DNA of 64,000 nt, taken from Polytrichum commune (Eukaryota; Streptophyta; Polytrichopsida; Polytrichales; Polytrichaceae). A program made the translations under genes and the position numbers. Positions within the stretch are counted from its first letter, which is position 1, and each line of letters starts with the position of its first letter. The stretch lies in contig OX485808.1 of NCBI GenBank assembly GCA_950295325.1, forward strand, positions 22,588,527 to 22,652,526. Direction: 5' to 3'. Shown one piece after another: positions 1-64,000 of this stretch. The notes beneath the pieces are model-generated. The model searched no databases. It was not told the origin of the DNA and saw only the letters and a program-made list of their open reading frames with translations.

Positions 1-153
1 ACATGGTCCATTCTCACTTCACACTATGCTTGAGGGCCCGTGACTACATAAAAACGGCTTTCCCAACACCCATGGTACGGCCTTTGGATGAGAGTCAAGG
101 GTCCTCACCATTACAAGGTCACGGCTCTTGGCTCATGTGTGAAGTGGCCCTAA
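1..153. mobile_element. End fragment of a Tourist-like MITE (family L), cut by the window edge
   Basis: The stretch ending near 153 (ATGTGTGAAGTGGCCCTAA) matches the right terminus of the complete copy at 6830-7332. The other end lies before base 1. Tourist/PIF assignment comes from the complete copy, which has TTA target duplications. Confidence 0.55.
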
Positions 154-171
154 GGTGGTGCAAATGTCTTC

Positions 172-400
172 CATGTATGAAGATAGAAATCAGGAGGACT
201 ACAATTGTTTTGGATAATTTTATTCCTTAGATTGAAAAACACTGTGAATTTTATGAAGCCAAATATTGGTCCAAAATATATTACCAATGTCTAGAGTCCT
301 CATAACCGCTCATTTTCACCACTTATTACTCCTCACTTTAGCACTCAAAGTCATAACATGTGTCACGGCATTATTGATTCCGCCCTAATTCAAATTCAAT
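172..400 (+). repeat. Dispersed repeat M, copy 1 (inverted relative to 9130-9372)
   Basis: Read in reverse complement, this segment matches 9130-9372 over about 230 bp. Shared blocks include the fragment around 'ccaatgtctagagtc' here and 'gactctagacattgg'-type sequence there, and the 'catgtgtcacggcattatt' block. It has no coding capacity. It is probably an old transposon fragment; the family was not recognised. Confidence 0.6.
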
Positions 401-1019
401 CCTAACTAGATCGATATTATGGTACCCTACACATTGCCGACGAGGTCTTGATTGGGAATAGGTGCCTCTACTATATATTCTAAATTGTACTTAGGGCTCT
501 AGATTTTTTTCGTGGAGCTCTTGTGGAACATGACACCCGATTAGACCATGTCACAATGTGCTATTGCAACCTACACTTTGACCGTGAAGAAGTTTCATGG
601 GTGGATTGCAAGCGTTGCATTTGTGGTACGGACAAGAACTTGAAACCTCACGATTTCACATGTTTTGTAACATGTTATGTTTTGGGCATCTTTAAATGTG
701 CAAGGATGTTCTAGCTAGGGATTGACATTGAGAGTTTTTCTTGAAAATTCCACGTTGCCATGGATTTGGTTTCTAAGAGGACTAAATATTATGAGCCTTG
801 GCATTGGGAAATTCAAGTAAGGATATGGAGTGCTTTGTTTAAGAGTTTTCACCAATTTTGGACGAGAATCACAAAAAGTCATGGACATGGCAAGTCTATT
901 AGAGGATTTATCATTTTTTACTTCCTGCAATTTTCTTCAAGCTGAAGTTCTTGAAGTGGATACTTCTTCTAATTGTGTAATGTATGACCGAGGATCCTAG
1001 AGGTTGTGGTCAACGTCCG
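401..1019. other. No gene seen
   Basis: AT-rich DNA with only short chance reading frames and no recognisable protein, RNA gene or repeat structure. Confidence 0.5.
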
Positions 1020-1650
1020 AAAAGTTTTTGAAGTTATTAAGGTTAATTGCCTACCTCTTTAAAAGGGCATAGGCTATTTCCCTCATGGCATAGGTTGCAT
1101 CATACAATATCAAATTTTTGTAAGTTGAAAACCTTTTGAGTTTTTAAGTTACCCGTCAATTGCCTTCAAAACTAATTTTAGTAGGTTAAAATCCTTCATA
1201 TCTTTTAATGTTGTAGGCTTTAAATTCAAAATTTGAGTACTAAGTGGTATCCTTGGCAGGAATTGAACCTGACTAAGCCCTTCACCACGTTTAAAGGCCA
1301 AGGATTAAGCAACTCTTTTTTAAAGAGTTGATTATAAGTTATGAAAGGTTGCTAAAATTCAAATGAGTTTAAGGGTGAAAGTCCTCACCATCCTTTGATT
1401 CAACCTCTACTCTTCCTGCAAGATTGTAGCCTAAAGATATGTACTTAGGCCAACTAATTTCCCAATTTGAAGAAGGATGAATGGCTAAAATCCTCTCTTT
1501 AAAAAAAATTGTAGGCAAAATTTCCTACATGTTTTTTATCACATAGGTTGATATCCTATGTTTTTAAATTGTCCATAGGCTCTTTGTCCTACACTTTCAA
1601 AATTTTATAGGCTAAGTCACAAATTTTGTAGGCTGCATTTGTATTAGCCT
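1020..1650. repeat. Degenerate minisatellite-like tract
   Basis: A short motif resembling 'gtaggctaaaatcct' followed by a T-run recurs about ten times at irregular 30-60 bp spacing (for example near 1064, 1098, 1183, 1214, 1511, 1546, 1573, 1606, 1628). Copies are strongly diverged, so this looks like an old tandem array. No gene is seen in it. Confidence 0.4.
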
Positions 1651-2359
1651 TAGGCTCTTGCCGGACGCTGCTTGTGGTCTATTAGGTGGAAAATCCTCCA
1701 CTAAGGAGAGGCTAATGCTAATGACTATTTGTGCCTCGAGCCATTTATGAGAATGGTTGATCCTTTCGTTATTTTGTTGTAACGATTCAACGGTCTCCAT
1801 TAAGATGAATCCCATGAAAGTTTTGTTGTTTCTTGTACTATACGTTTGTTCCACATTATGAGGAAAACTATGATTGCATTACAAAGCACCATGTTCACAC
1901 TTATGGGCATCTCCTACTCTCACAATATTCACATTGATGTGCACATCATAATTGCCTAAACTTGTTGGTATCGATGGTCATTTGAGTTGAATGTTAGCTT
2001 ATTTCTTTATTTTCTTCTTTGCCACATTGCACTTTGATTGATGAATTGTCCACAACAAGAGTTGTAATTGCAAATAAAACATGCATTTATATGTTGTAGA
2101 TCCATGGTTCACTTGCTTTAGTTTTGCATGTTGATTTATATGGCCCAATTGTTACATGTAGCAACTATTTACTACTTTGAATGATACCTCTATTGTCGAA
2201 TTGCCTAATGATGTCGTTTACGGGAGTTCTAGGAATTCAAAATGCCCTCCGGAGGTGGATTACACAACAGGAGATGCCTTGCCTTAACAAACAAAAATTA
2301 GGGCCAGGTCTTTACGGATTTATTTAGTTGGCCTCTTCTTTCAATATGGTCAAGTGATG

Positions 2360-2586
2360 CAATACCCGGGGAGGTTTTTGAGCATAATCGGTCAAAATCC
2401 TAGTGTTTTGAAGTCCAACTGGTTAGATGTTTTGATCTTTTAGTTTTTCTTTATTGATATGAAGCATACTCTATAGGTTCCTCTACAACTATCGGTGATT
2501 TTTCTTGAAATCTTCAACTTCATTTGGTTACTTATGAAACTCAACCGTTTCATTTGTAACCAACGGTCAATTCTCCATGTTCATTG
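2360..2586 (+). mobile_element. hAT-like MITE, family E, copy E1
   Basis: The left end carries CCGGGGAGGTTTTTG and the right end TTCTCCATGTTCATTG, the family's termini. It is flanked by 8-bp near-duplicates aagtgatg (2352-2359) and aggtgatg (2587-2594), seven of eight identical. An 8-bp duplication together with ends starting CA points to the hAT superfamily. The 227-bp element encodes nothing. Confidence 0.8.
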
Positions 2587-2599
2587 AGGTGATGGGTCT

Positions 2600-3120
2600 T
2601 AAATGGTTAGTTTTTCTTTGACTAACCCACTTCTCGTAGGATATGAAACATGTGATAAGTACACGATGATTAGCAATTCTAAATCGAGGTCATCACACTT
2701 TCCTCATAATAGGTCGGAGCTCGTACATTGAATATGTATCTTCTTATTCATTATCAAAGTGATAATTGTGTGCTCATTATATGGTTATATAAGTTCCTCC
2801 CAATAATGTTGGGTTTTGAACCTAAAATGATTATCATATTTTGAGCACGCAATCCAGTCTCTTTTAAAAGACATGTTTTTGTGATGTTTGTTCTTAGAGT
2901 TGCACCCAAAGCACATACCACTCAAATGTAGGTGTTTGATTATGATAAGTAACCAAATTAGGTATAACACTACTTTTGTAGCCCAAGGGGTGATTTTGAT
3001 TGGTCCTGAATACTTCAAGAATTGTCACATACATCCACTTCAAATCTCAAAACTCAAGTAACTTGTGTCAATCTTCTTACTAGCACATTCAACCAACCCA
3101 TAGGAGGCATAAAACTATAT
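2600..3120 (-). mobile_element. MITE-like family F, copy F1 (reverse orientation)
   Basis: It matches, in reverse, the recurring family F block (35025-35425, 36190-36600, 38335-38740 and others): the 'cacttctcgtaggatatgaaac', 'gtgctcattatatgg' and 'atattttgagcacg' landmarks appear in the same order. It is non-coding; the superfamily was not determined. Confidence 0.65.
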
Positions 3121-3270
3121 TTAGACATTGTGAAATGTGGAACCTTATTTTAACCACCCATGAAAAGAAGTTACCAGATTAGTTCTTGATCGAAAATATG
3201 GCACCATGTAGATTCCCGATGGGTCCTGATCAAGAATACACGATTCTACTCTAGTAAATTCCAAAGTTGT

Positions 3271-5140
3271 GTCTGTTAGCGAGAGAGAGAGCTGACCAAT
3301 CTTGTCAAGATTATTCTCTTTGTTAGAGTAGGATCTTTCATCCCTCTTGTAGAGTCAGGTTATGTAATGACAACATACATCCCATTTTGAATAGGGTCCT
3401 GATAATCCCTTGGTACTTTATGTCTTCATTTCTTACATTCTTTTAGAGCCGGACGTCATTCTGTCCTTCCTTGGTAACACTCTTGGTCACTACCGAGGTT
3501 TGTGATGTTTTAATCTGTACCTTGATCAACAGAAGCTGTTCTGCGAGCACAGGTGACCCCTAGACTCAAATGGTAGTTACTTCATTTTCAAGTGTCAGAA
3601 TCCAACCATTTGTCGTAAGAAGCTTTTATAAAAGCATTAAATCCGTAATTTCGTTCCTGACTATAGCAGCTTGTTACCACATTCTTGTACCAAGTATGTA
3701 TGTAAGAATTCTATCACATATATTTTTCTGAACTATTTGTAGATCGGCAATAGTTGCACAGATCTATGTGTTAACCTTCGCATCTTTAGTTTCCTCTCAG
3801 ACTTGCTACACATTGATTAGCATGTCTGCACACTTTAATAGACATTTGTTATTGTCACTTTGTGCCTACTGAATACAGTCATTTGAAAGTATGAGAAAGA
3901 CTTGACCAATTTATTAGTAGTCATAACTTCTGACTTCAGTCAGTCAGGTGGTCACCATATGAGGACTTAGGGGAAATCCTAAGTACCTTTTTCCTCTACC
4001 CTCCATCCTTACTCTCATCTGGTTATTTGCTTTATCGGTGAGGACTTGTCTCAGACGTCCATCAACCGTATACTATAAAAGAAAAATAGCAGATCATATA
4101 TTGTCCTGTCTGTTTTATTGGAAACTGTATTTCAGCAGAGAACTATCCACAATATCTGCGTAGCGTTTTTGAGCTATAACAAAGAATTCAGATCCCCTTA
4201 TATCGGGTATTTTATCAGTCAAAATGTATATAGTAGATACTGTTTTTTCCAAGAAAGATATACTCGTAGTAAGTATTCCATATTTCAAGAACAATTTTCT
4301 TGGGGAATTATTCATGAGTAGACAATTCTTCGAATGGTGCATAGCACTTGTAGAAGAGGTCCTCACCTGTGCCCATGCTCCCCACAATTACAAGAAGTGT
4401 TAGTAGAGCGTACAACAGGTGTCACAAGACCTCTTACTTGTTATCGATGTCAACAAGGCTATACTTCATCCTTGGAATAGGTAAATATCTTTTTTATCTA
4501 CTTATATAGCATGGAAATATTAAAATATCCATATGAATTATTTCACATATGTAAAATCTCAAATATATATCAAGCATTCATATGTGACTGAACCATTTTG
4601 ACCATGATTTGTTTTTAGAAGAAACAAAACATAATTGCCACCTTGAGCTCGTCCTTGGATGAGTTGGGTGTGCTCATCTTGCTGTGAATTCTTGAACCTA
4701 TGAGGTTCTTTTAATGATAAGATTGGACAATTCTATCCGTTACTCAACCACTTCTCACGAATTCCTGTCTTCTGCTGTTCCCTCGGAGTAAATCAGTAAT
4801 TGCTACCGATACTGTGCTTACTGTGGATGATACAGTAGCTTCACTTCAGTACTCCTGCTAAGTCTGATCAGAAATCAAGCTATCCTTCACTCGAACAATC
4901 TCAGTACTTCGATAAGCAGCTACAGACGGGAAGTCCCCAAATCCTGTCTCTGTTTACTGGACTGCTAACTCTGTGGTAGAGGAACTGCTGTCAGACTAGC
5001 ACTGTGGGAGAGGAACATACTTGCTTTCCCCGAACCCTTCGGCCTTTTGTATTGTAATTTTTCCTTTTTATTTTTAACCGGGCTGCCCGGAATAGCATAT
5101 TTGGTGTATCAGAGTACCAGATTTTCAAGAAGTAGAGAGA
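3271..5140 (+). mobile_element. Putative LTR (solo or truncated LTR-retrotransposon relic)
   Basis: This block differs in texture from the surrounding MITEs. It has a TATA-like box (ctataaaag, about 4074-4082), a T-rich polyadenylation-like zone (about 5047-5080) and a small palindrome (accgggctgcccgg), and ends near 5097 in ...aatagca. Next comes TTGGTGTATCAGAG, close to the initiator-tRNA-Met primer site TGGTATCAGAGC used by Copia elements. No gag/pol reading frame follows, so this would be a solo or truncated LTR. The 5' boundary (tgttagcgag, 3271) is a guess. Confidence 0.35.
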
Positions 5141-6216
5141 GCTGACTTTTCAATGCTTTTTGCAAAGCTTGAACTTCCTCTTTTCAGAGGCCTAATCCTT
5201 CAATGTCTTCTTCATTGCAATGCAAGGGTGGGTGGGTGGGAACTTTTTCATAACCCTCATTACCTCAAATCTAACCTTCTCATCATATCATTTTAAGGCT
5301 AAGTATGTTCACTGCTCTTTGTAAATGCCCATGTCTAATTGTATGTAAACAATACAAACATGTAGTAATGCGATATACTGTACTTTCATAAGTATTTGTA
5401 TCATACTTAGGGTTTCAGTACTCATACATAGTTCCTAAGTACTTCAAAAACAAATTGTGGCTGACCCCAACATATCTTTGTAGATTTAATTACCTCTCTT
5501 CATGCATTGCTCCAACAAGGATGTACCCTAACTATTATATATATGGAAAACATACCAGGAGATATGCCTAGTAGTATCAACCAAAAGAAATACATAAAAT
5601 GTCATATTCACAATACTTCGTAGTATTGTAAGTGTGAAGGGCCTGCCTCACCTGTGCCCATGCAACCAACCAACAAATAATTGAGGATTAGTTACGTACA
5701 CGAGGTAAATAACAGCAGGACCCAGTTGTTATCCATGTCACACACATCAAACATACATTACATGCATAGTAGTATTGCTAATAGTAACACTCATTACAAA
5801 ATGTCAAATGGGTGTTCAAACCTGTTCTTTAGCCATGATTGTATCACCACAAGTAGAATACTCTCCTTGGTGAATAGCCTAAGTATCCTCTACTTCACTT
5901 AGCACACGTATCTAGTATCCCAGTAAGTGTGCTCCAAGTAACCTCACCAAGCCCTTGTGCGAATGGTAAAAAAGAGCCTCTTTTAGGGTTTACGGGTTTA
6001 TATTGGGGATCTTACCCAAGGTAAGTTCTGTACAACCCTAATTTTACCACGTGTTAGGGATGTGTTCTACATCCTTAACCCTAGTTACCTTGTATCATTC
6101 ATCTATACTTATGAACACTTAGTCCATACAGTAACTATTTTTTTATTTATGTGTGCATGATAGGTATAAAGTAAAGGAATACAAGCTTAAACAAAATATA
6201 TGGCTTTAAACAAGAG

Positions 6217-6219
<3 letters not shown>
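5141..6219. other. No gene seen; short repeated block
   Basis: Only small chance frames. A fragment beginning 'ctcacctgtgcccatgc' at about 5649 resembles a block at about 4366 inside the putative LTR, so part of this stretch may belong to the same element family. Confidence 0.4.

Positions 6220-6253
<34 letters not shown>
6220..6253. repeat. (GA)n microsatellite
   Basis: Uninterrupted AG/GA dinucleotide run of about 34 bp. Confidence 0.97.
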
Positions 6254-6255
<2 letters not shown>

Positions 6256-6826
6256 CCCAACCTCGAGTGTTGGCGTGAATGAGGGACGCTTCACCTTATC
6301 AAAATTGTGAGCTCACATGTGAACCCATAACATGTTTAATAAATGTTCTAGAGAAATGATAAAGACATGCAAGTTACGATAAGATAACCAAAAGAAAAGT
6401 ATAGACATGGCAAGTATCAAATGACTATCATGATAAACATTATACAAATGCCCGCATTGTCCAAGGCATGATCCAATCTATGTTTAAAGGCCATGTTTGT
6501 CCAAAAGCATGAAAACATGGCTTTGTAGACCCTTATCCCAAACAATCTAGCCTTATCCCTAGTCCTCCTACTAGTCTTCCTTACCCCCCAATGCTCCCAT
6601 TGGTTTCCGATATGTAATTCTTATATTTATGAGACCTTCCCAAACGTTATTTTCACGATTGAACACGTGCCACACATTGGACTAGTAGGTTCCACATGTG
6701 CTTACGAGATTGGCCAATTTTTATCGAAACAATTGGAATTTTACATAACATTATTCAGCAGTGTAGAGGAGTTCCACGGGCCATTGTGCCCAAATTATCC
6801 CATAAAGATGCAACTTTCTTGTAGAT
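6254..6826. other. No gene seen
   Basis: AT-rich intergenic DNA without recognisable coding or repeat structure. Confidence 0.5.
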
Positions 6827-6829
6827 TTA

Positions 6830-7332
6830 GGGCCACTTCACACACGAGCCAAGAGCCATGACCATGAAGTTGTGAGAGCCCAAAAGAAAGTGTGCAAAGG
6901 TTGTCCCAACACACCTCCAAAATCATGTAGTGTGGTCACAAACCCTCAAGTGTAGTGTGAAGTCATATGTGACCATACCCTAAACCAAATGCTATTTTAA
7001 TGAATTCCTATTCATGCAGGTCTTCACACATGATAAAATTAGAATACATCAACGGTTGTGAGTGTTCAAAGTGCCATGGTCTCCTAGTTTTGTGTCAAGC
7101 CTACCTTCAAGAGGTGGTTTTTGAAAATAATCCAAGTGACCATGACAAATGATCCATTCCATGCCATATAAGAATCCATGTAGACTTTACGTCTATTTTG
7201 CATTCACATACTCCGTTGGTCCCTCGATCAAGCGTGGTTGAAGCGAGCTTGGACCGGCTCCGCCTTTTCCACCAATGAGAGTGCTTGAAGTGTAATGGTC
7301 ACGGGCTCTCAGTCTCTTGTGTGAAGTGGCCC
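6830..7332. mobile_element. Tourist-like (PIF/Harbinger) MITE, family L, complete copy
   Basis: Terminal inverted repeats GGGCCACTTCACACA and TGTGAAGTGGCCC bound a 503-bp non-coding element. It is flanked on both sides by TTA (6827-6829 and 7333-7335), the 3-bp target duplication typical of PIF/Harbinger elements. The fragment at 1-153 is another copy. Confidence 0.85.
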
Positions 7333-7335
7333 TTA

Positions 7336-7633
7336 GTTAATATTTAAATAGCATGTCGTTGCCACATCAATGTCGAGCTTATTATTGGCCTAATATATTG
7401 AGCATATATTAAACAAACACCCATGGAAGCAAGCCAACCTTGGAAAAGCTTGCCAAGATCCCATAGCATCTACATGTAACCCTTGCTTTTTGTTATCACA
7501 ATTACAAGATGACACGTGTATGTGAATGGTTGGCCTCCAATGGTCATTGGGATGGCCCACATCAATGGTCACGCGGTGTCAACCGGGTAGCTGCTTAGTT
7601 TCCCCAATCATGCTTACTAATTATTATGTACCA
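7336..7633. other. No gene seen
   Basis: Short AT-rich spacer between two MITEs. Confidence 0.5.
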
Positions 7634-7634
7634 C

Positions 7635-7962
7635 TACACTAAATAGGATATTTAGTGTTTGATACACTAAATACAAACGCATACACTAAATATCAATAAC
7701 CCTATGAAAGTAAGTAACATCAAATGTAAAGTCAAACACTAAATATCAACTTTGGTAATATGTGGAAGTTACATGTTTGAATTTAGTGTTAGTAAGGATA
7801 TTGAAAAAAATAAAATGAAAATGAAAGAAAAGGAGAACTCCAACATATCTTCTAGCATATCTTTTAACACTAATTGTCATAAAAAATGAAAATTAGTGTT
7901 GAGCAAGGTAGGGTGGTAACAACATTAAATAGAATCAAACACTAAATATCTTATTTAGTGTA
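7635..7962 (+). mobile_element. MITE family A, copy A1
   Basis: The ends are TACACTAAATA and, at the right, its inverse TATTTAGTGTA. Inside are further copies of cactaaatat and the landmarks 'gaaagtaagtaac', 'gaaaattagtgttgagca' and 'ggtagggtggtaacaac'. The same order is found at 28312-28635 and, inverted, at 37522-37834. Non-coding, about 328 bp. Confidence 0.8.
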
Positions 7963-8195
7963 CCAAGTTGCTAGGATGTTAATAGAAATGGAACTCCGCC
8001 ATAAAGCTGAATAATCTTATGTAGCCTTGCACCCATATATTTATGTAGTTTTCAATTGATGTTGGCGTACATGGGGAACCCATCATTGTCCGTGGGACAT
8101 AGCCATGTTTATGGCTCGTAAAGATATGTACTCCAGAATCGATACTAAATTAGAATTTTGCAAGAGTATTTATGATGATCTTGTTATTTCGAAGG

Positions 8196-8344
8196 GCATA
8201 ACATTACTTAGTTAATGAGTTGTGTTCAATTGTCTTGACTTTATATTTAGACTGTAGCACTGGGATTCCAACATCTGGAGGCTTTATTCTCAACTTTTAT
8301 TATAGGGCTCATGAACACAACTCATTAGCTGAGTAATGTTATGA
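8196..8344. repeat. Inverted repeat with arms of about 34 bp
   Basis: Arm 1 (about 8196-8229, containing taatgagttgtgttc) is nearly the reverse complement of arm 2 (about 8311-8344, gaacacaactcatta), with a loop of about 80 bp. It may be a very short MITE. An arm-like fragment (aataatgttatgtggc) also occurs near 25450. Confidence 0.6.
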
Positions 8345-8574
8345 GGCACGTCATCCCCTCTTCTCGATGCAATAGTGTGAAGGAGGTGGAAGTGGAAGCT
8401 TGAGGCCTCCCTCTAAGTTAGTTGGGAATCTCAAAGAAACGATTGGGTTTGGATTGTTGAGACACACTTGTGTATGAATTTGTGTATCTTTAGATTTTAT
8501 TTATGAAAAGAGTAAGAATGAAAAGAAGGTGCTAGTAAAAAAAAACTCATTCGGCGTGCCAAGAGATGCTATAA

Positions 8575-8845
8575 AGGCTCATTCACACGGGGTCCCAAGT
8601 CCTAAGTCCCAAGTCACTTGAGGTCAATCCGTGCAATCTCAACTGTTGAGAGCATGGAAGTTGGGACTTATCACTTCACATGGGGTCCCAAGTCCCAAGT
8701 CCCAAGTCCAAGTATGACATGGATGTCTACATGGCAACATTTTTTGGAGGCGAGACTTGGGACTTGTATTGAGAGTTGGGTCGAGCAAAAGCTAGACCCA
8801 ACTCTCAACATAAGTCCCAATGTTTTTTTTGCATAAAATAATCAA
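8575..8845 (+). mobile_element. Tourist-like MITE, family G, copy G1 (degraded ends)
   Basis: It shares the internal blocks 'gatcaatcc', 'gttgagagcatg', 'agtatgacatggatg' and 'agctagacccaactctca' with the complete copy at 51512-51874. It contains an internal run of the 7-bp word cccaagt. The ends do not show the clean inverted repeats seen in the second copy. Confidence 0.65.
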
Positions 8846-9004
8846 GATCCAACTTTAATGAATGTGGTTGTTCATCCTTTCCAAAGCATGAACTGCAAAA
8901 AAAAAATGGGGAATATATGTGCGTGTGTGTGTGATTTTGTGAACAAGGTAATCAATGGAACATCATGATAGAAGATGAACTCCATGGCACCCACTTAGAA
9001 GTCA

Positions 9005-9007
<3 letters not shown>

Positions 9008-9083
<76 letters not shown>
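9008..9083. repeat. (GA)n microsatellite, about 38 units
   Basis: Uninterrupted GA run of about 76 bp, the longest perfect microsatellite in the window. Confidence 0.98.
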
Positions 9084-9089
<6 letters not shown>

Positions 9090-9129
9090 ATGTATAGTAT
9101 AAGCACCTATTTATGGTCAGGACCTCATC

Positions 9130-9372
9130 AGGAACTTAAGGGTGCCATAATTTTGATAAGACTGGAACCAATAATGTCATGACACATGTCCCTGGTTTTG
9201 ATACTAAAGCGAGGAGAAACGAGTGCTCAAAAATGAGCGGTTGTGGCAAACTCTAGACATTGGTAAAATGTTCATGCCAACTTTTGACTTCAGTAACTCA
9301 CAATAATTTTAATTGAAAGAATAAAATTACCAAAAAATTACAATCGTCTTGATTTCTATCTTTCTACATGGA
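9130..9372 (-). repeat. Dispersed repeat M, copy 2 (inverted relative to 172-400)
   Basis: The reverse complement matches 172-400. It ends near a fragment, 'atttctatctttc', that mirrors 'gaagatagaaat' at 177. Non-coding. Confidence 0.6.
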
Positions 9373-9571
9373 AAATTTTGACATTGCCTTATACTTCTCC
9401 GGATTTGGTGCATAATCTCTTAAGTGATCGGTTATGGATGCCTCTACTCTAAGTGTTGCGCACTTCAATAATCTCTTGATTACAGTGGGCTACACTACAT
9501 GTCACTGATGTCACCTACAATGGGTCAAATTAAGCATTGCAAGCATGCATGGAACATGTTTCAATCAAATC

Positions 9572-9922
9572 TTATGTTAATAATTGAGATCTCTTTTCTA
9601 TGTTATGGTGACCACTTCTTAGTCTTAGTCCCTCCAAATTGTACCTTTTTTCATACCACGCCGCCACGGTTAATTTAAACATTGACATGATATGGCTATC
9701 ATGTGAGCCAAAAGGATGAAGATTTTGGATATCGTGTTCAATGATAAGTTTCATAATGGATTGACTAGGAGCTAACTTCAACTTAATTTGCCAGGATGTA
9801 GATAAAGATGGCTTCAATATTGAATGACATTTGATTATTTTAGGGTTAATCCCAAACTCCAAATCCACATGAGTTCCTTCAACTTGTGGAAGCCGTGAAT
9901 ACCTGCCCAAAAGCAAACCCAT
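9572..9922 (-). CDS. Unrecognised 116-codon reading frame
   Basis: ATG-initiated open frame of 116 codons ending in TAA or similar at 9572. I recognise no domain, signal peptide or membrane segment, and codon use is AT-rich, unlike the GC-rich exons of the confident genes here. It starts four bases from the end of a MITE (9929-10460), so its upstream region is transposon DNA. It is most likely a chance frame; transcript evidence would be needed to accept it. Confidence 0.12.
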   Translation of the reverse strand: MGLLLGRYSRLPQVEGTHVDLEFGINPKIIKCHSILKPSLSTSWQIKLKLAPSQSIMKLIIEHDIQNLHPFGSHDSHIMSMFKLTVAAWYEKRYNLEGLRLRSGHHNIEKRSQLLT

Positions 9923-9928
9923 AACTTA

Positions 9929-10460
9929 GGGCCGGTTTACACCATGGACCATGAAGTAGGACCATGGAAGATAGGTTTTTTTCCATGGTCTGATTTCATG
10001 GTTCAACTTTCATGGTCCGATTTCTTAAAGATTCAATTTACAAAGCCTTTGGGCCTCTCACTAGGTGAAAACTGACTGTGGATCAAGAGGAACGACCATG
10101 CACCAAAAGGGAATGTGCTACTTTATTTTTCAATATATGTCCAAAAAGGGCAATTTTGAGTAAAAAAAACTCAAGTTTGACCAGTCTCTTGTCTTCTCTT
10201 GCCTTCATCTTCTCTTCCCCAAAAATAGTTTCTTAAGAGTTTCTTTTGTCATGTGCCCCTTGCCTTTTTCTACTAGAGCACCTCTTTTGCCTTTCCCGTC
10301 ACAAAATTCATTGGACCATGTCAGTGGATAATGTAGGCCTTAAAATATGTCTTTTGTTTCCTTGGTGTAAACCGAAGTGGACCCTGGACGAGTTCAACAG
10401 CCAATCACATATTCTACATGACCTTGGGAGGATTTCATGGTCCATGATGTAAACAATCCC
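9929..10460. mobile_element. Tourist-like MITE, 532 bp
   Basis: The ends are GGGCCGGTTTACACCATGG and, inverted, CCATGATGTAAACAATCCC, flanked by TTA on both sides (9926-9928 and 10461-10463). No transposase frame is present. It is related in its terminal sequence to the element at 61894-62223 (GGGTGGGTTTACACT). Confidence 0.8.
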
Positions 10461-10463
10461 TTA

Positions 10464-10944
10464 GTCTAAAAGCCACAAAGAGATTAAAGCTTATGCACCC
10501 AGGATGGATTTTGACCTATATTAATGAGCACGTATTTATGTGGGTAGTACAGTCACTTGGTAACCCCTTTATTCCATGAAATGACCACTTATGACATGAC
10601 ATATTATGAGGATCAAAAAGGAATTTTATTGGCTTAATTAAACCATAGGCAACAACTCGACCCCACCTAAGGACTTGTTTGTTATAGAAATTCCGGCATT
10701 AGTACTGCTAAACTATGTAGAAATTTCATCCAAACTCTTAATAATGCAAAATCAAAGTGTGGCTTACTCCTCATACATTTGCATATCATTTAGTAACATG
10801 TAGAATTTTGAAGGCCAACGGAAGTGGTTGTAGAATTTTAAAATGCACCCACCTTTCAAAGAGCAGGACGTAAACAACATGATTTCGCCAAAGAGATTGG
10901 ATCATGTCCATTCAATGTCCAATTTTTGAATGCCAAGTATTGCA
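10464..10944. other. No gene seen
   Basis: AT-rich spacer; nothing recognisable. Confidence 0.5.
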
Positions 10945-11322
10945 CTACACTAAATATGATAGTTAGTGTCATATGGTATTCTATGTCACAATGGTAACTT
11001 TTCGGATGACACCTCTTATGAATAAGCGAAAAAATATTGTCATGGATGATGGATGAATTCATCCATTGGCCAAAACCCTACCTTCTCTTGTCAACAACTT
11101 GTGATGAAATATTGTCATGGATGATTAAAATTTGGATGAAAATTTACTTGATAAGTGATAGTAATTGTAACACTGTAAATCTATAATCCCACCCAATAAA
11201 TTACATGGAATGACAAATAATGATGGGTTAACATCTAGTGTTGGTGAGTTACACCGCAGTTTACAATTAATATTGAGCAAGAAAATTAGAATTGATGACA
11301 CTAAATATCATATTTAGTGTAG
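10945..11322 (+). mobile_element. MITE family B, copy B1 (complete)
   Basis: The ends are CTACACTAAATATGATA and, inverted, TATCATATTTAGTGTAG. Landmarks inside are 'attgtcatggatgat' (twice), 'ggccaaaaccctaccttctc' and 'aagtgatagtaattg'. Related copies lie at 18323-19096 (inverted and interrupted), 41716-42310 (interrupted) and 59985-60262 (partial). Confidence 0.8.
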
Positions 11323-12432
11323 TCCATAAACACATAGGTTGAGGTAAGTTTGAGGTTTTGAAGCTTGAGGAGTGCTTCATACTCCAATGACATACACACT
11401 CGGTGTACCAGCTTGCATTGGAAGTGTGCCAACTATCTGCGAGATTGACGTAGCGAAGTCCGAATCCACGGACCTTTTCAAGTTCAGATTGCTCTTTTGA
11501 AATCGTAACCAAAAGTGATACAAACTCTTGTTAACCTACAGCACAAGGATGCTCGTCGGATTCATTCAAGCACAACGACCAGGTCAACATGAGCACACCT
11601 AAGGTGCTTGAAAAGTCAATTGAATGCTGAAATTTTGCGATGTGTATGGATCGCTGGAATTTATATGTTCATGTTCTACATGATTTGATATAGTGTCAAT
11701 TGCATTTGGTAATTGCTCATAATTTGCTCATTTCTCAATTATGGTTACGGTTGTATGTGAACATATTTATTATCAGGGACACTACAGTAGTAGTTGTTGT
11801 ATTGTCCAATTGTTTATGTATTCATGAGTTTAATCCTGTGATTTGAGAAACCTCATGGACGCTTGTCATTGGAGGAAAGTTTTTTCACTCGAATCTGCCA
11901 CAAAAATGCACATTTCAATCACAATGTCCAGTTGCAGTGGCAATTGTGGCGGACGCAATGTTATTATCGCAGTGATGGCCGTTGCGCATATATAGGTGGA
12001 TTCAGGGTTCAATGCAGCTTCGCGGCATTTCATCAAGTAGAGTGATGCTTCCGTGACCTCGCCCGTGACCGGATGAAGTAATGTAGTATCTGAGTGGAAG
12101 AGTTAATCTGCCTGTAAACGCACACAAGATGCTTGTGGACACGAATTCAAGACTCAGATACCAACGTTGGGTTGTCGAACCTATACTTTCACACAGACGT
12201 CATTGAACTGATTAAAAGTATAAAACACTTGAGACGCGTACAAGCTCAAAAGTCTATTTTCATAGCAGATTTGCAGAGACAGATCTTTTGAAATCTGGGC
12301 CCTGACCTGTCTTGGGTTACACATTGTGTCAAGCATTCCAAAGGTCTGATTAGTTTGTGGTGAACAGTTAGGAATTAGGATCAGTAGGTTATAAAGATTG
12401 ATTTGTTTTTAGAAGGTTTTGATCGAGAATTA
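11323..12432 (+). promoter_or_regulatory. Upstream region of the patatin-like gene with a TATA-like box
   Basis: About 1.1 kb of low-repeat sequence precedes the lipase ATG. The octamer tataaaac at 12219-12226, 207 bp upstream of the start codon, is the best TATA candidate. If it is real, the 5' UTR would be about 180 nt. No RNA data are available, so the start site is inferred only. Confidence 0.3.
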
Positions 12433-14203
12433 ATGGCGGCAGCGGCAGCTCCAGCTCGGCCGACGGGGAGCACTGGTAAGAGGATCACGATCTTGAGCAT
12501 TGATGGAGGCGGTGTGCGGGGTGTGATTCCGTCGACAATCCTCGAGTTCTTAGAGAAAGGGTTGAAGGAGTTGGACGGACCCGAGGTCGCGCTAGCCGAT
12601 TACTTCGACGTCATTGCGGGCACGAGCACGGGCGGGCTCTTGACCGCGATGCTCACGATGCCAGACACGGCGAGCAGGCGGCCGAAATACTCCGCCGCGC
12701 AGATCACGCAAACGTACGTGGCCGAGGCCGCGACGATCTTCCCGCAACGAACCGGGTACATGGCGGCGGGGCGGACACTCCTGGCGATGTTGAGCGGACC
12801 GCGCTACAGCGGCCGAGGGCTGGTGAGGACAGTTGAGAAGGTGGTGGGGCGCAACGTGCGGCTCTCCGACACCATCACGGACGTCGTGATCCCGGCGTTC
12901 GACGTTGCGCACCAACAACCCGTATTCTTCAGCAGCGTGCATGCACGGCGCGACCCGTTGTGCAACCCGACACTGGGCGAGGTGTGCAGGGGCACGTCGG
13001 CGGCACCCACATTCCTCCCCGCTGTGCAATTCACGACAACCAACGAAGCGACGGGGGAGATTCGGAACTACAACCTCGTCGATGGTGGCGTCGTGTGCAA
13101 CAACCCAACGTCGGTTGCGATCGTGCAGGCCATCAAGGAGTCGCAGATGGGCAACTCAGGTTCACGCAACTTGCTTTCTTAGGTTATATGCTTATGTTTT
13201 GTTCATAAATCTCATGAATTTCCTCATCGAAACTGATCTTTCTGCACAGAGCTCAAAAATACATATATATTCATTCCAATAATATCTTCTCTAACATGAT
13301 TGACTTCCATATCATCCAAAAGTAGAGTCCACAAATCAGGAAATTCACTATTCATCGGTGGATTTTAATTTTGAACTTGATCGAGCAGGAATATGCAGTC
13401 ACCATATAATTCCCAATGAAACTTTACTCTTTCACTTCATACTTCTTATGATTACGAGTTACTTGATACTTTATTATGAAGTCCTGGATAACCAACGAGA
13501 GGGGAGAGTGGTGAGAAGCCGCGGGAGCAACAATGCAAGTCATCTACCTACTCGAGCTGGTTATATATTAGACATACCCAATCATCTCATGAACAACAAA
13601 AATATGGACGTTATGATGTCGGTCATGACCCTGTCCTTTATGAATCTTTACACAGGGTTCACCCCCAACGACTCCGCGTATGCGGGGCGATTGGACTTCA
13701 CAGCTGGGTACTCGGACCTCCTAGTATTGTCCCTCGGCACGGGTGAGAAGCCGGTGAGCTACGACGCGGCTAAAGTTGCGAGGTGGGGTGTGGTGGGCTG
13801 GGCCCAGAGTGCCGACGGCTCCGTGCCCCTCGTCGAGGTGTTCTCGAACGGGAGCGCGGACATGGTGGACTACAACCTCTCCGTCATCTTCGGCAGCCAG
13901 GATTCATCGCAAAACTACCTCCGTGTCCAGACCGACGACCTCAAAGGCGAGGCCGCGTCGTTGGATGATTCGTCCCCTGAAAACATGCGTGATCTCGTGG
14001 AGATCGCCGGAAACTTGTTGCGGAAACCGGCCACCAGCCGGAATCTGACGACTGGGCGTCTGGAGCCCTACCCCGATGGCATCACGAACCAGGAGGCATT
14101 GCTCAAGTTCGCCAAGTGGTTGTCGCTCGAGCGGCGCGAGAGATTGCAAGCGGGGACTCAAGCGCCCATCGAAGCAAATCCGGTAGAGCCAACTGAATCA
14201 TAA
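12433..14203 (+). CDS. Patatin-like phospholipase (class II patatin-type acyl hydrolase)
   Basis: Two exons, 12433-13159 and 13656-14203, joined across a 496-bp GT-AG intron in phase 1, give 424 residues. The first ATG in frame (MAAAAAP) is used. The patatin signatures are complete: oxyanion loop DGGGVRG (residues 24-30), nucleophile elbow GTSTGG with Ser65, the GTSAAPTFLP segment and the catalytic Asp217 in VDGG. These are the Ser-Asp dyad residues of plant pPLA-II lipid acyl hydrolases, which release fatty acids from membrane glycerolipids in the cytosol or at membranes during defence and stress. No signal peptide is visible, so this is not a vacuolar storage patatin. The length is close to the roughly 400 residues usual for the family. 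Both exons are GC-rich against AT-rich flanks, as is usual for genes in this window. Nothing is missing or broken. Substrate specificity cannot be read from the sequence. Confidence 0.95.
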
Positions 14204-14224
14204 TCGACAACTCTAAACTCCATA

Positions 14225-14690
14225 GAATCACAACTGTTGGTAACCAAAGTGCACGTGATATTACGGAAGTTCTGTAGTGTCAACATGGATGTGTGATACT
14301 ATAGACTTAGTGTGGCATGTGACACTATGGAATGACACAAAGTGCAACATTTTAATGGTGTGGTGTGGTGTGGTGTGGTCCACTCCACTTGATCTTCCCG
14401 AGTGATGTGGCATATGCATGTACCAACATTCAACAAGTGACATCAGAAGAAGAAGAAGAAGAATAAGAAGGTGACACTCCAAATATCCACACATGGCGCA
14501 ATGCAAGGGTGTGGATTGACTTCTGTGGTGGTTTGCATTAATGACAAAATTCATGATATAAGGGAGAGAAATGGGATAATAAGGAGTGAGATTTTGACTA
14601 CGAACATCTGTTCCCTAGGGTATCGGGAGATTAGAGAGTGAGTGACATTATGGAGGTTGATATTACAAAGTTTAGGGTTTAGATGATTTT
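14225..14690 (-). mobile_element. MITE-like element, family C, copy C1
   Basis: It starts about 20 bp after the lipase stop codon. Its left part (14225-14300) matches, inverted, 53810-53935; its right part (14522-14690) matches, inverted, both 23283-23470 and 52213-52345. Thus its two ends equal the two ends of the longer 52.2-53.9 kb element. It includes a tggtg/gtgtg tract and a gaagaa tract. Non-coding; it probably supplies part of the lipase 3' flank. Confidence 0.6.
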
Positions 14691-15797
14691 TATTTTTATT
14701 TTTTTGGTGAATTCAATTTTCTTAAAAATCAACATTTGTGGGTGTGTTCCGTGGATCCGAGGGTTTGAAGCATATATGTTATATATGGATACTCCCATGT
14801 ACCTAGATACAACATGCAATGTGAAATGAAGGGAAATTGCCCTTAGCGAGTGAGATGGTGACTAGGTGTGTAGTAGTTGAGAACATAGACCTTAGCTAGC
14901 TAAACATATGGCTAAGTAAGCTTTTATAGGGAAGTTGGTTTAGTTTGTCAGATGGGCCATTGGTTGCTGCATGGCCGCTTAAGCAACCCATGATCCATCT
15001 CTAATAGTTCTTCCTAAGTTTCTCCCGATGTGGAATTAGGAACCTTGCAAGTCATATGATTAATGTTGTGTTGTTGAGCTCCTTACCGTACCACTCGCTC
15101 TAGATGAGGAGTGAAACACCATTGTGACAAGAATATTTGGTTGATTCTATGCGTTGTAATGTGTAATCCATTTCATAATTCTTTTCTTACATCCAATATA
15201 CAATTTTTTCAAGCCATGTAGACACATGGTTTGCATACTCATGTTTAACATTGTCAAAAAGGCTTCCAAGATATAGTGACTTGTAGAATGTCAAATTTTC
15301 AACATGGATATAGCAAGCATAAGACTAAGAATGAAGCTTGGGATGGAACTTTACGATATACTAGGTAGCAAGAGTGATAGTACAGTTTGTAGAAAGTGAG
15401 GATCACATTTATTTAAAGAGTCAACAATAATGTCCATCTTTGAGCATAATGTGGGCACCATCAATATGTTTGTCCATGGGAAACAAATCCCTAAAGATTT
15501 GCCATCCACTTTTCTTTATCCTTAGAACGAATGCAAATCATTGAGCCCTTTCAAAATCCCTTTTAAAAGATGTACCATGGCAACGGGTCTACAATGCCCC
15601 TTGAATACTTTGTCCTTCCAAAATAAATAAGGTTAAGTTACTCACATCATGATAACTTCATGTGATGTATCAAGTGCCGTAGCACACTTACTTACAAGAC
15701 TTGCACCACAAGCCCATGTACGTACTTGGGAGGCCAATTCACCAAAGAATTGTTGTTCACCTTCGTGTGATGTTGGAATCAACAAACAAAACATGCT
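14691..15797. other. No gene seen
   Basis: AT-rich spacer; the longest open frame is about 65 codons and unrecognised. Confidence 0.5.
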
Positions 15798-16235
15798 ACA
15801 TGCTTTATGGTATTTAATGTCACGTAGGCTATTTGCAAAGGTCTAAACTAGATGCCTAGAGGTGACTCAAAGTGTCACGTATGTTGATTGCCGATATGAC
15901 ATTATTCGTCACCATAAGTAATTTTTTAAAGTGAAATTTTATTTTACATTATGACATCTAGCGTAGCACATTGGGATACTTGAGATGATAGTTTTGCGTT
16001 TTAGTATGAAAGAGGAAGATATTCTTGAGCATGCTAATGCCAAGTGTCATTTGTGTACACTTTAGTCAGCTTGTAAACCATTATGTAACATAGACATACA
16101 CCTCGTGCATCATTGAACATAATCAGGCCAAGATAATAATAAGCGCAATTAAATGCGTAATAGTGACACTTCATACTATACACAATGTAGTAAGACAATT
16201 TTATGAGAGGCATAAAATAGGGGGTATACTGTATT
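15798..16235 (+). mobile_element. MITE family D, copy D1 (3' end truncated)
   Basis: It begins with 'tatggtatttaatgtca' and runs through the landmarks 'tagcacattgggatac', 'gagcatgctaatgccaagtg' and 'cagcttgtaaaccatt'. These are shared with 24056-24596, 27690-28225 and 39466-39976. The terminal inverted copy present in D2 is missing here. Confidence 0.7.
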
Positions 16236-16556
16236 TCCATTACCGGTCCTTATTGAGTCATTCCTCAAGCTTTGACATGAAGTGAAAGTGTCAAAGTTCT
16301 GTCAATAGCCCAATCTCGACATTCATTTTTTTGGTTTCTTTAAAGATGGCAAGCATTTCTTGATCAATTAGCACTCGGGCCTTTAATTAGTCTTGTCAAC
16401 ATTCATGATGTGTGAAAAGAGTCTCCAGTATAGTCATCACATTGTCCGCAGTATAAATACGAGAAAATTGGTATGGAATTCAATATAGTTCATAATGTGG
16501 TTTCCTTCTGTATGATATAAGTGGTTATGACCTTCATTTATGGTAGGCTAGACATC
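16236..16556. other. No gene seen
   Basis: Spacer between two MITEs. Confidence 0.5.
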
Positions 16557-17000
16557 TACCGTAGCTCTCTAGCAGCTTGGGCACAAAATAATTAATTTTA
16601 AAGGTGCCAAAATTTATGGGAAATTGATTTCGTTGAGTGTAAATAAAAAATAAAAAATAAAAAACTTTCAAAGAGACATAATAATGCAAGTGACATTCAC
16701 TAGAATCCAACAAAGTAGCATCAAATCATAACAAAAAAAATTGCCAAGCAAAACCCTGACATACAAGTAAAAGACAAAATTTAGGGTAAGGAATGTTGGT
16801 TAAGGGAAGTGTCTAGGTTAATCGTAACTGCCATAGATGAAATTAGGAAAACCACCCATGAATTATAGAAATGACTTGGATGAATGTTTAACGTATTTTA
16901 AAATTATTTTTTATTTTCCCAATTTTAGAATATCCTTTTTTTATTGCACTTTAATTAATTATTAGGCAGAATAGTGCCCAAGCTGCTAGAGAGCTACAAT
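16557..17000. mobile_element. MITE with long terminal inverted repeats (family J)
   Basis: Left end TACCGTAGCTCTCTAGCAGC and right end, inverted, GCTGCTAGAGAGCTAC bound about 440 bp of AT-rich DNA. The inverted repeats continue for over 30 bp ('gggcacaaaataatt' against 'attaggcagaatagtgccc'). The tips resemble the larger element at 56427-57374 (TACCGTAGTTTAATAGCAGG), so both probably use the same TA-inserting (mariner-type) transposase. Confidence 0.75.
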
Positions 17001-18322
17001 ATTATGTTATGTGAAGTATGCGGCTAGTGCAAAGTGGATGGTTAGATTAAACGATTTAAGTAAATTAATTTTATTCTAAACCACCCACTTTGCACTCGAT
17101 CATGTATATAATGTAACAATTTTAGCATACCTAGTTGGAGCATTATTTGACAAGAAGTATCTTCCATCTCCAAAAAAGTTTGTGCAATACTGTCCAACCC
17201 TTTCAATAAAATCTTTTTAGTTTCATACTTTGGGCCTTTCCTCTTTTGTGATGCTTTTCATCCTGATGCATTAGGGGAAGTGGTAGCCTTTGTCCCTAGT
17301 ATTTGCTTTTGTGGTGGAGTTTGTGATTTTCATGGTGGAGTTTTGTATGTATTGCATTCTTTGGCTTCATCCCTTGCATGGAGCAATCACTCCTAGCTAC
17401 GCAAGTTGTAGATTTGGAGAACCTTGCACACCATACTTCCTCGCAACAAAGTACCCAATTCTTTATTGGAATCCACTTTCAAAACACAAGAGGTCCTTCT
17501 ACTCGCAAAGGAGCTCTGCCCTACGTCCACTGCCAACTAGGATTTAAGTATATTTGAATTTATGCATGAATTTTGGACAATTCCAACTGTCAAAATAACA
17601 TATACTATATAGCAAAACTACATGAGTGGTTGACAAACACGGAATACAAACATTCAAAGTTGTGGTTGTTGTGTTGTTGTCGTTTGATTTTTTTTATTCC
17701 GACAAGTGCACATCCCGTATTATTTTTGGACAAGAAGTTTGTCCAAATATACTTAAATGTCAATTTACCCATGTTTCTCCTACTACTTCCTTGCCTCTCT
17801 TTATATTTTTCAATCGTTGTTGCCTCCCAGTTTCTACTACGAGATCTTACCTTTTTCCACCTTGTTCGCTGTTATATCCTTTAAAAAACCCATTTATTTA
17901 CTACATGTTGAATCTAACCCTAACAAATTGCCAATGAGCACAACAAGGCTCAAATTCTTCACCGCAAATTCTTCCCGACACTCATCAATGCATTAAAGGC
18001 TCCTTGCTACTAATCCTCGGGAGAAAATAAAGCCTTAGAATCTCCAATCGACATATCTTATGGTGACTCTTTGATCCTCTATACTCAAGCCACATCGTTG
18101 CCATTCCATTTCACTCGTGCTATACAATCAACTTTGATTTCCAAATTATGAGATTACATGACCAACATATACTGAATTAGTGAGAAGGCATTCGCATCAT
18201 TCTTGGCCCATTGCATTCCATCAACTTGACGTTAATAGTCATGATTCTTCCATACAAATATGATGGTATATATAGCATTGAAGCAATCTAGAGGAATCTC
18301 TTCTTACTCATCCCTCAATTAG
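17001..18322. other. No gene accepted; unrecognised short open frames
   Basis: Frames of 85-103 codons occur on the + strand (17290-17547, 17573-17937), rich in Phe/Leu as expected of AT-rich DNA read by chance. They show no domain, splice context or GC rise. Confidence 0.45.
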
Positions 18323-19096
18323 CTACACTAAATATGATAGGTAGTGCCACCAATTCTAATTGTCTTGCTCAATTCTAATTGTAAACCACGGTATAGTGTC
18401 ACCAACATTGGATATTAACCCAACATTATTTGTCATTCCTTGTAATTTTGGGGGGGGGGATTATATATTTACAGTGTTACAATTATTGTCACTTACCAAG
18501 TGATTTTTCATCCACATTTCAATCATCCATGACAATAATTCATCACAAGTTGCTAACAAGAGAAGGTAGGGTTTTGGCCAATGGATGAACTCATGCATCA
18601 TCCAAGACAGTATTTGTTCACTTCTTCATAAGAGGTGTCATCAGAAAACATACCATAGTGACATAAAATACCATGTGACACTAAGGGTGAGTTTCCATGT
18701 AGGCCACTTGTCCACTAGATTCTAGAAAATAGTGGGTTGGAGGTGTTTGCATGTAGTTAAGCACAATCCGCCATCCAACCACATTATGATAATTCACTAG
18801 AACGTGAAGGGCCATGGACACGGGTCGCTAAGCTTCCATGCACTCACTAAAGAATCTTCAACCTACAAGTGCCAGTCACCAAAGAATTGCAACCCAGTTT
18901 TAAGAAGGGGGAGGAAGTTTTAACTTGGAGGAGGAGATTAGTAGGTGGGCCTCCATATTTGAGACGATGGGAGTAGCTTGTTGGCACAAACAAACCCTAC
19001 CCATCAAATTTGCCCTACGTTTGGGCATGTTTGTTCTTATTCACACTAGAATCTGGTGGACATGGAAACTCACCTTAAATAGCATATGTAGTGTAG
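18323..19096 (-). mobile_element. MITE family B, copy B2, interrupted by a Tourist-like MITE
   Basis: It reads as an inverted copy of B1 from 18323 to about 18684, then breaks, and resumes after 19075 with 'tagcatatgtagtgtag', the expected family B terminus. The break holds the element at 18685-19075. A poly-G tract lies at about 18452-18460. Confidence 0.75.
18685..19075. mobile_element. Tourist-like MITE, family H, nested in B2
   Basis: The ends are GGGTGAGTTTCCATG and, inverted, CATGGAAACTCACC. TAA flanks both sides (18682-18684 and 19076-19078), a PIF/Harbinger-type target duplication made inside the family B element's own terminal word cactaaat. Confidence 0.8.
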
Positions 19097-19284
19097 CAAT
19101 CAACACCATCACCTTGATGTTGCATAATTCCAAATTACAATTTGGCATGCAATGACCTCCTTTCCATAAGGAGGATTCCCCACTCAAACTTACTTAAACA
19201 GAGGGTCATTGACTGGGAAAGCATTTGAGCACATAAGGTCCGCCGAATTCATTTTCAGAAATATCCTTTGGCTAGAGACAACCC

Positions 19285-19640
19285 CTAAGGGCGAGTTTCC
19301 ATGTAGTCTACTCGCCCACCATATCCTAATGTAAATAAGGACAAGCCCGCCCAATTGTAGAGGGAATATGATGGGGTGTAGTTCATACCTACCAACTTAG
19401 CTACTCCCATCTTCTCAAATCCGGACCCACCTACTAACATCCTCCTCCTTCTAAAACAGGTCTTCAACCTTTTGGTGACCGGCACTTGTAGATTAAAAAA
19501 ATTTGAGTAAAACACAAGAAAATCTAGCGGCCCATGTTGACAGCCCTCCGCATCCTAGTGGCCCATTAGAATGTGGTTGGATGATGGTTGAGGATTTAGG
19601 TAGACTGATACAACCTCTTTGGTTGTCTTTCCATCCAATC
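19285..19640 (+). mobile_element. Family H MITE, partial copy
   Basis: It starts 'agggcgagtttccatgtag' and shares 'accaacttagctactcccatcttctcaaat' type blocks with 22564-22985 and, inverted, with 18685-19075. The right terminus is not clean. Confidence 0.5.
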
Positions 19641-20309
19641 AACCATCATAGCATATATATATTATATAGATATAGACATAACATTATTCAGAGCCATAAC
19701 AATGTTCTATGGAACTAATAATATTTCACAAAATATTTTTGGATATTCCCACAATTAGTTGTTTTCACATTGTTATTTTTTGTTTGGATTACATTTCCAA
19801 AGGTTGGCCCCACGTCTCCCGAACTATGGTCTGAGAAACCTAGGGTGATAAACAAGTGAAGAAAACAATGTAACTTGACTTGCAATTATCATTGACATTA
19901 CTTAGCACTAGGATGATGCTCACATGATGTTGGGGAATTTTGTAAAGATCAATTCCCCCCTTATGTTGGGCCACCCTTGTAACATGAACATTGTTCAACC
20001 TGACGATCATCCACCTTGCAAGATTGACCCAACTAGGTGGGAAATGATCGTTGGGTTTTGCTCTCATAGTATACTTTTGAATTTTATCAAACTTTGTTAG
20101 GCCTTCTACTTGCCGGCCACGTGGGGCCTGACCTTGGTGCATCATGCCAACTAGCATGCCCGAATTTTCTCAAAAAAAAATAGTGTTAGGGTTTAATTAA
20201 GCGTGATTCTAGCCCAATGGCTAGCCTCCCCCTTGTAGAAAAGGGAGCGTAAATAGTAGGGTTTCTAATGATATGTCACTCGACATGGCTACGTTATCAA
20301 AATCATGTA
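19641..20309. other. No gene seen
   Basis: A minus-strand frame of 105 codons (19840-20157) has no recognised domain and is not accepted. Confidence 0.45.
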
Positions 20310-20690
20310 AGGTAGACTTTCCTAAATCGAATGTTCAACAGAATGTGACACCTATGATTGAGTGGTATGTGGTTAAGTGTAAATCCAAGAAATGACACAT
20401 TAAACATTAATAAATAAAAGTGTAAAAGAAATTGAACTATGTGCTAAAAAACATGCTAGTCATTCTAGGTTTAATAGTCCGTATGGTTGGATTGGGGGGG
20501 GGGGGGACCTTTGTGACCACTTAATGAGCACAAAAATCTTCACTTGGATAACAAAATAAGACAGTCATATGATGTCTAAAAAGTATGAGGCAAATGGCTA
20601 TGGGTTCAACTTGGATTCCTAATCATTTTGCACTAATCAATGAGTGTTTTGTATCGTATGCAAAGTGGGTGCAATGGGAAAAATATCTAT
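20310..20690 (+). mobile_element. Family F repeat, copy F2
   Basis: It carries the family F landmarks 'attgagtggtatgtggtta', 'gtgctaaaaaacatg' and 'cacttggataa', with a pure G-tract at about 20493-20506 at the position where other copies also have one. Confidence 0.6.
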
Positions 20691-22563
20691 CCAAGGCTAC
20701 CTTACCGTGAATGTTGGATTTGATGCAACACGAACGAACCATTGTTGTTGACAAGGAATTATGAATTACAAACAATGATAATCACATCTATTCACATACT
20801 ATCACACACTATTTAATATTGTCACATTTATCACATTGCATCCTTTCAATTAAAGCATACATGTACTTAGAACGAATGACATGGGGATTCGAGCTTGCAT
20901 GAATGACTTAAACTTAAACACCTTCCGCATGTATCTTATGATTGTTGTCACATATGACTAAATTTTCACATTTTCTTTTAATATTGTGTGCTAGAAATGA
21001 ACCCAACATCATACATCCAAAAATGTGTGATCTCAATACTTGTTGTTGATTATAGAATGCATCGCATATCTCATATAAACACACTCTTGGTTCATTTAGG
21101 GTTAACCCTTACACATCCAAGAGGCCCATACTATGATTTGCCATGTACAAAAATGTGTATTCATGCTACATATTTCCATTTTAGCTCATCACGTCAACAT
21201 GGACCCGTCTAAATTAAAACTATTATTTAATTATTATTATTTTGTTGTCGTTGAATACCTTTAAAATGATATTGAAGATTTTGGTTTAAGAACACAACAT
21301 GTATGCCCTTAAATACAAGTGCATACTCATCAATGTCACAAATGAGTGTAGTTTTGTTTTATTCTTAACTAAGGATAATGTACTAATTAAAAATTCAAAG
21401 CCCTCAATTTCTTGAAAACAACTTTAACACTTGGTGAGGCTTGTAGAAATTGTAAATGGATGTCATACATTGAGCCCCTATGTCCTTAAACTCTTTATTA
21501 CCTAAAGAGCCGTATGGGACTCGGCTTAAAAAGAGAAGTCAATGTGGAGCCACTTTAAGTCTTCATCTACCCCCCCCCCCTTTACTCAACATAGAGATTC
21601 TTTAATGTTTCAAAAATAGAGAGGTGCAACTCACATTCAATTTCGTTTCAAGTTGAAGGAAAGGCTTTAAACTCTTTTTTAAAGCTCGTAGAAGGTCATT
21701 AAGACATGAAATAAGAAGCAAGTTTTCATGCATGTTGCAAGATTGACTATTGTTAGTAGTGTGGGCAACACCTTGAGCCAAACATGTTTCTAAATTGATA
21801 TTCAAGCCCATCATACAAGACATTCATCATCCAATCAATGAACTTCAACTACTTCTAGAATAAACATATGAAATCCAAATATAGATTTGCAAAGTCTCAC
21901 ATTTGTGTATTCTAAAAATACATTATATATAAAAAGGATCCTCATCCCTCTCATAATACACATTTAGTTAAAACAAGTTCTTTCACTAGTTGCCTAAACT
22001 GGAGAAATTCAACTTTGTGGTTGTTGGATATTCTCAACCTACGTTGAAATGAAAATATTTTCACTTTCTAGCTTAGAGATAGGCTTTCATTCTTTGCATA
22101 TCTTCAAGAAGGAGTTGATTTCCACATGCAGGTGGATGACTATAAAATATAATGACGTTAGTGGTTGAATTGCCTTCGACATGAAGTGTGGTATGAAAGT
22201 TTCCAGTTCTTTGGAACTTCCTTCGACAATGCAATTATTCATAAAGTAAAGTAGATGAAACCAAACCATGAGTTTATGAGAATCAACACAAAGTCACCCA
22301 AGTTGTCTTAATGCTTAAACTACCATACACAAAGAGTGGTGTTGGGCCAACTTTTTAGCTTGTCCTACTAAAACGAATGGGTCCATATAGCCTTGCATAA
22401 GACGATATGGAATTTAGGATTGTGGGTCCCATACACATACCCTATTTTAAATCCTAGAATGCTCTCAAAGTTTGAGAGGTGGGAAGAGAAAGTCCCAAAA
22501 GCTTCACCCAACTTTCAAAACACTCTCCGAAGTATGACGAGCTAACGGGCTCTTAATGATCAA
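20691..22563. other. No gene seen
   Basis: About 1.9 kb of AT-rich DNA with short frames only, and one poly-C tract near 21571-21580. Confidence 0.45.
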
Positions 22564-22985
22564 GGGTGAGTTTCCATGTAGGTTGCTCACCCACCATATT
22601 CTAGTGTGAATTAGGAAATACCCACCCAAACGTAGAGGGGAAATATGATGGGGTACGGTTCATACGTGCCAACTAGCTACTCCCATCTTCTCAAATATAG
22701 GCCCACCTACTGACCTCCTCCTCCTCCCAGTTACCAAGGATGGAGTTCTACACCAACATTGGTTCTCTTGAGCCTTCAACCGGGTATGAATCCTTTGATG
22801 ATCGGCACTTGTAAGTCGAAGATTCTTTAGTGGACGCATGAAAGTCTAGCAACCCATGTTCACAACCCTCCACATTCTAGCATACCGTTGGAATGTCGTT
22901 GGATGATAGCTAGTGCTTAACTACATGCAAACACCTCTAACCCACTATTATCTAGTGGTCAAGCAACCTACATGGAAACTTACCC
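22564..22985 (+). mobile_element. Family H Tourist-like MITE, near complete
   Basis: The left end GGGTGAGTTTCCATGTAGG and the right end, inverted, CCTACATGGAAACTTACCC form inverted repeats of about 19 bp around a 422-bp non-coding interior. The target duplication is not clear here. Confidence 0.7.
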
Positions 22986-23282
22986 TAGCTTGACCATTAT
23001 TGAATGACAAGACACTCCTTCCGCCATGTCCCGGAAGATGCATTTCTTCTTCTTCGTCTTCTACTTCTTACTAAAATTATATCGGGTTGGACTCGGAATC
23101 CAAATGGCCTTTGCATATACTCGTTGGATGACCCTAGAATTTAGGAAGATGTCGGTGTAAGTTAGTCGGGTGGCTGGGTCCCATTTGGGATTTGGCCGAC
23201 TCAATATGAGTCGAAGTACATTTGTACATGGTAAGTTCGAATAGGTAATAAGCCACCCACACTTGCTCGGGTGGGTAGGTTC
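22986..23282. other. No gene seen
   Basis: Spacer between MITEs. Confidence 0.45.
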
Positions 23283-23470
23283 TACACTAAATATTGTATT
23301 TAGTGTCATATGGTACACCCTAAACTCCGTAATATCAACCTCCATAATGTCACACACTCTCTAATATCCCGAAACCCTAGGGTTTGTAGTTCAAATTTCA
23401 CTCTTTATTGTCACATTTTTTTGTTTATATCATGATATTTGTCATCAATGCAAACCACCAAAGAAATCAA
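23283..23470 (+). mobile_element. Family C fragment (C2)
   Basis: It begins with ctacactaaatattg and continues with the blocks 'cctccataatgtcaca', 'ccgaaaccctagg' and 'atgcaaaccacca'. These match inverted 14522-14690 and the direct 52213-52345 segment. Confidence 0.6.
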
Positions 23471-24055
23471 CGCACCTAATACGTACCTTGGTGTAAGTGT
23501 CATGTGTCCATACATATATATTATTATGTCCAATTCTAATTCTAGACATTCCTTTTTTCATGTAGCCATGTTATTGTGTAATGTTGGCCATGTTTGATGT
23601 CATGTGTAAAGCTATACAATTGGTATGCAATACATTTTCACTTCTATTGGTACAAAATTGAACAATAAGTGTGAGGAAGAAAATTGGGATCATTTCAATT
23701 CATTTTGTGTTGTCCTTTTCATTCTTTGATCCTAAGGTCAACAATTCTGACATCAACCATAGATGTCCGTTAAGGAATCAAAATGATATCTTAGATAACC
23801 CTGTTCCTTATAAATTAACTTTGTCGGTGTACTCACTATTAAATATTAAATGTAGGTATGATCCAAAATATGCTCCATAATACAAATCTAAACACACCAA
23901 CTATGTAAAGTTATCCGCCTTAGTCCTTTAACCGTTAGACACTCATTCATTGTACCCCAATCGTGAATGCCCTTGTTTGGTAAATGTTATATTCTCGCTA
24001 AAATAGTTACATCATGGCGTAAGTCCGAATAGTAACACACACCAAATGGGATAAA
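23471..24055. other. No gene seen
   Basis: AT-rich spacer. Confidence 0.45.
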
Positions 24056-24596
24056 TGGTGTACACCACTTATAGTCATTAGTGTCATGTACACTATTTGC
24101 AAAGGGCCTACACTGGATTCTTAGAGGTCTCAAAGTGTCACGCCCGCTAATTGCCAATATGATTCCATTCTTCAACATAAGTAACTTTTAAAGTCAAAAT
24201 ATATCTACATTATGACATTTAGAGTAGCACATTGGGATACGTTAGATGGTAGTCTTGCGTCCTAGTATGCAAGGGGAAGATGTTTTTGAGCATACTAATG
24301 GCAAGTGTCATGTGTTTACATTGTAGTATGCAAAATGAAAATATTTTTGAGCAAGTGTCATTTGTGTGCGCTTTATTCAGCTTGTAGACTATTGTGTAAC
24401 ATAACCACGCACCTCATAATGAAACACTAATAAACATACTCGTGCCAAAATATCAATAAGCGCACATAAACATTGAGTGTCATGAGGCCACACTTATGGT
24501 GAAGTTCTTAATCATCAATGTAACCCACCATACACCTTAAAATAGGGTAAGTGACACCATTACGCATGTGACACTAAATACCATCAATGGTGTAGT
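24056..24596 (+). mobile_element. MITE family D, copy D2 (most complete)
   Basis: The two ends are inverted forms of each other: 'ggtgtacaccacttatag..attagtgtca' at the left and 'gacactaaataccatcaatggtgta' type sequence at the right. The interior landmarks match D1, D3 and D4. About 540 bp, non-coding. Confidence 0.7.
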
Positions 24597-25486
24597 TCCA
24601 AAACCAATGTCTAGTCAAATAAGTGCAAAGTTATTTGAATTTTGACTAAGCTAATATAAACTTTATATATAGAGAGAGACTATGCCATAATGGTGTGCAA
24701 TAAGGTGACATTCATTCACCACATGGTTCTCACACGAACATGATTTCACTCTTTAACCCAAAACTAAATAAATGCTAATGTAGACAAGAACACTTCTGCA
24801 GCAAGATAGGGAGGTTTTTCGATACAACTTGTTTGATGATCAAATGCGAACTTTTTGACCCCTCCTAGTTAACATGTATCAATTGCTTGTGTTTATAAAA
24901 CGACCGAGAGTGGATTATCACATAGTATGAACGCACTTCGCATTCATCCAACATAAAAGCTTAACCCCCCTATAGGTTTGTGAGCAATAGATTTCAAAAG
25001 ACTTTGGTTAGATTGATTTGGAGTCTTTAAAGTACATTTTAATATCAAGTGAATTAAAAATTGTAACCTTCGTGATGCATATTACTTGGGGCTTTGTGTT
25101 GGATAAATGAGAGGTAAGCTCGTATGTGTCGATTCTCTCTTGCCTTTAGAAGGGAATATGGTTTCATTCTTGTGTATTTCCACGGATGACATTGTCAATA
25201 TGCCAACTTCTCAATTATTCTACTGTGGATTTAATAATGGCAAAGAAGATTTGTTTCTCTTTAGAATGTACAAGATGCATAACATTATCCAGTTGAGTGA
25301 GCATGTTGGGTGGGCCAAGAATATGTCATGTCAGGTGCTAGAATTATACCTTATGGATGTTTGTCAAAGCATATTCAATATGATAAACTCGGGTGAAGAA
25401 TTGTCAGTATATATTATTAAGTAGAATAGAACGGTTGTTAGCAACTGAATAATGTTATGTGGCATGTATATGTGTATGATGAATTA
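24597..25486. other. No gene accepted; unrecognised 105-codon frame at 25107-25424 (+)
   Basis: The frame begins with ATG and encodes a Leu/Asn-rich peptide with no recognised domain. Blocks near 24905-24985 recur near 26825-26900, so part of this stretch is dispersed repeat. Confidence 0.35.
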
Positions 25487-25488
25487 TA

Positions 25489-25805
25489 CTCCCTCTGTTT
25501 CACAATAAAACCATGGTTTCTGCATAAACTCCGTGCCAGAATAAAACCATGGTTTTGTTATTACCACTACTCATGCCTATCATTCACGGCTAACAACGGC
25601 AGTGCAGCTGGGCCTACTAATAAATATGGTATATTTATCTAAGAAGCTACAGTAGCCTCGGTAAATACTGTATACTCCGTGCCAGCTTGCTAATTTTCGG
25701 CAGCTCCCAATTTTGGTTAAAAAACGCATTGTGGTTCAAAGCTGGTCACTGTTCTTAATCCCGCACTGAAATAGAAACCACGGTTTTATTTTGAAACAGA
25801 GGGAG
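25489..25805. mobile_element. Stowaway-type (Tc1/mariner) MITE
   Basis: The ends CTCCCTCTGTTTCACAATAA and, inverted, TTATTTTGAAACAGAGGGAG are the signature of plant Stowaway elements. A TA dinucleotide flanks each side (25487-25488 and 25806-25807). The 317-bp interior is non-coding, and the inverted repeats extend over about 30 bp with the word aaaccatggtttt. This is the most securely classified transposon in the window. Confidence 0.93.
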
Positions 25806-25959
25806 TATGTACTTAGTGAGACAACATGTAGGAGGAAGACAAATTCAAGGAATCGACATATACTCGCTCTTGATTTGTGCATGTGTCTTCGTTGGTACAT
25901 CTAGAATGACAATTTTTCTTGTTGTTATGATTTTCAATTTGGGTGCATTCCATTCTTTG

Positions 25960-25960
<1 letters not shown>

Positions 25961-26017
<57 letters not shown>
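25961..26017. repeat. Compound (AT)n(AG)n microsatellite
   Basis: Ten AT units run directly into about 18 AG units. Confidence 0.97.
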
Positions 26018-26019
<2 letters not shown>

Positions 26020-27312
26020 CATAATTTAGAGAAGCATATCTATTATGAATTGGATGATGCCTGAATTGGCATTGGCTTTCTTGGCCTTTTGTCTCAAAAT
26101 AATAAAATAAAAATTGGATGATGCTAGTCAAACTTCCTAAAAAAGACAAGTATTTGAATAATGTGAAGATTTCTTCATATTTTACATAATAGATACAATG
26201 ATGGACTTCATCAAATGAGTATTTCCATCTTGGCCACATTGCATGAATGAATTAATATACACCAGTTGTCACGTTGGGAGGGAGGGGGAGGGGTTCCAAA
26301 GAGTGCCAAGGAATAAGTGGCATGATGTGTAGCTTCATAAGTCTTTTCCATAAGCAACCATCGACTACGTTGATTGTGGTAAACAATGTGACATATTGTT
26401 TGGAGTTGTGCGGTGTCATACTTTTTTACTCAAAACATTTCTCTTTTGCCGAGTAGATTATATTTTGATTCTGAATCTATACACTACACTACATTATCCT
26501 ATTACTAATGGGCCACAACGATTATTTAGAAAACACATTAATTATCAACTTGCACAAAATCTTTAGTCTAAACTAATGTGAGCTGCGTTACATGTAATTT
26601 TGGAAGATTGATGCGGGTGATCATTTTATAGTATGCTACTTTTGTCCTCCAACTAATACTTGACAAGGTGTTGGTTGGAAGTCTCTAAGAAGACTTGATA
26701 GAGAACTGAGGCCTTGGGCCCACATTGTTTTCGTCACGACTAGGCAATTAGAGTAGCCCACTTTAATTATCACCTCATTAATATTCATCCACACTAATAG
26801 TGTGTCTATTTCAAAGAGAGGAGGGGATTATCACATACAAGCGTACCCCTCATTCATCCGACACAAGAACTTGACCCATTGTAGGCTTGGTGCAAATTTA
26901 TCTCCAATGGCTTGCACGTGACTACTTTGGGATCTTGGCTTAAGATGACCCTAAACTACCGGATGATAGCGGAGAGGTACCCAAAACTGAATGGAGTGGT
27001 TGACAGTTCGATTCCTAACTGTGACATCTTCTCTCTACTTGACAGGAAAACTAGCTAGGTGGCTATGTGCCTCCTAGGTTCCAGAAAAGAAAAAAGAAGA
27101 AGAAAAAGAAGACTACTTTGGGATCTTCAAAGCTAACTAAATTCTAGGGTCAAACCAACTAAAAAATATCCTCCAGGTTGTTACTATGTCATGGCTAAAT
27201 TTATGTTGGATGAATAAGAAGTATGCGCGGATATGTTACTAAACTCTCACTCCACCTAACTTATTTGTGTTATAACCCCAAAGTATCATGAGTCTAAATA
27301 TATAGTACCCAC
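26018..27312. other. No gene seen
   Basis: AT-rich spacer with only short frames and an aagaag-rich tract near 27085-27110. Confidence 0.45.
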
Positions 27313-27544
27313 CAATGAATGGGGAGAGCCGGCTGCTAGCTAGTTACCGATGCACTGGTTGAGTTTGAGGAATAACTGGCTGAACTTCAAGGCTTTAGGA
27401 GAATTACCCATCACTTTAGAGGAATCTATGGGAATATATCTAAAATTAATAAATAAAAACCGAAAGATCACAACATGTAAACCAATTGGACTTAGAAACA
27501 CCGATATCTTGACCGATTATGACCAAAAATCTCCATGGAGCTTG
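27313..27544 (-). mobile_element. hAT-like MITE, family E, copy E2
   Basis: Inverted copy with termini CAATGAATGGGGAGAG and AAAATCTCCATGGAGCTTG. The 8-bp flanks gtacccac (27305-27312) and gtactcac (27545-27552) agree at seven of eight bases. 232 bp, non-coding. Confidence 0.8.
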
Positions 27545-27689
27545 GTACTCACTATAGACATATGTCAAGTCCTGGGTGATTGTCATGCGTCGGTGAAAGA
27601 ACAATGCAAATCTACCATTGTGGTAGACTTGTAAAATTTCCAACGACATAGGACAAGTTTTAAGTGACCCATGTTTTGTATACTTGTGT

Positions 27690-28225
27690 ATCATTTACGT
27701 TATTTAGTGTTACATGCGTGAAAGTGTCACCCTGTTATGAGGAATCCCTTTGGTTGACCATTGGTGTCACCACATGACACTTGTCGTTAGCATGAGCTCA
27801 ATAATATCTTCCTTTATGCCTCATCAAGTTTCCCTTGGTCAAAATCATGGTGTTTCCAAGTCCAACTGGGTACATGCCATGATCTTTTGGTTTTCTTAAA
27901 TTTTAAAATCCAAGGTACATTTTGCAGATTCCCTTGAAATGATCGGTAATTTGCATGAACTCTTGAACTTGAACCGGTTATTTCTCAAACTCAAACGATT
28001 CATCTATAACTAGAGGTCGGTTCTCCTTGTCCATTGATCCAATGTGCTATGCTACATGTCACAATGGAGAAATTTTACACTTCCAAAAAATTACTTATAT
28101 TGACGAATAGTATCACGGTGACAATTAGCGGGCATGACACTTTGAAACCTCTAGGCATCTAGTTTAGACTATTCGCCAATCGTGTGCGAGACACTAAAGA
28201 CCACAAACAATGTGCACTAAATTGT
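27690..28225 (-). mobile_element. MITE family D, copy D3, interrupted by a family E MITE
   Basis: Family D sequence in reverse ('gacacttgtcgttagcatg', then 'ccaatgtgctatgctac', then 'gacactttgaaacctctagg') is broken at about 27835 and resumes at 28037. The break contains element E3. This is a nested insertion. Confidence 0.7.
27835..28036 (+). mobile_element. hAT-like MITE, family E, copy E3 (nested in D3)
   Basis: It has the family interior (ccaagtccaactgg, cttttggttttctt, ggttctccttgtccattg). The termini have diverged and the 8-bp duplication is no longer recognisable. Confidence 0.7.
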
Positions 28226-28311
28226 CTAATTAGTGTCGGTTCCCATTTGGAGTTACACAATGCTATGACATTCTATGGAGAGCATCATATTTTTACTCAC
28301 ATCAACATAAG

Positions 28312-28635
28312 TACACTAAATACAATATTCAATGTTTGATACACTCAATACGAATGCATACACTGAATGTCAACAACCCTACGAAAGTAAGTAACAATAA
28401 ATGTAAACTCAAACACTTTTATCAACTATGGTAATATGTGAAAGTTACATGTTTGAATTTAGTGTCAATAAGGATATGAAATCCATGCTTCACATGAGAA
28501 AAGGTGACAGTATGGAAGGTAGCTGCACATTTGTGTCTAACAATATTAACTGTCAAGGAATTGAAAATTAGTGTTGAGCAGGGTAGGGTGGTAACAACAA
28601 AATATAATCAAACACTTAGAATCCTTTTTGGTGTA
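28312..28635 (+). mobile_element. MITE family A, copy A2
   Basis: The same order of landmarks as A1 (gaaagtaagtaac, gtaatatgtgaaagttacatg, gaaaattagtgttgagcagg), ending 'ttggtgta'. It lies 460 bp upstream of the start codon of the VWA/Cache gene, so it could contribute promoter sequence. Confidence 0.75.
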
Positions 28636-29096
28636 GGTAGGATGCGCACCGAAGAGTCCGATGTATCTTGGTTGGTTAAAAACGGTGATGTCGGTAGAAA
28701 GTGATTGCAACACCGAATGGTAACCCACCCAACACAAAATCTAGTGTTCAATATTTCTTCTTCCATCCAATTCCCGGCTGATCGTGTCGCCAGCTCCTGT
28801 CTCCTGGAATCCCTCCTACCTTCTAGCCCGGCAACTTGATGCTCCGAAAACACTCGGAACCTACGTACTGACTCACCAACAACAACAAAGCAACTCCCAC
28901 GTTCATCTCCAAGCTCCCGTGGACTGAATTACGTCATTCGGAAACCCCAACCAAAGCAACAATGACCCAGCGTTCCTTCAACAAGATTGTCGGATTCAGA
29001 TCACCTTCAAAGGACCACCACCACCACCACCATCTGTGCAAGCTGGTTCAAGTCCAGTGTTACAAAACTTCTGCTGATCTGAGTTAGCTAGTTGCA
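28636..29096 (+). promoter_or_regulatory. Upstream region and likely 5' UTR of the VWA/Cache gene
   Basis: Unique, more GC-rich sequence precedes the ATG at 29097. It includes an ACGTCA bZIP-type core (28931-28936), a caacaacaacaaag tract (about 28878) and a (CCA)n run (about 29014-29032), both common in plant 5' leaders. No convincing TATA box was picked out, and the transcription start is unknown. Confidence 0.35.
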
Positions 29097-32000
29097 ATGA
29101 GATCTGAGGTGTTGGGGTTGGCAGCAGTGCTGATCCCATTTTTGTTGCTGAATGCATCACCGGCTGTGAATGGGGACGCTGGAAGCCAGTTTCTTGACGA
29201 GAAAGAACTTGAAGTGTCGTGGATTGCAGGCAATGCGAGCCTGGCCAATGGGAACTGCGGTACCACTTCTTCCTGATCTAGTCTTAGTGGTCCATGCCCC
29301 TTGCATATATGCTGTTATACATCTTATGGACACATTTTGGGCATATCCTTAATTTGAGTGCTCATGCCAGTGGGATTCTTAAGAGGGTTCTTTTTATACA
29401 CCTCACAGGTTTAAAGTCTGTGAGGTTTTGTTGGAGTTTATGATCAGAGCTTCAATTTGTTGTTTTTTCTGCTCTGCCGACAGGTTTTGAGGTAGAGAGA
29501 GATAGTCTAAGTGCTTTGGTGACGAGGGTTTGGACGCTTCCGGATATGTGGATACGGTTTGATAGGCGAGAAAGGATCGTTTGTAATGAATGAGAGAAAC
29601 GAGAGATATATATATTTTTTTCAAGAAATGTAGAAATGTTGAGGAAAGCTTGGAGCTTTATTGGAGTGTTGATGATGTGAGGAAATAATGAAGGTCCTTT
29701 GATAATCTCTTCCTCTGATCTTAGCTCATGCCCCTGCATAGACACATCTTCTGAACAAATTTGGGCACAGGAGATATTATCCTTTAATCCAAGCACAGTG
29801 GGACCCTTAAAGGAAAATACCTAGAGTACTGGAGTGGATTAAAATACTCACAGCGTTGACGTCTGAGACTTTTGTTGGAGTTTATCAGAGACTTTGGTGA
29901 GAATTTGTTTGTCTGCTCTACCGACAGGTTTTGAGGTCGAGAGATAATCGGTGCTTTGGGGAATAGGTTTCGCTAATATGTGGATTGGGTTTTCAGAAAC
30001 GATGACGATGATATGGGATAAGGGTTCGTTTGTGTAATGCGATAAACAAGAGATTACTTTTTCAAGCAATGCAGTGTTGTCTAAGACTTTGTCAGAGTTT
30101 ATCAAAGATTTTGATTTTTCTTGCTCTACCGACTGGTGTTGAGGTAGAGAAAGAAGTGCTTGTGCAAGGAATTTTGGGCACCTCTGGGTATGTAGGTTTT
30201 CAGAAATTGATGATGATGGGGGATGAGGTGGCATTCTGAAGGGTGCACTGAACAAACAAGGGGAATTTCAGCCAAGAAATGCAGGAATGTTAAGAAAAAA
30301 GTTGGAGTTTTTATGGGATTGGTGAGGTGAGAAAAATATATAATTATTCAATCTATAAGGTTTAAGATTCGTTTAGACATGAAATGAGAAACGGTTGAAT
30401 GGACATCCAGATATTCACAGTATTGTGGAAGTGTATCATACATTTATTTATTAATCCAATTTCCTGCTCTACCGACAAGTTTTGAGGTAGAGAGACAAGT
30501 GCTTGCTGAAGAACTTTGGGCATCTTGACATGTGGATTGGATTCTTAGAGAATGATGATAGGGGATAAGGGGGTAGTTTGTGATCCAATGAATAAGAGAT
30601 TTTCTAATTGACAAGCGTCGTTGAGACAAAAGCTAGGAGCTTCAATTGGAGTGGTGAGGTGAGGAAAAATAAGATTGAAGCTCAAGCATCCTCTAGGATA
30701 GCGTTGAATTTTCACAACACCTACTACCTAGGATGATGTTTTTGTGCTCTGTACCGACATTTTCAGAATCCTGATGTTGTGGACTGTCCTCCACATATTT
30801 TGATGGAAAATGATGAGATAATCACAACCACCCAGCACTGTGAAGAGAGCTGTTGAAATTCGGATCTTAAGCCTCGGAGTTCACCCAAAATGCCAAGGGA
30901 TTTATGTCAGTGCCCTAAAAACTCTGGACTATGTATCTACTTGAAGGGTTTTATTACACAATTGCAAGGAGAAAGGTGACTTGAAAATCAACGCAGACAT
31001 AAAAAATGTAGATGCCGCTGTGGAGTTATTAAGGTGGATAAAACATGCAATTAGTGAAGGATGATTAGCAAATCCAAATCACGACCATACCCATTTGTCT
31101 CATAATTTTCGGAGCTCATATGAATATCTTATTGATTATTTAAGTGAAGATTTGCGTGCTCATTAAGTTGTCATATAGGTCTTCCCTAATCATGTTGATT
31201 ATTGAGCTCATATATAATGTTTAGCATATTTTGAGCACGTAGTCCAATAAATATCCCATAAACACATGTTTTTTTCGTGTCCATTTTTAGGTCCAGACCT
31301 AGCACTCACACTACATAATATATGTGTCTAGATTATTATTGTGTTCAATTTAGGCACGTCTACCTTAGAGATATTTTTTCTAATTTCACTTCATACATTT
31401 TGTCTGGATGCATGGCCAGGGCTTCTCAACAATTGTAACTCTCAATGCACCCGGATGCAGTGCCACCCACTGTTGTCAGATGGGCAACAAACTGTGTGCA
31501 CGACCGTGAATAACAATGAGTTTTGCGGACAAAACGACAACAATACTTGCACCTTCATGAAGCTCAACTACAACAGGAGTTATTTAACGTAAGTGAGTCG
31601 ACATGTTTGATCAACTAAGGTTTTAATTATTATATCTCAACTTAGGTAGCTCATCCTAATGTAGCTCATCCTAATGTAGCTCAATCCAAGGATGTCTAAG
31701 GCTTGCACTTAATATGACCCCCTCCCCCCCTTCATTTGAATGATCATAGGTTCAGTGTTGGTGTTCAAAGGTTTTGAGCTATCTCTAAGTAATGCTCAAT
31801 AAGTAGTGTCGTGTAAGTTTTGTTTTGTTTTGTTAATTTACAGCTTGTGAGTGCATCATTTTGCGAGAAAAAACTCATTAGTGTATGTATGAATCAAAAA
31901 TATATGTGGTCTGTCCCAATACGAGATGGAGTTTATATTTTGACGGGGTACTTGAAGAGGAGAGAGGATTAATCTCCCATTGGTCGCCGGTTTATTTTAA

Positions 32001-35000
32001 TGAGATGTGAACCATGGGGAGGAAGTGGCACTTGTAGGTGAACTTGGACTGACATACCTAGTTCACTTTTAGCAAGTGGGAGATTGATGTAGCTCTCAAG
32101 TAGGATAATCACTTTTAGGTTTTTGAGAAAGGAAAAGTGATTGTGTTCATACATTTAAGAGATCAATCGCCTTCTCCAAGCATACTTTTGACTTCATTAC
32201 ACCTGTTTATGGTATTTAGTCTCACTTTCTATTTTGAGCTACACAATGATGCTTATAACTTTTTACTTAGAATGTAAGATTTGACCAGGTTGAGTCGTTT
32301 CTGTTCTATGATGTCCAGACAATGTATTTAGCCTTTGTGGATAAAAATTGAAATCTATGGCCACAAGTTCTAGCATTACAGCATAATTCCAAATTATAAT
32401 GGACACTAAATACCATAAATGGTTTACTGCAATCCTCACAAGTTTTGCACATGAGAGCCATGTGCCTAAGAATACTTCATTATTGTCATGATGTAGATCC
32501 CTACTTTTCTTTTTTTCTTCCACTCGCTAAACCTCTTTGGCATGGGAGAGAGAGAGACAGGTGTGAGTGCTAATGAAGAACCAAGTTTTGATAAAGAAAG
32601 TGTGGTGCCAATTGATGCTCTTCAAGATGTATTGCCCCTCACCTTGCATATTAGGCTCCAGAGAGATTTTTGGGTATAAGCAGTCAAGATCTTGGTGTTT
32701 CTAAGTCCAACCGGTTACAGGTTGTGATCTTTTGGTTTTTCTTTATTAATTTGAGGTATATTCCCATAGATTCTTCTAAAATGATTGGTAATTCACCTGA
32801 AGCCTGGAACTTCAGCCAGTTATTTCTCAAACTCAGCCTATTCATCTGTTACTAGCAGCTGGTTCTCCCCACTCATTGTTGTATATAACCTACAAATTTG
32901 ACCCTATTGCAGGATCGCACCACCTGCCAACGTCGCGAATATCGGCCAAGAAGTGGAACGGGACATCTGCCTCCAGAGAACGCTGGATACGACATTCTCA
33001 AATATTTCATTCCCGCAGAATTATACATATGTCTTTTTTGGCAGCACAAGTGGAGCTTGGAGAGCGTTCCCGGGACGAGTGAGCCTTTCTGCCATCGACT
33101 TCTCTTAACTTTTCTCAGCTTTCTCGGTCTCATGTCTTTCCATAATTATCATGTGTGTTCAACACCATTCACATTGGTTCATAATTTGTCTTTAATTTTA
33201 ATTTATTTTTTTATCATTTGTTTTCGCTTAACTGCATTCACATTAAGACTTTGCATGTAACAAATACAATACGTACTTGTTTTGGGGTTGAGTCAAATAC
33301 CTACATGTGGTCCAATGTGAGTGGGATTGATAAACTCCCTGATATCAAAATAGAAATTTCAGACGTAGGGAGGAGTGATAAAAAAATTATCATTTGTTTG
33401 TTAGTTGCTCTCAAGCCTCCTCTCCACTTCTGTAGCACCGTATGTGCCTTAAATTTCTATTCCACATTAGAGAGTTTTGAAAACATATAGGTCCACAACA
33501 ATTATCCCATGCAACAATAAAGTTATCCTACGTCATTGAAAATCTACAGATCTACCATGACGGTAGATTTACATTGTTCTTCCACTGACGCATGGTGATT
33601 GGCTAGGTCACATATATATGCGGGGCAGTGATCTTCAATCCCATTTACATTGGTCCAGTGTCCGGGGAGATTTTTGGGCATAATCGGTCAAGATCCTGGT
33701 GTTTCTAAGTCCAACCAGTTACATGTTGTGATCTTCCTCTAAAATGATGGGTGCTTTTCCTGAAGTCTTGAACTACAACTGGTTCATGAGTAACTAGTGG
33801 TTGGGTCTCCCCATCCATTGCATTGGTCCACCTGTGGGGTTTTGGTGCTCAACCCTATTCACATTGAGTCTTTGCATGGTAGAAATACAATGAATACTTG
33901 TTGTTATCTTGTTTATTGCTCAAGCTGTGGACGAGAAATATTACCAACAACAGTGAATGAGTTAGAATGCATATGCTCTATAGTTTGTTGTAACATTTAA
34001 AGCATATTCTAAGAAGAAACTTCAATGCTTTGTAGGTCTGGATTGTCATTCTTAATTCTGACCAGTACAGAATCCTCAATTGCAGGAAGCTTCTACTTCG
34101 AGCTGCGATTCGTATGAAACGCGTCAAAGACCCTGGTAACAGCCACCCACAGAGAGTAATGCATGTCAAATTATGCAAAATGATTTTTCTCATATTGATG
34201 TCACTGGGAGAACGAAATGATCTTAATTTGAAGAGAGTCACTACTAGCATACGAGTCCTATGCAATCATCCCACGTCGATGAAAGGACCAATGCAACTCT
34301 ACCACTGTGCTAGATTTGCAAATTTTCTAGTTACGTAGGACAAGTTTCCAGTGATGTAGGTCAATTGCCTAGGACTCAAATGCTTGTAGTAAGTAAAATT
34401 CATACTTTAGCTAGGTTTAGGTTTTAAGTTTTAGGGTTTGGGGTTTTACGCAATGGAGAACTGACTGCTAATTATAGATGAACCGGTTGAAGTTCAAGAC
34501 TTCAGGAAAAGTACCGATCCTTCCAGAGGAAGCAATGGAATATACCTCAAGTTAATAAAGAGAAACCGTAAGATCACACCATGTAACCCGTTGGACTTCG
34601 AAACACTCGGATCTTGACCGATTAGGCCCAAAAATCTCCCTGGACACTGGTTCTACAAGTAACCACTTACCTACAGCTAATGTATATAGGGTTGAGTAAC
34701 ATACTTGCTAACTTAATTATGTTATCGCCAATGAATGCTGTAATAATCCACTCTTACAACTTTCCACGTGCAGGTATCTGGATGGAATTTCGGTTTACAA
34801 GCAGGTCAAGATCATAATTGATACGGGAAACTCCATGGGCTTGGGAGTTCAAGGCGAATATGGGCGAGCTGTGGGTACAACCTTTTTGAATGTGGCCCAG
34901 ATCCTTACCCTCGAATTACTGAAGACTGTGTCGCCTGGTGACTATGTGGACATCACCACCTACAACTCCACTGGATCTACTTCACTGGGTGCAGCGGTAA

Positions 35001-38000
35001 GCTTATTAATTGCCTGTCTCGGTTCAAACTACCCTAAATTAGTCATACCCTAATTGGACACCTATAATTGAGTGGTACGTTATGTGGTTTGGTGCAGCTT
35101 CAAGAACGGGTACCAAAGAGACGACATGTGCATAAAAGAGATTAGACTATGTGCTCAAAATATGATAACCGTTTTAGGATCAGTAGTCAGCATAATTGAG
35201 GGGACCTATCTGACAAGTAATGAGCACGAGAATCTTCACGAGTGATGAAGAAGATATTCATATGAGCTCTGAAAATTGTGAGGAAAGTGGCTGTGGCCTT
35301 GAGATGGATTTGCTAACCATCTTGTACTAGTCGCATGTTTCATATCCTAGGAGAAGTGGACTAGTTGAAAAATGTAACCATTTAATACCCAAATACCTTA
35401 AGTTGAGTAAGCTTCAGTAGCCTTCAAAGCAAATTTAATATGTTCTTTCTTCGTATTAAATATGTTCAAAATTATGTATGGGACGTCTGCCTAGTGATGT
35501 GGCCACTCTTCTATGTATGCTTTCCATATGCTTACAAAACAAATGAGCACTTCAAAGGCTCAGCGTTCTTGTTAAGTGAAGTTCTTTTTTCTCCCGAAGT
35601 CTTGCATAAAAATTCTGGATCCAAGTGCGTACTCACCTGTTGGGTCACGTGCACTATGATTCACAGGTGAACATTAAGCCATACAATTCCACAAACCCAG
35701 AGGTCCATCCGGAGCTGAGTACGATGATAGGCGAAGTGAACCAGTTGACAGCATCTGCAGCACCGGTGGCATCAAATCTGACTGCTGCGATCCAGTCGGC
35801 GGTGGCCAATTTCCTAAACACGACCACACATTCCTATTTGAATGTAAGCAAAATCCTCTTAATTTCCGAGTTTGGAATGATGAAATTAAGCGAAGCAGCT
35901 GGATGCAGGGTCCGGGGAGATTTTTGGGCATAATCGGTCAAAATCCTGGTGTTTCCAAGTCCATCTGGTTACATGTTTGTGATCTTTTGGTTTTTGTGTT
36001 TCCTATTTTGAGGTGTATTCCATATGTTCCTCTAGAATGATGGGTAAGTTTCTTGAACTCTTGAACTTCAACCAGTTATTTTTTATGAAACTCAACTGGT
36101 TCACCTGTAACTAGCGGTCACTTCTCCCTGTTCATTGGCTGGATGTCCAACATCTGCAATAAGTGGCCAGATAGCTACCACATCTTGTAATGTAGGTAAG
36201 GTAGAGATGCGATGCCTAATTGGGCTACTTATCTTAATCAAGCACCTATATTTGAGTGGTTGTGTAGTTTGGTGTGGCTTCAAAAATGGATATATATATA
36301 TATATATATATATGTTTTTGATTGTGTGCTCAAAATATGACAACCATTCTAGATTCAATAAGCAACATTATTGGGGGTGGGGGGTTATATGAGCATTTAA
36401 TGAGCACGAGAATCTTCACTTTGCTGATGAATAAGATATTCACACGAACTTTGGAAATTATGAGGAAGTGACTACGGCATCGATCTAGATTTGCTAACCA
36501 TCTTGTACTAATCGTGTGTTTCATACCTTAGGAGAAGTGGGCTAGTGAGAAAAAGTAACAAGTTAAGACCCATACACCTTAATGTTACAATAAATCCGGG
36601 TTAGAAAAACACATAATGAATGCCCTTGAGATGCAAATAGAAATAGAAATATGAAACATATGATTTCAAATGTTGATCCCCTACGTCCTTCAAGGGTTGA
36701 CCTTGATCAACATCTTGTGATGGGGACATGAATTGATCGATGGAGGAGATCCTCTTCAAGCTTGACTCGAATGAAGTGAAATTGATTTCAAAGTCCAGGT
36801 AGCTGAAAGGCTTACATAACTAGAAGTACATCAAGATGGTGTCGAAAAGGTTGATTCCCCATAGTCATGGAATGCGGTGGCCTCAGTTGGATGAAGTCTA
36901 ATAATATCAATTTGATGGTTTGATTAGATGAAAGAGTTGAGACTACCCAGTACTACATTTTGAAATAGGCAAGGGAACATATCTCTACTGGAGTTGCTGT
37001 AGCGGGACACTCCAGCACAAAGAGTGCTTCATTTTCAGCTACACTGTCAGAGCAGAAGTGACGTAATCCTTTTGTGATCCCTAGAGTGCCTCTAAAATGT
37101 GTACATTGGATCCCATTTTGCAGGTGATAATAGTCTTCACGGATGGGAATTTCTCTCCCCTGAACAATGCAACGTTTCCCACCTCCAAACTCCTTGCGTC
37201 GCAAGTGAAGGTGATCCTTTACAAACTGCCTCGGTCTTCCGACAACGATCCTTTCCTGCTCAGCACGAGCCTTCAACAAATTCTGTGCGGGGTCCAGGGA
37301 ACTTTTGAGTTGCTGAATGCACCGGCCACCAAAAACCCATTATACTCGATCCGGAGCTACTACTCCTTCTTGGCGCACACACACATGGCGGCTGTCGCCA
37401 ATAAAGCGACATGGAGCAATGTCTATCAAAGCTATACGGAGATGGTGGAAGCTGTAACTGTCACTTATCCAGGTTTGCAAATTCAGCACCGCTTAAAACC
37501 CCATCAATGAACAGGGAGAACTGCTACACAAAATATGATATTTAGTGTTTGATTAGATTTAGTGTTTTACCACCCTACTCTGCTCAACACTAATTTTCAA
37601 TTCTTTGATAATTAGTGTTAGACATAAATGCGTCGCCGCCGCTTTCCTTGTTGCCACCTCTTTCCTACTAAACACTAAATTCGTGCATGTAACTTTCACA
37701 TATTACTATAGATGATATTTAGTGTTTGAGTTTACATTTAATGTTACTTACTTTCATAGGGTTAGTGATATTTAGTGTAGTGTTCGTATTTAGTGTATCT
37801 AACACTAAATATCATATTTTGTGTAGTAGTTACAGATGAACCGGTTGAGTTTAAGAAAGACCTGGTTGAAGTTTGAGACTTGAGGAAATTTACTGATTGT
37901 TTCGAGGAATTAAGGTAATATACCTCAAATTAATGAAGAGAAACTGAAAGATGGCAGCATGTGATCCGTTGGACTTGGAAACACTAGGATCTCGACCGAT

Positions 38001-41000
38001 TATGCCGAAAATTCTCCCCGGGCACTGATCCCCATCATTTACAGGTGTCAGAAGTGCACAAGCTTGTCCTATTAGTGTATATGGAAAGTTAATGTGGAGG
38101 TAGTTAATGTGGCCCCAAGACTCCGGGCCTTCCCCTAAGTCTTCTTGGAGACTTCCAACCAACATTTTATATAAAAACAAGATAGTCACCTTACATCCGA
38201 AGCAGCATAATATGAAATAGTCGTCCACCTCAGTTTCCTAGACAAACAATTTAATGTGGTTCTCACTAATTTTGAATCCAGAGATTTGGCGTGGGTTGAG
38301 AGTTAACACAACCCACAATAATTCCACATGAAGAATTAATGTGGGTAAGGTAGATGTGTCTAATGCAGTTACTTACCTTAATTGGACACCTATGTTTGAG
38401 TGGTATGTGGTTAGATGCGGGTCCAAGAACGGATACACAAAAAAAACATGTGTTCAAATGAGATTGGATTGTGTGCTCAAAATATGAGAACAACTCTAGG
38501 CTCAATAATCAACTTAACTAAGGGGACCTCTATGCCCATTTAATGAGAACGAGAATCTTCACTTCGATACTGATTATGATATTTATACATGCTCTGAAAA
38601 TTATGAGGAAAGTAGCTATGCCCTCAATTTAGAGCTGCTGATTATCTTGGACTAATCGTGTGTTTATAGTGTAGGAGACATGGGCTGGTTGGGAAAAGTG
38701 ACCATCTCAAGACTCATCTAATGAACAACTTTGACCCACACTAATAGGAACAAATCAGTATACCAATCTTTCTTAACCTGCAGTAGGTACCTAAAAGCTT
38801 TTTTTTTCTTCTTTTCTTTTTTCTACTTCTTTCTTAAAACCCTGAGAATATTGGAATACATATGCATACTTCACAGCCCAGTCTCCAGTCAAACACGAAT
38901 ATGTCGCCCCATATTTTTATTATGAAGGTCAGGGATATTCTATTATTTCTTACCGAGTTTCTTAACTGAGCTCCTTATTGTTCTTGTGTGGTAACAGCAT
39001 TCGGAAGCGATGGCCTATTAGTTGGAGTTGCGGGTACTGATGTGTACCTGGGCCAGTTGAAAGGTGACCTATATGCACAGGTTTCGGCAGCTTTGAGCAC
39101 GAGGACAAGGGGCACTCTGAATGCACCTGCAAATCTCAATCTCTCTTGCAATTATCAGGTGATTATCTCTCCTACTGAATTCGCATGTTCATATTTAGAT
39201 ATGGTGAGTATCTCTCCTACTGAATTCGCATGTTCATATTTAGATATGGTGATTATCTCTCCTACTGAATTCGCATGTTCATATTTAGATATGTATCGTT
39301 TCCTGCCTGAATTGGATTTACACCTCGCGCTATGGGAGATCATAGTTCCTTATAACCACTGGTTCTCTTTCACCAGTCACCAGACGGTTTTATGAACTAC
39401 TACAATAGTAGATTTTAGATTTGTATTCGTAGGTTTTCAAACCCATCTAGTGGAAGAGAATTACACCATTTGTGTTAATTAGTGTCACATGTGTAGTAGT
39501 GCTGCTTGCCTTATTTTGAGGCGTATGCTAGGTCACATCAAAGATCATCAACTTCACCAAATTTAATGTCAGCTCATGATCCTTGGCGTTCAAATGCGCT
39601 TACTAATATCTTCGCATAAGTATGCTCGCTAGTTAGTGTTATGAGGTGGATGCCAATGTTACACAATGGTCTACAAGTTGATAAAAAGTGAGCATAAATG
39701 ACACTTGGCATTAGTATGCTTGAGAATATAACCCTCTTGCATACTTAAATGTTCGCACATGATACTTGCCATTAGTAAGCCCAATAGTGTCTTCCCCTTG
39801 CAAACCAAAATGCAATACTATCACCTCAAGTATCCCAATGTACTATGCTACTTCAAAAAAGTTACTTATTTTGATGAGTAATATCATGTTGATAATTAGT
39901 GGACGTGACACTTTGCCTAGTTTAGAACGTTTGCCAATACTATGCATGACACTAAATGCCATAAATGGTGTAGTGGTAAGCATCCACGAGTCCTACAGTG
40001 TCCATAACATACATAGACTTTTTTGACTCCTATCTCTACAACTGCTCTTTTCCCCTTACCCGAGATCCTAGAGCTTGGAAGGTATGTTGTCACCCATCTT
40101 CATTAAACACCTTTATTTGACTGGTGTAAAGCACGGATTGTCTCTAGGTTAAAAGAAAGCATGTTACAATGACATTGGACTCTGTGCTCAAAGTATATCA
40201 ACCTTCTCAGGTGGTCCAATAATTTGGACAATTGCGAGGGTCCATTTGATCACTTCGAGAGATAGATAATCTTCACTTTGACGACTTCTAACTTTTGCAT
40301 CCACCTCCGCTGCTTTCGAAACCCGAAAATGACACTCTATACATAAAGCGGCGATTCGTTGCAATCGCTAATCAAATGACACAATCCCCAATCCGTTCCA
40401 AGGGTCAAAATCATACATGGAGTTGGACATGATCGGGTGAGATCCTAGTGTTTCCAAGACCAACCGGATACAAGTTGACATCTTTCGGTTTCCCTTTATC
40501 AAATTGAAGAACATCCTGTCAATTCCTCTGAATGAACTGGTAACTTTTCCCGAAGTCTTGAATATGAACCGATCATCTCTCAGACTTAACCCGGTTCAAC
40601 TGTAACTAGTGTCCGGTTTCTCCCCGTTCATCGAGTTGGCAAGTGCCCACAAACTATCAGGGTTCCATAACTGCAAGCTTACCTTCCTTACATGAAACCT
40701 CTCGGGTGTCGGACTTGTTTTGCAATTTTTTTGCAGAACCAACCGGCGGTGCAGGTGTGTGTGACAAACTCCACTCTCAACGGAGTTTGCATGCAAAACT
40801 TGGACACCTCCAACAGTTTGCAAGCCCGGGTGTGTTGCGGCGGCTGTTTAGCACCCACGAGTGGCAAGAAAACACCGTACTGGGTTTGGATAATAGTAGC
40901 TGTTGCGGCTTTAGCGGTGTTGGGAATCATAGGAGCTGTTGTTTATTGTGTGTGTGGTCCATCGAGACCCCAACCTCACGTTCCCGATACTTTTCCCGGG

Positions 41001-41087
41001 GGTAACGGCGACGGCACGAACACGATGAATGCAGGAGGCCAGTTTGATCCACCTTACAGTCCCCCCAAGTACAAGGGACAAGATTAG
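29097..41087 (+). CDS. Type I membrane protein with Cache-like and VWA domains (alpha2delta/CACHD-like)
   Basis: I assembled nine exons by GT-AG sites and unbroken frame: 29097-29259, 31420-31588, 32913-33078, 34086-34135, 34774-34996, 35667-35843, 37124-37472, 38998-39158 and 40737-41087, 602 residues in all. Residues 1 to about 25 are a hydrophobic signal peptide (LAAVLIPFLLL). A Cys-rich stretch (about 54-105) follows. Next is a segment ending FFGSTSGAWRAFPGR (152-166) and QRPWY (180-184), the RPWY hallmark of Cache domains in calcium-channel alpha2delta proteins. The VWA domain starts at KIIIDTGNSMG (Asp199) and includes VIIVFTDGN (317-325). A second Cys cluster (494-523), one transmembrane helix (about 536-558) and a Pro-rich cytoplasmic tail ending KYKGQD complete it. 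In the metal site the first Ser of DxSxS is Gly. It probably senses or binds extracellular ligands; no ligand can be named. It has no channel gene as neighbour. Introns of 0.6-2.2 kb are packed with MITEs. Confidence 0.88.
29440..30860. repeat. Degenerate tandem array in intron 1 of the VWA/Cache gene
   Basis: A core close to tgctctaccgacaggttttg, followed by aggtagagag, occurs at 29469, 29913, 30120 and 30464, with a decayed copy at about 30744. Spacing is 444, 207, 344 and 284 bp. The sequence between copies is also related: 'gtatgtaggttttcagaaa', 'gatgatggggg' and 'gttggagttttat..gtgaggtgag' blocks recur. The core is the best conserved part. On the minus strand three copies stay open and read LSTSKPVGRA or close to it. 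Confidence 0.7.
31040..31385 (-). mobile_element. Family F repeat in intron 1 (reverse)
   Basis: It reads 'gatgattagcaaatcc', 'gcgtgctcattaagttg' and 'catattttgagcacg' in the inverted family order. It ends just before the exon 2 acceptor (31418-31419). Confidence 0.65.
32205..32430. mobile_element. Short family-D-like MITE in intron 2
   Basis: The ends 'tttatggtatttagtctca' and, inverted, 'acactaaataccataaatgg' enclose about 225 bp of non-coding DNA. The interior differs from the full family D copies. Confidence 0.5.
32652..32878 (+). mobile_element. hAT-like MITE, family E, copy E4, in intron 2
   Basis: It has the standard interior (gagatttttgggtata, ctaagtccaaccggttac, ggttctccccactcattg). 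The flanks ttgcatat (32644-32651) and ttgtatat (32879-32886) match at seven of eight. It ends only 34 bp before exon 3, so it sits against the splice acceptor region. Confidence 0.8.
33656..33820 (+). mobile_element. hAT-like MITE, family E, copy E5, in intron 3 (internally deleted)
   Basis: The termini CAGTGTCCGGGGAGATTTTT and GTCTCCCCATCCATTG are intact. The 8-bp target duplication cattggtc is perfect (33648-33655 and 33821-33828). About 65 bp of the usual interior is missing. This copy defines the element's ends. Confidence 0.9.
34451..34649 (-). mobile_element. hAT-like MITE, family E, copy E6, in intron 4
   Basis: Inverted copy (CAATGGAGAACTGACTGC to CTCCCTGGACACTG). The flanks gttttacg (34443-34450) and gttctaca (34650-34657) agree at six of eight. 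Confidence 0.75.
35025..35425 (+). mobile_element. Family F repeat in intron 5
   Basis: Landmarks in order: 'ttggacacctataattgagtgg', 'gtgctcaaaatatgataacc', 'taatgagcacgagaatcttcac' and 'ttcatatcctaggagaagtgg' type sequence. It begins about 30 bp after the exon 5 donor and fills most of the 670-bp intron. Confidence 0.7.
35906..36137 (+). mobile_element. hAT-like MITE, family E, copy E7, in intron 6
   Basis: Full-length 232-bp copy from CAGGGTCCGGGGAG to CTTCTCCCTGTTCATTG. The 8-bp target duplication gctggatg is perfect (35898-35905 and 36138-36145). It lies 62 bp after the exon 6 donor. Confidence 0.92.
36190..36600 (+). mobile_element. Family F repeat in intron 6, with an AT microsatellite
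   Basis: The family F block follows directly after E7. It contains (TA)n at about 36290-36312 and a G-tract at about 36374-36384. Confidence 0.7.
36601..37123. other. Rest of intron 6; nothing recognised
   Basis: Intron DNA without repeat match up to the exon 7 acceptor (ttttgcag, 37116-37123). Confidence 0.5.
37505..38027 (-). mobile_element. hAT-like MITE, family E, copy E8, in intron 7, interrupted by MITE A3
   Basis: The left terminus CAATGAACAGGGAGAACTG is separated from the rest (ttacagatgaaccggttgag) by a complete family A element. The right terminus is CTCCCCGGGCACTG. The flanks aaccccat (37497-37504) and atccccat (38028-38035) agree at seven of eight. It starts 33 bp after the exon 7 donor. 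Confidence 0.85.
37522..37834 (-). mobile_element. MITE family A, copy A3, nested in E8
   Basis: The two ends are identical inverted repeats over 24 bp or more (CTACACAAAATATGATATTT and onward). The interior is family A in reverse (ggtggtaa, ctcaacactaattttcaa, gttacttactttc). Nesting dates it as younger than E8. Confidence 0.9.
38335..38740 (+). mobile_element. Family F repeat in intron 7
   Basis: Standard family F order from 'accttaattggacacc' to the 'gaacaactttgaccc' region. A T/C-rich tract follows at about 38800-38835. Confidence 0.7.
39159..39293 (+). repeat. Three tandem 45-bp units beginning at the exon 8 splice donor
   Basis: Units at 39159-39203, 39204-39248 and 39249-39293 are identical except for one base (gtgatt, gtgagt, gtgatt at their starts). 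The first unit begins exactly at the exon/intron junction CAG|GTGATT, and each later unit again offers GT after ATG. 45 is a multiple of three and all units stay open (each reads VIISPTEFACSYLDM or with S for I). Use of the second or third donor would therefore lengthen the protein by 15 or 30 residues without a frameshift. Confidence 0.95.
39466..39976 (-). mobile_element. MITE family D, copy D4, in intron 8
   Basis: The ends 'acaccatttgtgttaattag' and 'gacactaaatgccataaatgg' are inverted relatives. The interior runs in reverse relative to D2 (cattagtatgcttgag, cccaatgtactatgctac). Confidence 0.7.
40105..40290 (+). mobile_element. Family F fragment in intron 8
   Basis: It shows the 'acacctttatttgactgg', 'ttggactctgtgctcaaagtat' and 'gataatcttcactttgac' landmarks only. 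Truncated. Confidence 0.5.
40428..40632 (+). mobile_element. hAT-like MITE, family E, copy E9, in intron 8 (left tip lost)
   Basis: The interior matches the family, and the right terminus is TTTCTCCCCGTTCATC. The flanks gagttgga (40420-40427) and gagttggc (40633-40640) agree at seven of eight. It ends about 100 bp before exon 9. Confidence 0.75.
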
Positions 41088-41715
41088 GCTGCAGACTGGC
41101 TACTGAAGTGACACAACTACTTGTATTCTAATGGAGATTTTTTTATGAATTTTTTTTTATGAAATTCTTTATTGGTTTGCTTGTCTTCTTCTTGCCCATG
41201 AACTTGTCTTTGAATGTGGAAACTGAGGTAGAAATACCATAACCCGTTAACCACCCTCTAGCCATGCACTAAACCGCCGTCAGAATGGTGAAGTGCCATT
41301 TCTAAAGCTGGTCATGGCTCGGCGGCAACTTCAATCCATGTACACTTAGTGTAGCCAATGGGAGTCAGGTGTTAATGTACTCATGAGGTAACCGATTTAG
41401 GCGATGTTGTGTATGGAAATGTGGATCACTGTGTTCGGTGTAGGGAGAATCTAGTGAATGAGTAGGGGTTTGGACAGCTTTCCCACTTTGAAAAATTGTA
41501 GCATTTTTTGTATAGGGCAGGAAAATATGAAACAACTTGCATTCTTCATGAATCCTTCTCGTCTATCTTGGAAAATTATCTCATGATTGTCAGACCAGAT
41601 CTTCAATGCGAATCAGCTTATTTTCACGGGTTATGGTATTTCTACCTTAGATGACTAATGTGGATGGAATGAAGTTTTAGATAACTAGAATTGTATGTAA
41701 GAAACTACAATGAAT
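41088..41715 (+). other. 3' UTR and downstream flank of the VWA/Cache gene
   Basis: Sequence after the TAG at 41085-41087 is unique and T-rich (41145-41165). No gene is seen; a poly(A) site cannot be fixed. Confidence 0.4.
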
Positions 41716-42310
41716 ATTGTATGTAATGTCATATGGTATTTTATGTCAGTGGTAACTTTTCCTAATGACATGTGTTGGGAATGAGTTAACGAGTATTGTC
41801 ATCCCAACTTACTTTTAGTTCATCCACTTCTGCATCTTAACAATCTTGTGATGATATATTGTCATGGATGATTGGAATTGGATGAAAAATCATTTATAGC
41901 TTGTCCATATTAGGGCCAGTCGTTGGCCTTGGGCAATAGGAGGAGCCCCTCAATAATAGGGAAAGTGCATCTCTTTTCAGAATTCACTGCTACTAGTAAG
42001 GATTTTCTTGTCCTACTCACATGAACCTTACTGGAGGTAATGTACTGTAGTTTCACTAGTGCATACAAGACAAGAACTCCAATGAAGATGGAAAGCCTCC
42101 CATTGGTGTGGCCAATTGTCGGTCCTAGTTTGGGCATGATATTAGTAAGTGATAGTAATTGCAAAATTGTAAATCTATAATGCCTAATCTTTTTTACAAG
42201 GAATGTTAGGTTTACATTTAGTGTTAGTGACACTACACATGCAGTTAACAATTAGTATTGAGCAAGGCAAATAAAATTGATGGCACTACCTATATACAAT
42301 ATTTAGTGTA
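41716..42310 (+). mobile_element. MITE family B, copy B3, interrupted
   Basis: Family B sequence (gtcatatggtattttatgtca, attgtcatggatgattgg) breaks at about 41910 and resumes at about 42128 (agtaagtgatagtaattgc), ending aatatttagtgtag. Confidence 0.7.
41913..42125. mobile_element. Short Tourist-like MITE nested in B3
   Basis: The ends GGGCCAGTCGTTGGCC and, inverted, GGCCAATTGTCGGTCC flank about 210 bp of non-coding DNA. TTA precedes it and TAG follows. The target duplication is therefore imperfect and the class is tentative. Confidence 0.5.
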
Positions 42311-42589
42311 GATAGAGCTATCTAGAGCCTAAGTTAACTCCCATCCTTAAGATAAGGCATGAGGGGGGGGGGGGGGGAAGCTAAATAATCCTTCCATCTT
42401 GTAGCACCTAGTATAGCTCATTATGAAAAGTCTCTACATTTGGACTTCTCATGTACAATTTTTGACAAATTCTAATATATCAAGTTTATGAAACTCATGT
42501 GAACCTTGAATGATATACCATTGAACTTTGAACAATGGGTAGAGCCTCACATGTGTAGCACCTTGTTTTCCCCATCATAACTATTATAT
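42311..42589. other. No gene seen; long G-tract
   Basis: A run of about 16 G (42363-42378) is the only notable feature. Confidence 0.5.
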
Positions 42590-43178
42590 CCTTTTCACTC
42601 CATCCTCATTAGCTTTGAAACATGTGCATGAACAATTTTGCAAGAAATTTATTGCAGATGGACTTGTTGGTTGTAATTCAAGCATGCTAAAGAACATAAT
42701 TTTGGTAACTTGGGTAGGCACTGCCTAATTTGTCAAATAACCAGTCCAAAAGACATGGTCAAATGGACCAACCTTGATAATGTTTTTGTTAATACATGAA
42801 GTCACCAGCATCATGCATGCATTGTGTGGGTGATGGAGTAAAAACTATCCCAATCATTGTAACCTATTGGGTTTTATACTTTTTAATTCATTTTTGCTTC
42901 ATGTCTAGGATTGCATTTTCACTTCATCCTCATTGGCTTTGACACCCATGAATCAACTATTTTGCAAGGAAGATGTTGCAAAGGGACTCCCCAATATGCC
43001 AAAGAACAAAAGTGTGTGCATAGGCAACTTAGGTAGGCTTTGCAAAATCTATTGGAAAACCCAACCCAAAAGATTTTGTCAAATGTAAAACTTGACTTGA
43101 TATTATTTCTGGCAATAAATAAAGTCATCAACATCACGCATGTATTTTGTGAGTTATAGAGCATTAACTATCCTAAGG
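42590..43178. repeat. Direct tandem duplication of about 270 bp
   Basis: Unit 1 (about 42592-42855) and unit 2 (about 42910-43178) share 'ttcac-ccatcctcatt-gcttt', 'aatca-ttttgcaag', 'aacttaggtaggc' and 'aagtcat-caacatcacgcatg' type blocks in the same order, offset by about 320 bp. Diverged, non-coding. Confidence 0.6.
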
Positions 43179-43189
43179 TATGTGGGCGT

Positions 43190-43780
43190 TTCATGGTAAA
43201 CATTTTCTCATTGGACAATTATATTTGAGTGGTGTGTGGTTAGGTGTGGATGTGAAAACGGACACCAAGAAGACATGCATTAAAAAGAGATTGGACCACT
43301 CCCTCAAAATGATATGTTCATCGTTCCAGGCTTAGTGGTCAACATAATTGGGGGGGGGGGGACCTATGTGATCATTTAATGTCAACAAGAACCTTCACTT
43401 TGACAATGAATGAGATATACATAAGAGTTTTGAAAATGATGAGGAAAATGGCTATGAACATGATTAGAAATTGGCTATGAAGTCACATTGATTGCATGTT
43501 TTGCAACCTACAAGAAGTGGGTGCATAATTTAAAGTGACCATTTAAGGGCACGCGGATGTTATTCGTCTTTCGAAAATAAGTCGAACACCTGTATACAAT
43601 TGGTGTGTGGTCAAGTGAGGAACAAAGAACAAACATCATAAGGACACATGCTTAAATGAGATTGGATCATGTCTTCAGTTTTTATAAGTACTCCACATTC
43701 AATATATAGTGAATGGAATTGGGAGGACCTGTATATGTATATATTCGGTTAAAGAATCAACATACATGCACTTCCAATAA
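43190..43780 (+). mobile_element. Family F repeat plus a second truncated copy in tandem
   Basis: A near-complete copy (43190-43560) carries a G-tract at about 43351-43360. It is followed by a partial copy (43580-43780) restarting with 'cgaacacctgtatacaattgg'. Confidence 0.6.
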
Positions 43781-44734
43781 CCATATTATAACAAAGGGAT
43801 GTCCGATTTTTGCTAATGCTTCATTGTCGATTCGCTACTACAACACCACAAGTTTCATTGTGTAAATGTAATAAGTAAAAGTTGGATAACATGGAAAAGG
43901 AACCAAATAAATAAATTTATCATTATGACTGTGACAATAAGTAGCCAAAATCCTCCAGTTGACACCCAAAATGATTCATTTATGCAATTTCTTGCAATGA
44001 GTTGTCTTGGCCGAGTCACAGCGGATGGTTGCAATGGACAAGTTTTCTTCTTCAGGAATGACACCTTAACACTTGCTTGCTTAAGCTTACTTACCTTAAT
44101 TCCTTGGATTGTGTTGAAAAGCGGCTCTCACACGCGGCAGTAAGTTAGAGTTACAACCATTCTTCAATCTCCTTTGGCCTGTCTTTGTGAGCAAGTTATA
44201 GTAATTTCCGAGTCCCTTGGAACCTCATCGCAAAATAAAGTTATTGTTCATACGATGGTAGCAATAGCTATGGCGGCCACAAAGTCATTGTTCGTTCAGC
44301 CCACTCTCCAAGTTTCTCGCCGCACATTACCCTCTTCGACGCTCTTTTGCAACCGAGGTACTTGAATACCTCACAGTTTTCATGTCACTCCAATTTGGAC
44401 TCTCACATCATCATGTGATGCTCGAATGGCTTCGGCAGCAAAGTGCCCCTTAGCTCGCCCTTGAAGAATCATCTCACACTTCGTAACCTTCAAGATTGAA
44501 AGGTTGTTGGGATTCTTTGTAGTGTACGTTCAAGATTCGAGATTCAAGATTCAAGACCTTATCCTTTGAAGTTTTCAATCCTTTCGAATTTCACCCTTTT
44601 GAATTTTCAATCCTGTGAAATTTTCTCCCCAGCTCCCACGCAGCCACCAATGCATATGTGCGGGAACTTGAACTAAGTTATGCATAAAATCTGTGTGTGT
44701 ATGTGCAATGTACGAATGCAATTTGTTAGGCTGG
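43781..44734. other. No gene seen
   Basis: Unique-looking sequence with chance frames up to about 70 codons. A small 'gattcaagattcaagac' tandem lies near 44530-44555. Confidence 0.4.
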
Positions 44735-45110
44735 TGAATGCAATCGTTGATGAATTTTCTTGGGGTTTTGGCGCCAGAGGGTGGATGGAAGTGTTGATGA
44801 TTTCTTGGAGTTTGGGGACCAGAAGGTGAATGCATGTGTTGAATTCTATGTGTTTTGCTTAGATTGGCGCCAGAGAGTGAATGCAAGTTTTGATAAATTC
44901 TATGGGTTTTCTTGGATTGGCGCCAGAGTGTGAATGCAATTGTTGATTTCTTGGGATTCTGGTGCCAGAGAGTCAATGCAAGTGTTGAATCGCATGAAGT
45001 TTTCTTAGTCTGGCGCCAGAGAGTGTGTAAATGCATGTGTTGATTTGTATAGAGGGTGAATGCAAGTGTTGATAAACAAATTCTTGGGGTTTTCTCAGAG
45101 TTGCGGCAGA
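44735..45110 (+). repeat. Tandem repeat array immediately upstream of the DUF427 gene
   Basis: Eight copies of a unit of roughly 45-55 bp (gtgaatgcaagtgttgat ... ttcttggggttt ... tggcgccagaga) start at about 44735, 44781, 44826, 44877, 44931, 44973, 45029 and 45057. The last copy is open in the frame of the DUF427 exon. A C/T-rich tail with CAG at about 45097 could act as a splice acceptor. Confidence 0.85.
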
Positions 45111-45190
45111 AGGCAGTGGAGGGGCGAGCTCTGCATTGCGGGGGTGGGACGAGAACTGCTACTAGTGGAGTTGGCGGCGCAAGAGCGACG

Positions 45191-46711
45191 ATGAGACAGG
45201 AGCGGGAGAAGGCAGGACCAGGCCAGGAATCTGTGTGGGACTACCCGCGCCCCCCGCGCTTGGAGCCTGTAGCGGAGCGTATTCGCGTGGATTTTAACTC
45301 CAAAACTCTGGCTGACACCACCCGCGCCTACCGTGTTTTGGAAACCAGCCACCCTCCAGGTACTTAATTAGCTTCCATTCACCTCCTTCCACCAACTCAC
45401 TCTAGCTATGTCATCAATACCGAAACCCGAAAGCCAAAAAATTATTTAAACTGCTTTCACTTGGTTGCATGAATTCCGTTCGTATCCTTCCATAAACTCT
45501 CTTTGGCTGTGCACTTAAAAACCCAAATTTCCATCTTCTCCTTGCCCTTGGTGGCATCGATTCCAGTCACATGCTGAAATGAACTCACTCTGGCTATGTA
45601 ATTGAATCCAAAACCCAAAACCCAAAATACAAGTCCATTCACATACTTCCACAAACTCACTCTGGCTGTGCAATCAAACCCACAATTGAATCTAAACTGC
45701 TTGCCTTTGGTGAAATCAATTATACTCACATCCCTAAACGAGCTCGCTCTGGATATGCAATCAAATTCAAAACCTAATACCCAAAACCTTATATAAATTG
45801 CTTGCGCTTGGTGGCATAAATTCCATTCTCATCCTTCAACGAGCTTAATCTGGCTGTGTGCAAACAAACAAACTCACAATTGCATCTATGACTACTTGCA
45901 TCAATTCCGTTCACATTATTCCACGAACTCACTCTAGCTGTGCCATCAAACCCGAAATCTCATCTAAACCGCTTGCATCAATTCCACTTACATCCTTCCA
46001 TGAACTCACTCTGGCCCAAAATTGCATTCAAATTGCCTTGTATCAATTCCATTCGTATCCTTCAATTACAACCTGCGGCCATGCCATAATGGATAAATTC
46101 TGCTAATGAAAAATCACATAGATAAAGTAAGTGTCCAGGACCCAGCTTCTAGATGACTTATATCCTATGTAATACCAAACTGTGCTTCGCCCTTGAAACT
46201 CGTGTTCTATTCACTTTACTCACTAGAAAAAGGAACAAGGAAAAAGAAAGGCAATTTGTGGATAACCAATCGTTCTTCATATCTCTGAGATATCTCACAA
46301 ACTCATTCTGGCTGTCCAGTCAAACCCAAATCTCAAAGCTGCATCTAACCTGGGAGCAATTTTGGTTTGGTGGCATCATCATCAGTGTACTACATACCCC
46401 AAGAGGACATAAACATGGAGTACGTGAGGAAGGCATCCGGGAGCTCGTTCTGCGAATGGAAGGGCAATGCGACCTACTGGACAGTGAGCGTGGACGGGCG
46501 CACGGCGGAGAAGGTGGGGTGGAGCTACGAGGACCCCACCGCCCAGTTCCGGCCCATCAAATCCTTCATTGCATTCTACGCCGGCCCCATGGATGCTTGC
46601 TTCGTGGGCGATGAGCGCGCGCAGCCCCAGCCTGGTGGCTTTTATGGTGGTTGGGTCACCTCCAAGGTTGTGGGTCCTTTCAAAGGCGCCCCTGGCTCTT
46701 GGGGATGGTAG
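45191..46711 (+). CDS. DUF427-family protein
   Basis: Two exons, 45191-45359 and 46386-46711 (phase 1 junction), encode 164 residues. The protein shows the DUF427 (Pfam NTP_transf_9) pattern: ESVWDYPRPPRLEP near residues 13-26, LADTTRAYRVLETSHPP (about 40-56) directly followed across the splice by VYYIPQEDI (57-65), then CEWKGNATYW (about 77-86) and the C-terminal VGPFKGAPGSWGW. The fold is known from bacteria, fungi and plants; no reaction is established to my knowledge. No signal peptide is visible, so it is probably a soluble intracellular protein. I chose the ATG at 45191 because it is the first in the open frame; upstream in-frame codons extend to 45056 without ATG. Exons are GC-rich. 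The gene is wrapped in tandem repeats upstream, in its intron and downstream. Confidence 0.88.
45370..46340. repeat. Tandem repeat array filling the DUF427 intron
   Basis: About nine copies of a 73-104 bp unit with the core aactcactctggctgtgcaa occur at about 45393, 45496, 45581, 45654, 45739, 45839, 45920, 46000 and 46297. Satellite words are cttggtggcatcaattcc, cattcacatccttcca and aaacccaaaa. The array begins within about 15 bp of the donor. The acceptor region itself (ttggtggcatcatcatcag) looks like part of a unit. A unique 200-bp gap lies at about 46085-46285. Confidence 0.88.
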
Positions 46712-46756
46712 TCCACCACTACCTACTTAGCAACTAGATTCTGGATCGTTTATCTT

Positions 46757-47420
46757 TTAATTTTGCAATGTTGTTGGGTTGTGCGAAGCCTCGCAATGAG
46801 CACAATTGTGTAGCACTTCTACATCAACTCTCCTTGAAAAATCGTTGCACCTGATTCTGTATCGTATCTTTTTTCAAATTTTCATCCAGAGGTGCTAGAA
46901 ATGTGAGTGGCCAGCTCGGTGGCTTCTATGGATGGTTGGGTCATCTCCAAGGCTGTGGGTCCTTTCAAAGGCGATCCTCGCTCTTGAGGATGATAGTCCA
47001 CCACTACTTATGAACAAGAAGATTTTGCATCCTTTGTCTCCCAATTTTGCAATGTGCTGGGTGGCGAGGAGCGTAGCAATGTGCACTCCTACGTCAACTA
47101 TACCACTCGCAAGTGCACTTTGCATCCTTTTTACCACTTGCAACTAGATGTTTCTTCCGATTTTGTAATGCGTGTGGCAGAATCGCTTCAATGAACACAA
47201 AACTATGTTCAGGGATTTGCCTTTGAGGTAGAATATACAAATCTTCAAGGCCTCCGTTCATGTATATTTTGACTGCACACCTGTTGCCTCTCTACACCAA
47301 GTCCCCTTGATTGCTTAAGCACCCTCGTTGTGCATCAGGTCGGTTCCGGTCTTGCAATGCGGGTGCTTGCGTAAGAGTCTCAATGAGCACAGTTCTGAAT
47401 GTACATGGATTTGCATCCTC
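46757..47420 (+). repeat. Tandem copies of the DUF427 3' end and 3' UTR
   Basis: The UTR word 'attttgcaatg...gggtg..gag/aag..tcgcaatgagcac' recurs at about 46761, 47040, 47165 and 47352. The second copy extends left into coding sequence (see 46906-47010). Confidence 0.7.
46906..47010 (+). pseudogene. Broken duplicate of the last DUF427 codons
   Basis: This segment matches 46627-46723 of the functional gene (ggtggcttctatgg, ctccaaggctgtgggtcct, ttcaaaggcg, gatagtccaccactac). It has an extra base pattern near 'tatggatggttgg' and a premature TGA where the true gene has Trp-Gly (ctcttgagg for ctcttgggg). It contains no start or upstream exon, so it is a non-functional tandem fragment. Confidence 0.8.
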
Positions 47421-47581
47421 TTCAAAATAGATTTTTTTTTCCCAGAGGTCTCCATTAATACTTCTACATTTAATCACCTTCATTTTCCATCAAATATGTC
47501 TCATTGTATGAGGCCTGCGAACTGCCTACCTCCCTTGGGTGCTTGTTAAAATTTACAATGTGAGCTTTCCCAGACATCTGA

Positions 47582-47663
47582 GTCGCTTTGGCCGAGTGGT
47601 TAAGGCGTGTGCCTGCTAAGTACATGGGGTTTCCCCGCAAGAGTTCGAATCTCTTAGGCGACG
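47582..47663 (+). tRNA. tRNA-Ser(GCU)
   Basis: The 82-nt cloverleaf has an acceptor stem GTCGCTT pairing with AGGCGAC (one G-U), a D-arm GGCCGAGTGGTTAAGGC, anticodon GCT at 47615-47617, a long class II variable arm (tggggtttcccc) and a T-loop GAGTTCGAATC with discriminator G. Internal A and B box promoters for RNA polymerase III are intact. No intron is present. CCA is not encoded, as expected in a nuclear gene. It decodes AGC and AGU codons. Confidence 0.97.
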
Positions 47664-47689
47664 GTTGGATCCGAATAATCAGTGACTCT

Positions 47690-47702
47690 ACTTTTCTTTT
47701 TT
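47690..47702 (+). terminator. RNA polymerase III T-run terminator for the tRNA
   Basis: A cttttctttttt tract begins about 27 bp after the tRNA end. Confidence 0.75.
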
Positions 47703-48224
47703 CTCGGCACTTAAACAAAAATCAGTTGAACATACTGGATTGATGAATCTTCTCTTGTTCCTACGTGTAATGTAAGGTAGAGGTTTCTTAAATCAACCCT
47801 TTGATTGATTGCGCCTATTTTTTTAGTGCATTTGGGTAAGCAGTGTGCACGATTGGCTTTGTGAATTGGCTTAGACATGTCAAAAACTAACATTGAATAG
47901 ACTACACATGATATGAAGACTATGTTATAATTTTAGAGTCACTTACTCTTAGCTTCTTAGAATGTAGTCTTAGACTCACTTTTTCCATTGCAAATGACTC
48001 CCAAAACAATCCCATCATTGATCCAAAGTCAAATTTTTTTTGTTGTTAAAATTGTTTCCACACTAAACGAACATTTAACCCTAGAGGCTAAGGTATGTGG
48101 TTGTTATTTGGTTCGTTTTTCATGTTCTCCAACTTCTACCATTTCGATTTACACAACAAAACTTGTGTGGCATTAGTAAATTTATAATGAAACATATGAA
48201 AAAACCGGATTGAAAATCGGACCT
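47703..48224. other. No gene seen
   Basis: AT-rich spacer. Confidence 0.45.
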
Positions 48225-48495
48225 CCCTTGATTTAATTATGATTTATCTGAAATGCATGTTTGTTGATTTCTTAATTGGATACATATGTCCTCCTAATTG
48301 TGTTCATTATTGAGTGTAAGGTAATAATTAATATTTGAAGACGTAATCCAATCTCTTTTAAACATGTGTCATGATGATGTTTGTTCTTGGATCCTCCACG
48401 AACCACATACCAATCAAATATAGGGGCATGATTAAGAAAACAGGCCACTTAAGACCCATCTACCTTGGAAAGGTGTCAATGTAAGTCCGTCTTGA
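48225..48495 (-). mobile_element. Family F fragment (reverse)
   Basis: Inverted landmarks 'aattggatacatatgtcc', 'atccaatctcttttaaacatg' and 'accaatcaaatataggggc'. Confidence 0.45.
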
Positions 48496-49487
48496 GGATG
48501 TCTTTGAAGTTTCTCAAGCTATACTAAGTTAGCTAGGGTATCATGTGCCTATGTCTTATTCTAAGATCCAGTTTTCATGTTGTAATACTGAAAGCTCGAG
48601 TTTCAAAGTTGGAATCAGATAGATCCCAAGAGAAGGCAAGAGCAAGAGGAAAAAAACAGATGCAGAGACACAGAAAAAGTATATGTTCTCAGCTATAAAA
48701 GAGATGCTTTTGATGAGACTTCCCAACTTCTTAAATGAGGCTCACTTATATCATAGTTAACAGCAAACCAATTTATGAAAGACGAGTGTTATCAGTCACA
48801 TATAATGGTGCCTGATAAATGGGCCATCATATAATGCCCCCTGCCTTTTGTGATACACTACAAGAACTAATTTCAAACTAAATATGCATCAGCACCCAGA
48901 CACAATGTCTCACCCTTCTGGCCAGTGCAACAAATAATCCAGCGGATTGGAATTATCTGTAAAGAAAAGCAGATGAAAACAAACCATGAGTTCATGAGAC
49001 TTACCACAAAGTCCCCCAAGTTTTCTTAGTGCTTAAACTAGCACACACAAAGAGTGGTGACGGACTATTAAAAACCGGCATATAGCTTGTGCTACTAGGA
49101 TGGATGGGCCACACTAACCTTGCATAGGCCGATCCGGGATTAAGGGCGGCGGGTGCCCTATTTTATGTGCATACCCTATTTTAGATCCTCGAGTCCTCTC
49201 AGAGTTTTTGATCCTGAAGCAAGACTCTGATGGAAAATTATGGGTAAAATGCAAAGATCTTCAAACATAAACAACAAAATGAGTGATACACATAATTGGG
49301 TGAGAAGAAATTCCACATCTTTCAGTATGCTTCCTACAGATTGAGCCTTTGCCTTCATGACTGTATGGCATCAGGAAGATGAAGCAAGTTGGGGACATCG
49401 TAACATCTAAATGTAACTAACATTAGTGGGGAGCAAAATAAGGGTCTGTTCTGGAAGTGAAACCAACTACATTCCTATATATACAAG
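48496..49487. other. Downstream flank of the Lys-rich protein gene; no further gene accepted
   Basis: The part nearest 49487 is probably 3' UTR of the minus-strand gene. A block at about 48980-49200 resembles 22255-22480 ('aaaccatgagtt-atgaga', 'cacaaagagtggt'), so it is dispersed repeat. The + strand at about 48590-48690 reads as a short basic, Leu-spaced peptide (see findings). Confidence 0.4.
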
Positions 49488-50823
49488 CTAATACAAGTTC
49501 TTGAGGGATGAAACCCGCTCTGCCTTAACCTCCTGTTGCTGGAGCTTCTCTTGTTGCTTGTCCATATTCAATAATGCCCTCTCTATTGACTTCTCCTTGC
49601 GCTGCTTCACCGCTTTACGCTTCTGCGGCTCATTTTTCATACTCAACCTGCCACATGCAAAAAATAAAATTAGGACAATATGACAGTAAGAAATTTGATG
49701 GCTTGGTTTATGAAACAAAGCATTTCTTAAATACAGTAGTGAAAATAACTGAACAACTGTTTAATCCACCACAATAATTCTTGCAAGTACTTGAGTCATG
49801 AACCTGTAGAACATGGAGGAAATGAGACAGTGAAGAAGCCAGGATGAGCAAAGGTACTTACCCTACTACTTTGAGGCCATTGGATTTGCCCTTCTTTTTC
49901 CTCTTCTTCTTCGACGCCGTTAGTAAGTCTAATTCCGCACCTGTGGCCTCAACTTCAGTTGTGTCCATGTCTGTGACAAACCACAGGAACAATAAACAAA
50001 TAAAAAATCTTAAAAACCTGCATTGTAGCCACCATAGTAAAGCTCAGCTTTGGGGCAAAAACATAAGCAGATGACCAATACTTCAGAGCACACGATTCCG
50101 ACAAAAGGGAGATAGAGTGAGTCACAGTCGCATGGGGAAGGGTTTGAAAAAATACATTATTGCAATATGTTCAAACCAAAATCTGAAAGGCAATGTCGCT
50201 ATTGTACATTTTAGGTTGAATTCCATGTCCAGTTCTGCTTCAGAAAAGAGTACCATGAGAGATTAAATGAATTGTTAAAATATATCCATATCTTGCGATA
50301 TCATGTGTTACCATGCCTCCATACATGTGATAAACCATGGAAACAGATACATATAACTGAAAAAAAAAACACAAAAAACACAAAAAACAAAAAACACTTC
50401 ATGAACATCTGCTCTGTACCTACCACGGTAAAGCTCAGAACTGGGCTTCAGACTTCAGATGACCAATCCTTCATACTACATGTTCCCCAGTAGAAAGAGA
50501 AACAGAGTGAAAATCGCATATGGAAGGGTTTCAAGGAACGCAATATTGCAATCTGATCATTTTAGGTTAAAATTTCATGTCCGTGGCTCCTTAAGAAAAA
50601 GAGTACAATGAGAAGTTTATAATCGATATCAACAAGTGACGTGTTGAAATGAAAAATTTGACTCCTCTACCGTTACTCTGATTGCTTCATGCCATATCTA
50701 CTTCAAAACCTGCAAGAAATTCTTACCTTCGCCAATGGCCGCCTCGGCAGGGCGTGTGGGTACGACCTCTTCCGTGATCTCCATGGCCATGGTACCTCTA
50801 TCTTTCTTTCTTTTCTTCGTCAT
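49488..50823 (-). CDS. Small Lys-rich protein of unknown function, three exons
   Basis: On the minus strand the exons are 50823-50727, 49970-49862 and 49647-49488. They join in phases 1 and 2 through consensus GT-AG sites (GTAAGA, GTAAGT donors) into 121 residues. The frame stays open upstream to 50922 without an ATG, so I start at the ATG at 50823 (MTKKRKKDRG). The protein has three basic clusters (TKKRKK, SKKKRKKKGK about 54-63, KRKAVKQRKEK about 80-90), an acidic middle and a Gln/Glu/Lys-rich probable coiled coil (RALLNMDKQQEKLQQQEVKAE) ending SSLKNLY. Basic runs of this kind are typical of nuclear or nucleolar localisation; I infer that location but cannot name a family. Splice structure and retained frame argue that the gene is real. 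A pyrimidine-rich ctctctctctcag at about 50900-50912 could be an acceptor for an upstream 5' exon. Confidence 0.72.
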
Positions 50824-51050
50824 CTCGGTAACAACTAAATGCAAACCGCTGTCGCAAACCTTCGTAGCAATGAATCCGCCAAAATTTGTTAAGCACCAGC
50901 CTGAGAGAGAGAGTGTCGCCAAGACGAGGGAACAGAGGAAGCAAGGCGAGTGATGTTTTTTTTAGGGTTCAGGGTTTAGAGATTGAAAGTTAGTCTTTTC
51001 CTTGCTGCCGTTTTCATTTTTACTTTCTGCACTAAATGTATTTAGTGTTA
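50824..51050. promoter_or_regulatory. 5' flank of the Lys-rich protein gene
   Basis: A short GC-richer stretch (50824-50955), then T-rich DNA up to the MITE pair. The promoter is inferred only from position. Confidence 0.3.
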
Positions 51051-51468
51051 CTAACTACACTAAATATGATATTTAGTGTGACTTACTATTTGGAATTACG
51101 CAATGCTATATCTATTCACTGTACATCTCATATTTTACCAACAAATGTTAAATTGGTAGTCTGGACATTATAGAATATTAACAACTTTACTTGGTAAAAA
51201 AGCATTTCAATAGTAAAAAGATATAGCACCGTGTAAATCCAAATAGTGAGTCACACTAAATATCATACTTGGTGTACCTATTTGGCATTACGCAATGCTA
51301 ATCTATTCGTTGCGTATCTCATATTTACCAACAAAATGATAAATTGGTTGTTCGGATATTCTAGAATGTTAACAACTTTACTTGGTAAAAAATTACATCA
51401 ATAGTAAAAAGATGTAGCCCATGTGTAGCTTCAAGTAGTAAGTGACACTAAATATCATATATAGTGTA
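51050..51468 (+). mobile_element. Two MITE copies in direct tandem (family I)
   Basis: Copy 1 (about 51053-51265) and copy 2 (about 51254-51468) repeat the same 200-bp body: gcattacgcaatgct, cattcgttgc/ctgta..tctcatat, accaacaaa, aacaactttacttggtaaaa and aatagtaaaaagat. Termini acactaaatatgata and tatcatatatagtgt lie at the outer ends. A shared cactaaatatcatacttggtgta lies between them. Confidence 0.8.
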
Positions 51469-51511
51469 GTGCTGCAATTTCACTTTAGAAGCCTATTTCC
51501 ATGTGAACTTA

Positions 51512-51874
51512 GGGTTGATTCAAACAAGTCTCAAGTCATTTGAGATCAATCCCTGCATCTCAGCTATTGAGAGCATGAAAGTTGGGATTTACCAGTTCCC
51601 AAGTCCTAAGTCCAAGTATGACATGGATGCCTACATGGCAACACTTTTTGGAGGTGAAGCTTGGGACTTCTGTTAAGAGTTGGGTTGAGCGAAAAGCTAG
51701 ACCCAACTCTCAACACAAGTCCCCGAACATGTTTGCATGAAATAATTAAGATCCAACTTTGATGATAATTAACCTTATTTTAATGGTTTGTTGAACCTCA
51801 AAAGTTGGGACTTTACCTCCATGTTAGGACTTGCTAATATGAGTGGCACTTGGGGACCCCATGTGAACCAACCC
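51512..51874 (+). mobile_element. Tourist-like MITE, family G, complete copy G2
   Basis: The ends GGGTTGATTCAAACAAG and, inverted, ATGTGAACCAACCC are flanked on both sides by TTA (51509-51511 and 51875-51877). 363 bp, non-coding. It is the reference for the degraded copy G1 at 8575-8845. Confidence 0.85.
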
Positions 51875-51877
51875 TTA

Positions 51878-52212
51878 TGTTGACTTCCTCCCAAATGATA
51901 TTTTGGAACACGATTTGAAGCATATTGTTAACTCATACTAATAACAATACAAATCATTATGATAATCAATAAACATAAAATAATAAATTAAAATCATCAA
52001 AGTTATGAAGAAAATAACAAAAATACCAAAACTACATAGAGGTTGTGTTGCATGTGTATAAAAAGTATTATTCTAAGTTGAATTAGCTAAAATATCTAAA
52101 TGTGATGATAGAAAAACATTTCATTTAGTGTAGTGGAAGCTTTGAATATATAGAGTCAAATGTTTGAAATTTTTCCTGGTTAACAATGTAATAAAAAGTA
52201 CATTTTTTACAC
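51878..52212. other. No gene seen
   Basis: AT-rich spacer. Confidence 0.45.
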
Positions 52213-53935
52213 TTATTACACTCCAGCCTCCGTAATAGTACCCTATGTAATGTCACTCCCTCTTGTATATCCCCAAACCCTAGGGAATGGAGGTGCTCGG
52301 TTCAAATCTCCCACTTTGTTGTCACATTTCCCTCCCATATATCATCAAGGAAGCACTAGTATAGTAGAATTACCTTGGCCCACTTACCTTTATTACATGT
52401 TATTATTTTCTCTCATCAAATTACCCTCATGATCAAGGATTTGGATGGGTTTGGGTTTAGTATTTAGGGTTTTGGGGGCATGTAGGAAGCACAAATCAAA
52501 GACTTTGAGGAGGCTTGAAGAACTTAGATTGCGGAGGCACACACCAACAACAATCTCACGGATTTTGGAGTTGGGGCATGCAAAACCACACAATCTAAGA
52601 AACAAGAGGTTCCTTTTTGTGTGTGTGTGTTGATTGGATTAGTCATCAACAAAGTTCATGCTGTTGGAGTGGTGTACAACTCCTTTCTTGATGAGGTACT
52701 TAAACCTCATTATCTATTTTTCTTTTTTCTTTTGCATCCCACACAAGACAACTTTTGGATCTACATGGTCTGAGCACGGATTTCATTCACAACATCTAGT
52801 TTTGGGGTATCGTCCTTGTGGAAATCATGTCGTAGAATGTTGATGCAACTCCAAATTTGATGATCTACTTCGAAATCTTGTTGCATATGTGTTGATGGCA
52901 AGCATATTCGATATTCTTTTCGGAAGCAAGCCTAGGGCTTAAGGATCCTACTTGAGTTACTTACACATGTGGAATCCATGGGGCATCCACTATTACCAAA
53001 ATTTGCTTAATTCCTAGATCCCAAGTTTCTTGTGGATCCATGTGTCAAGAGTGCAAACAATGTTGATGATGAACTCAATTTTGCATGCTAGGTGCAATTC
53101 TTTGAGATCCTTGAAACTCCATCATGGTGGAGATAGATTGCTCGCACATGCAAAAACACAAATTCTAGTACACATCCACACTAATTCAATGCCCACCGGA
53201 TTGAGCTAAGAATTCGTCCAATAATGCATTGGTTTCCAACCCAAAGATAAACCCAACACATGTCACCTCTTCTCAACCAATCCCCCTAAAGCTTTAATTT
53301 CTCCTCTTCAAAAGCAAAGGACAAAAAATTCTTCACTATTTTGTGTTGTATTCTAATCAATTACATGGAGTTGGATGCATTAAGTAGGAGTCGTTGGCTA
53401 TGTCCTCACCAAGATGTGTAATGTGAATATGTTTGTAGGCATTAATTATTACAAGTCTTCTTGAAGACCAAGGAGGCGGATTCATTGTTGTAGAGCTTTA
53501 CAACCATGCAAAAGAGAGGTGCTATGTCTAATGCATATGAAGAGCTATCCTTCAAGTTTTATGGTCACGATTTGATCGTTTTGCATTCAACACATTCCAT
53601 GTTGCATGGTTGGTAGTGGCCATTTACGTGTTATTGATGAAGAAGTATTTTTTGGTACTTGTATTTGTTCTAGCCATTTTGTATGTATTAATTCTGAATT
53701 ATGCATGGACATATCCTAGAAAGTTTGAGCTTTGTATATGTGTGTAACTTTGGGAGATTATCCATGTCCCACATATGGAATCATTAGTCTCGGCATTGCC
53801 CCATAATGTCACACACTACACTAAATTATCTATTATTATGCATCCATATCAACACTACAAACCTCCTTAATATCACGTGCACTTTGGTTGCCACATCATT
53901 GATGTTAGAGAGGTCAGAGTGTATTGTAGCTCACT
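52213..53935 (+). mobile_element. Long family C element (C3), about 1.7 kb, possible parent of C1
   Basis: Its left 130 bp (cctccgtaatag, aaaccctaggg, ttcaaatctccc) match the inverted right end of C1. Its right 125 bp (catccatatcaacactaca, taatatcacgtgcactttgg) match the inverted left end of C1. The 1.4 kb interior has no counterpart in C1 and no long open frame, so any coding capacity is lost. Confidence 0.5.
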
Positions 53936-56426
53936 ATAATTTTGACATACCGCAGTAATTTTGGTCAACTAAATTTTCTTCACCCTCGACATTTCTGAGC
54001 CAACATTATTATATAGTTTACCCTTGATATATGTGTTACCCTCATAAGAGTTACAATTGCATATGGGTTAAGGAAAATTTCTCTCTCCAAAAAAAATATA
54101 GTAGTAAGTGTTAATTGTTGATTGTTAAGAAACTTTATAAAAAAATTGTTGCCCTCTTGAATGAAATCACCTTAATAAGTGTTAATTTGAATGAAAGTCA
54201 GGTTATGAAATACTATAACTTGGATGAAAATTGATAGAAACTCTAACCCCACACCCTAAACCCTATTACCTTGTTGAAACAACTGACATTGGTACCTGCA
54301 AAGAGTGAAATTGGACCCACTATGAATGCACATGAGTTTGTCAATTATGAACTGGAATTTGATCTAAACAATCCAATATATACTTATTGAGGATGAAAAT
54401 ATAAGTATGTTTGATGAAGGAGATGATGTAGTTGACAATGAACCCATTGAAGAAGTTGAAAACGTGCAAATTGGTGATGTGGTGGTAGATAGAGTAGGAT
54501 TCAAGGATACCCAAAGTGCATTTAGTGACCTTGAAACGGGTTTTGAAACAAAAACTTATTGATGTTACACCTCTCATCCATAGCATTTGAACACTTCAAA
54601 AGAAAATTCAAGATCTTGGCGTGGACAAGAATCTCATCAAACTACTATAGAATTGTACTCTCATTTCACTTACATACATGTATGATAACATTCATATCTT
54701 GTGTATTTTCGCCCTCTACTTACATAAGTGTTATAATTTCTATTTCCAAAGTCACACAAGTGTTACAAATTGTCTATGCTACCCTTGATAAGTGTTAAAG
54801 TGTTAACACCATATAAGCGTTACAAGTTTCCTTGCTCCGAAATGTTAACATATATTGAAGGTGGACTGTAGATGTTCAAACCTCGGAATGGGTAGTCTCC
54901 AAGAAGTTCGTTTCATTAGGTGAGCGCAAAAACTATTGAAATTATCATCAAGTTGTAGTTCAAGTTTGACCAATACAAAGGTCCCAATGGGCTTCCTCAT
55001 GCAATTAAGGGTTATAAACAACCCGATGCAGCATCCACGACGGACACCCACACAATCAAAATATAAATACTAAATACTTTGTCCTCCTATAAGAGTCAAT
55101 CTAGAAGGCAAATAATGGGCAATCAATCCTTATCACAAATTTCATTGTTTTGATGAGAAACTTACTTGCTATGGTTTGGTTGGTTTCATAGTTAGAATGG
55201 ATTGGTGGGAAGTTGCAAGTATAACATGACGTTGAAGTGATCAACTCTTCCATTCAAATTCTTCACTTGAAATGTGAATATTTCATGAGGTATAGAAAAT
55301 ATCCTTCCATGAAATTCAATGCTCAAGCTTTGGGGAAGTGATAGAAATTTTTGATAGCCTACATATGGTAGGACAATTTCTAGGAATCATGAATAGTTGA
55401 GCATGATCCAATCATTTGGAATTGAGAGTCCCTTTTTGGAACCTTTAGACCATAAAGAGTTGAATCAAGACCATTTAGCCCACTCATGGGGGTTGTTTTA
55501 GTGTGAGTAGGTCCAATATTCAAGTAAAGTTAAGCTAAGTCGCAATCCATAATTCCATGTTGAATTGTATAGTAAGATTCCCCAATCGAATATGCATCGT
55601 TGATCATGACCGTACTATAACAGTGGTTTTTTAAATTTATATTAATTATCTTGTTATGTAATTATATAAATTTAACTTAATTTTTCTATTATATGTCAAT
55701 TTCCTAACATATTTCCAATAAAACGTAAGTACATTGAAAATGTATTGATGGATCCACCCAAAGAATGACGGCAACCCAGAAATCCAAAATTTGGGGACAT
55801 GTCCAAATTTTCTTGAATTTTATCCTAGATTCACATGACCATCCACCTCTAGTTCTAGGTGACATGAAGGTTTATAAGAATAATTCAAGAAGACCACGTT
55901 TTTCTTGAAGATTTTAAATATACATAATATTATAAATTAAAGATATAAAGATCTGACCTTTGCATGCTACACTGAATAGTCCATCGTGGGTCATTGTAAT
56001 TTTTTTAGAGCCCAAGCTAATTATCATAATGAGCATTAACATGGGCCACATTAATTTCCAACCCAAGTTAAATTTCTACTAGAACATTAGCATGAGTTGC
56101 TATAATTAATTTCTAGAAAATTAATGTGCATGATTTATTTATTTTTGTACTACTTCTGATGTAAGGTGACTATTTTGTTGTATGTAAATTGTTCGTCAAG
56201 AAAATTCATGAAGACTTAGGGGAAGACATGGGGTCTTAAAATCCACAATCATTCCACCTTGACTAGAAAATTAGTGTGGCCCTTGTTAATTATTTCCACG
56301 TTAATTTTCTACCCACACTAATAGGACTATTTAGTGTACTTGCCATCAGCAAGTCATGCGAGGTAATAATGGATTTGCAAATGAATCAAGAATTATGATT
56401 CCACAGTCTGCCGATTGAAATTTGTA
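53936..56426. other. No gene accepted; AT-rich with one acidic coding-like remnant
   Basis: The + strand at about 54388-54563 reads an acidic peptide ending in a stop. The rest holds only chance frames. Repeated 'agtgttacaa' words occur at 54040-54835. Confidence 0.4.
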
Positions 56427-57374
56427 TACCGTAGTTTAATAGCAGGTTTGGCACAAAATAATTCTAAAAATAGATGCCTAATTTTTTTGAATATTATTGG
56501 CATTTTTTGCCGAATATAAAATTAATTATTTTCCAAAATTGCCTAAAAGTAAGAAATTTTTACTTCTCACTAAAGCTTTACTTACAGTGGAAGCATATGT
56601 GAATTTTGAAGGAGAGAAGGTGCTCCTTTTGTAATCAAGCTCACATACATTAGTCCACAAAGAATAAGGGTTAAGAAGTAGCAAGACTCTAGGCGAGGCT
56701 TTTCAAATGTGTTGTACATAAATTTTTGGAGTCCAATTGAGCATAGAAGATGAAGTTTTTATAGAATTTTGTCCAACTAACAAAAGTTGAGAAATCAATC
56801 CTTCTTCCACCTCCAACAAGTTTTGTGTCAAAATAAGTCTTTATGCAAAAGATATGGACAAAACATTGCAGCCGTGTAAAGATCAAAAAATTAAAATGCG
56901 TTCATAACAGTTTTTTGGAGCTCATTTGTGCATAGAAGATCAACTTTTTTGGAATTTTGTTGGTCTAAGAAAATTTTAGAAATCAAGTAATATTTCACCT
57001 CCAACAAATTTTATGTCATTTGAAGACTCTATGCAAAAGTTATGCGTGTTATAAAAATGACGTCTAACTAGGTGCTTCACCTCAAAGTTTACATATCCCA
57101 TATGCATTGTTGAACACAACTCCACTCTACTTGCATAAAGCACAGAGCATTCTCAACTCTTCACTCACATCTTGCTTGTCATTCAATGCAAGAGAGATGT
57201 ACAAGATATAAGTTGAAATAGAAAATTAAAAATGAATGTAAGCCGAATTTTTAAAAATTAAAAGAGAAAATTGCCGAAAATACGAATATACTATTTTAAG
57301 GTGCCGAACCTACTTTTTGAACTTTAATTAAATATTAGGCAGCAAGTTGCCTAACCTGTTAGTAAACTACGGTA
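56427..57374. mobile_element. TA-flanked element with inverted ends (family K), 948 bp
   Basis: The ends TACCGTAGTTTAATAGCAGG and, inverted, CCTGTTAGTAAACTACGGTA form inverted repeats. TA at each tip fits a mariner-type TA target. Similar tips occur in J (16557-17000). Two diverged direct copies of about 160 bp lie inside (about 56715-56880 and 56915-57060: tttttggag, catagaagat, cacctccaacaa, tatgcaaaag). No transposase frame. Confidence 0.75.
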
Positions 57375-59984
57375 GTTTGCTTCAAATTTTACACTATGGT
57401 AGGAGTATAAAATGTGATATAATTTGCATGTGCACCCAACACCACCTCATAGACCTAACATTCAAAAGTACAAGGGTTGATATAAAATGTGTGAGGTGTT
57501 GAGAGTGGATGACGACTAGCACGTTGTTGAGAGTCATAATGATGACGATTTATTCTTTAGAAGTCTATGGGAGATATATGGAAATGAAATGAAGTAATAC
57601 ATAGTATTCCATATGAAAGAATGAGCTAACGTTGTGTTTATTTAAATGAAACATAAAAGAACTTTCTCAATTCATAATCCATAGCCAATGTAAGATTTCA
57701 ATAAATCAAGCCAAGATGTATTTGAAACAACACAAATTTATAGAAGGTGTATTACGAACATATTCAAAGAATTCCAAAAAAAATGCTCTATAAGTCTAAC
57801 CCAATTTTTTATTGTGTCATGACTAAGAAGTTGACAAACCTCATCAATAGTCCATGTACAATTGTGGATGAAGATATCAACTATGAGATCAATCTAGAGG
57901 ATAACAAACAACGATTGATAGAGATGCCTCAAGGAATGCATTTTGTTCTTTTCAATTGTTTGTGTACTACTATCATATGATATTGATAGGGATTATTAGT
58001 ACACCTAGGAAACCGGTCGATAATGAGGACTATATATCCATAGTTATGACTCATGTTTTATTGGTTTTTTATAGACATCGTCCAAATCTTTTAGCATAAC
58101 TCAACCTCTCATTGTTGCTTCCTTTTTTAAACAGGGACAACAATGTGAGAGGCCAGCATGACACCAATTTTTTGGGCATTTATTTTCAATAGGCAAGTAA
58201 GCCACAACCATTATTTTTGGTAGCATCTCATGTGGCAAGTGTCGGTTGCTATGGAGGGCCCAACGCCAATGACAACCTTAGATTTTATGAATTGAGAAAA
58301 AAAAAGTTACCAATAACTTAATTTAATGTTGGGATTGGGGTTGGCTACATGTTGCTTTAGTGTCATGAAGTGAATGGATACACATGTCAAATTTTGTTCA
58401 TTTTGTAAGGGAGGTCCACAAAAATATTATGCTCGGAAAAGTCCCAATCCCACGGTGTAAAGGCCTACAACTGAGTAGTGTTTGCAATGTGATTTTTTAT
58501 ACTGATTACCAACATCTGTTTTTGAGAATGGGAGCCCAACCATGAAGCAAGCCTGACCTAAATAATGGGAGCATTGTTCAAGCAAGATCCTAAAAGTGCG
58601 CACCTATCAAAGGATGAAGAATAAAGAATCCCATTGAGATGTTGGTTGAACTATAGAGTTATCCAACTGCATGGTTGTGTTCCATTCTATGTTTAGCATC
58701 TGACATGGCCCTCCACTATCCTACCTTCATGAGAAGAGACTTAGAAAATAGGAATAAACCGACATTGGTACGAATGATGAATTGTGTCGGTACATTGTGA
58801 ATGGTGACGGTATGAATAGTAAGCATATTGTGAATAATGTCGGTATTTTCAATCATAGTACTGCTATCAAGAATATTTTCAAGGAATAATGTTAGGAAAA
58901 ACGATGTTTCTTGCGAGTAATGTTGGTATGAACATTAATTCTTGTGCATAGTGCAGAGTGTATAACTCCACCCAAATTTCCAAATTCAGTTTGAAAGTAT
59001 GAATAGGAACATGATATTCTCACTTTATTCTGGGGGCCCACATAATACAATTGACATATTCCAAGGTCATGGAACTGACCCACATGGTTGAATAACGTTA
59101 TGACTTTGTGCAATATGCATCTAGGTACAGTATTGGAGATTATTTTTGAAAACAACTTTTGGAGGGAGTTTTTTCAAACACAACTTGTAGGTTAGTTTTT
59201 TTTTTATTGAACCTCCACTCAAATCAACTCCAAATGACAAAATGTTATCCTCATTCAAAAGAGGGGTAATAAATCTACTCAAATCAACTTACATATCTTG
59301 AAACCATTATTTTGTGAATTTTTGGGAAGTTTTGCAATATCAGGCAGCGATGCCACAACTGAGCACCTTCCACATGGATTTCCACCTACCAACACGGTCC
59401 AACTAAAAATTCCAATGGTAGATGTTTAGGAAATGTTGCATTTGAGTGTCACACAAAATTCCATATCAATTGGGAATCATTTGCACATAGGCATCAACAA
59501 AAACATGTTAAGGATATGATGCCCCTAAACCACGGAGGTGACAAATGACAAGTTTTGGTTCATGTACCAGTTCCACTGTAAACTAGTTGAGAGCACACTC
59601 CCATATTTGAATTAATCCAAAAATAACTACCTTTTTGGAATCAAAATCACCCATGTGGCAGTTTATAGCAGACTTGAACATGAACAAGAGGAGTAGTTGA
59701 AACAATCAAGAAGTCATTTGTACTAGTGTCAAAGGGGTCAAAGCGAACTACTCACGACCATATTATGTTCACAAAGGACATTAGGGATTAAAGGACATTT
59801 TTCTAAACTATGGGAGTGACCCCTTTGGAGTTGAGTATGATCGCACCGCCTAGAAGCATCGTCTTGAATTCTCACATTTGCTCCCTAGCGTGGCCACACT
59901 GAGGGGTCTAGCCAGCCCGACCGGTACAGGGCCTCCCGCACTTGGAGCTGCCCAACCGGGGCTCTTTGGGTCCAACAAATGTTT
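57375..59984. other. No gene accepted
   Basis: About 2.6 kb of AT-rich DNA; frames of 77-87 codons are unrecognised. At 58740-58960 a loose 'gaataatgtcggta' motif repeats. A GC-rich island lies at 59883-59980. Confidence 0.4.
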
Positions 59985-60262
59985 GCGGGGATTATAAATT
60001 TACAGTGTTGCAAGAACTGTCACTTACCAAGTGATTTTTTTCATCCAAATTTTGATCATTCATGACAATATCTCATCACAAATCGCTGACAAGAGGGTTT
60101 TGGCCAATGGATGAACTCATCCATCATCCATGACAATATTTGTTCACTTATTCATAAGAAGTGTCATCTGCAAAGTTGTCATAGTGACATAAAATACCAT
60201 ATGACATATGTAGTATAACTCATATATGTATATGTAGTATAAATGTCATATGTAGTGTAACT
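59985..60262 (-). mobile_element. MITE family B, copy B4 (partial, reverse)
   Basis: Inverted landmarks 'cacttaccaagtgattttt', 'gggttttggccaatggatg' and 'gtgacataaaataccatatg'. One terminus is replaced by a small tandem of 'gtcatatgtagt' words (60200-60262). Confidence 0.7.
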
Positions 60263-60854
60263 TAGGCCACCGAGTAGTGTTTGAGATGTTTCATTCTTTT
60301 ATCAGTGGAAAATTGCCATCTGATTTCAAACCAAACCAAGCCGAGAGAGAGAGAGAGAGAGAGAGACCCAAGGAGCTGTCTATTTTATTGTGTAAATTTT
60401 TGCAACATTTATTGTGTACAGTATTGAACAGAAAGACAGAGCAGCTGCTGCTGAGTTATGCATCATGGAAGCCAGAGCTTGTGCAGATGCCACCAATCAC
60501 GTCTCGCAAAACCATAGTGGACAAGCAACAGCTCGCTCATGTTGCAATTCACCCCAAAAAACTACTTTTTATCATGTATGGTACATTCTACAGAACATTA
60601 TAGCTCAGATCACAACCTTCTTTTTGCTACTTCTGGTGCAGGGGTTTAGAAGTTGTATCCGGCTGGACTCTATTGAGCCTCGATTCAAATCCGACATAGC
60701 AAGCCCCCCATAACTAAACCCTCAAATCCGCAAATTAAAACTCACACTGAGGAGCTGATAACAATTTTCTCCAACGCTTCGGATTGTTGATGTCATCGGC
60801 GTTTATTTGGCGGTCACGTGTCATCATGTGTTTTTGTAAGGATTGATTCAATCG
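60263..60854 (-). other. Downstream flank / likely 3' UTR of the 2OG dioxygenase gene
   Basis: Higher-complexity sequence than the MITE DNA, with a short (GA)n run (about 60343-60365). AATAAA on the minus strand (TTTATT near 60383 and 60408) could be the poly(A) signal. Frames on the + strand are not recognised. Confidence 0.4.
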
Positions 60855-62788
60855 TCACTCTGGGTTGATTTGTAAGTGCTTGTATGAGTGGAGGGGAATC
60901 TGGTTGCCAATCAGCCACTTGCGATACTCGCTCACAGTAAACGGCTTGTAGAGCAGAGGCCGATCCTCGGTCACGAGCTCAGGCGGGACGGTGAGCTTCA
61001 TCAAGTTGTCGATACCGTAAAAGTAGACGGTCGAGTATCGAGGTTGTTTCGCGTTCACGACAACACGGTGCCGAACGCTCTTGAGGATCCCATTGGTGAT
61101 CGCCTGGAGGAAGCAGCAACAATATGTACGGCACCCTTAGTTTTTAATCCTTTTGAAAGTAATTATAAATAATTATAAATAATATTTTTAAAAACAGGTA
61201 CTGGAGCCTCTATCTGCAGTTGGACCTCTTGATTTGCGAAACAATCAGATTACGCCCCAAACGAGGTATGTTAGAACACTTTGTTTTCCCCAGAGATGAT
61301 CCCAAACATCTCAAGAAACGTTTCAATGGTTCGATCACTTTATCTTATGCTTGCGTGTTTCCAGCAATCTGTCGTTCCGTAGGTGATTGGCAGGTTCAAC
61401 TTCACGTTTCGTAACTAAGGTAATTAGGTTCTCACAATTTTCTTGGGAAAATCGTTTGCCTTGAAGGGTCGACGATTTTTTTACCTGGAATGTGTCGCCG
61501 ATGTTGACAACGAAGGTGTCGTCATCGGGGCGGATGCCGACCCACTTATCGTCGCGGAGGACTTGCAGGCCTCCCACGCCGTCTTGGTACAGAACCGACA
61601 ACATCTGCGGGTCCGTGTGATCGGAAATCCCAAACACCCCGGTCGGGTTCGGACACGGCGGGTAATGGGTGATGCGGCCGTTGCAAATCGCGTTCTCGTT
61701 CTCAAGGTCCGTGAACGTCCCAGACCTCAGCCCGAGCGCCTCGGTCAGAGACTCCACGATCACACGCGCCACCGATCGCATCGTGCCGTAGAATTGTTCC
61801 AAATCCTGACTGCACAATCACATGCAACCACCACCGCAAGCGACCACCGTCATGAAGATGAATTGATTGATTGAAAACCTCGGACCGATTTAAGGGTGGG
61901 TTTACACTAGGATCCTTGAAGACCCAAGATTCAGTTTTGAAATTGAGCGATCCTATTATTAGTTGGTTGAGAGCCAAAATTTGGAGCCCAGGAGTTTACA
62001 CTAGGACCCGGGTCCAAGGCATGGGAAAATGAAGTTGAGATTATGTTGTGACATCACTTCTCTGCCAAATCTTGGCCGTCCCAATTGAAGAAAAAATACT
62101 CCTTCCAGTTTAAGGAATCACTCTTCAAGCTTGGGATCCAGTCTTGAGTCCCAAACGAAGGTCCATTTAAGGGGTGTTATGGACCCTAAGTTTCTTGGAC
62201 TCGGACCTTAATGTAAACCACCCTAAGCTAGCAACTAGGTAAGGGTAGATTGATTTAGGGTCCAAGAACCGTCGATATTTTGGGAAATTGTGGCTTTCGT
62301 ATTATAAAATCCTCCAAGACTGAATTTTTTTGCAAGAAACTTTATAAATTTTCTTCGATTCAGCGAAAATAAGTATTAAGGATGGCATGTGGACGGTGAA
62401 CCTTTCTCTTTACAAGAAACATTACTGCTTCTCATTAATCCTATAACCCACATTTGGAAATATCAACCTTTCTCACATTCATACTCAAATGCCTTCAATG
62501 AAGGATTCCTCTTAACGCACTACACTTTCCAAGCATCGGTTTTTTTTATTAAAAAAAATTTGAGATAAAAGGCCAATAAAAAAGCCAACGCCAAAAATGA
62601 CACATAACATTCCAAGCTTCATCATTGTTGGTCCACAATATTTGTCAAAGTAGCAAAACATCATCAATTCATTTTAAAACACTAAATAGAAAGTGAAGTG
62701 GTATGAAAACTTACATGAAGTCTTCCGCCATGTCTTTATCATCTGGCCACACTGTCTCCACCAGGTTCCGGATTGCATCGTCTTGCAC
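60855..62788 (-). CDS. 2-oxoglutarate/Fe(II) dioxygenase, gibberellin-oxidase-like (5' end outside view)
   Basis: Three 3'-terminal exons on the minus strand, 62788-62715, 61809-61485 and 61103-60855, join in frame (phases 2 and 0) to 215 residues ending KHLQINPE. Visible DOXC-class features are HYPPCPNP, the iron ligands His and Asp in DHTD, the third His in SVRHRVVVN, and RYS (the RxS motif) for 2-oxoglutarate. The GISDHTDPQMLSVLYQ and NGILKSVRHRVVVN contexts resemble gibberellin 2-oxidases, which inactivate gibberellins in the cytosol; substrate assignment is only an inference. Family members are about 320-350 residues, so roughly 120 N-terminal residues are missing. I see no matching exon up to 64000, and it probably lies beyond. 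The exon junction GACTTCAT|T is slightly unusual in giving FI, and the exon 2 donor is GTAAAA. Confidence 0.85.
61894..62223. mobile_element. Tourist-like MITE inside the dioxygenase intron
   Basis: The ends GGGTGGGTTTACACTAGG and, inverted, AATGTAAACCACCC enclose 330 bp. TAA flanks each side (61891-61893 and 62224-62226). It starts about 80 bp upstream of the exon with DHTD. Confidence 0.88.
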
Positions 62789-64000
62789 CTGCAGGATCAG
62801 GGTTCATGAATGGGAGCAGATTCCATGCATCATCAGTGACTAATCCGAGCACTGACTAAGTTAGTCATGATGTTTCAAGTTGAGGAAGAATCTAGTGATG
62901 ATGATTCAACTTGGAAGAATGCATGCTCCTGTCTCATTAACCCTCTTAAGCTCAAAAATAGATACCGGAAAGCGGTGGATTGCATGTGACAAAGTCCAGA
63001 TTAGGTCAAGTTTCCCATTGCTCTATTATTATAAAAGAGGGGGGGGCACTCCGGATCAATTATTTGTGACAGGAGAAACAATTTTAAAAGTTCAAACTAA
63101 AGTGGATAGTGGATTATGAGTGATTAATATATATTAAACTATTCTTAGCCGTCTCCGTGCAGTCCGGTCACAGAATATGTGTGTGGGTTTATTAATTAAT
63201 TATCCATATAATCACTCAATCTGTATAGGTAGCTGCAACATTCTCCTCAAAGCTGAATTTATTTCACATCAGCATATTCTATTGTCACTTGCAGCGGACC
63301 AACTTGATCAACTTCAACGTGACCTTCAACTCATCAGCCAATGATAATGTGGTGAGCAGATTCACACAGAAAGGTGGCTAACTCGGAATGGTGAGGTGCA
63401 ACATGCAATCGGGAATCTTGAACCTATAATTGCGTGATAACACTTCCATCTCCACAACCAATTTTGGCTGTTGGATATTCGGATCAGGACTTATAATTAC
63501 ATCGTTCTAGCAATTGGGAAGCACACAGACTGTCATTTCAAGTTTCAGAATGTTTGGGGTTGAGACGCAAAAGCTTTCAGTCTAGGTCAAAGTGAAGATT
63601 CTCGTGTTCTTTGAGCGATCCTATATGCCCTCCTGATCGTGGTCACCATTGCCTAAAATGATTAAAACTCATTTTGAGCATAGTATCATCGTAGCTTAGA
63701 ACATAAGAGTTCTGTCTTAGTCATTAAGTGTTCTTAGTTACAAGTGCTACCATATACCACTTAATGAATATAGATATCCAATGAAGAAGAGTAGTGACCA
63801 CCCAAGGTCCACATTATATCCTTAAATGTTTGTCTCTTCTTGTACGTTTTTGGGCAGCCGTCATCATTTTTAAGTTGGTCATCGTCAAATGCGTTTCTTC
63901 GAACTCAGGGGCGACCAAAAACAAGGACACAAATTTAAATCGTCAGCTTGATATGCCCACCCATTAGTCACCCTTGAGTTCGCAAGCCCGGCTACCCAGT
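62789..64000. other. Upstream intron or flank of the dioxygenase gene; family F fragment
   Basis: No N-terminal dioxygenase exon is visible. A reverse family F fragment lies at about 63575-63700 (aaagtgaagattctcgtg, cattttgagca). A possible small + strand exon is discussed under findings. Confidence 0.4.

What the first reader, a model, noticed from the sequence alone, without database searches (positions are those of the whole stretch)
39159..39293. Splice donor of exon 8 tandemly triplicated, creating three in-frame alternative donors
Three 45-bp units, differing at one base, start exactly at the exon 8 / intron 8 junction of the VWA/Cache gene. Each unit begins with GT in splice-donor context, and the middle one has the stronger GTGAGT. 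Because 45 is divisible by three and all units are open, the gene could make proteins with 0, 15 or 30 extra residues between the VWA domain and the Cys-rich juxtamembrane part. Near identity means the duplication is recent. A repeat whose edge coincides with an exon edge is rare and may be a route to new protein sequence.
Basis: partly seen in the sequence, partly recalled or inferred. Interest (0 to 1): 0.8.

Follow-up and report, generated by a model that had tools for sequence, protein, structure and literature searches.

The report
Triplicated intron start with three donors
The first 45 bases of one intron in a plant-like gene are repeated three times, so the gene has three in-frame places where splicing could begin; the repeat is real and resembles a case already described in a human gene.

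Summary
Window 39158-39293 is a 3 x 45-bp array plus one base; only the middle unit differs, at one base. It begins within one base of the end of exon 8 of a nine-exon, 602-aa gene model resembling the VWA/Cache part of calcium-channel alpha2-delta. All six paralogues read have a phase-0 intron at this place and no such array, so the array is intron sequence and the first donor (D1) is ancestral. On a donor model from 36 family introns D2 (4.88) beats D1 (3.43); D3 (1.35) is weak. The one substitution is the only one of 135 possible that adds 3 bits or more. Extra residues would follow the Cache-like part, not the VWA. Frame keeping is weak evidence (P(open) about 0.4), and similar arrays are common here (17 in 190 kb). 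No transcript data were available, so use of D2 is inferred. A minisatellite giving several splice donors is known from human 6-16/IFI6: a new member of a known kind.

The parts
29097..41087 (+). alpha2-delta-like VWA/Cache membrane-protein gene, coding span, 9 exons (29097-29259, 31420-31588, 32913-33078, 34086-34135, 34774-34996, 35667-35843, 37124-37472, 38998-39158, 40737-41087); start codon chosen by eye
   Evidence: Gene model, 8 of 8 introns GT-AG, 602 aa; PDB sequence match to CACNA2D1 E 3.8e-7 over residues 135-439; Pfam VWA, VWA_N and a Cache-type (PDC) model below their cut-offs; paralogues in the same genome
38998..39158 (+). exon 8, end of the Cache-like part, last codons C-N-Y-Q
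39159..39203 (+). repeat unit 1, donor D1 CAG|GTGATT
   Evidence: donor score 3.43
39204..39248 (+). repeat unit 2, donor D2 ATG|GTGAGT, one base different
   Evidence: donor score 4.88
39249..39293 (+). repeat unit 3, donor D3 ATG|GTGATT
   Evidence: donor score 1.35
39159..40736 (+). intron 8 when D1 is used (phase 0); if retained, in-frame stop at 39393-39395
40737..41087 (+). exon 9: Cys-rich juxtamembrane segment, transmembrane helix (read by eye), short tail, stop

Best explanation
A 45-bp segment starting at the 5' splice site of intron 8 was tandemly multiplied to three copies within the intron, leaving the ancestral donor D1 in place and adding two in-frame copies, D2 and D3. One base difference in the middle unit makes D2 fit the donor consensus better than D1. 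Most likely D1 and D2 compete, giving a mixture of the ancestral protein and a form with 15 extra residues (one extra cysteine) between the Cache-like part and the Cys-rich juxtamembrane segment; D3 is used little or not at all. Shown: the array, the conserved intron position, the open frame, the relative donor scores. Inferred: that D2 is used, and how much. No function need be supposed.
For: Array and units. In 6 of 6 paralogues read, a phase-0 GT-AG intron starts at this place, and their loci hold 0 minisatellite-like arrays, so the units are intron-derived. Donor scores D2 4.88, D1 3.43, D3 1.35; 29, 20 and 9 of 36 family donors score no higher; same order in all variants of the model tried. 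U1 pairing: over 11 nt -11.1, -8.2, -5.2; over 9 nt -8.9, -8.2, -5.2 for D2, D1, D3. The substitution is the only one of 135 single changes that adds 3 bits or more on this model. [quoted passage not shown]
Against: No transcript evidence. Four intronic GTs outside the array score above D1 and two of them above D2 (5.95 at 40436, 5.45 at 39975), and these are presumably not used, so score alone does not predict use. D2 and D3 lie in AT-rich sequence on both sides, without the GC-richer exon to AT-richer intron step that (recalled) helps plant donor choice; D1 has a weak step (GC 0.40 before, 0.33 after).
Confidence: 0.5

Rival explanations
1. Ordinary intronic minisatellite that happens to begin at the donor; only D1 is used and the array has no effect on the protein.
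For: Minisatellite-like arrays are frequent: 17 distinct in 190 kb. D1 is the ancestral site by position in six paralogues and scores about the family median (20 of 36 at or below). An open frame is expected about 0.4 of the time for shuffles of the unit and for the rest of the intron.
Against: D2 outscores D1 in every variant of the model tried; 0 of 17 sampled arrays have a donor as good as D3 at an edge.
Confidence: 0.27
2. D2 has replaced D1 as the main donor: the intron start has slid 45 bases and the protein now normally carries 15 extra residues.
For: D2 has the better score and U1 pairing; the only difference among units is at donor position +5, the best of 135 possible single changes on this model. 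Intron sliding is described in Drosophila (passages of PMC2891723).
Against: D1 is intact and upstream; one unpaired cysteine would be added beside a Cys-rich segment; 0 of 6 paralogues have such an insert at the junction.
Confidence: 0.18
3. The extra units are an assembly error.
For: Only one assembly and no reads were available; the copies are nearly identical.
Against: The whole array is 136 bases, short enough for one ordinary read, and one unit carries its own base difference.
Confidence: 0.03

Closest known systems
Human interferon-induced gene 6-16 (IFI6/G1P3) minisatellite (Turri, Cuin and Porter 1995, seen only as citations; use described in a passage of PMC4526556)
   Same: A tandem repeat at an exon/intron edge provides several splice donors; downstream repeat units serve as donors, giving three mRNA species
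   Different: There the units are short and many (12 nt, about 26 copies: recalled); here three units of 45 nt. There use in RNA is reported; here it is not shown. Different gene and kingdom
Intron change by local tandem duplication (potato RdRp gene, PMC4974935, passages; Drosophila near intron pairs and intron sliding, PMC2891723, passages)
   Same: Local tandem duplication copies splice signals and can shift or create introns
   Different: Here no new intron is seen: the copied segment is intronic and only the donor side is multiplied
Calcium channel alpha2-delta subunit (VWA plus Cache ectodomain)
   Same: Sequence similarity over residues 135-439, the VWA_N, VWA and start of the Cache-like part
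   Different: Much shorter protein (602 aa against about 1,050-1,115 in the matched chains); at least two of six paralogous loci run on into protein kinase sequence

Membership tests
Minisatellite providing multiple splice donors (IFI6 type) | Tandem array whose edge lies at an exon/intron junction | tested here: met
   exact to within one base
Minisatellite providing multiple splice donors (IFI6 type) | Each unit carries a donor-like site in a common frame | tested here: met
   Donors after 39158, 39203 and 39248, all frame 0; D3 weak
Minisatellite providing multiple splice donors (IFI6 type) | More than one unit is used as donor in RNA | not testable with these tools
Minisatellite providing multiple splice donors (IFI6 type) | Copy number varies among individuals | not testable with these tools
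   One assembly only
Intron gain by tandem duplication (AGGT model) | A duplicated exonic segment yields a new intron | tested here: not met
   The unit is intronic and the intron old, by comparison with six paralogues
alpha2-delta-like VWA/Cache proteins | Sequence similarity to alpha2-delta over VWA and Cache | tested here: met
   E 3.8e-7, residues 135-439
alpha2-delta-like VWA/Cache proteins | Pfam VWA or Cache above curated cut-off | tested here: not met
   VWA_2 20.1 bits against 27, VWA 17.9 against 23.8, VWA_N 19 against 34.7, MCP-like_PDC_1 20.1 against 27

The most novel reading that the evidence does not exclude
The array is a splice-donor minisatellite under selection: the +5 change in unit 2 was favoured because it lets the plant make a second ectodomain form, 15 residues and one cysteine longer beside the membrane, caught at the moment when intron sequence becomes protein.
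Probability: 0.07. Interest if true: 0.6.

Novelty: new member of a known kind. Interest (0 to 1): 0.35.

Why it matters
If D2 is used, this is a clean natural case of an intron start copied in frame that offers new residues to a receptor-like ectodomain while the old donor is kept; copy number and donor strength could be set directly against isoform ratio. If only D1 is used, it is a neutral minisatellite and a caution against reading repeats at exon edges as functional.

Tried and rejected
Considered and rejected: that the array is exonic sequence (all six paralogues read have an intron there). That it belongs to a dispersed repeat (1 match in the genome; no inverted repeats in 38950-39450). 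That divisibility by three and openness show selection (P(open) 0.39 and 0.40). A DNA alignment of the junction (window and five paralogues, L013 not included) was too diverged to inform. Retrocopies that could show the spliced form: none seen among the 25 matches, in which only the best candidates are scored. A GT after unit 3 and a GT inside the unit score below all 36 family donors. Pfam on the exon 8 to 9 segment with two units inserted gave one match, below cut-off (SCIMP). Related plant genomes could not be compared: the collections on hand are of prokaryotes, viruses and plasmids, and this genome has no relatives held.

Limits: the donor model rests on 36 donors of one gene family, picked by me at intron positions conserved in the family: 34 of the 69 introns listed, plus two read by eye (L014 and L016). 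D1 and 34 other introns of the 69 were left out before scoring, as non-conserved or doubtful. This may favour consensus-like sites, and homologous donors are not independent. In one search the window gene was aligned to its own D1 model, so only the paralogues are a test there. The 19 sample stretches were placed by me at round coordinates on contigs C1 to C7.

Full report
What is there. The window lies in a genome of 407.8 Mb in 64 contigs. The seven contigs whose lengths were shown add up to about 406 Mb, so seven chromosomes look likely. At 39158-39293 there is an array of three 45-bp units plus one base, with a single difference in the middle unit. The left edge is ambiguous by one base because the last exon base is also part of the repeat.

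The gene. A model of nine exons, 8 of 8 introns GT-AG, gives 602 residues without a stop; its start codon was chosen by eye. The protein matches calcium-channel alpha2-delta-1 over residues 135-439 (best E 3.8e-7; the 13 distinct sequences listed at E up to 1 are all alpha2-delta-1). Pfam VWA, VWA_N and a Cache-type model match below their cut-offs. The signal peptide and the transmembrane helix in exon 9 are read by eye. Exon 8 encodes the end of the Cache-like part, so an insertion would lie between that part and the Cys-rich juxtamembrane segment.

Where the exon ends. A protein search of the genome at E up to 10 gave 25 matches: nine in this gene, 15 in six other places, and one weak one elsewhere (E 1.4) that was not followed. 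The six places were fetched. Read at the junction, all six have an in-frame GT soon after the conserved Cys: CN, CN, CN, CK, CQMQQ and CQMHQ precede the GT, against CNYQ in the window. For 6 of 6 a phase-0 AG downstream restores the homologous juxtamembrane exon. A spliced alignment with no donor preference chose the same donor in 4 of 6; in L014 it preferred a GT five bases earlier with a different AG, which is also open, in L016 it missed the junction, and in L015 it took another acceptor. The six loci hold no minisatellite-like array. The simplest reading is that D1 is the old donor and that the first 45 bases of the intron were multiplied.

Donor strength. From 36 donors of the family (D1 left out; choice described under Tried and rejected) a weight matrix gives D2 4.88, D1 3.43 and D3 1.35; the number of family donors scoring no higher, each scored with itself left out, is 29, 20 and 9 of 36. 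The order D2 > D1 > D3 held in 7 of 7 models leaving one gene out and in the model of 34 distinct 9-mers. Predicted pairing with the U1 5' end (sequence recalled) gives the same order: -11.1, -8.2, -5.2 over 11 nt and -8.9, -8.2, -5.2 over 9 nt. Against over-reading: among 105 GTs in exon 8 and intron 8, four outside the array score above D1 and two of these above D2, and they are presumably unused. The single difference in unit 2, at +5, is the only one of 135 possible single changes that raises a D3-type donor by 3 bits or more; 9 of 135 raise it at all. This is a post hoc count on my model, and which base is older is unknown.

Frame and chance. The unit is open in the gene's frame; the other two forward frames hold stops. 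Shuffled units are open 0.39 of the time and 45-base stretches in the rest of the intron 0.40; with one in three for divisibility, about one in eight. In 19 stretches of 10 kb there are 26 rows, or 17 distinct arrays after merging overlaps by hand, of period 20-150, at least two copies and 85% match; the window has two. With at least 2.8 copies and 95% match there is one in the sample and this one in the window. None of the 17 has a donor as good as D3 within two bases of an edge on either strand; the best is 0.65. Donors as good as D3 occur about once per 268 positions, as good as D1 once per 1052 and as good as D2 once per 3330. So for one array (10 positions tried) a D1-like donor at an edge is about a 1% event, but at this density some tens of thousands of arrays are expected in the genome (extrapolated), and many such edges must then arise by chance. 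The edge match is not in itself evidence of function.

What it would do. D1 gives the ancestral protein; D2 adds VIISPTEFACSYLDM, 15 residues with one cysteine; D3 adds 30 with two. Retention of the intron ends at a stop at 39393-39395, before the membrane exon. I think use of both D1 and D2 most likely (0.5), then D1 only (0.27), then mainly D2 (0.18).

Comparison with what is known. [quoted passage not shown] the paper is not held. [quoted passage not shown] That is the same kind of thing. Tandem duplication across an intron/exon boundary in potato RdRp (PMC4974935, passages) and intron sliding in Drosophila (PMC2891723, passages) are neighbours. Nine searches of the paper library were answered. 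The titles and beginnings of abstracts listed showed no plant case of a multiplied donor array, but the library lacks most subscription papers and the search is by words only.

Verdict.

Noticed in passing
L011:5522-6001 and L016:3757-5348 (paralogues of the window gene): Two of the six paralogous loci have protein kinase sequence downstream of the VWA/Cache-like ectodomain (L011 PK_Tyr_Ser-Thr E 5.5e-17; L016 Pkinase E 3.8e-16 in one open frame and PK_Tyr_Ser-Thr E 5.6e-12 in another), suggesting receptor-like kinases with an alpha2-delta-like ectodomain; that they are one gene is not shown, and the other four loci were not examined for kinases. The window gene model ends without a kinase. 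Two library searches found no paper holding all their terms.
   Followed up: partly
window 2375, 27505, 32667, 33671, 34610, 35921, 37988: A dispersed repeat sharing TTTTTGGGCATAATCGGTCAAGATC: 7 matches with up to 3 mismatches on both strands, none in shuffles; five of the seven lie in introns of this gene model. A similar stretch starts about 30 bases into the matching intron of paralogue L013.
   Followed up: partly
L014, in the VWA/Cache-like exon: In-frame TAG in the paralogue on C4 (FKPF*TKTF), so it may be a pseudogene or carry a sequence error or further intron.
   Followed up: no
window 46349-46711: Open frame of 120 aa that looks like a DUF427-type protein (recalled from its letters, not tested against Pfam).
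   Followed up: no
window 44733-44947: Degenerate arrays with units of about 45 and 53 bases whose consensus contains GGTGAATGC and AGTGAATGC; no exon edge was looked for there.
   Followed up: no
window 47582-47663: tRNA-Ser (GCT) predicted.
   Followed up: no
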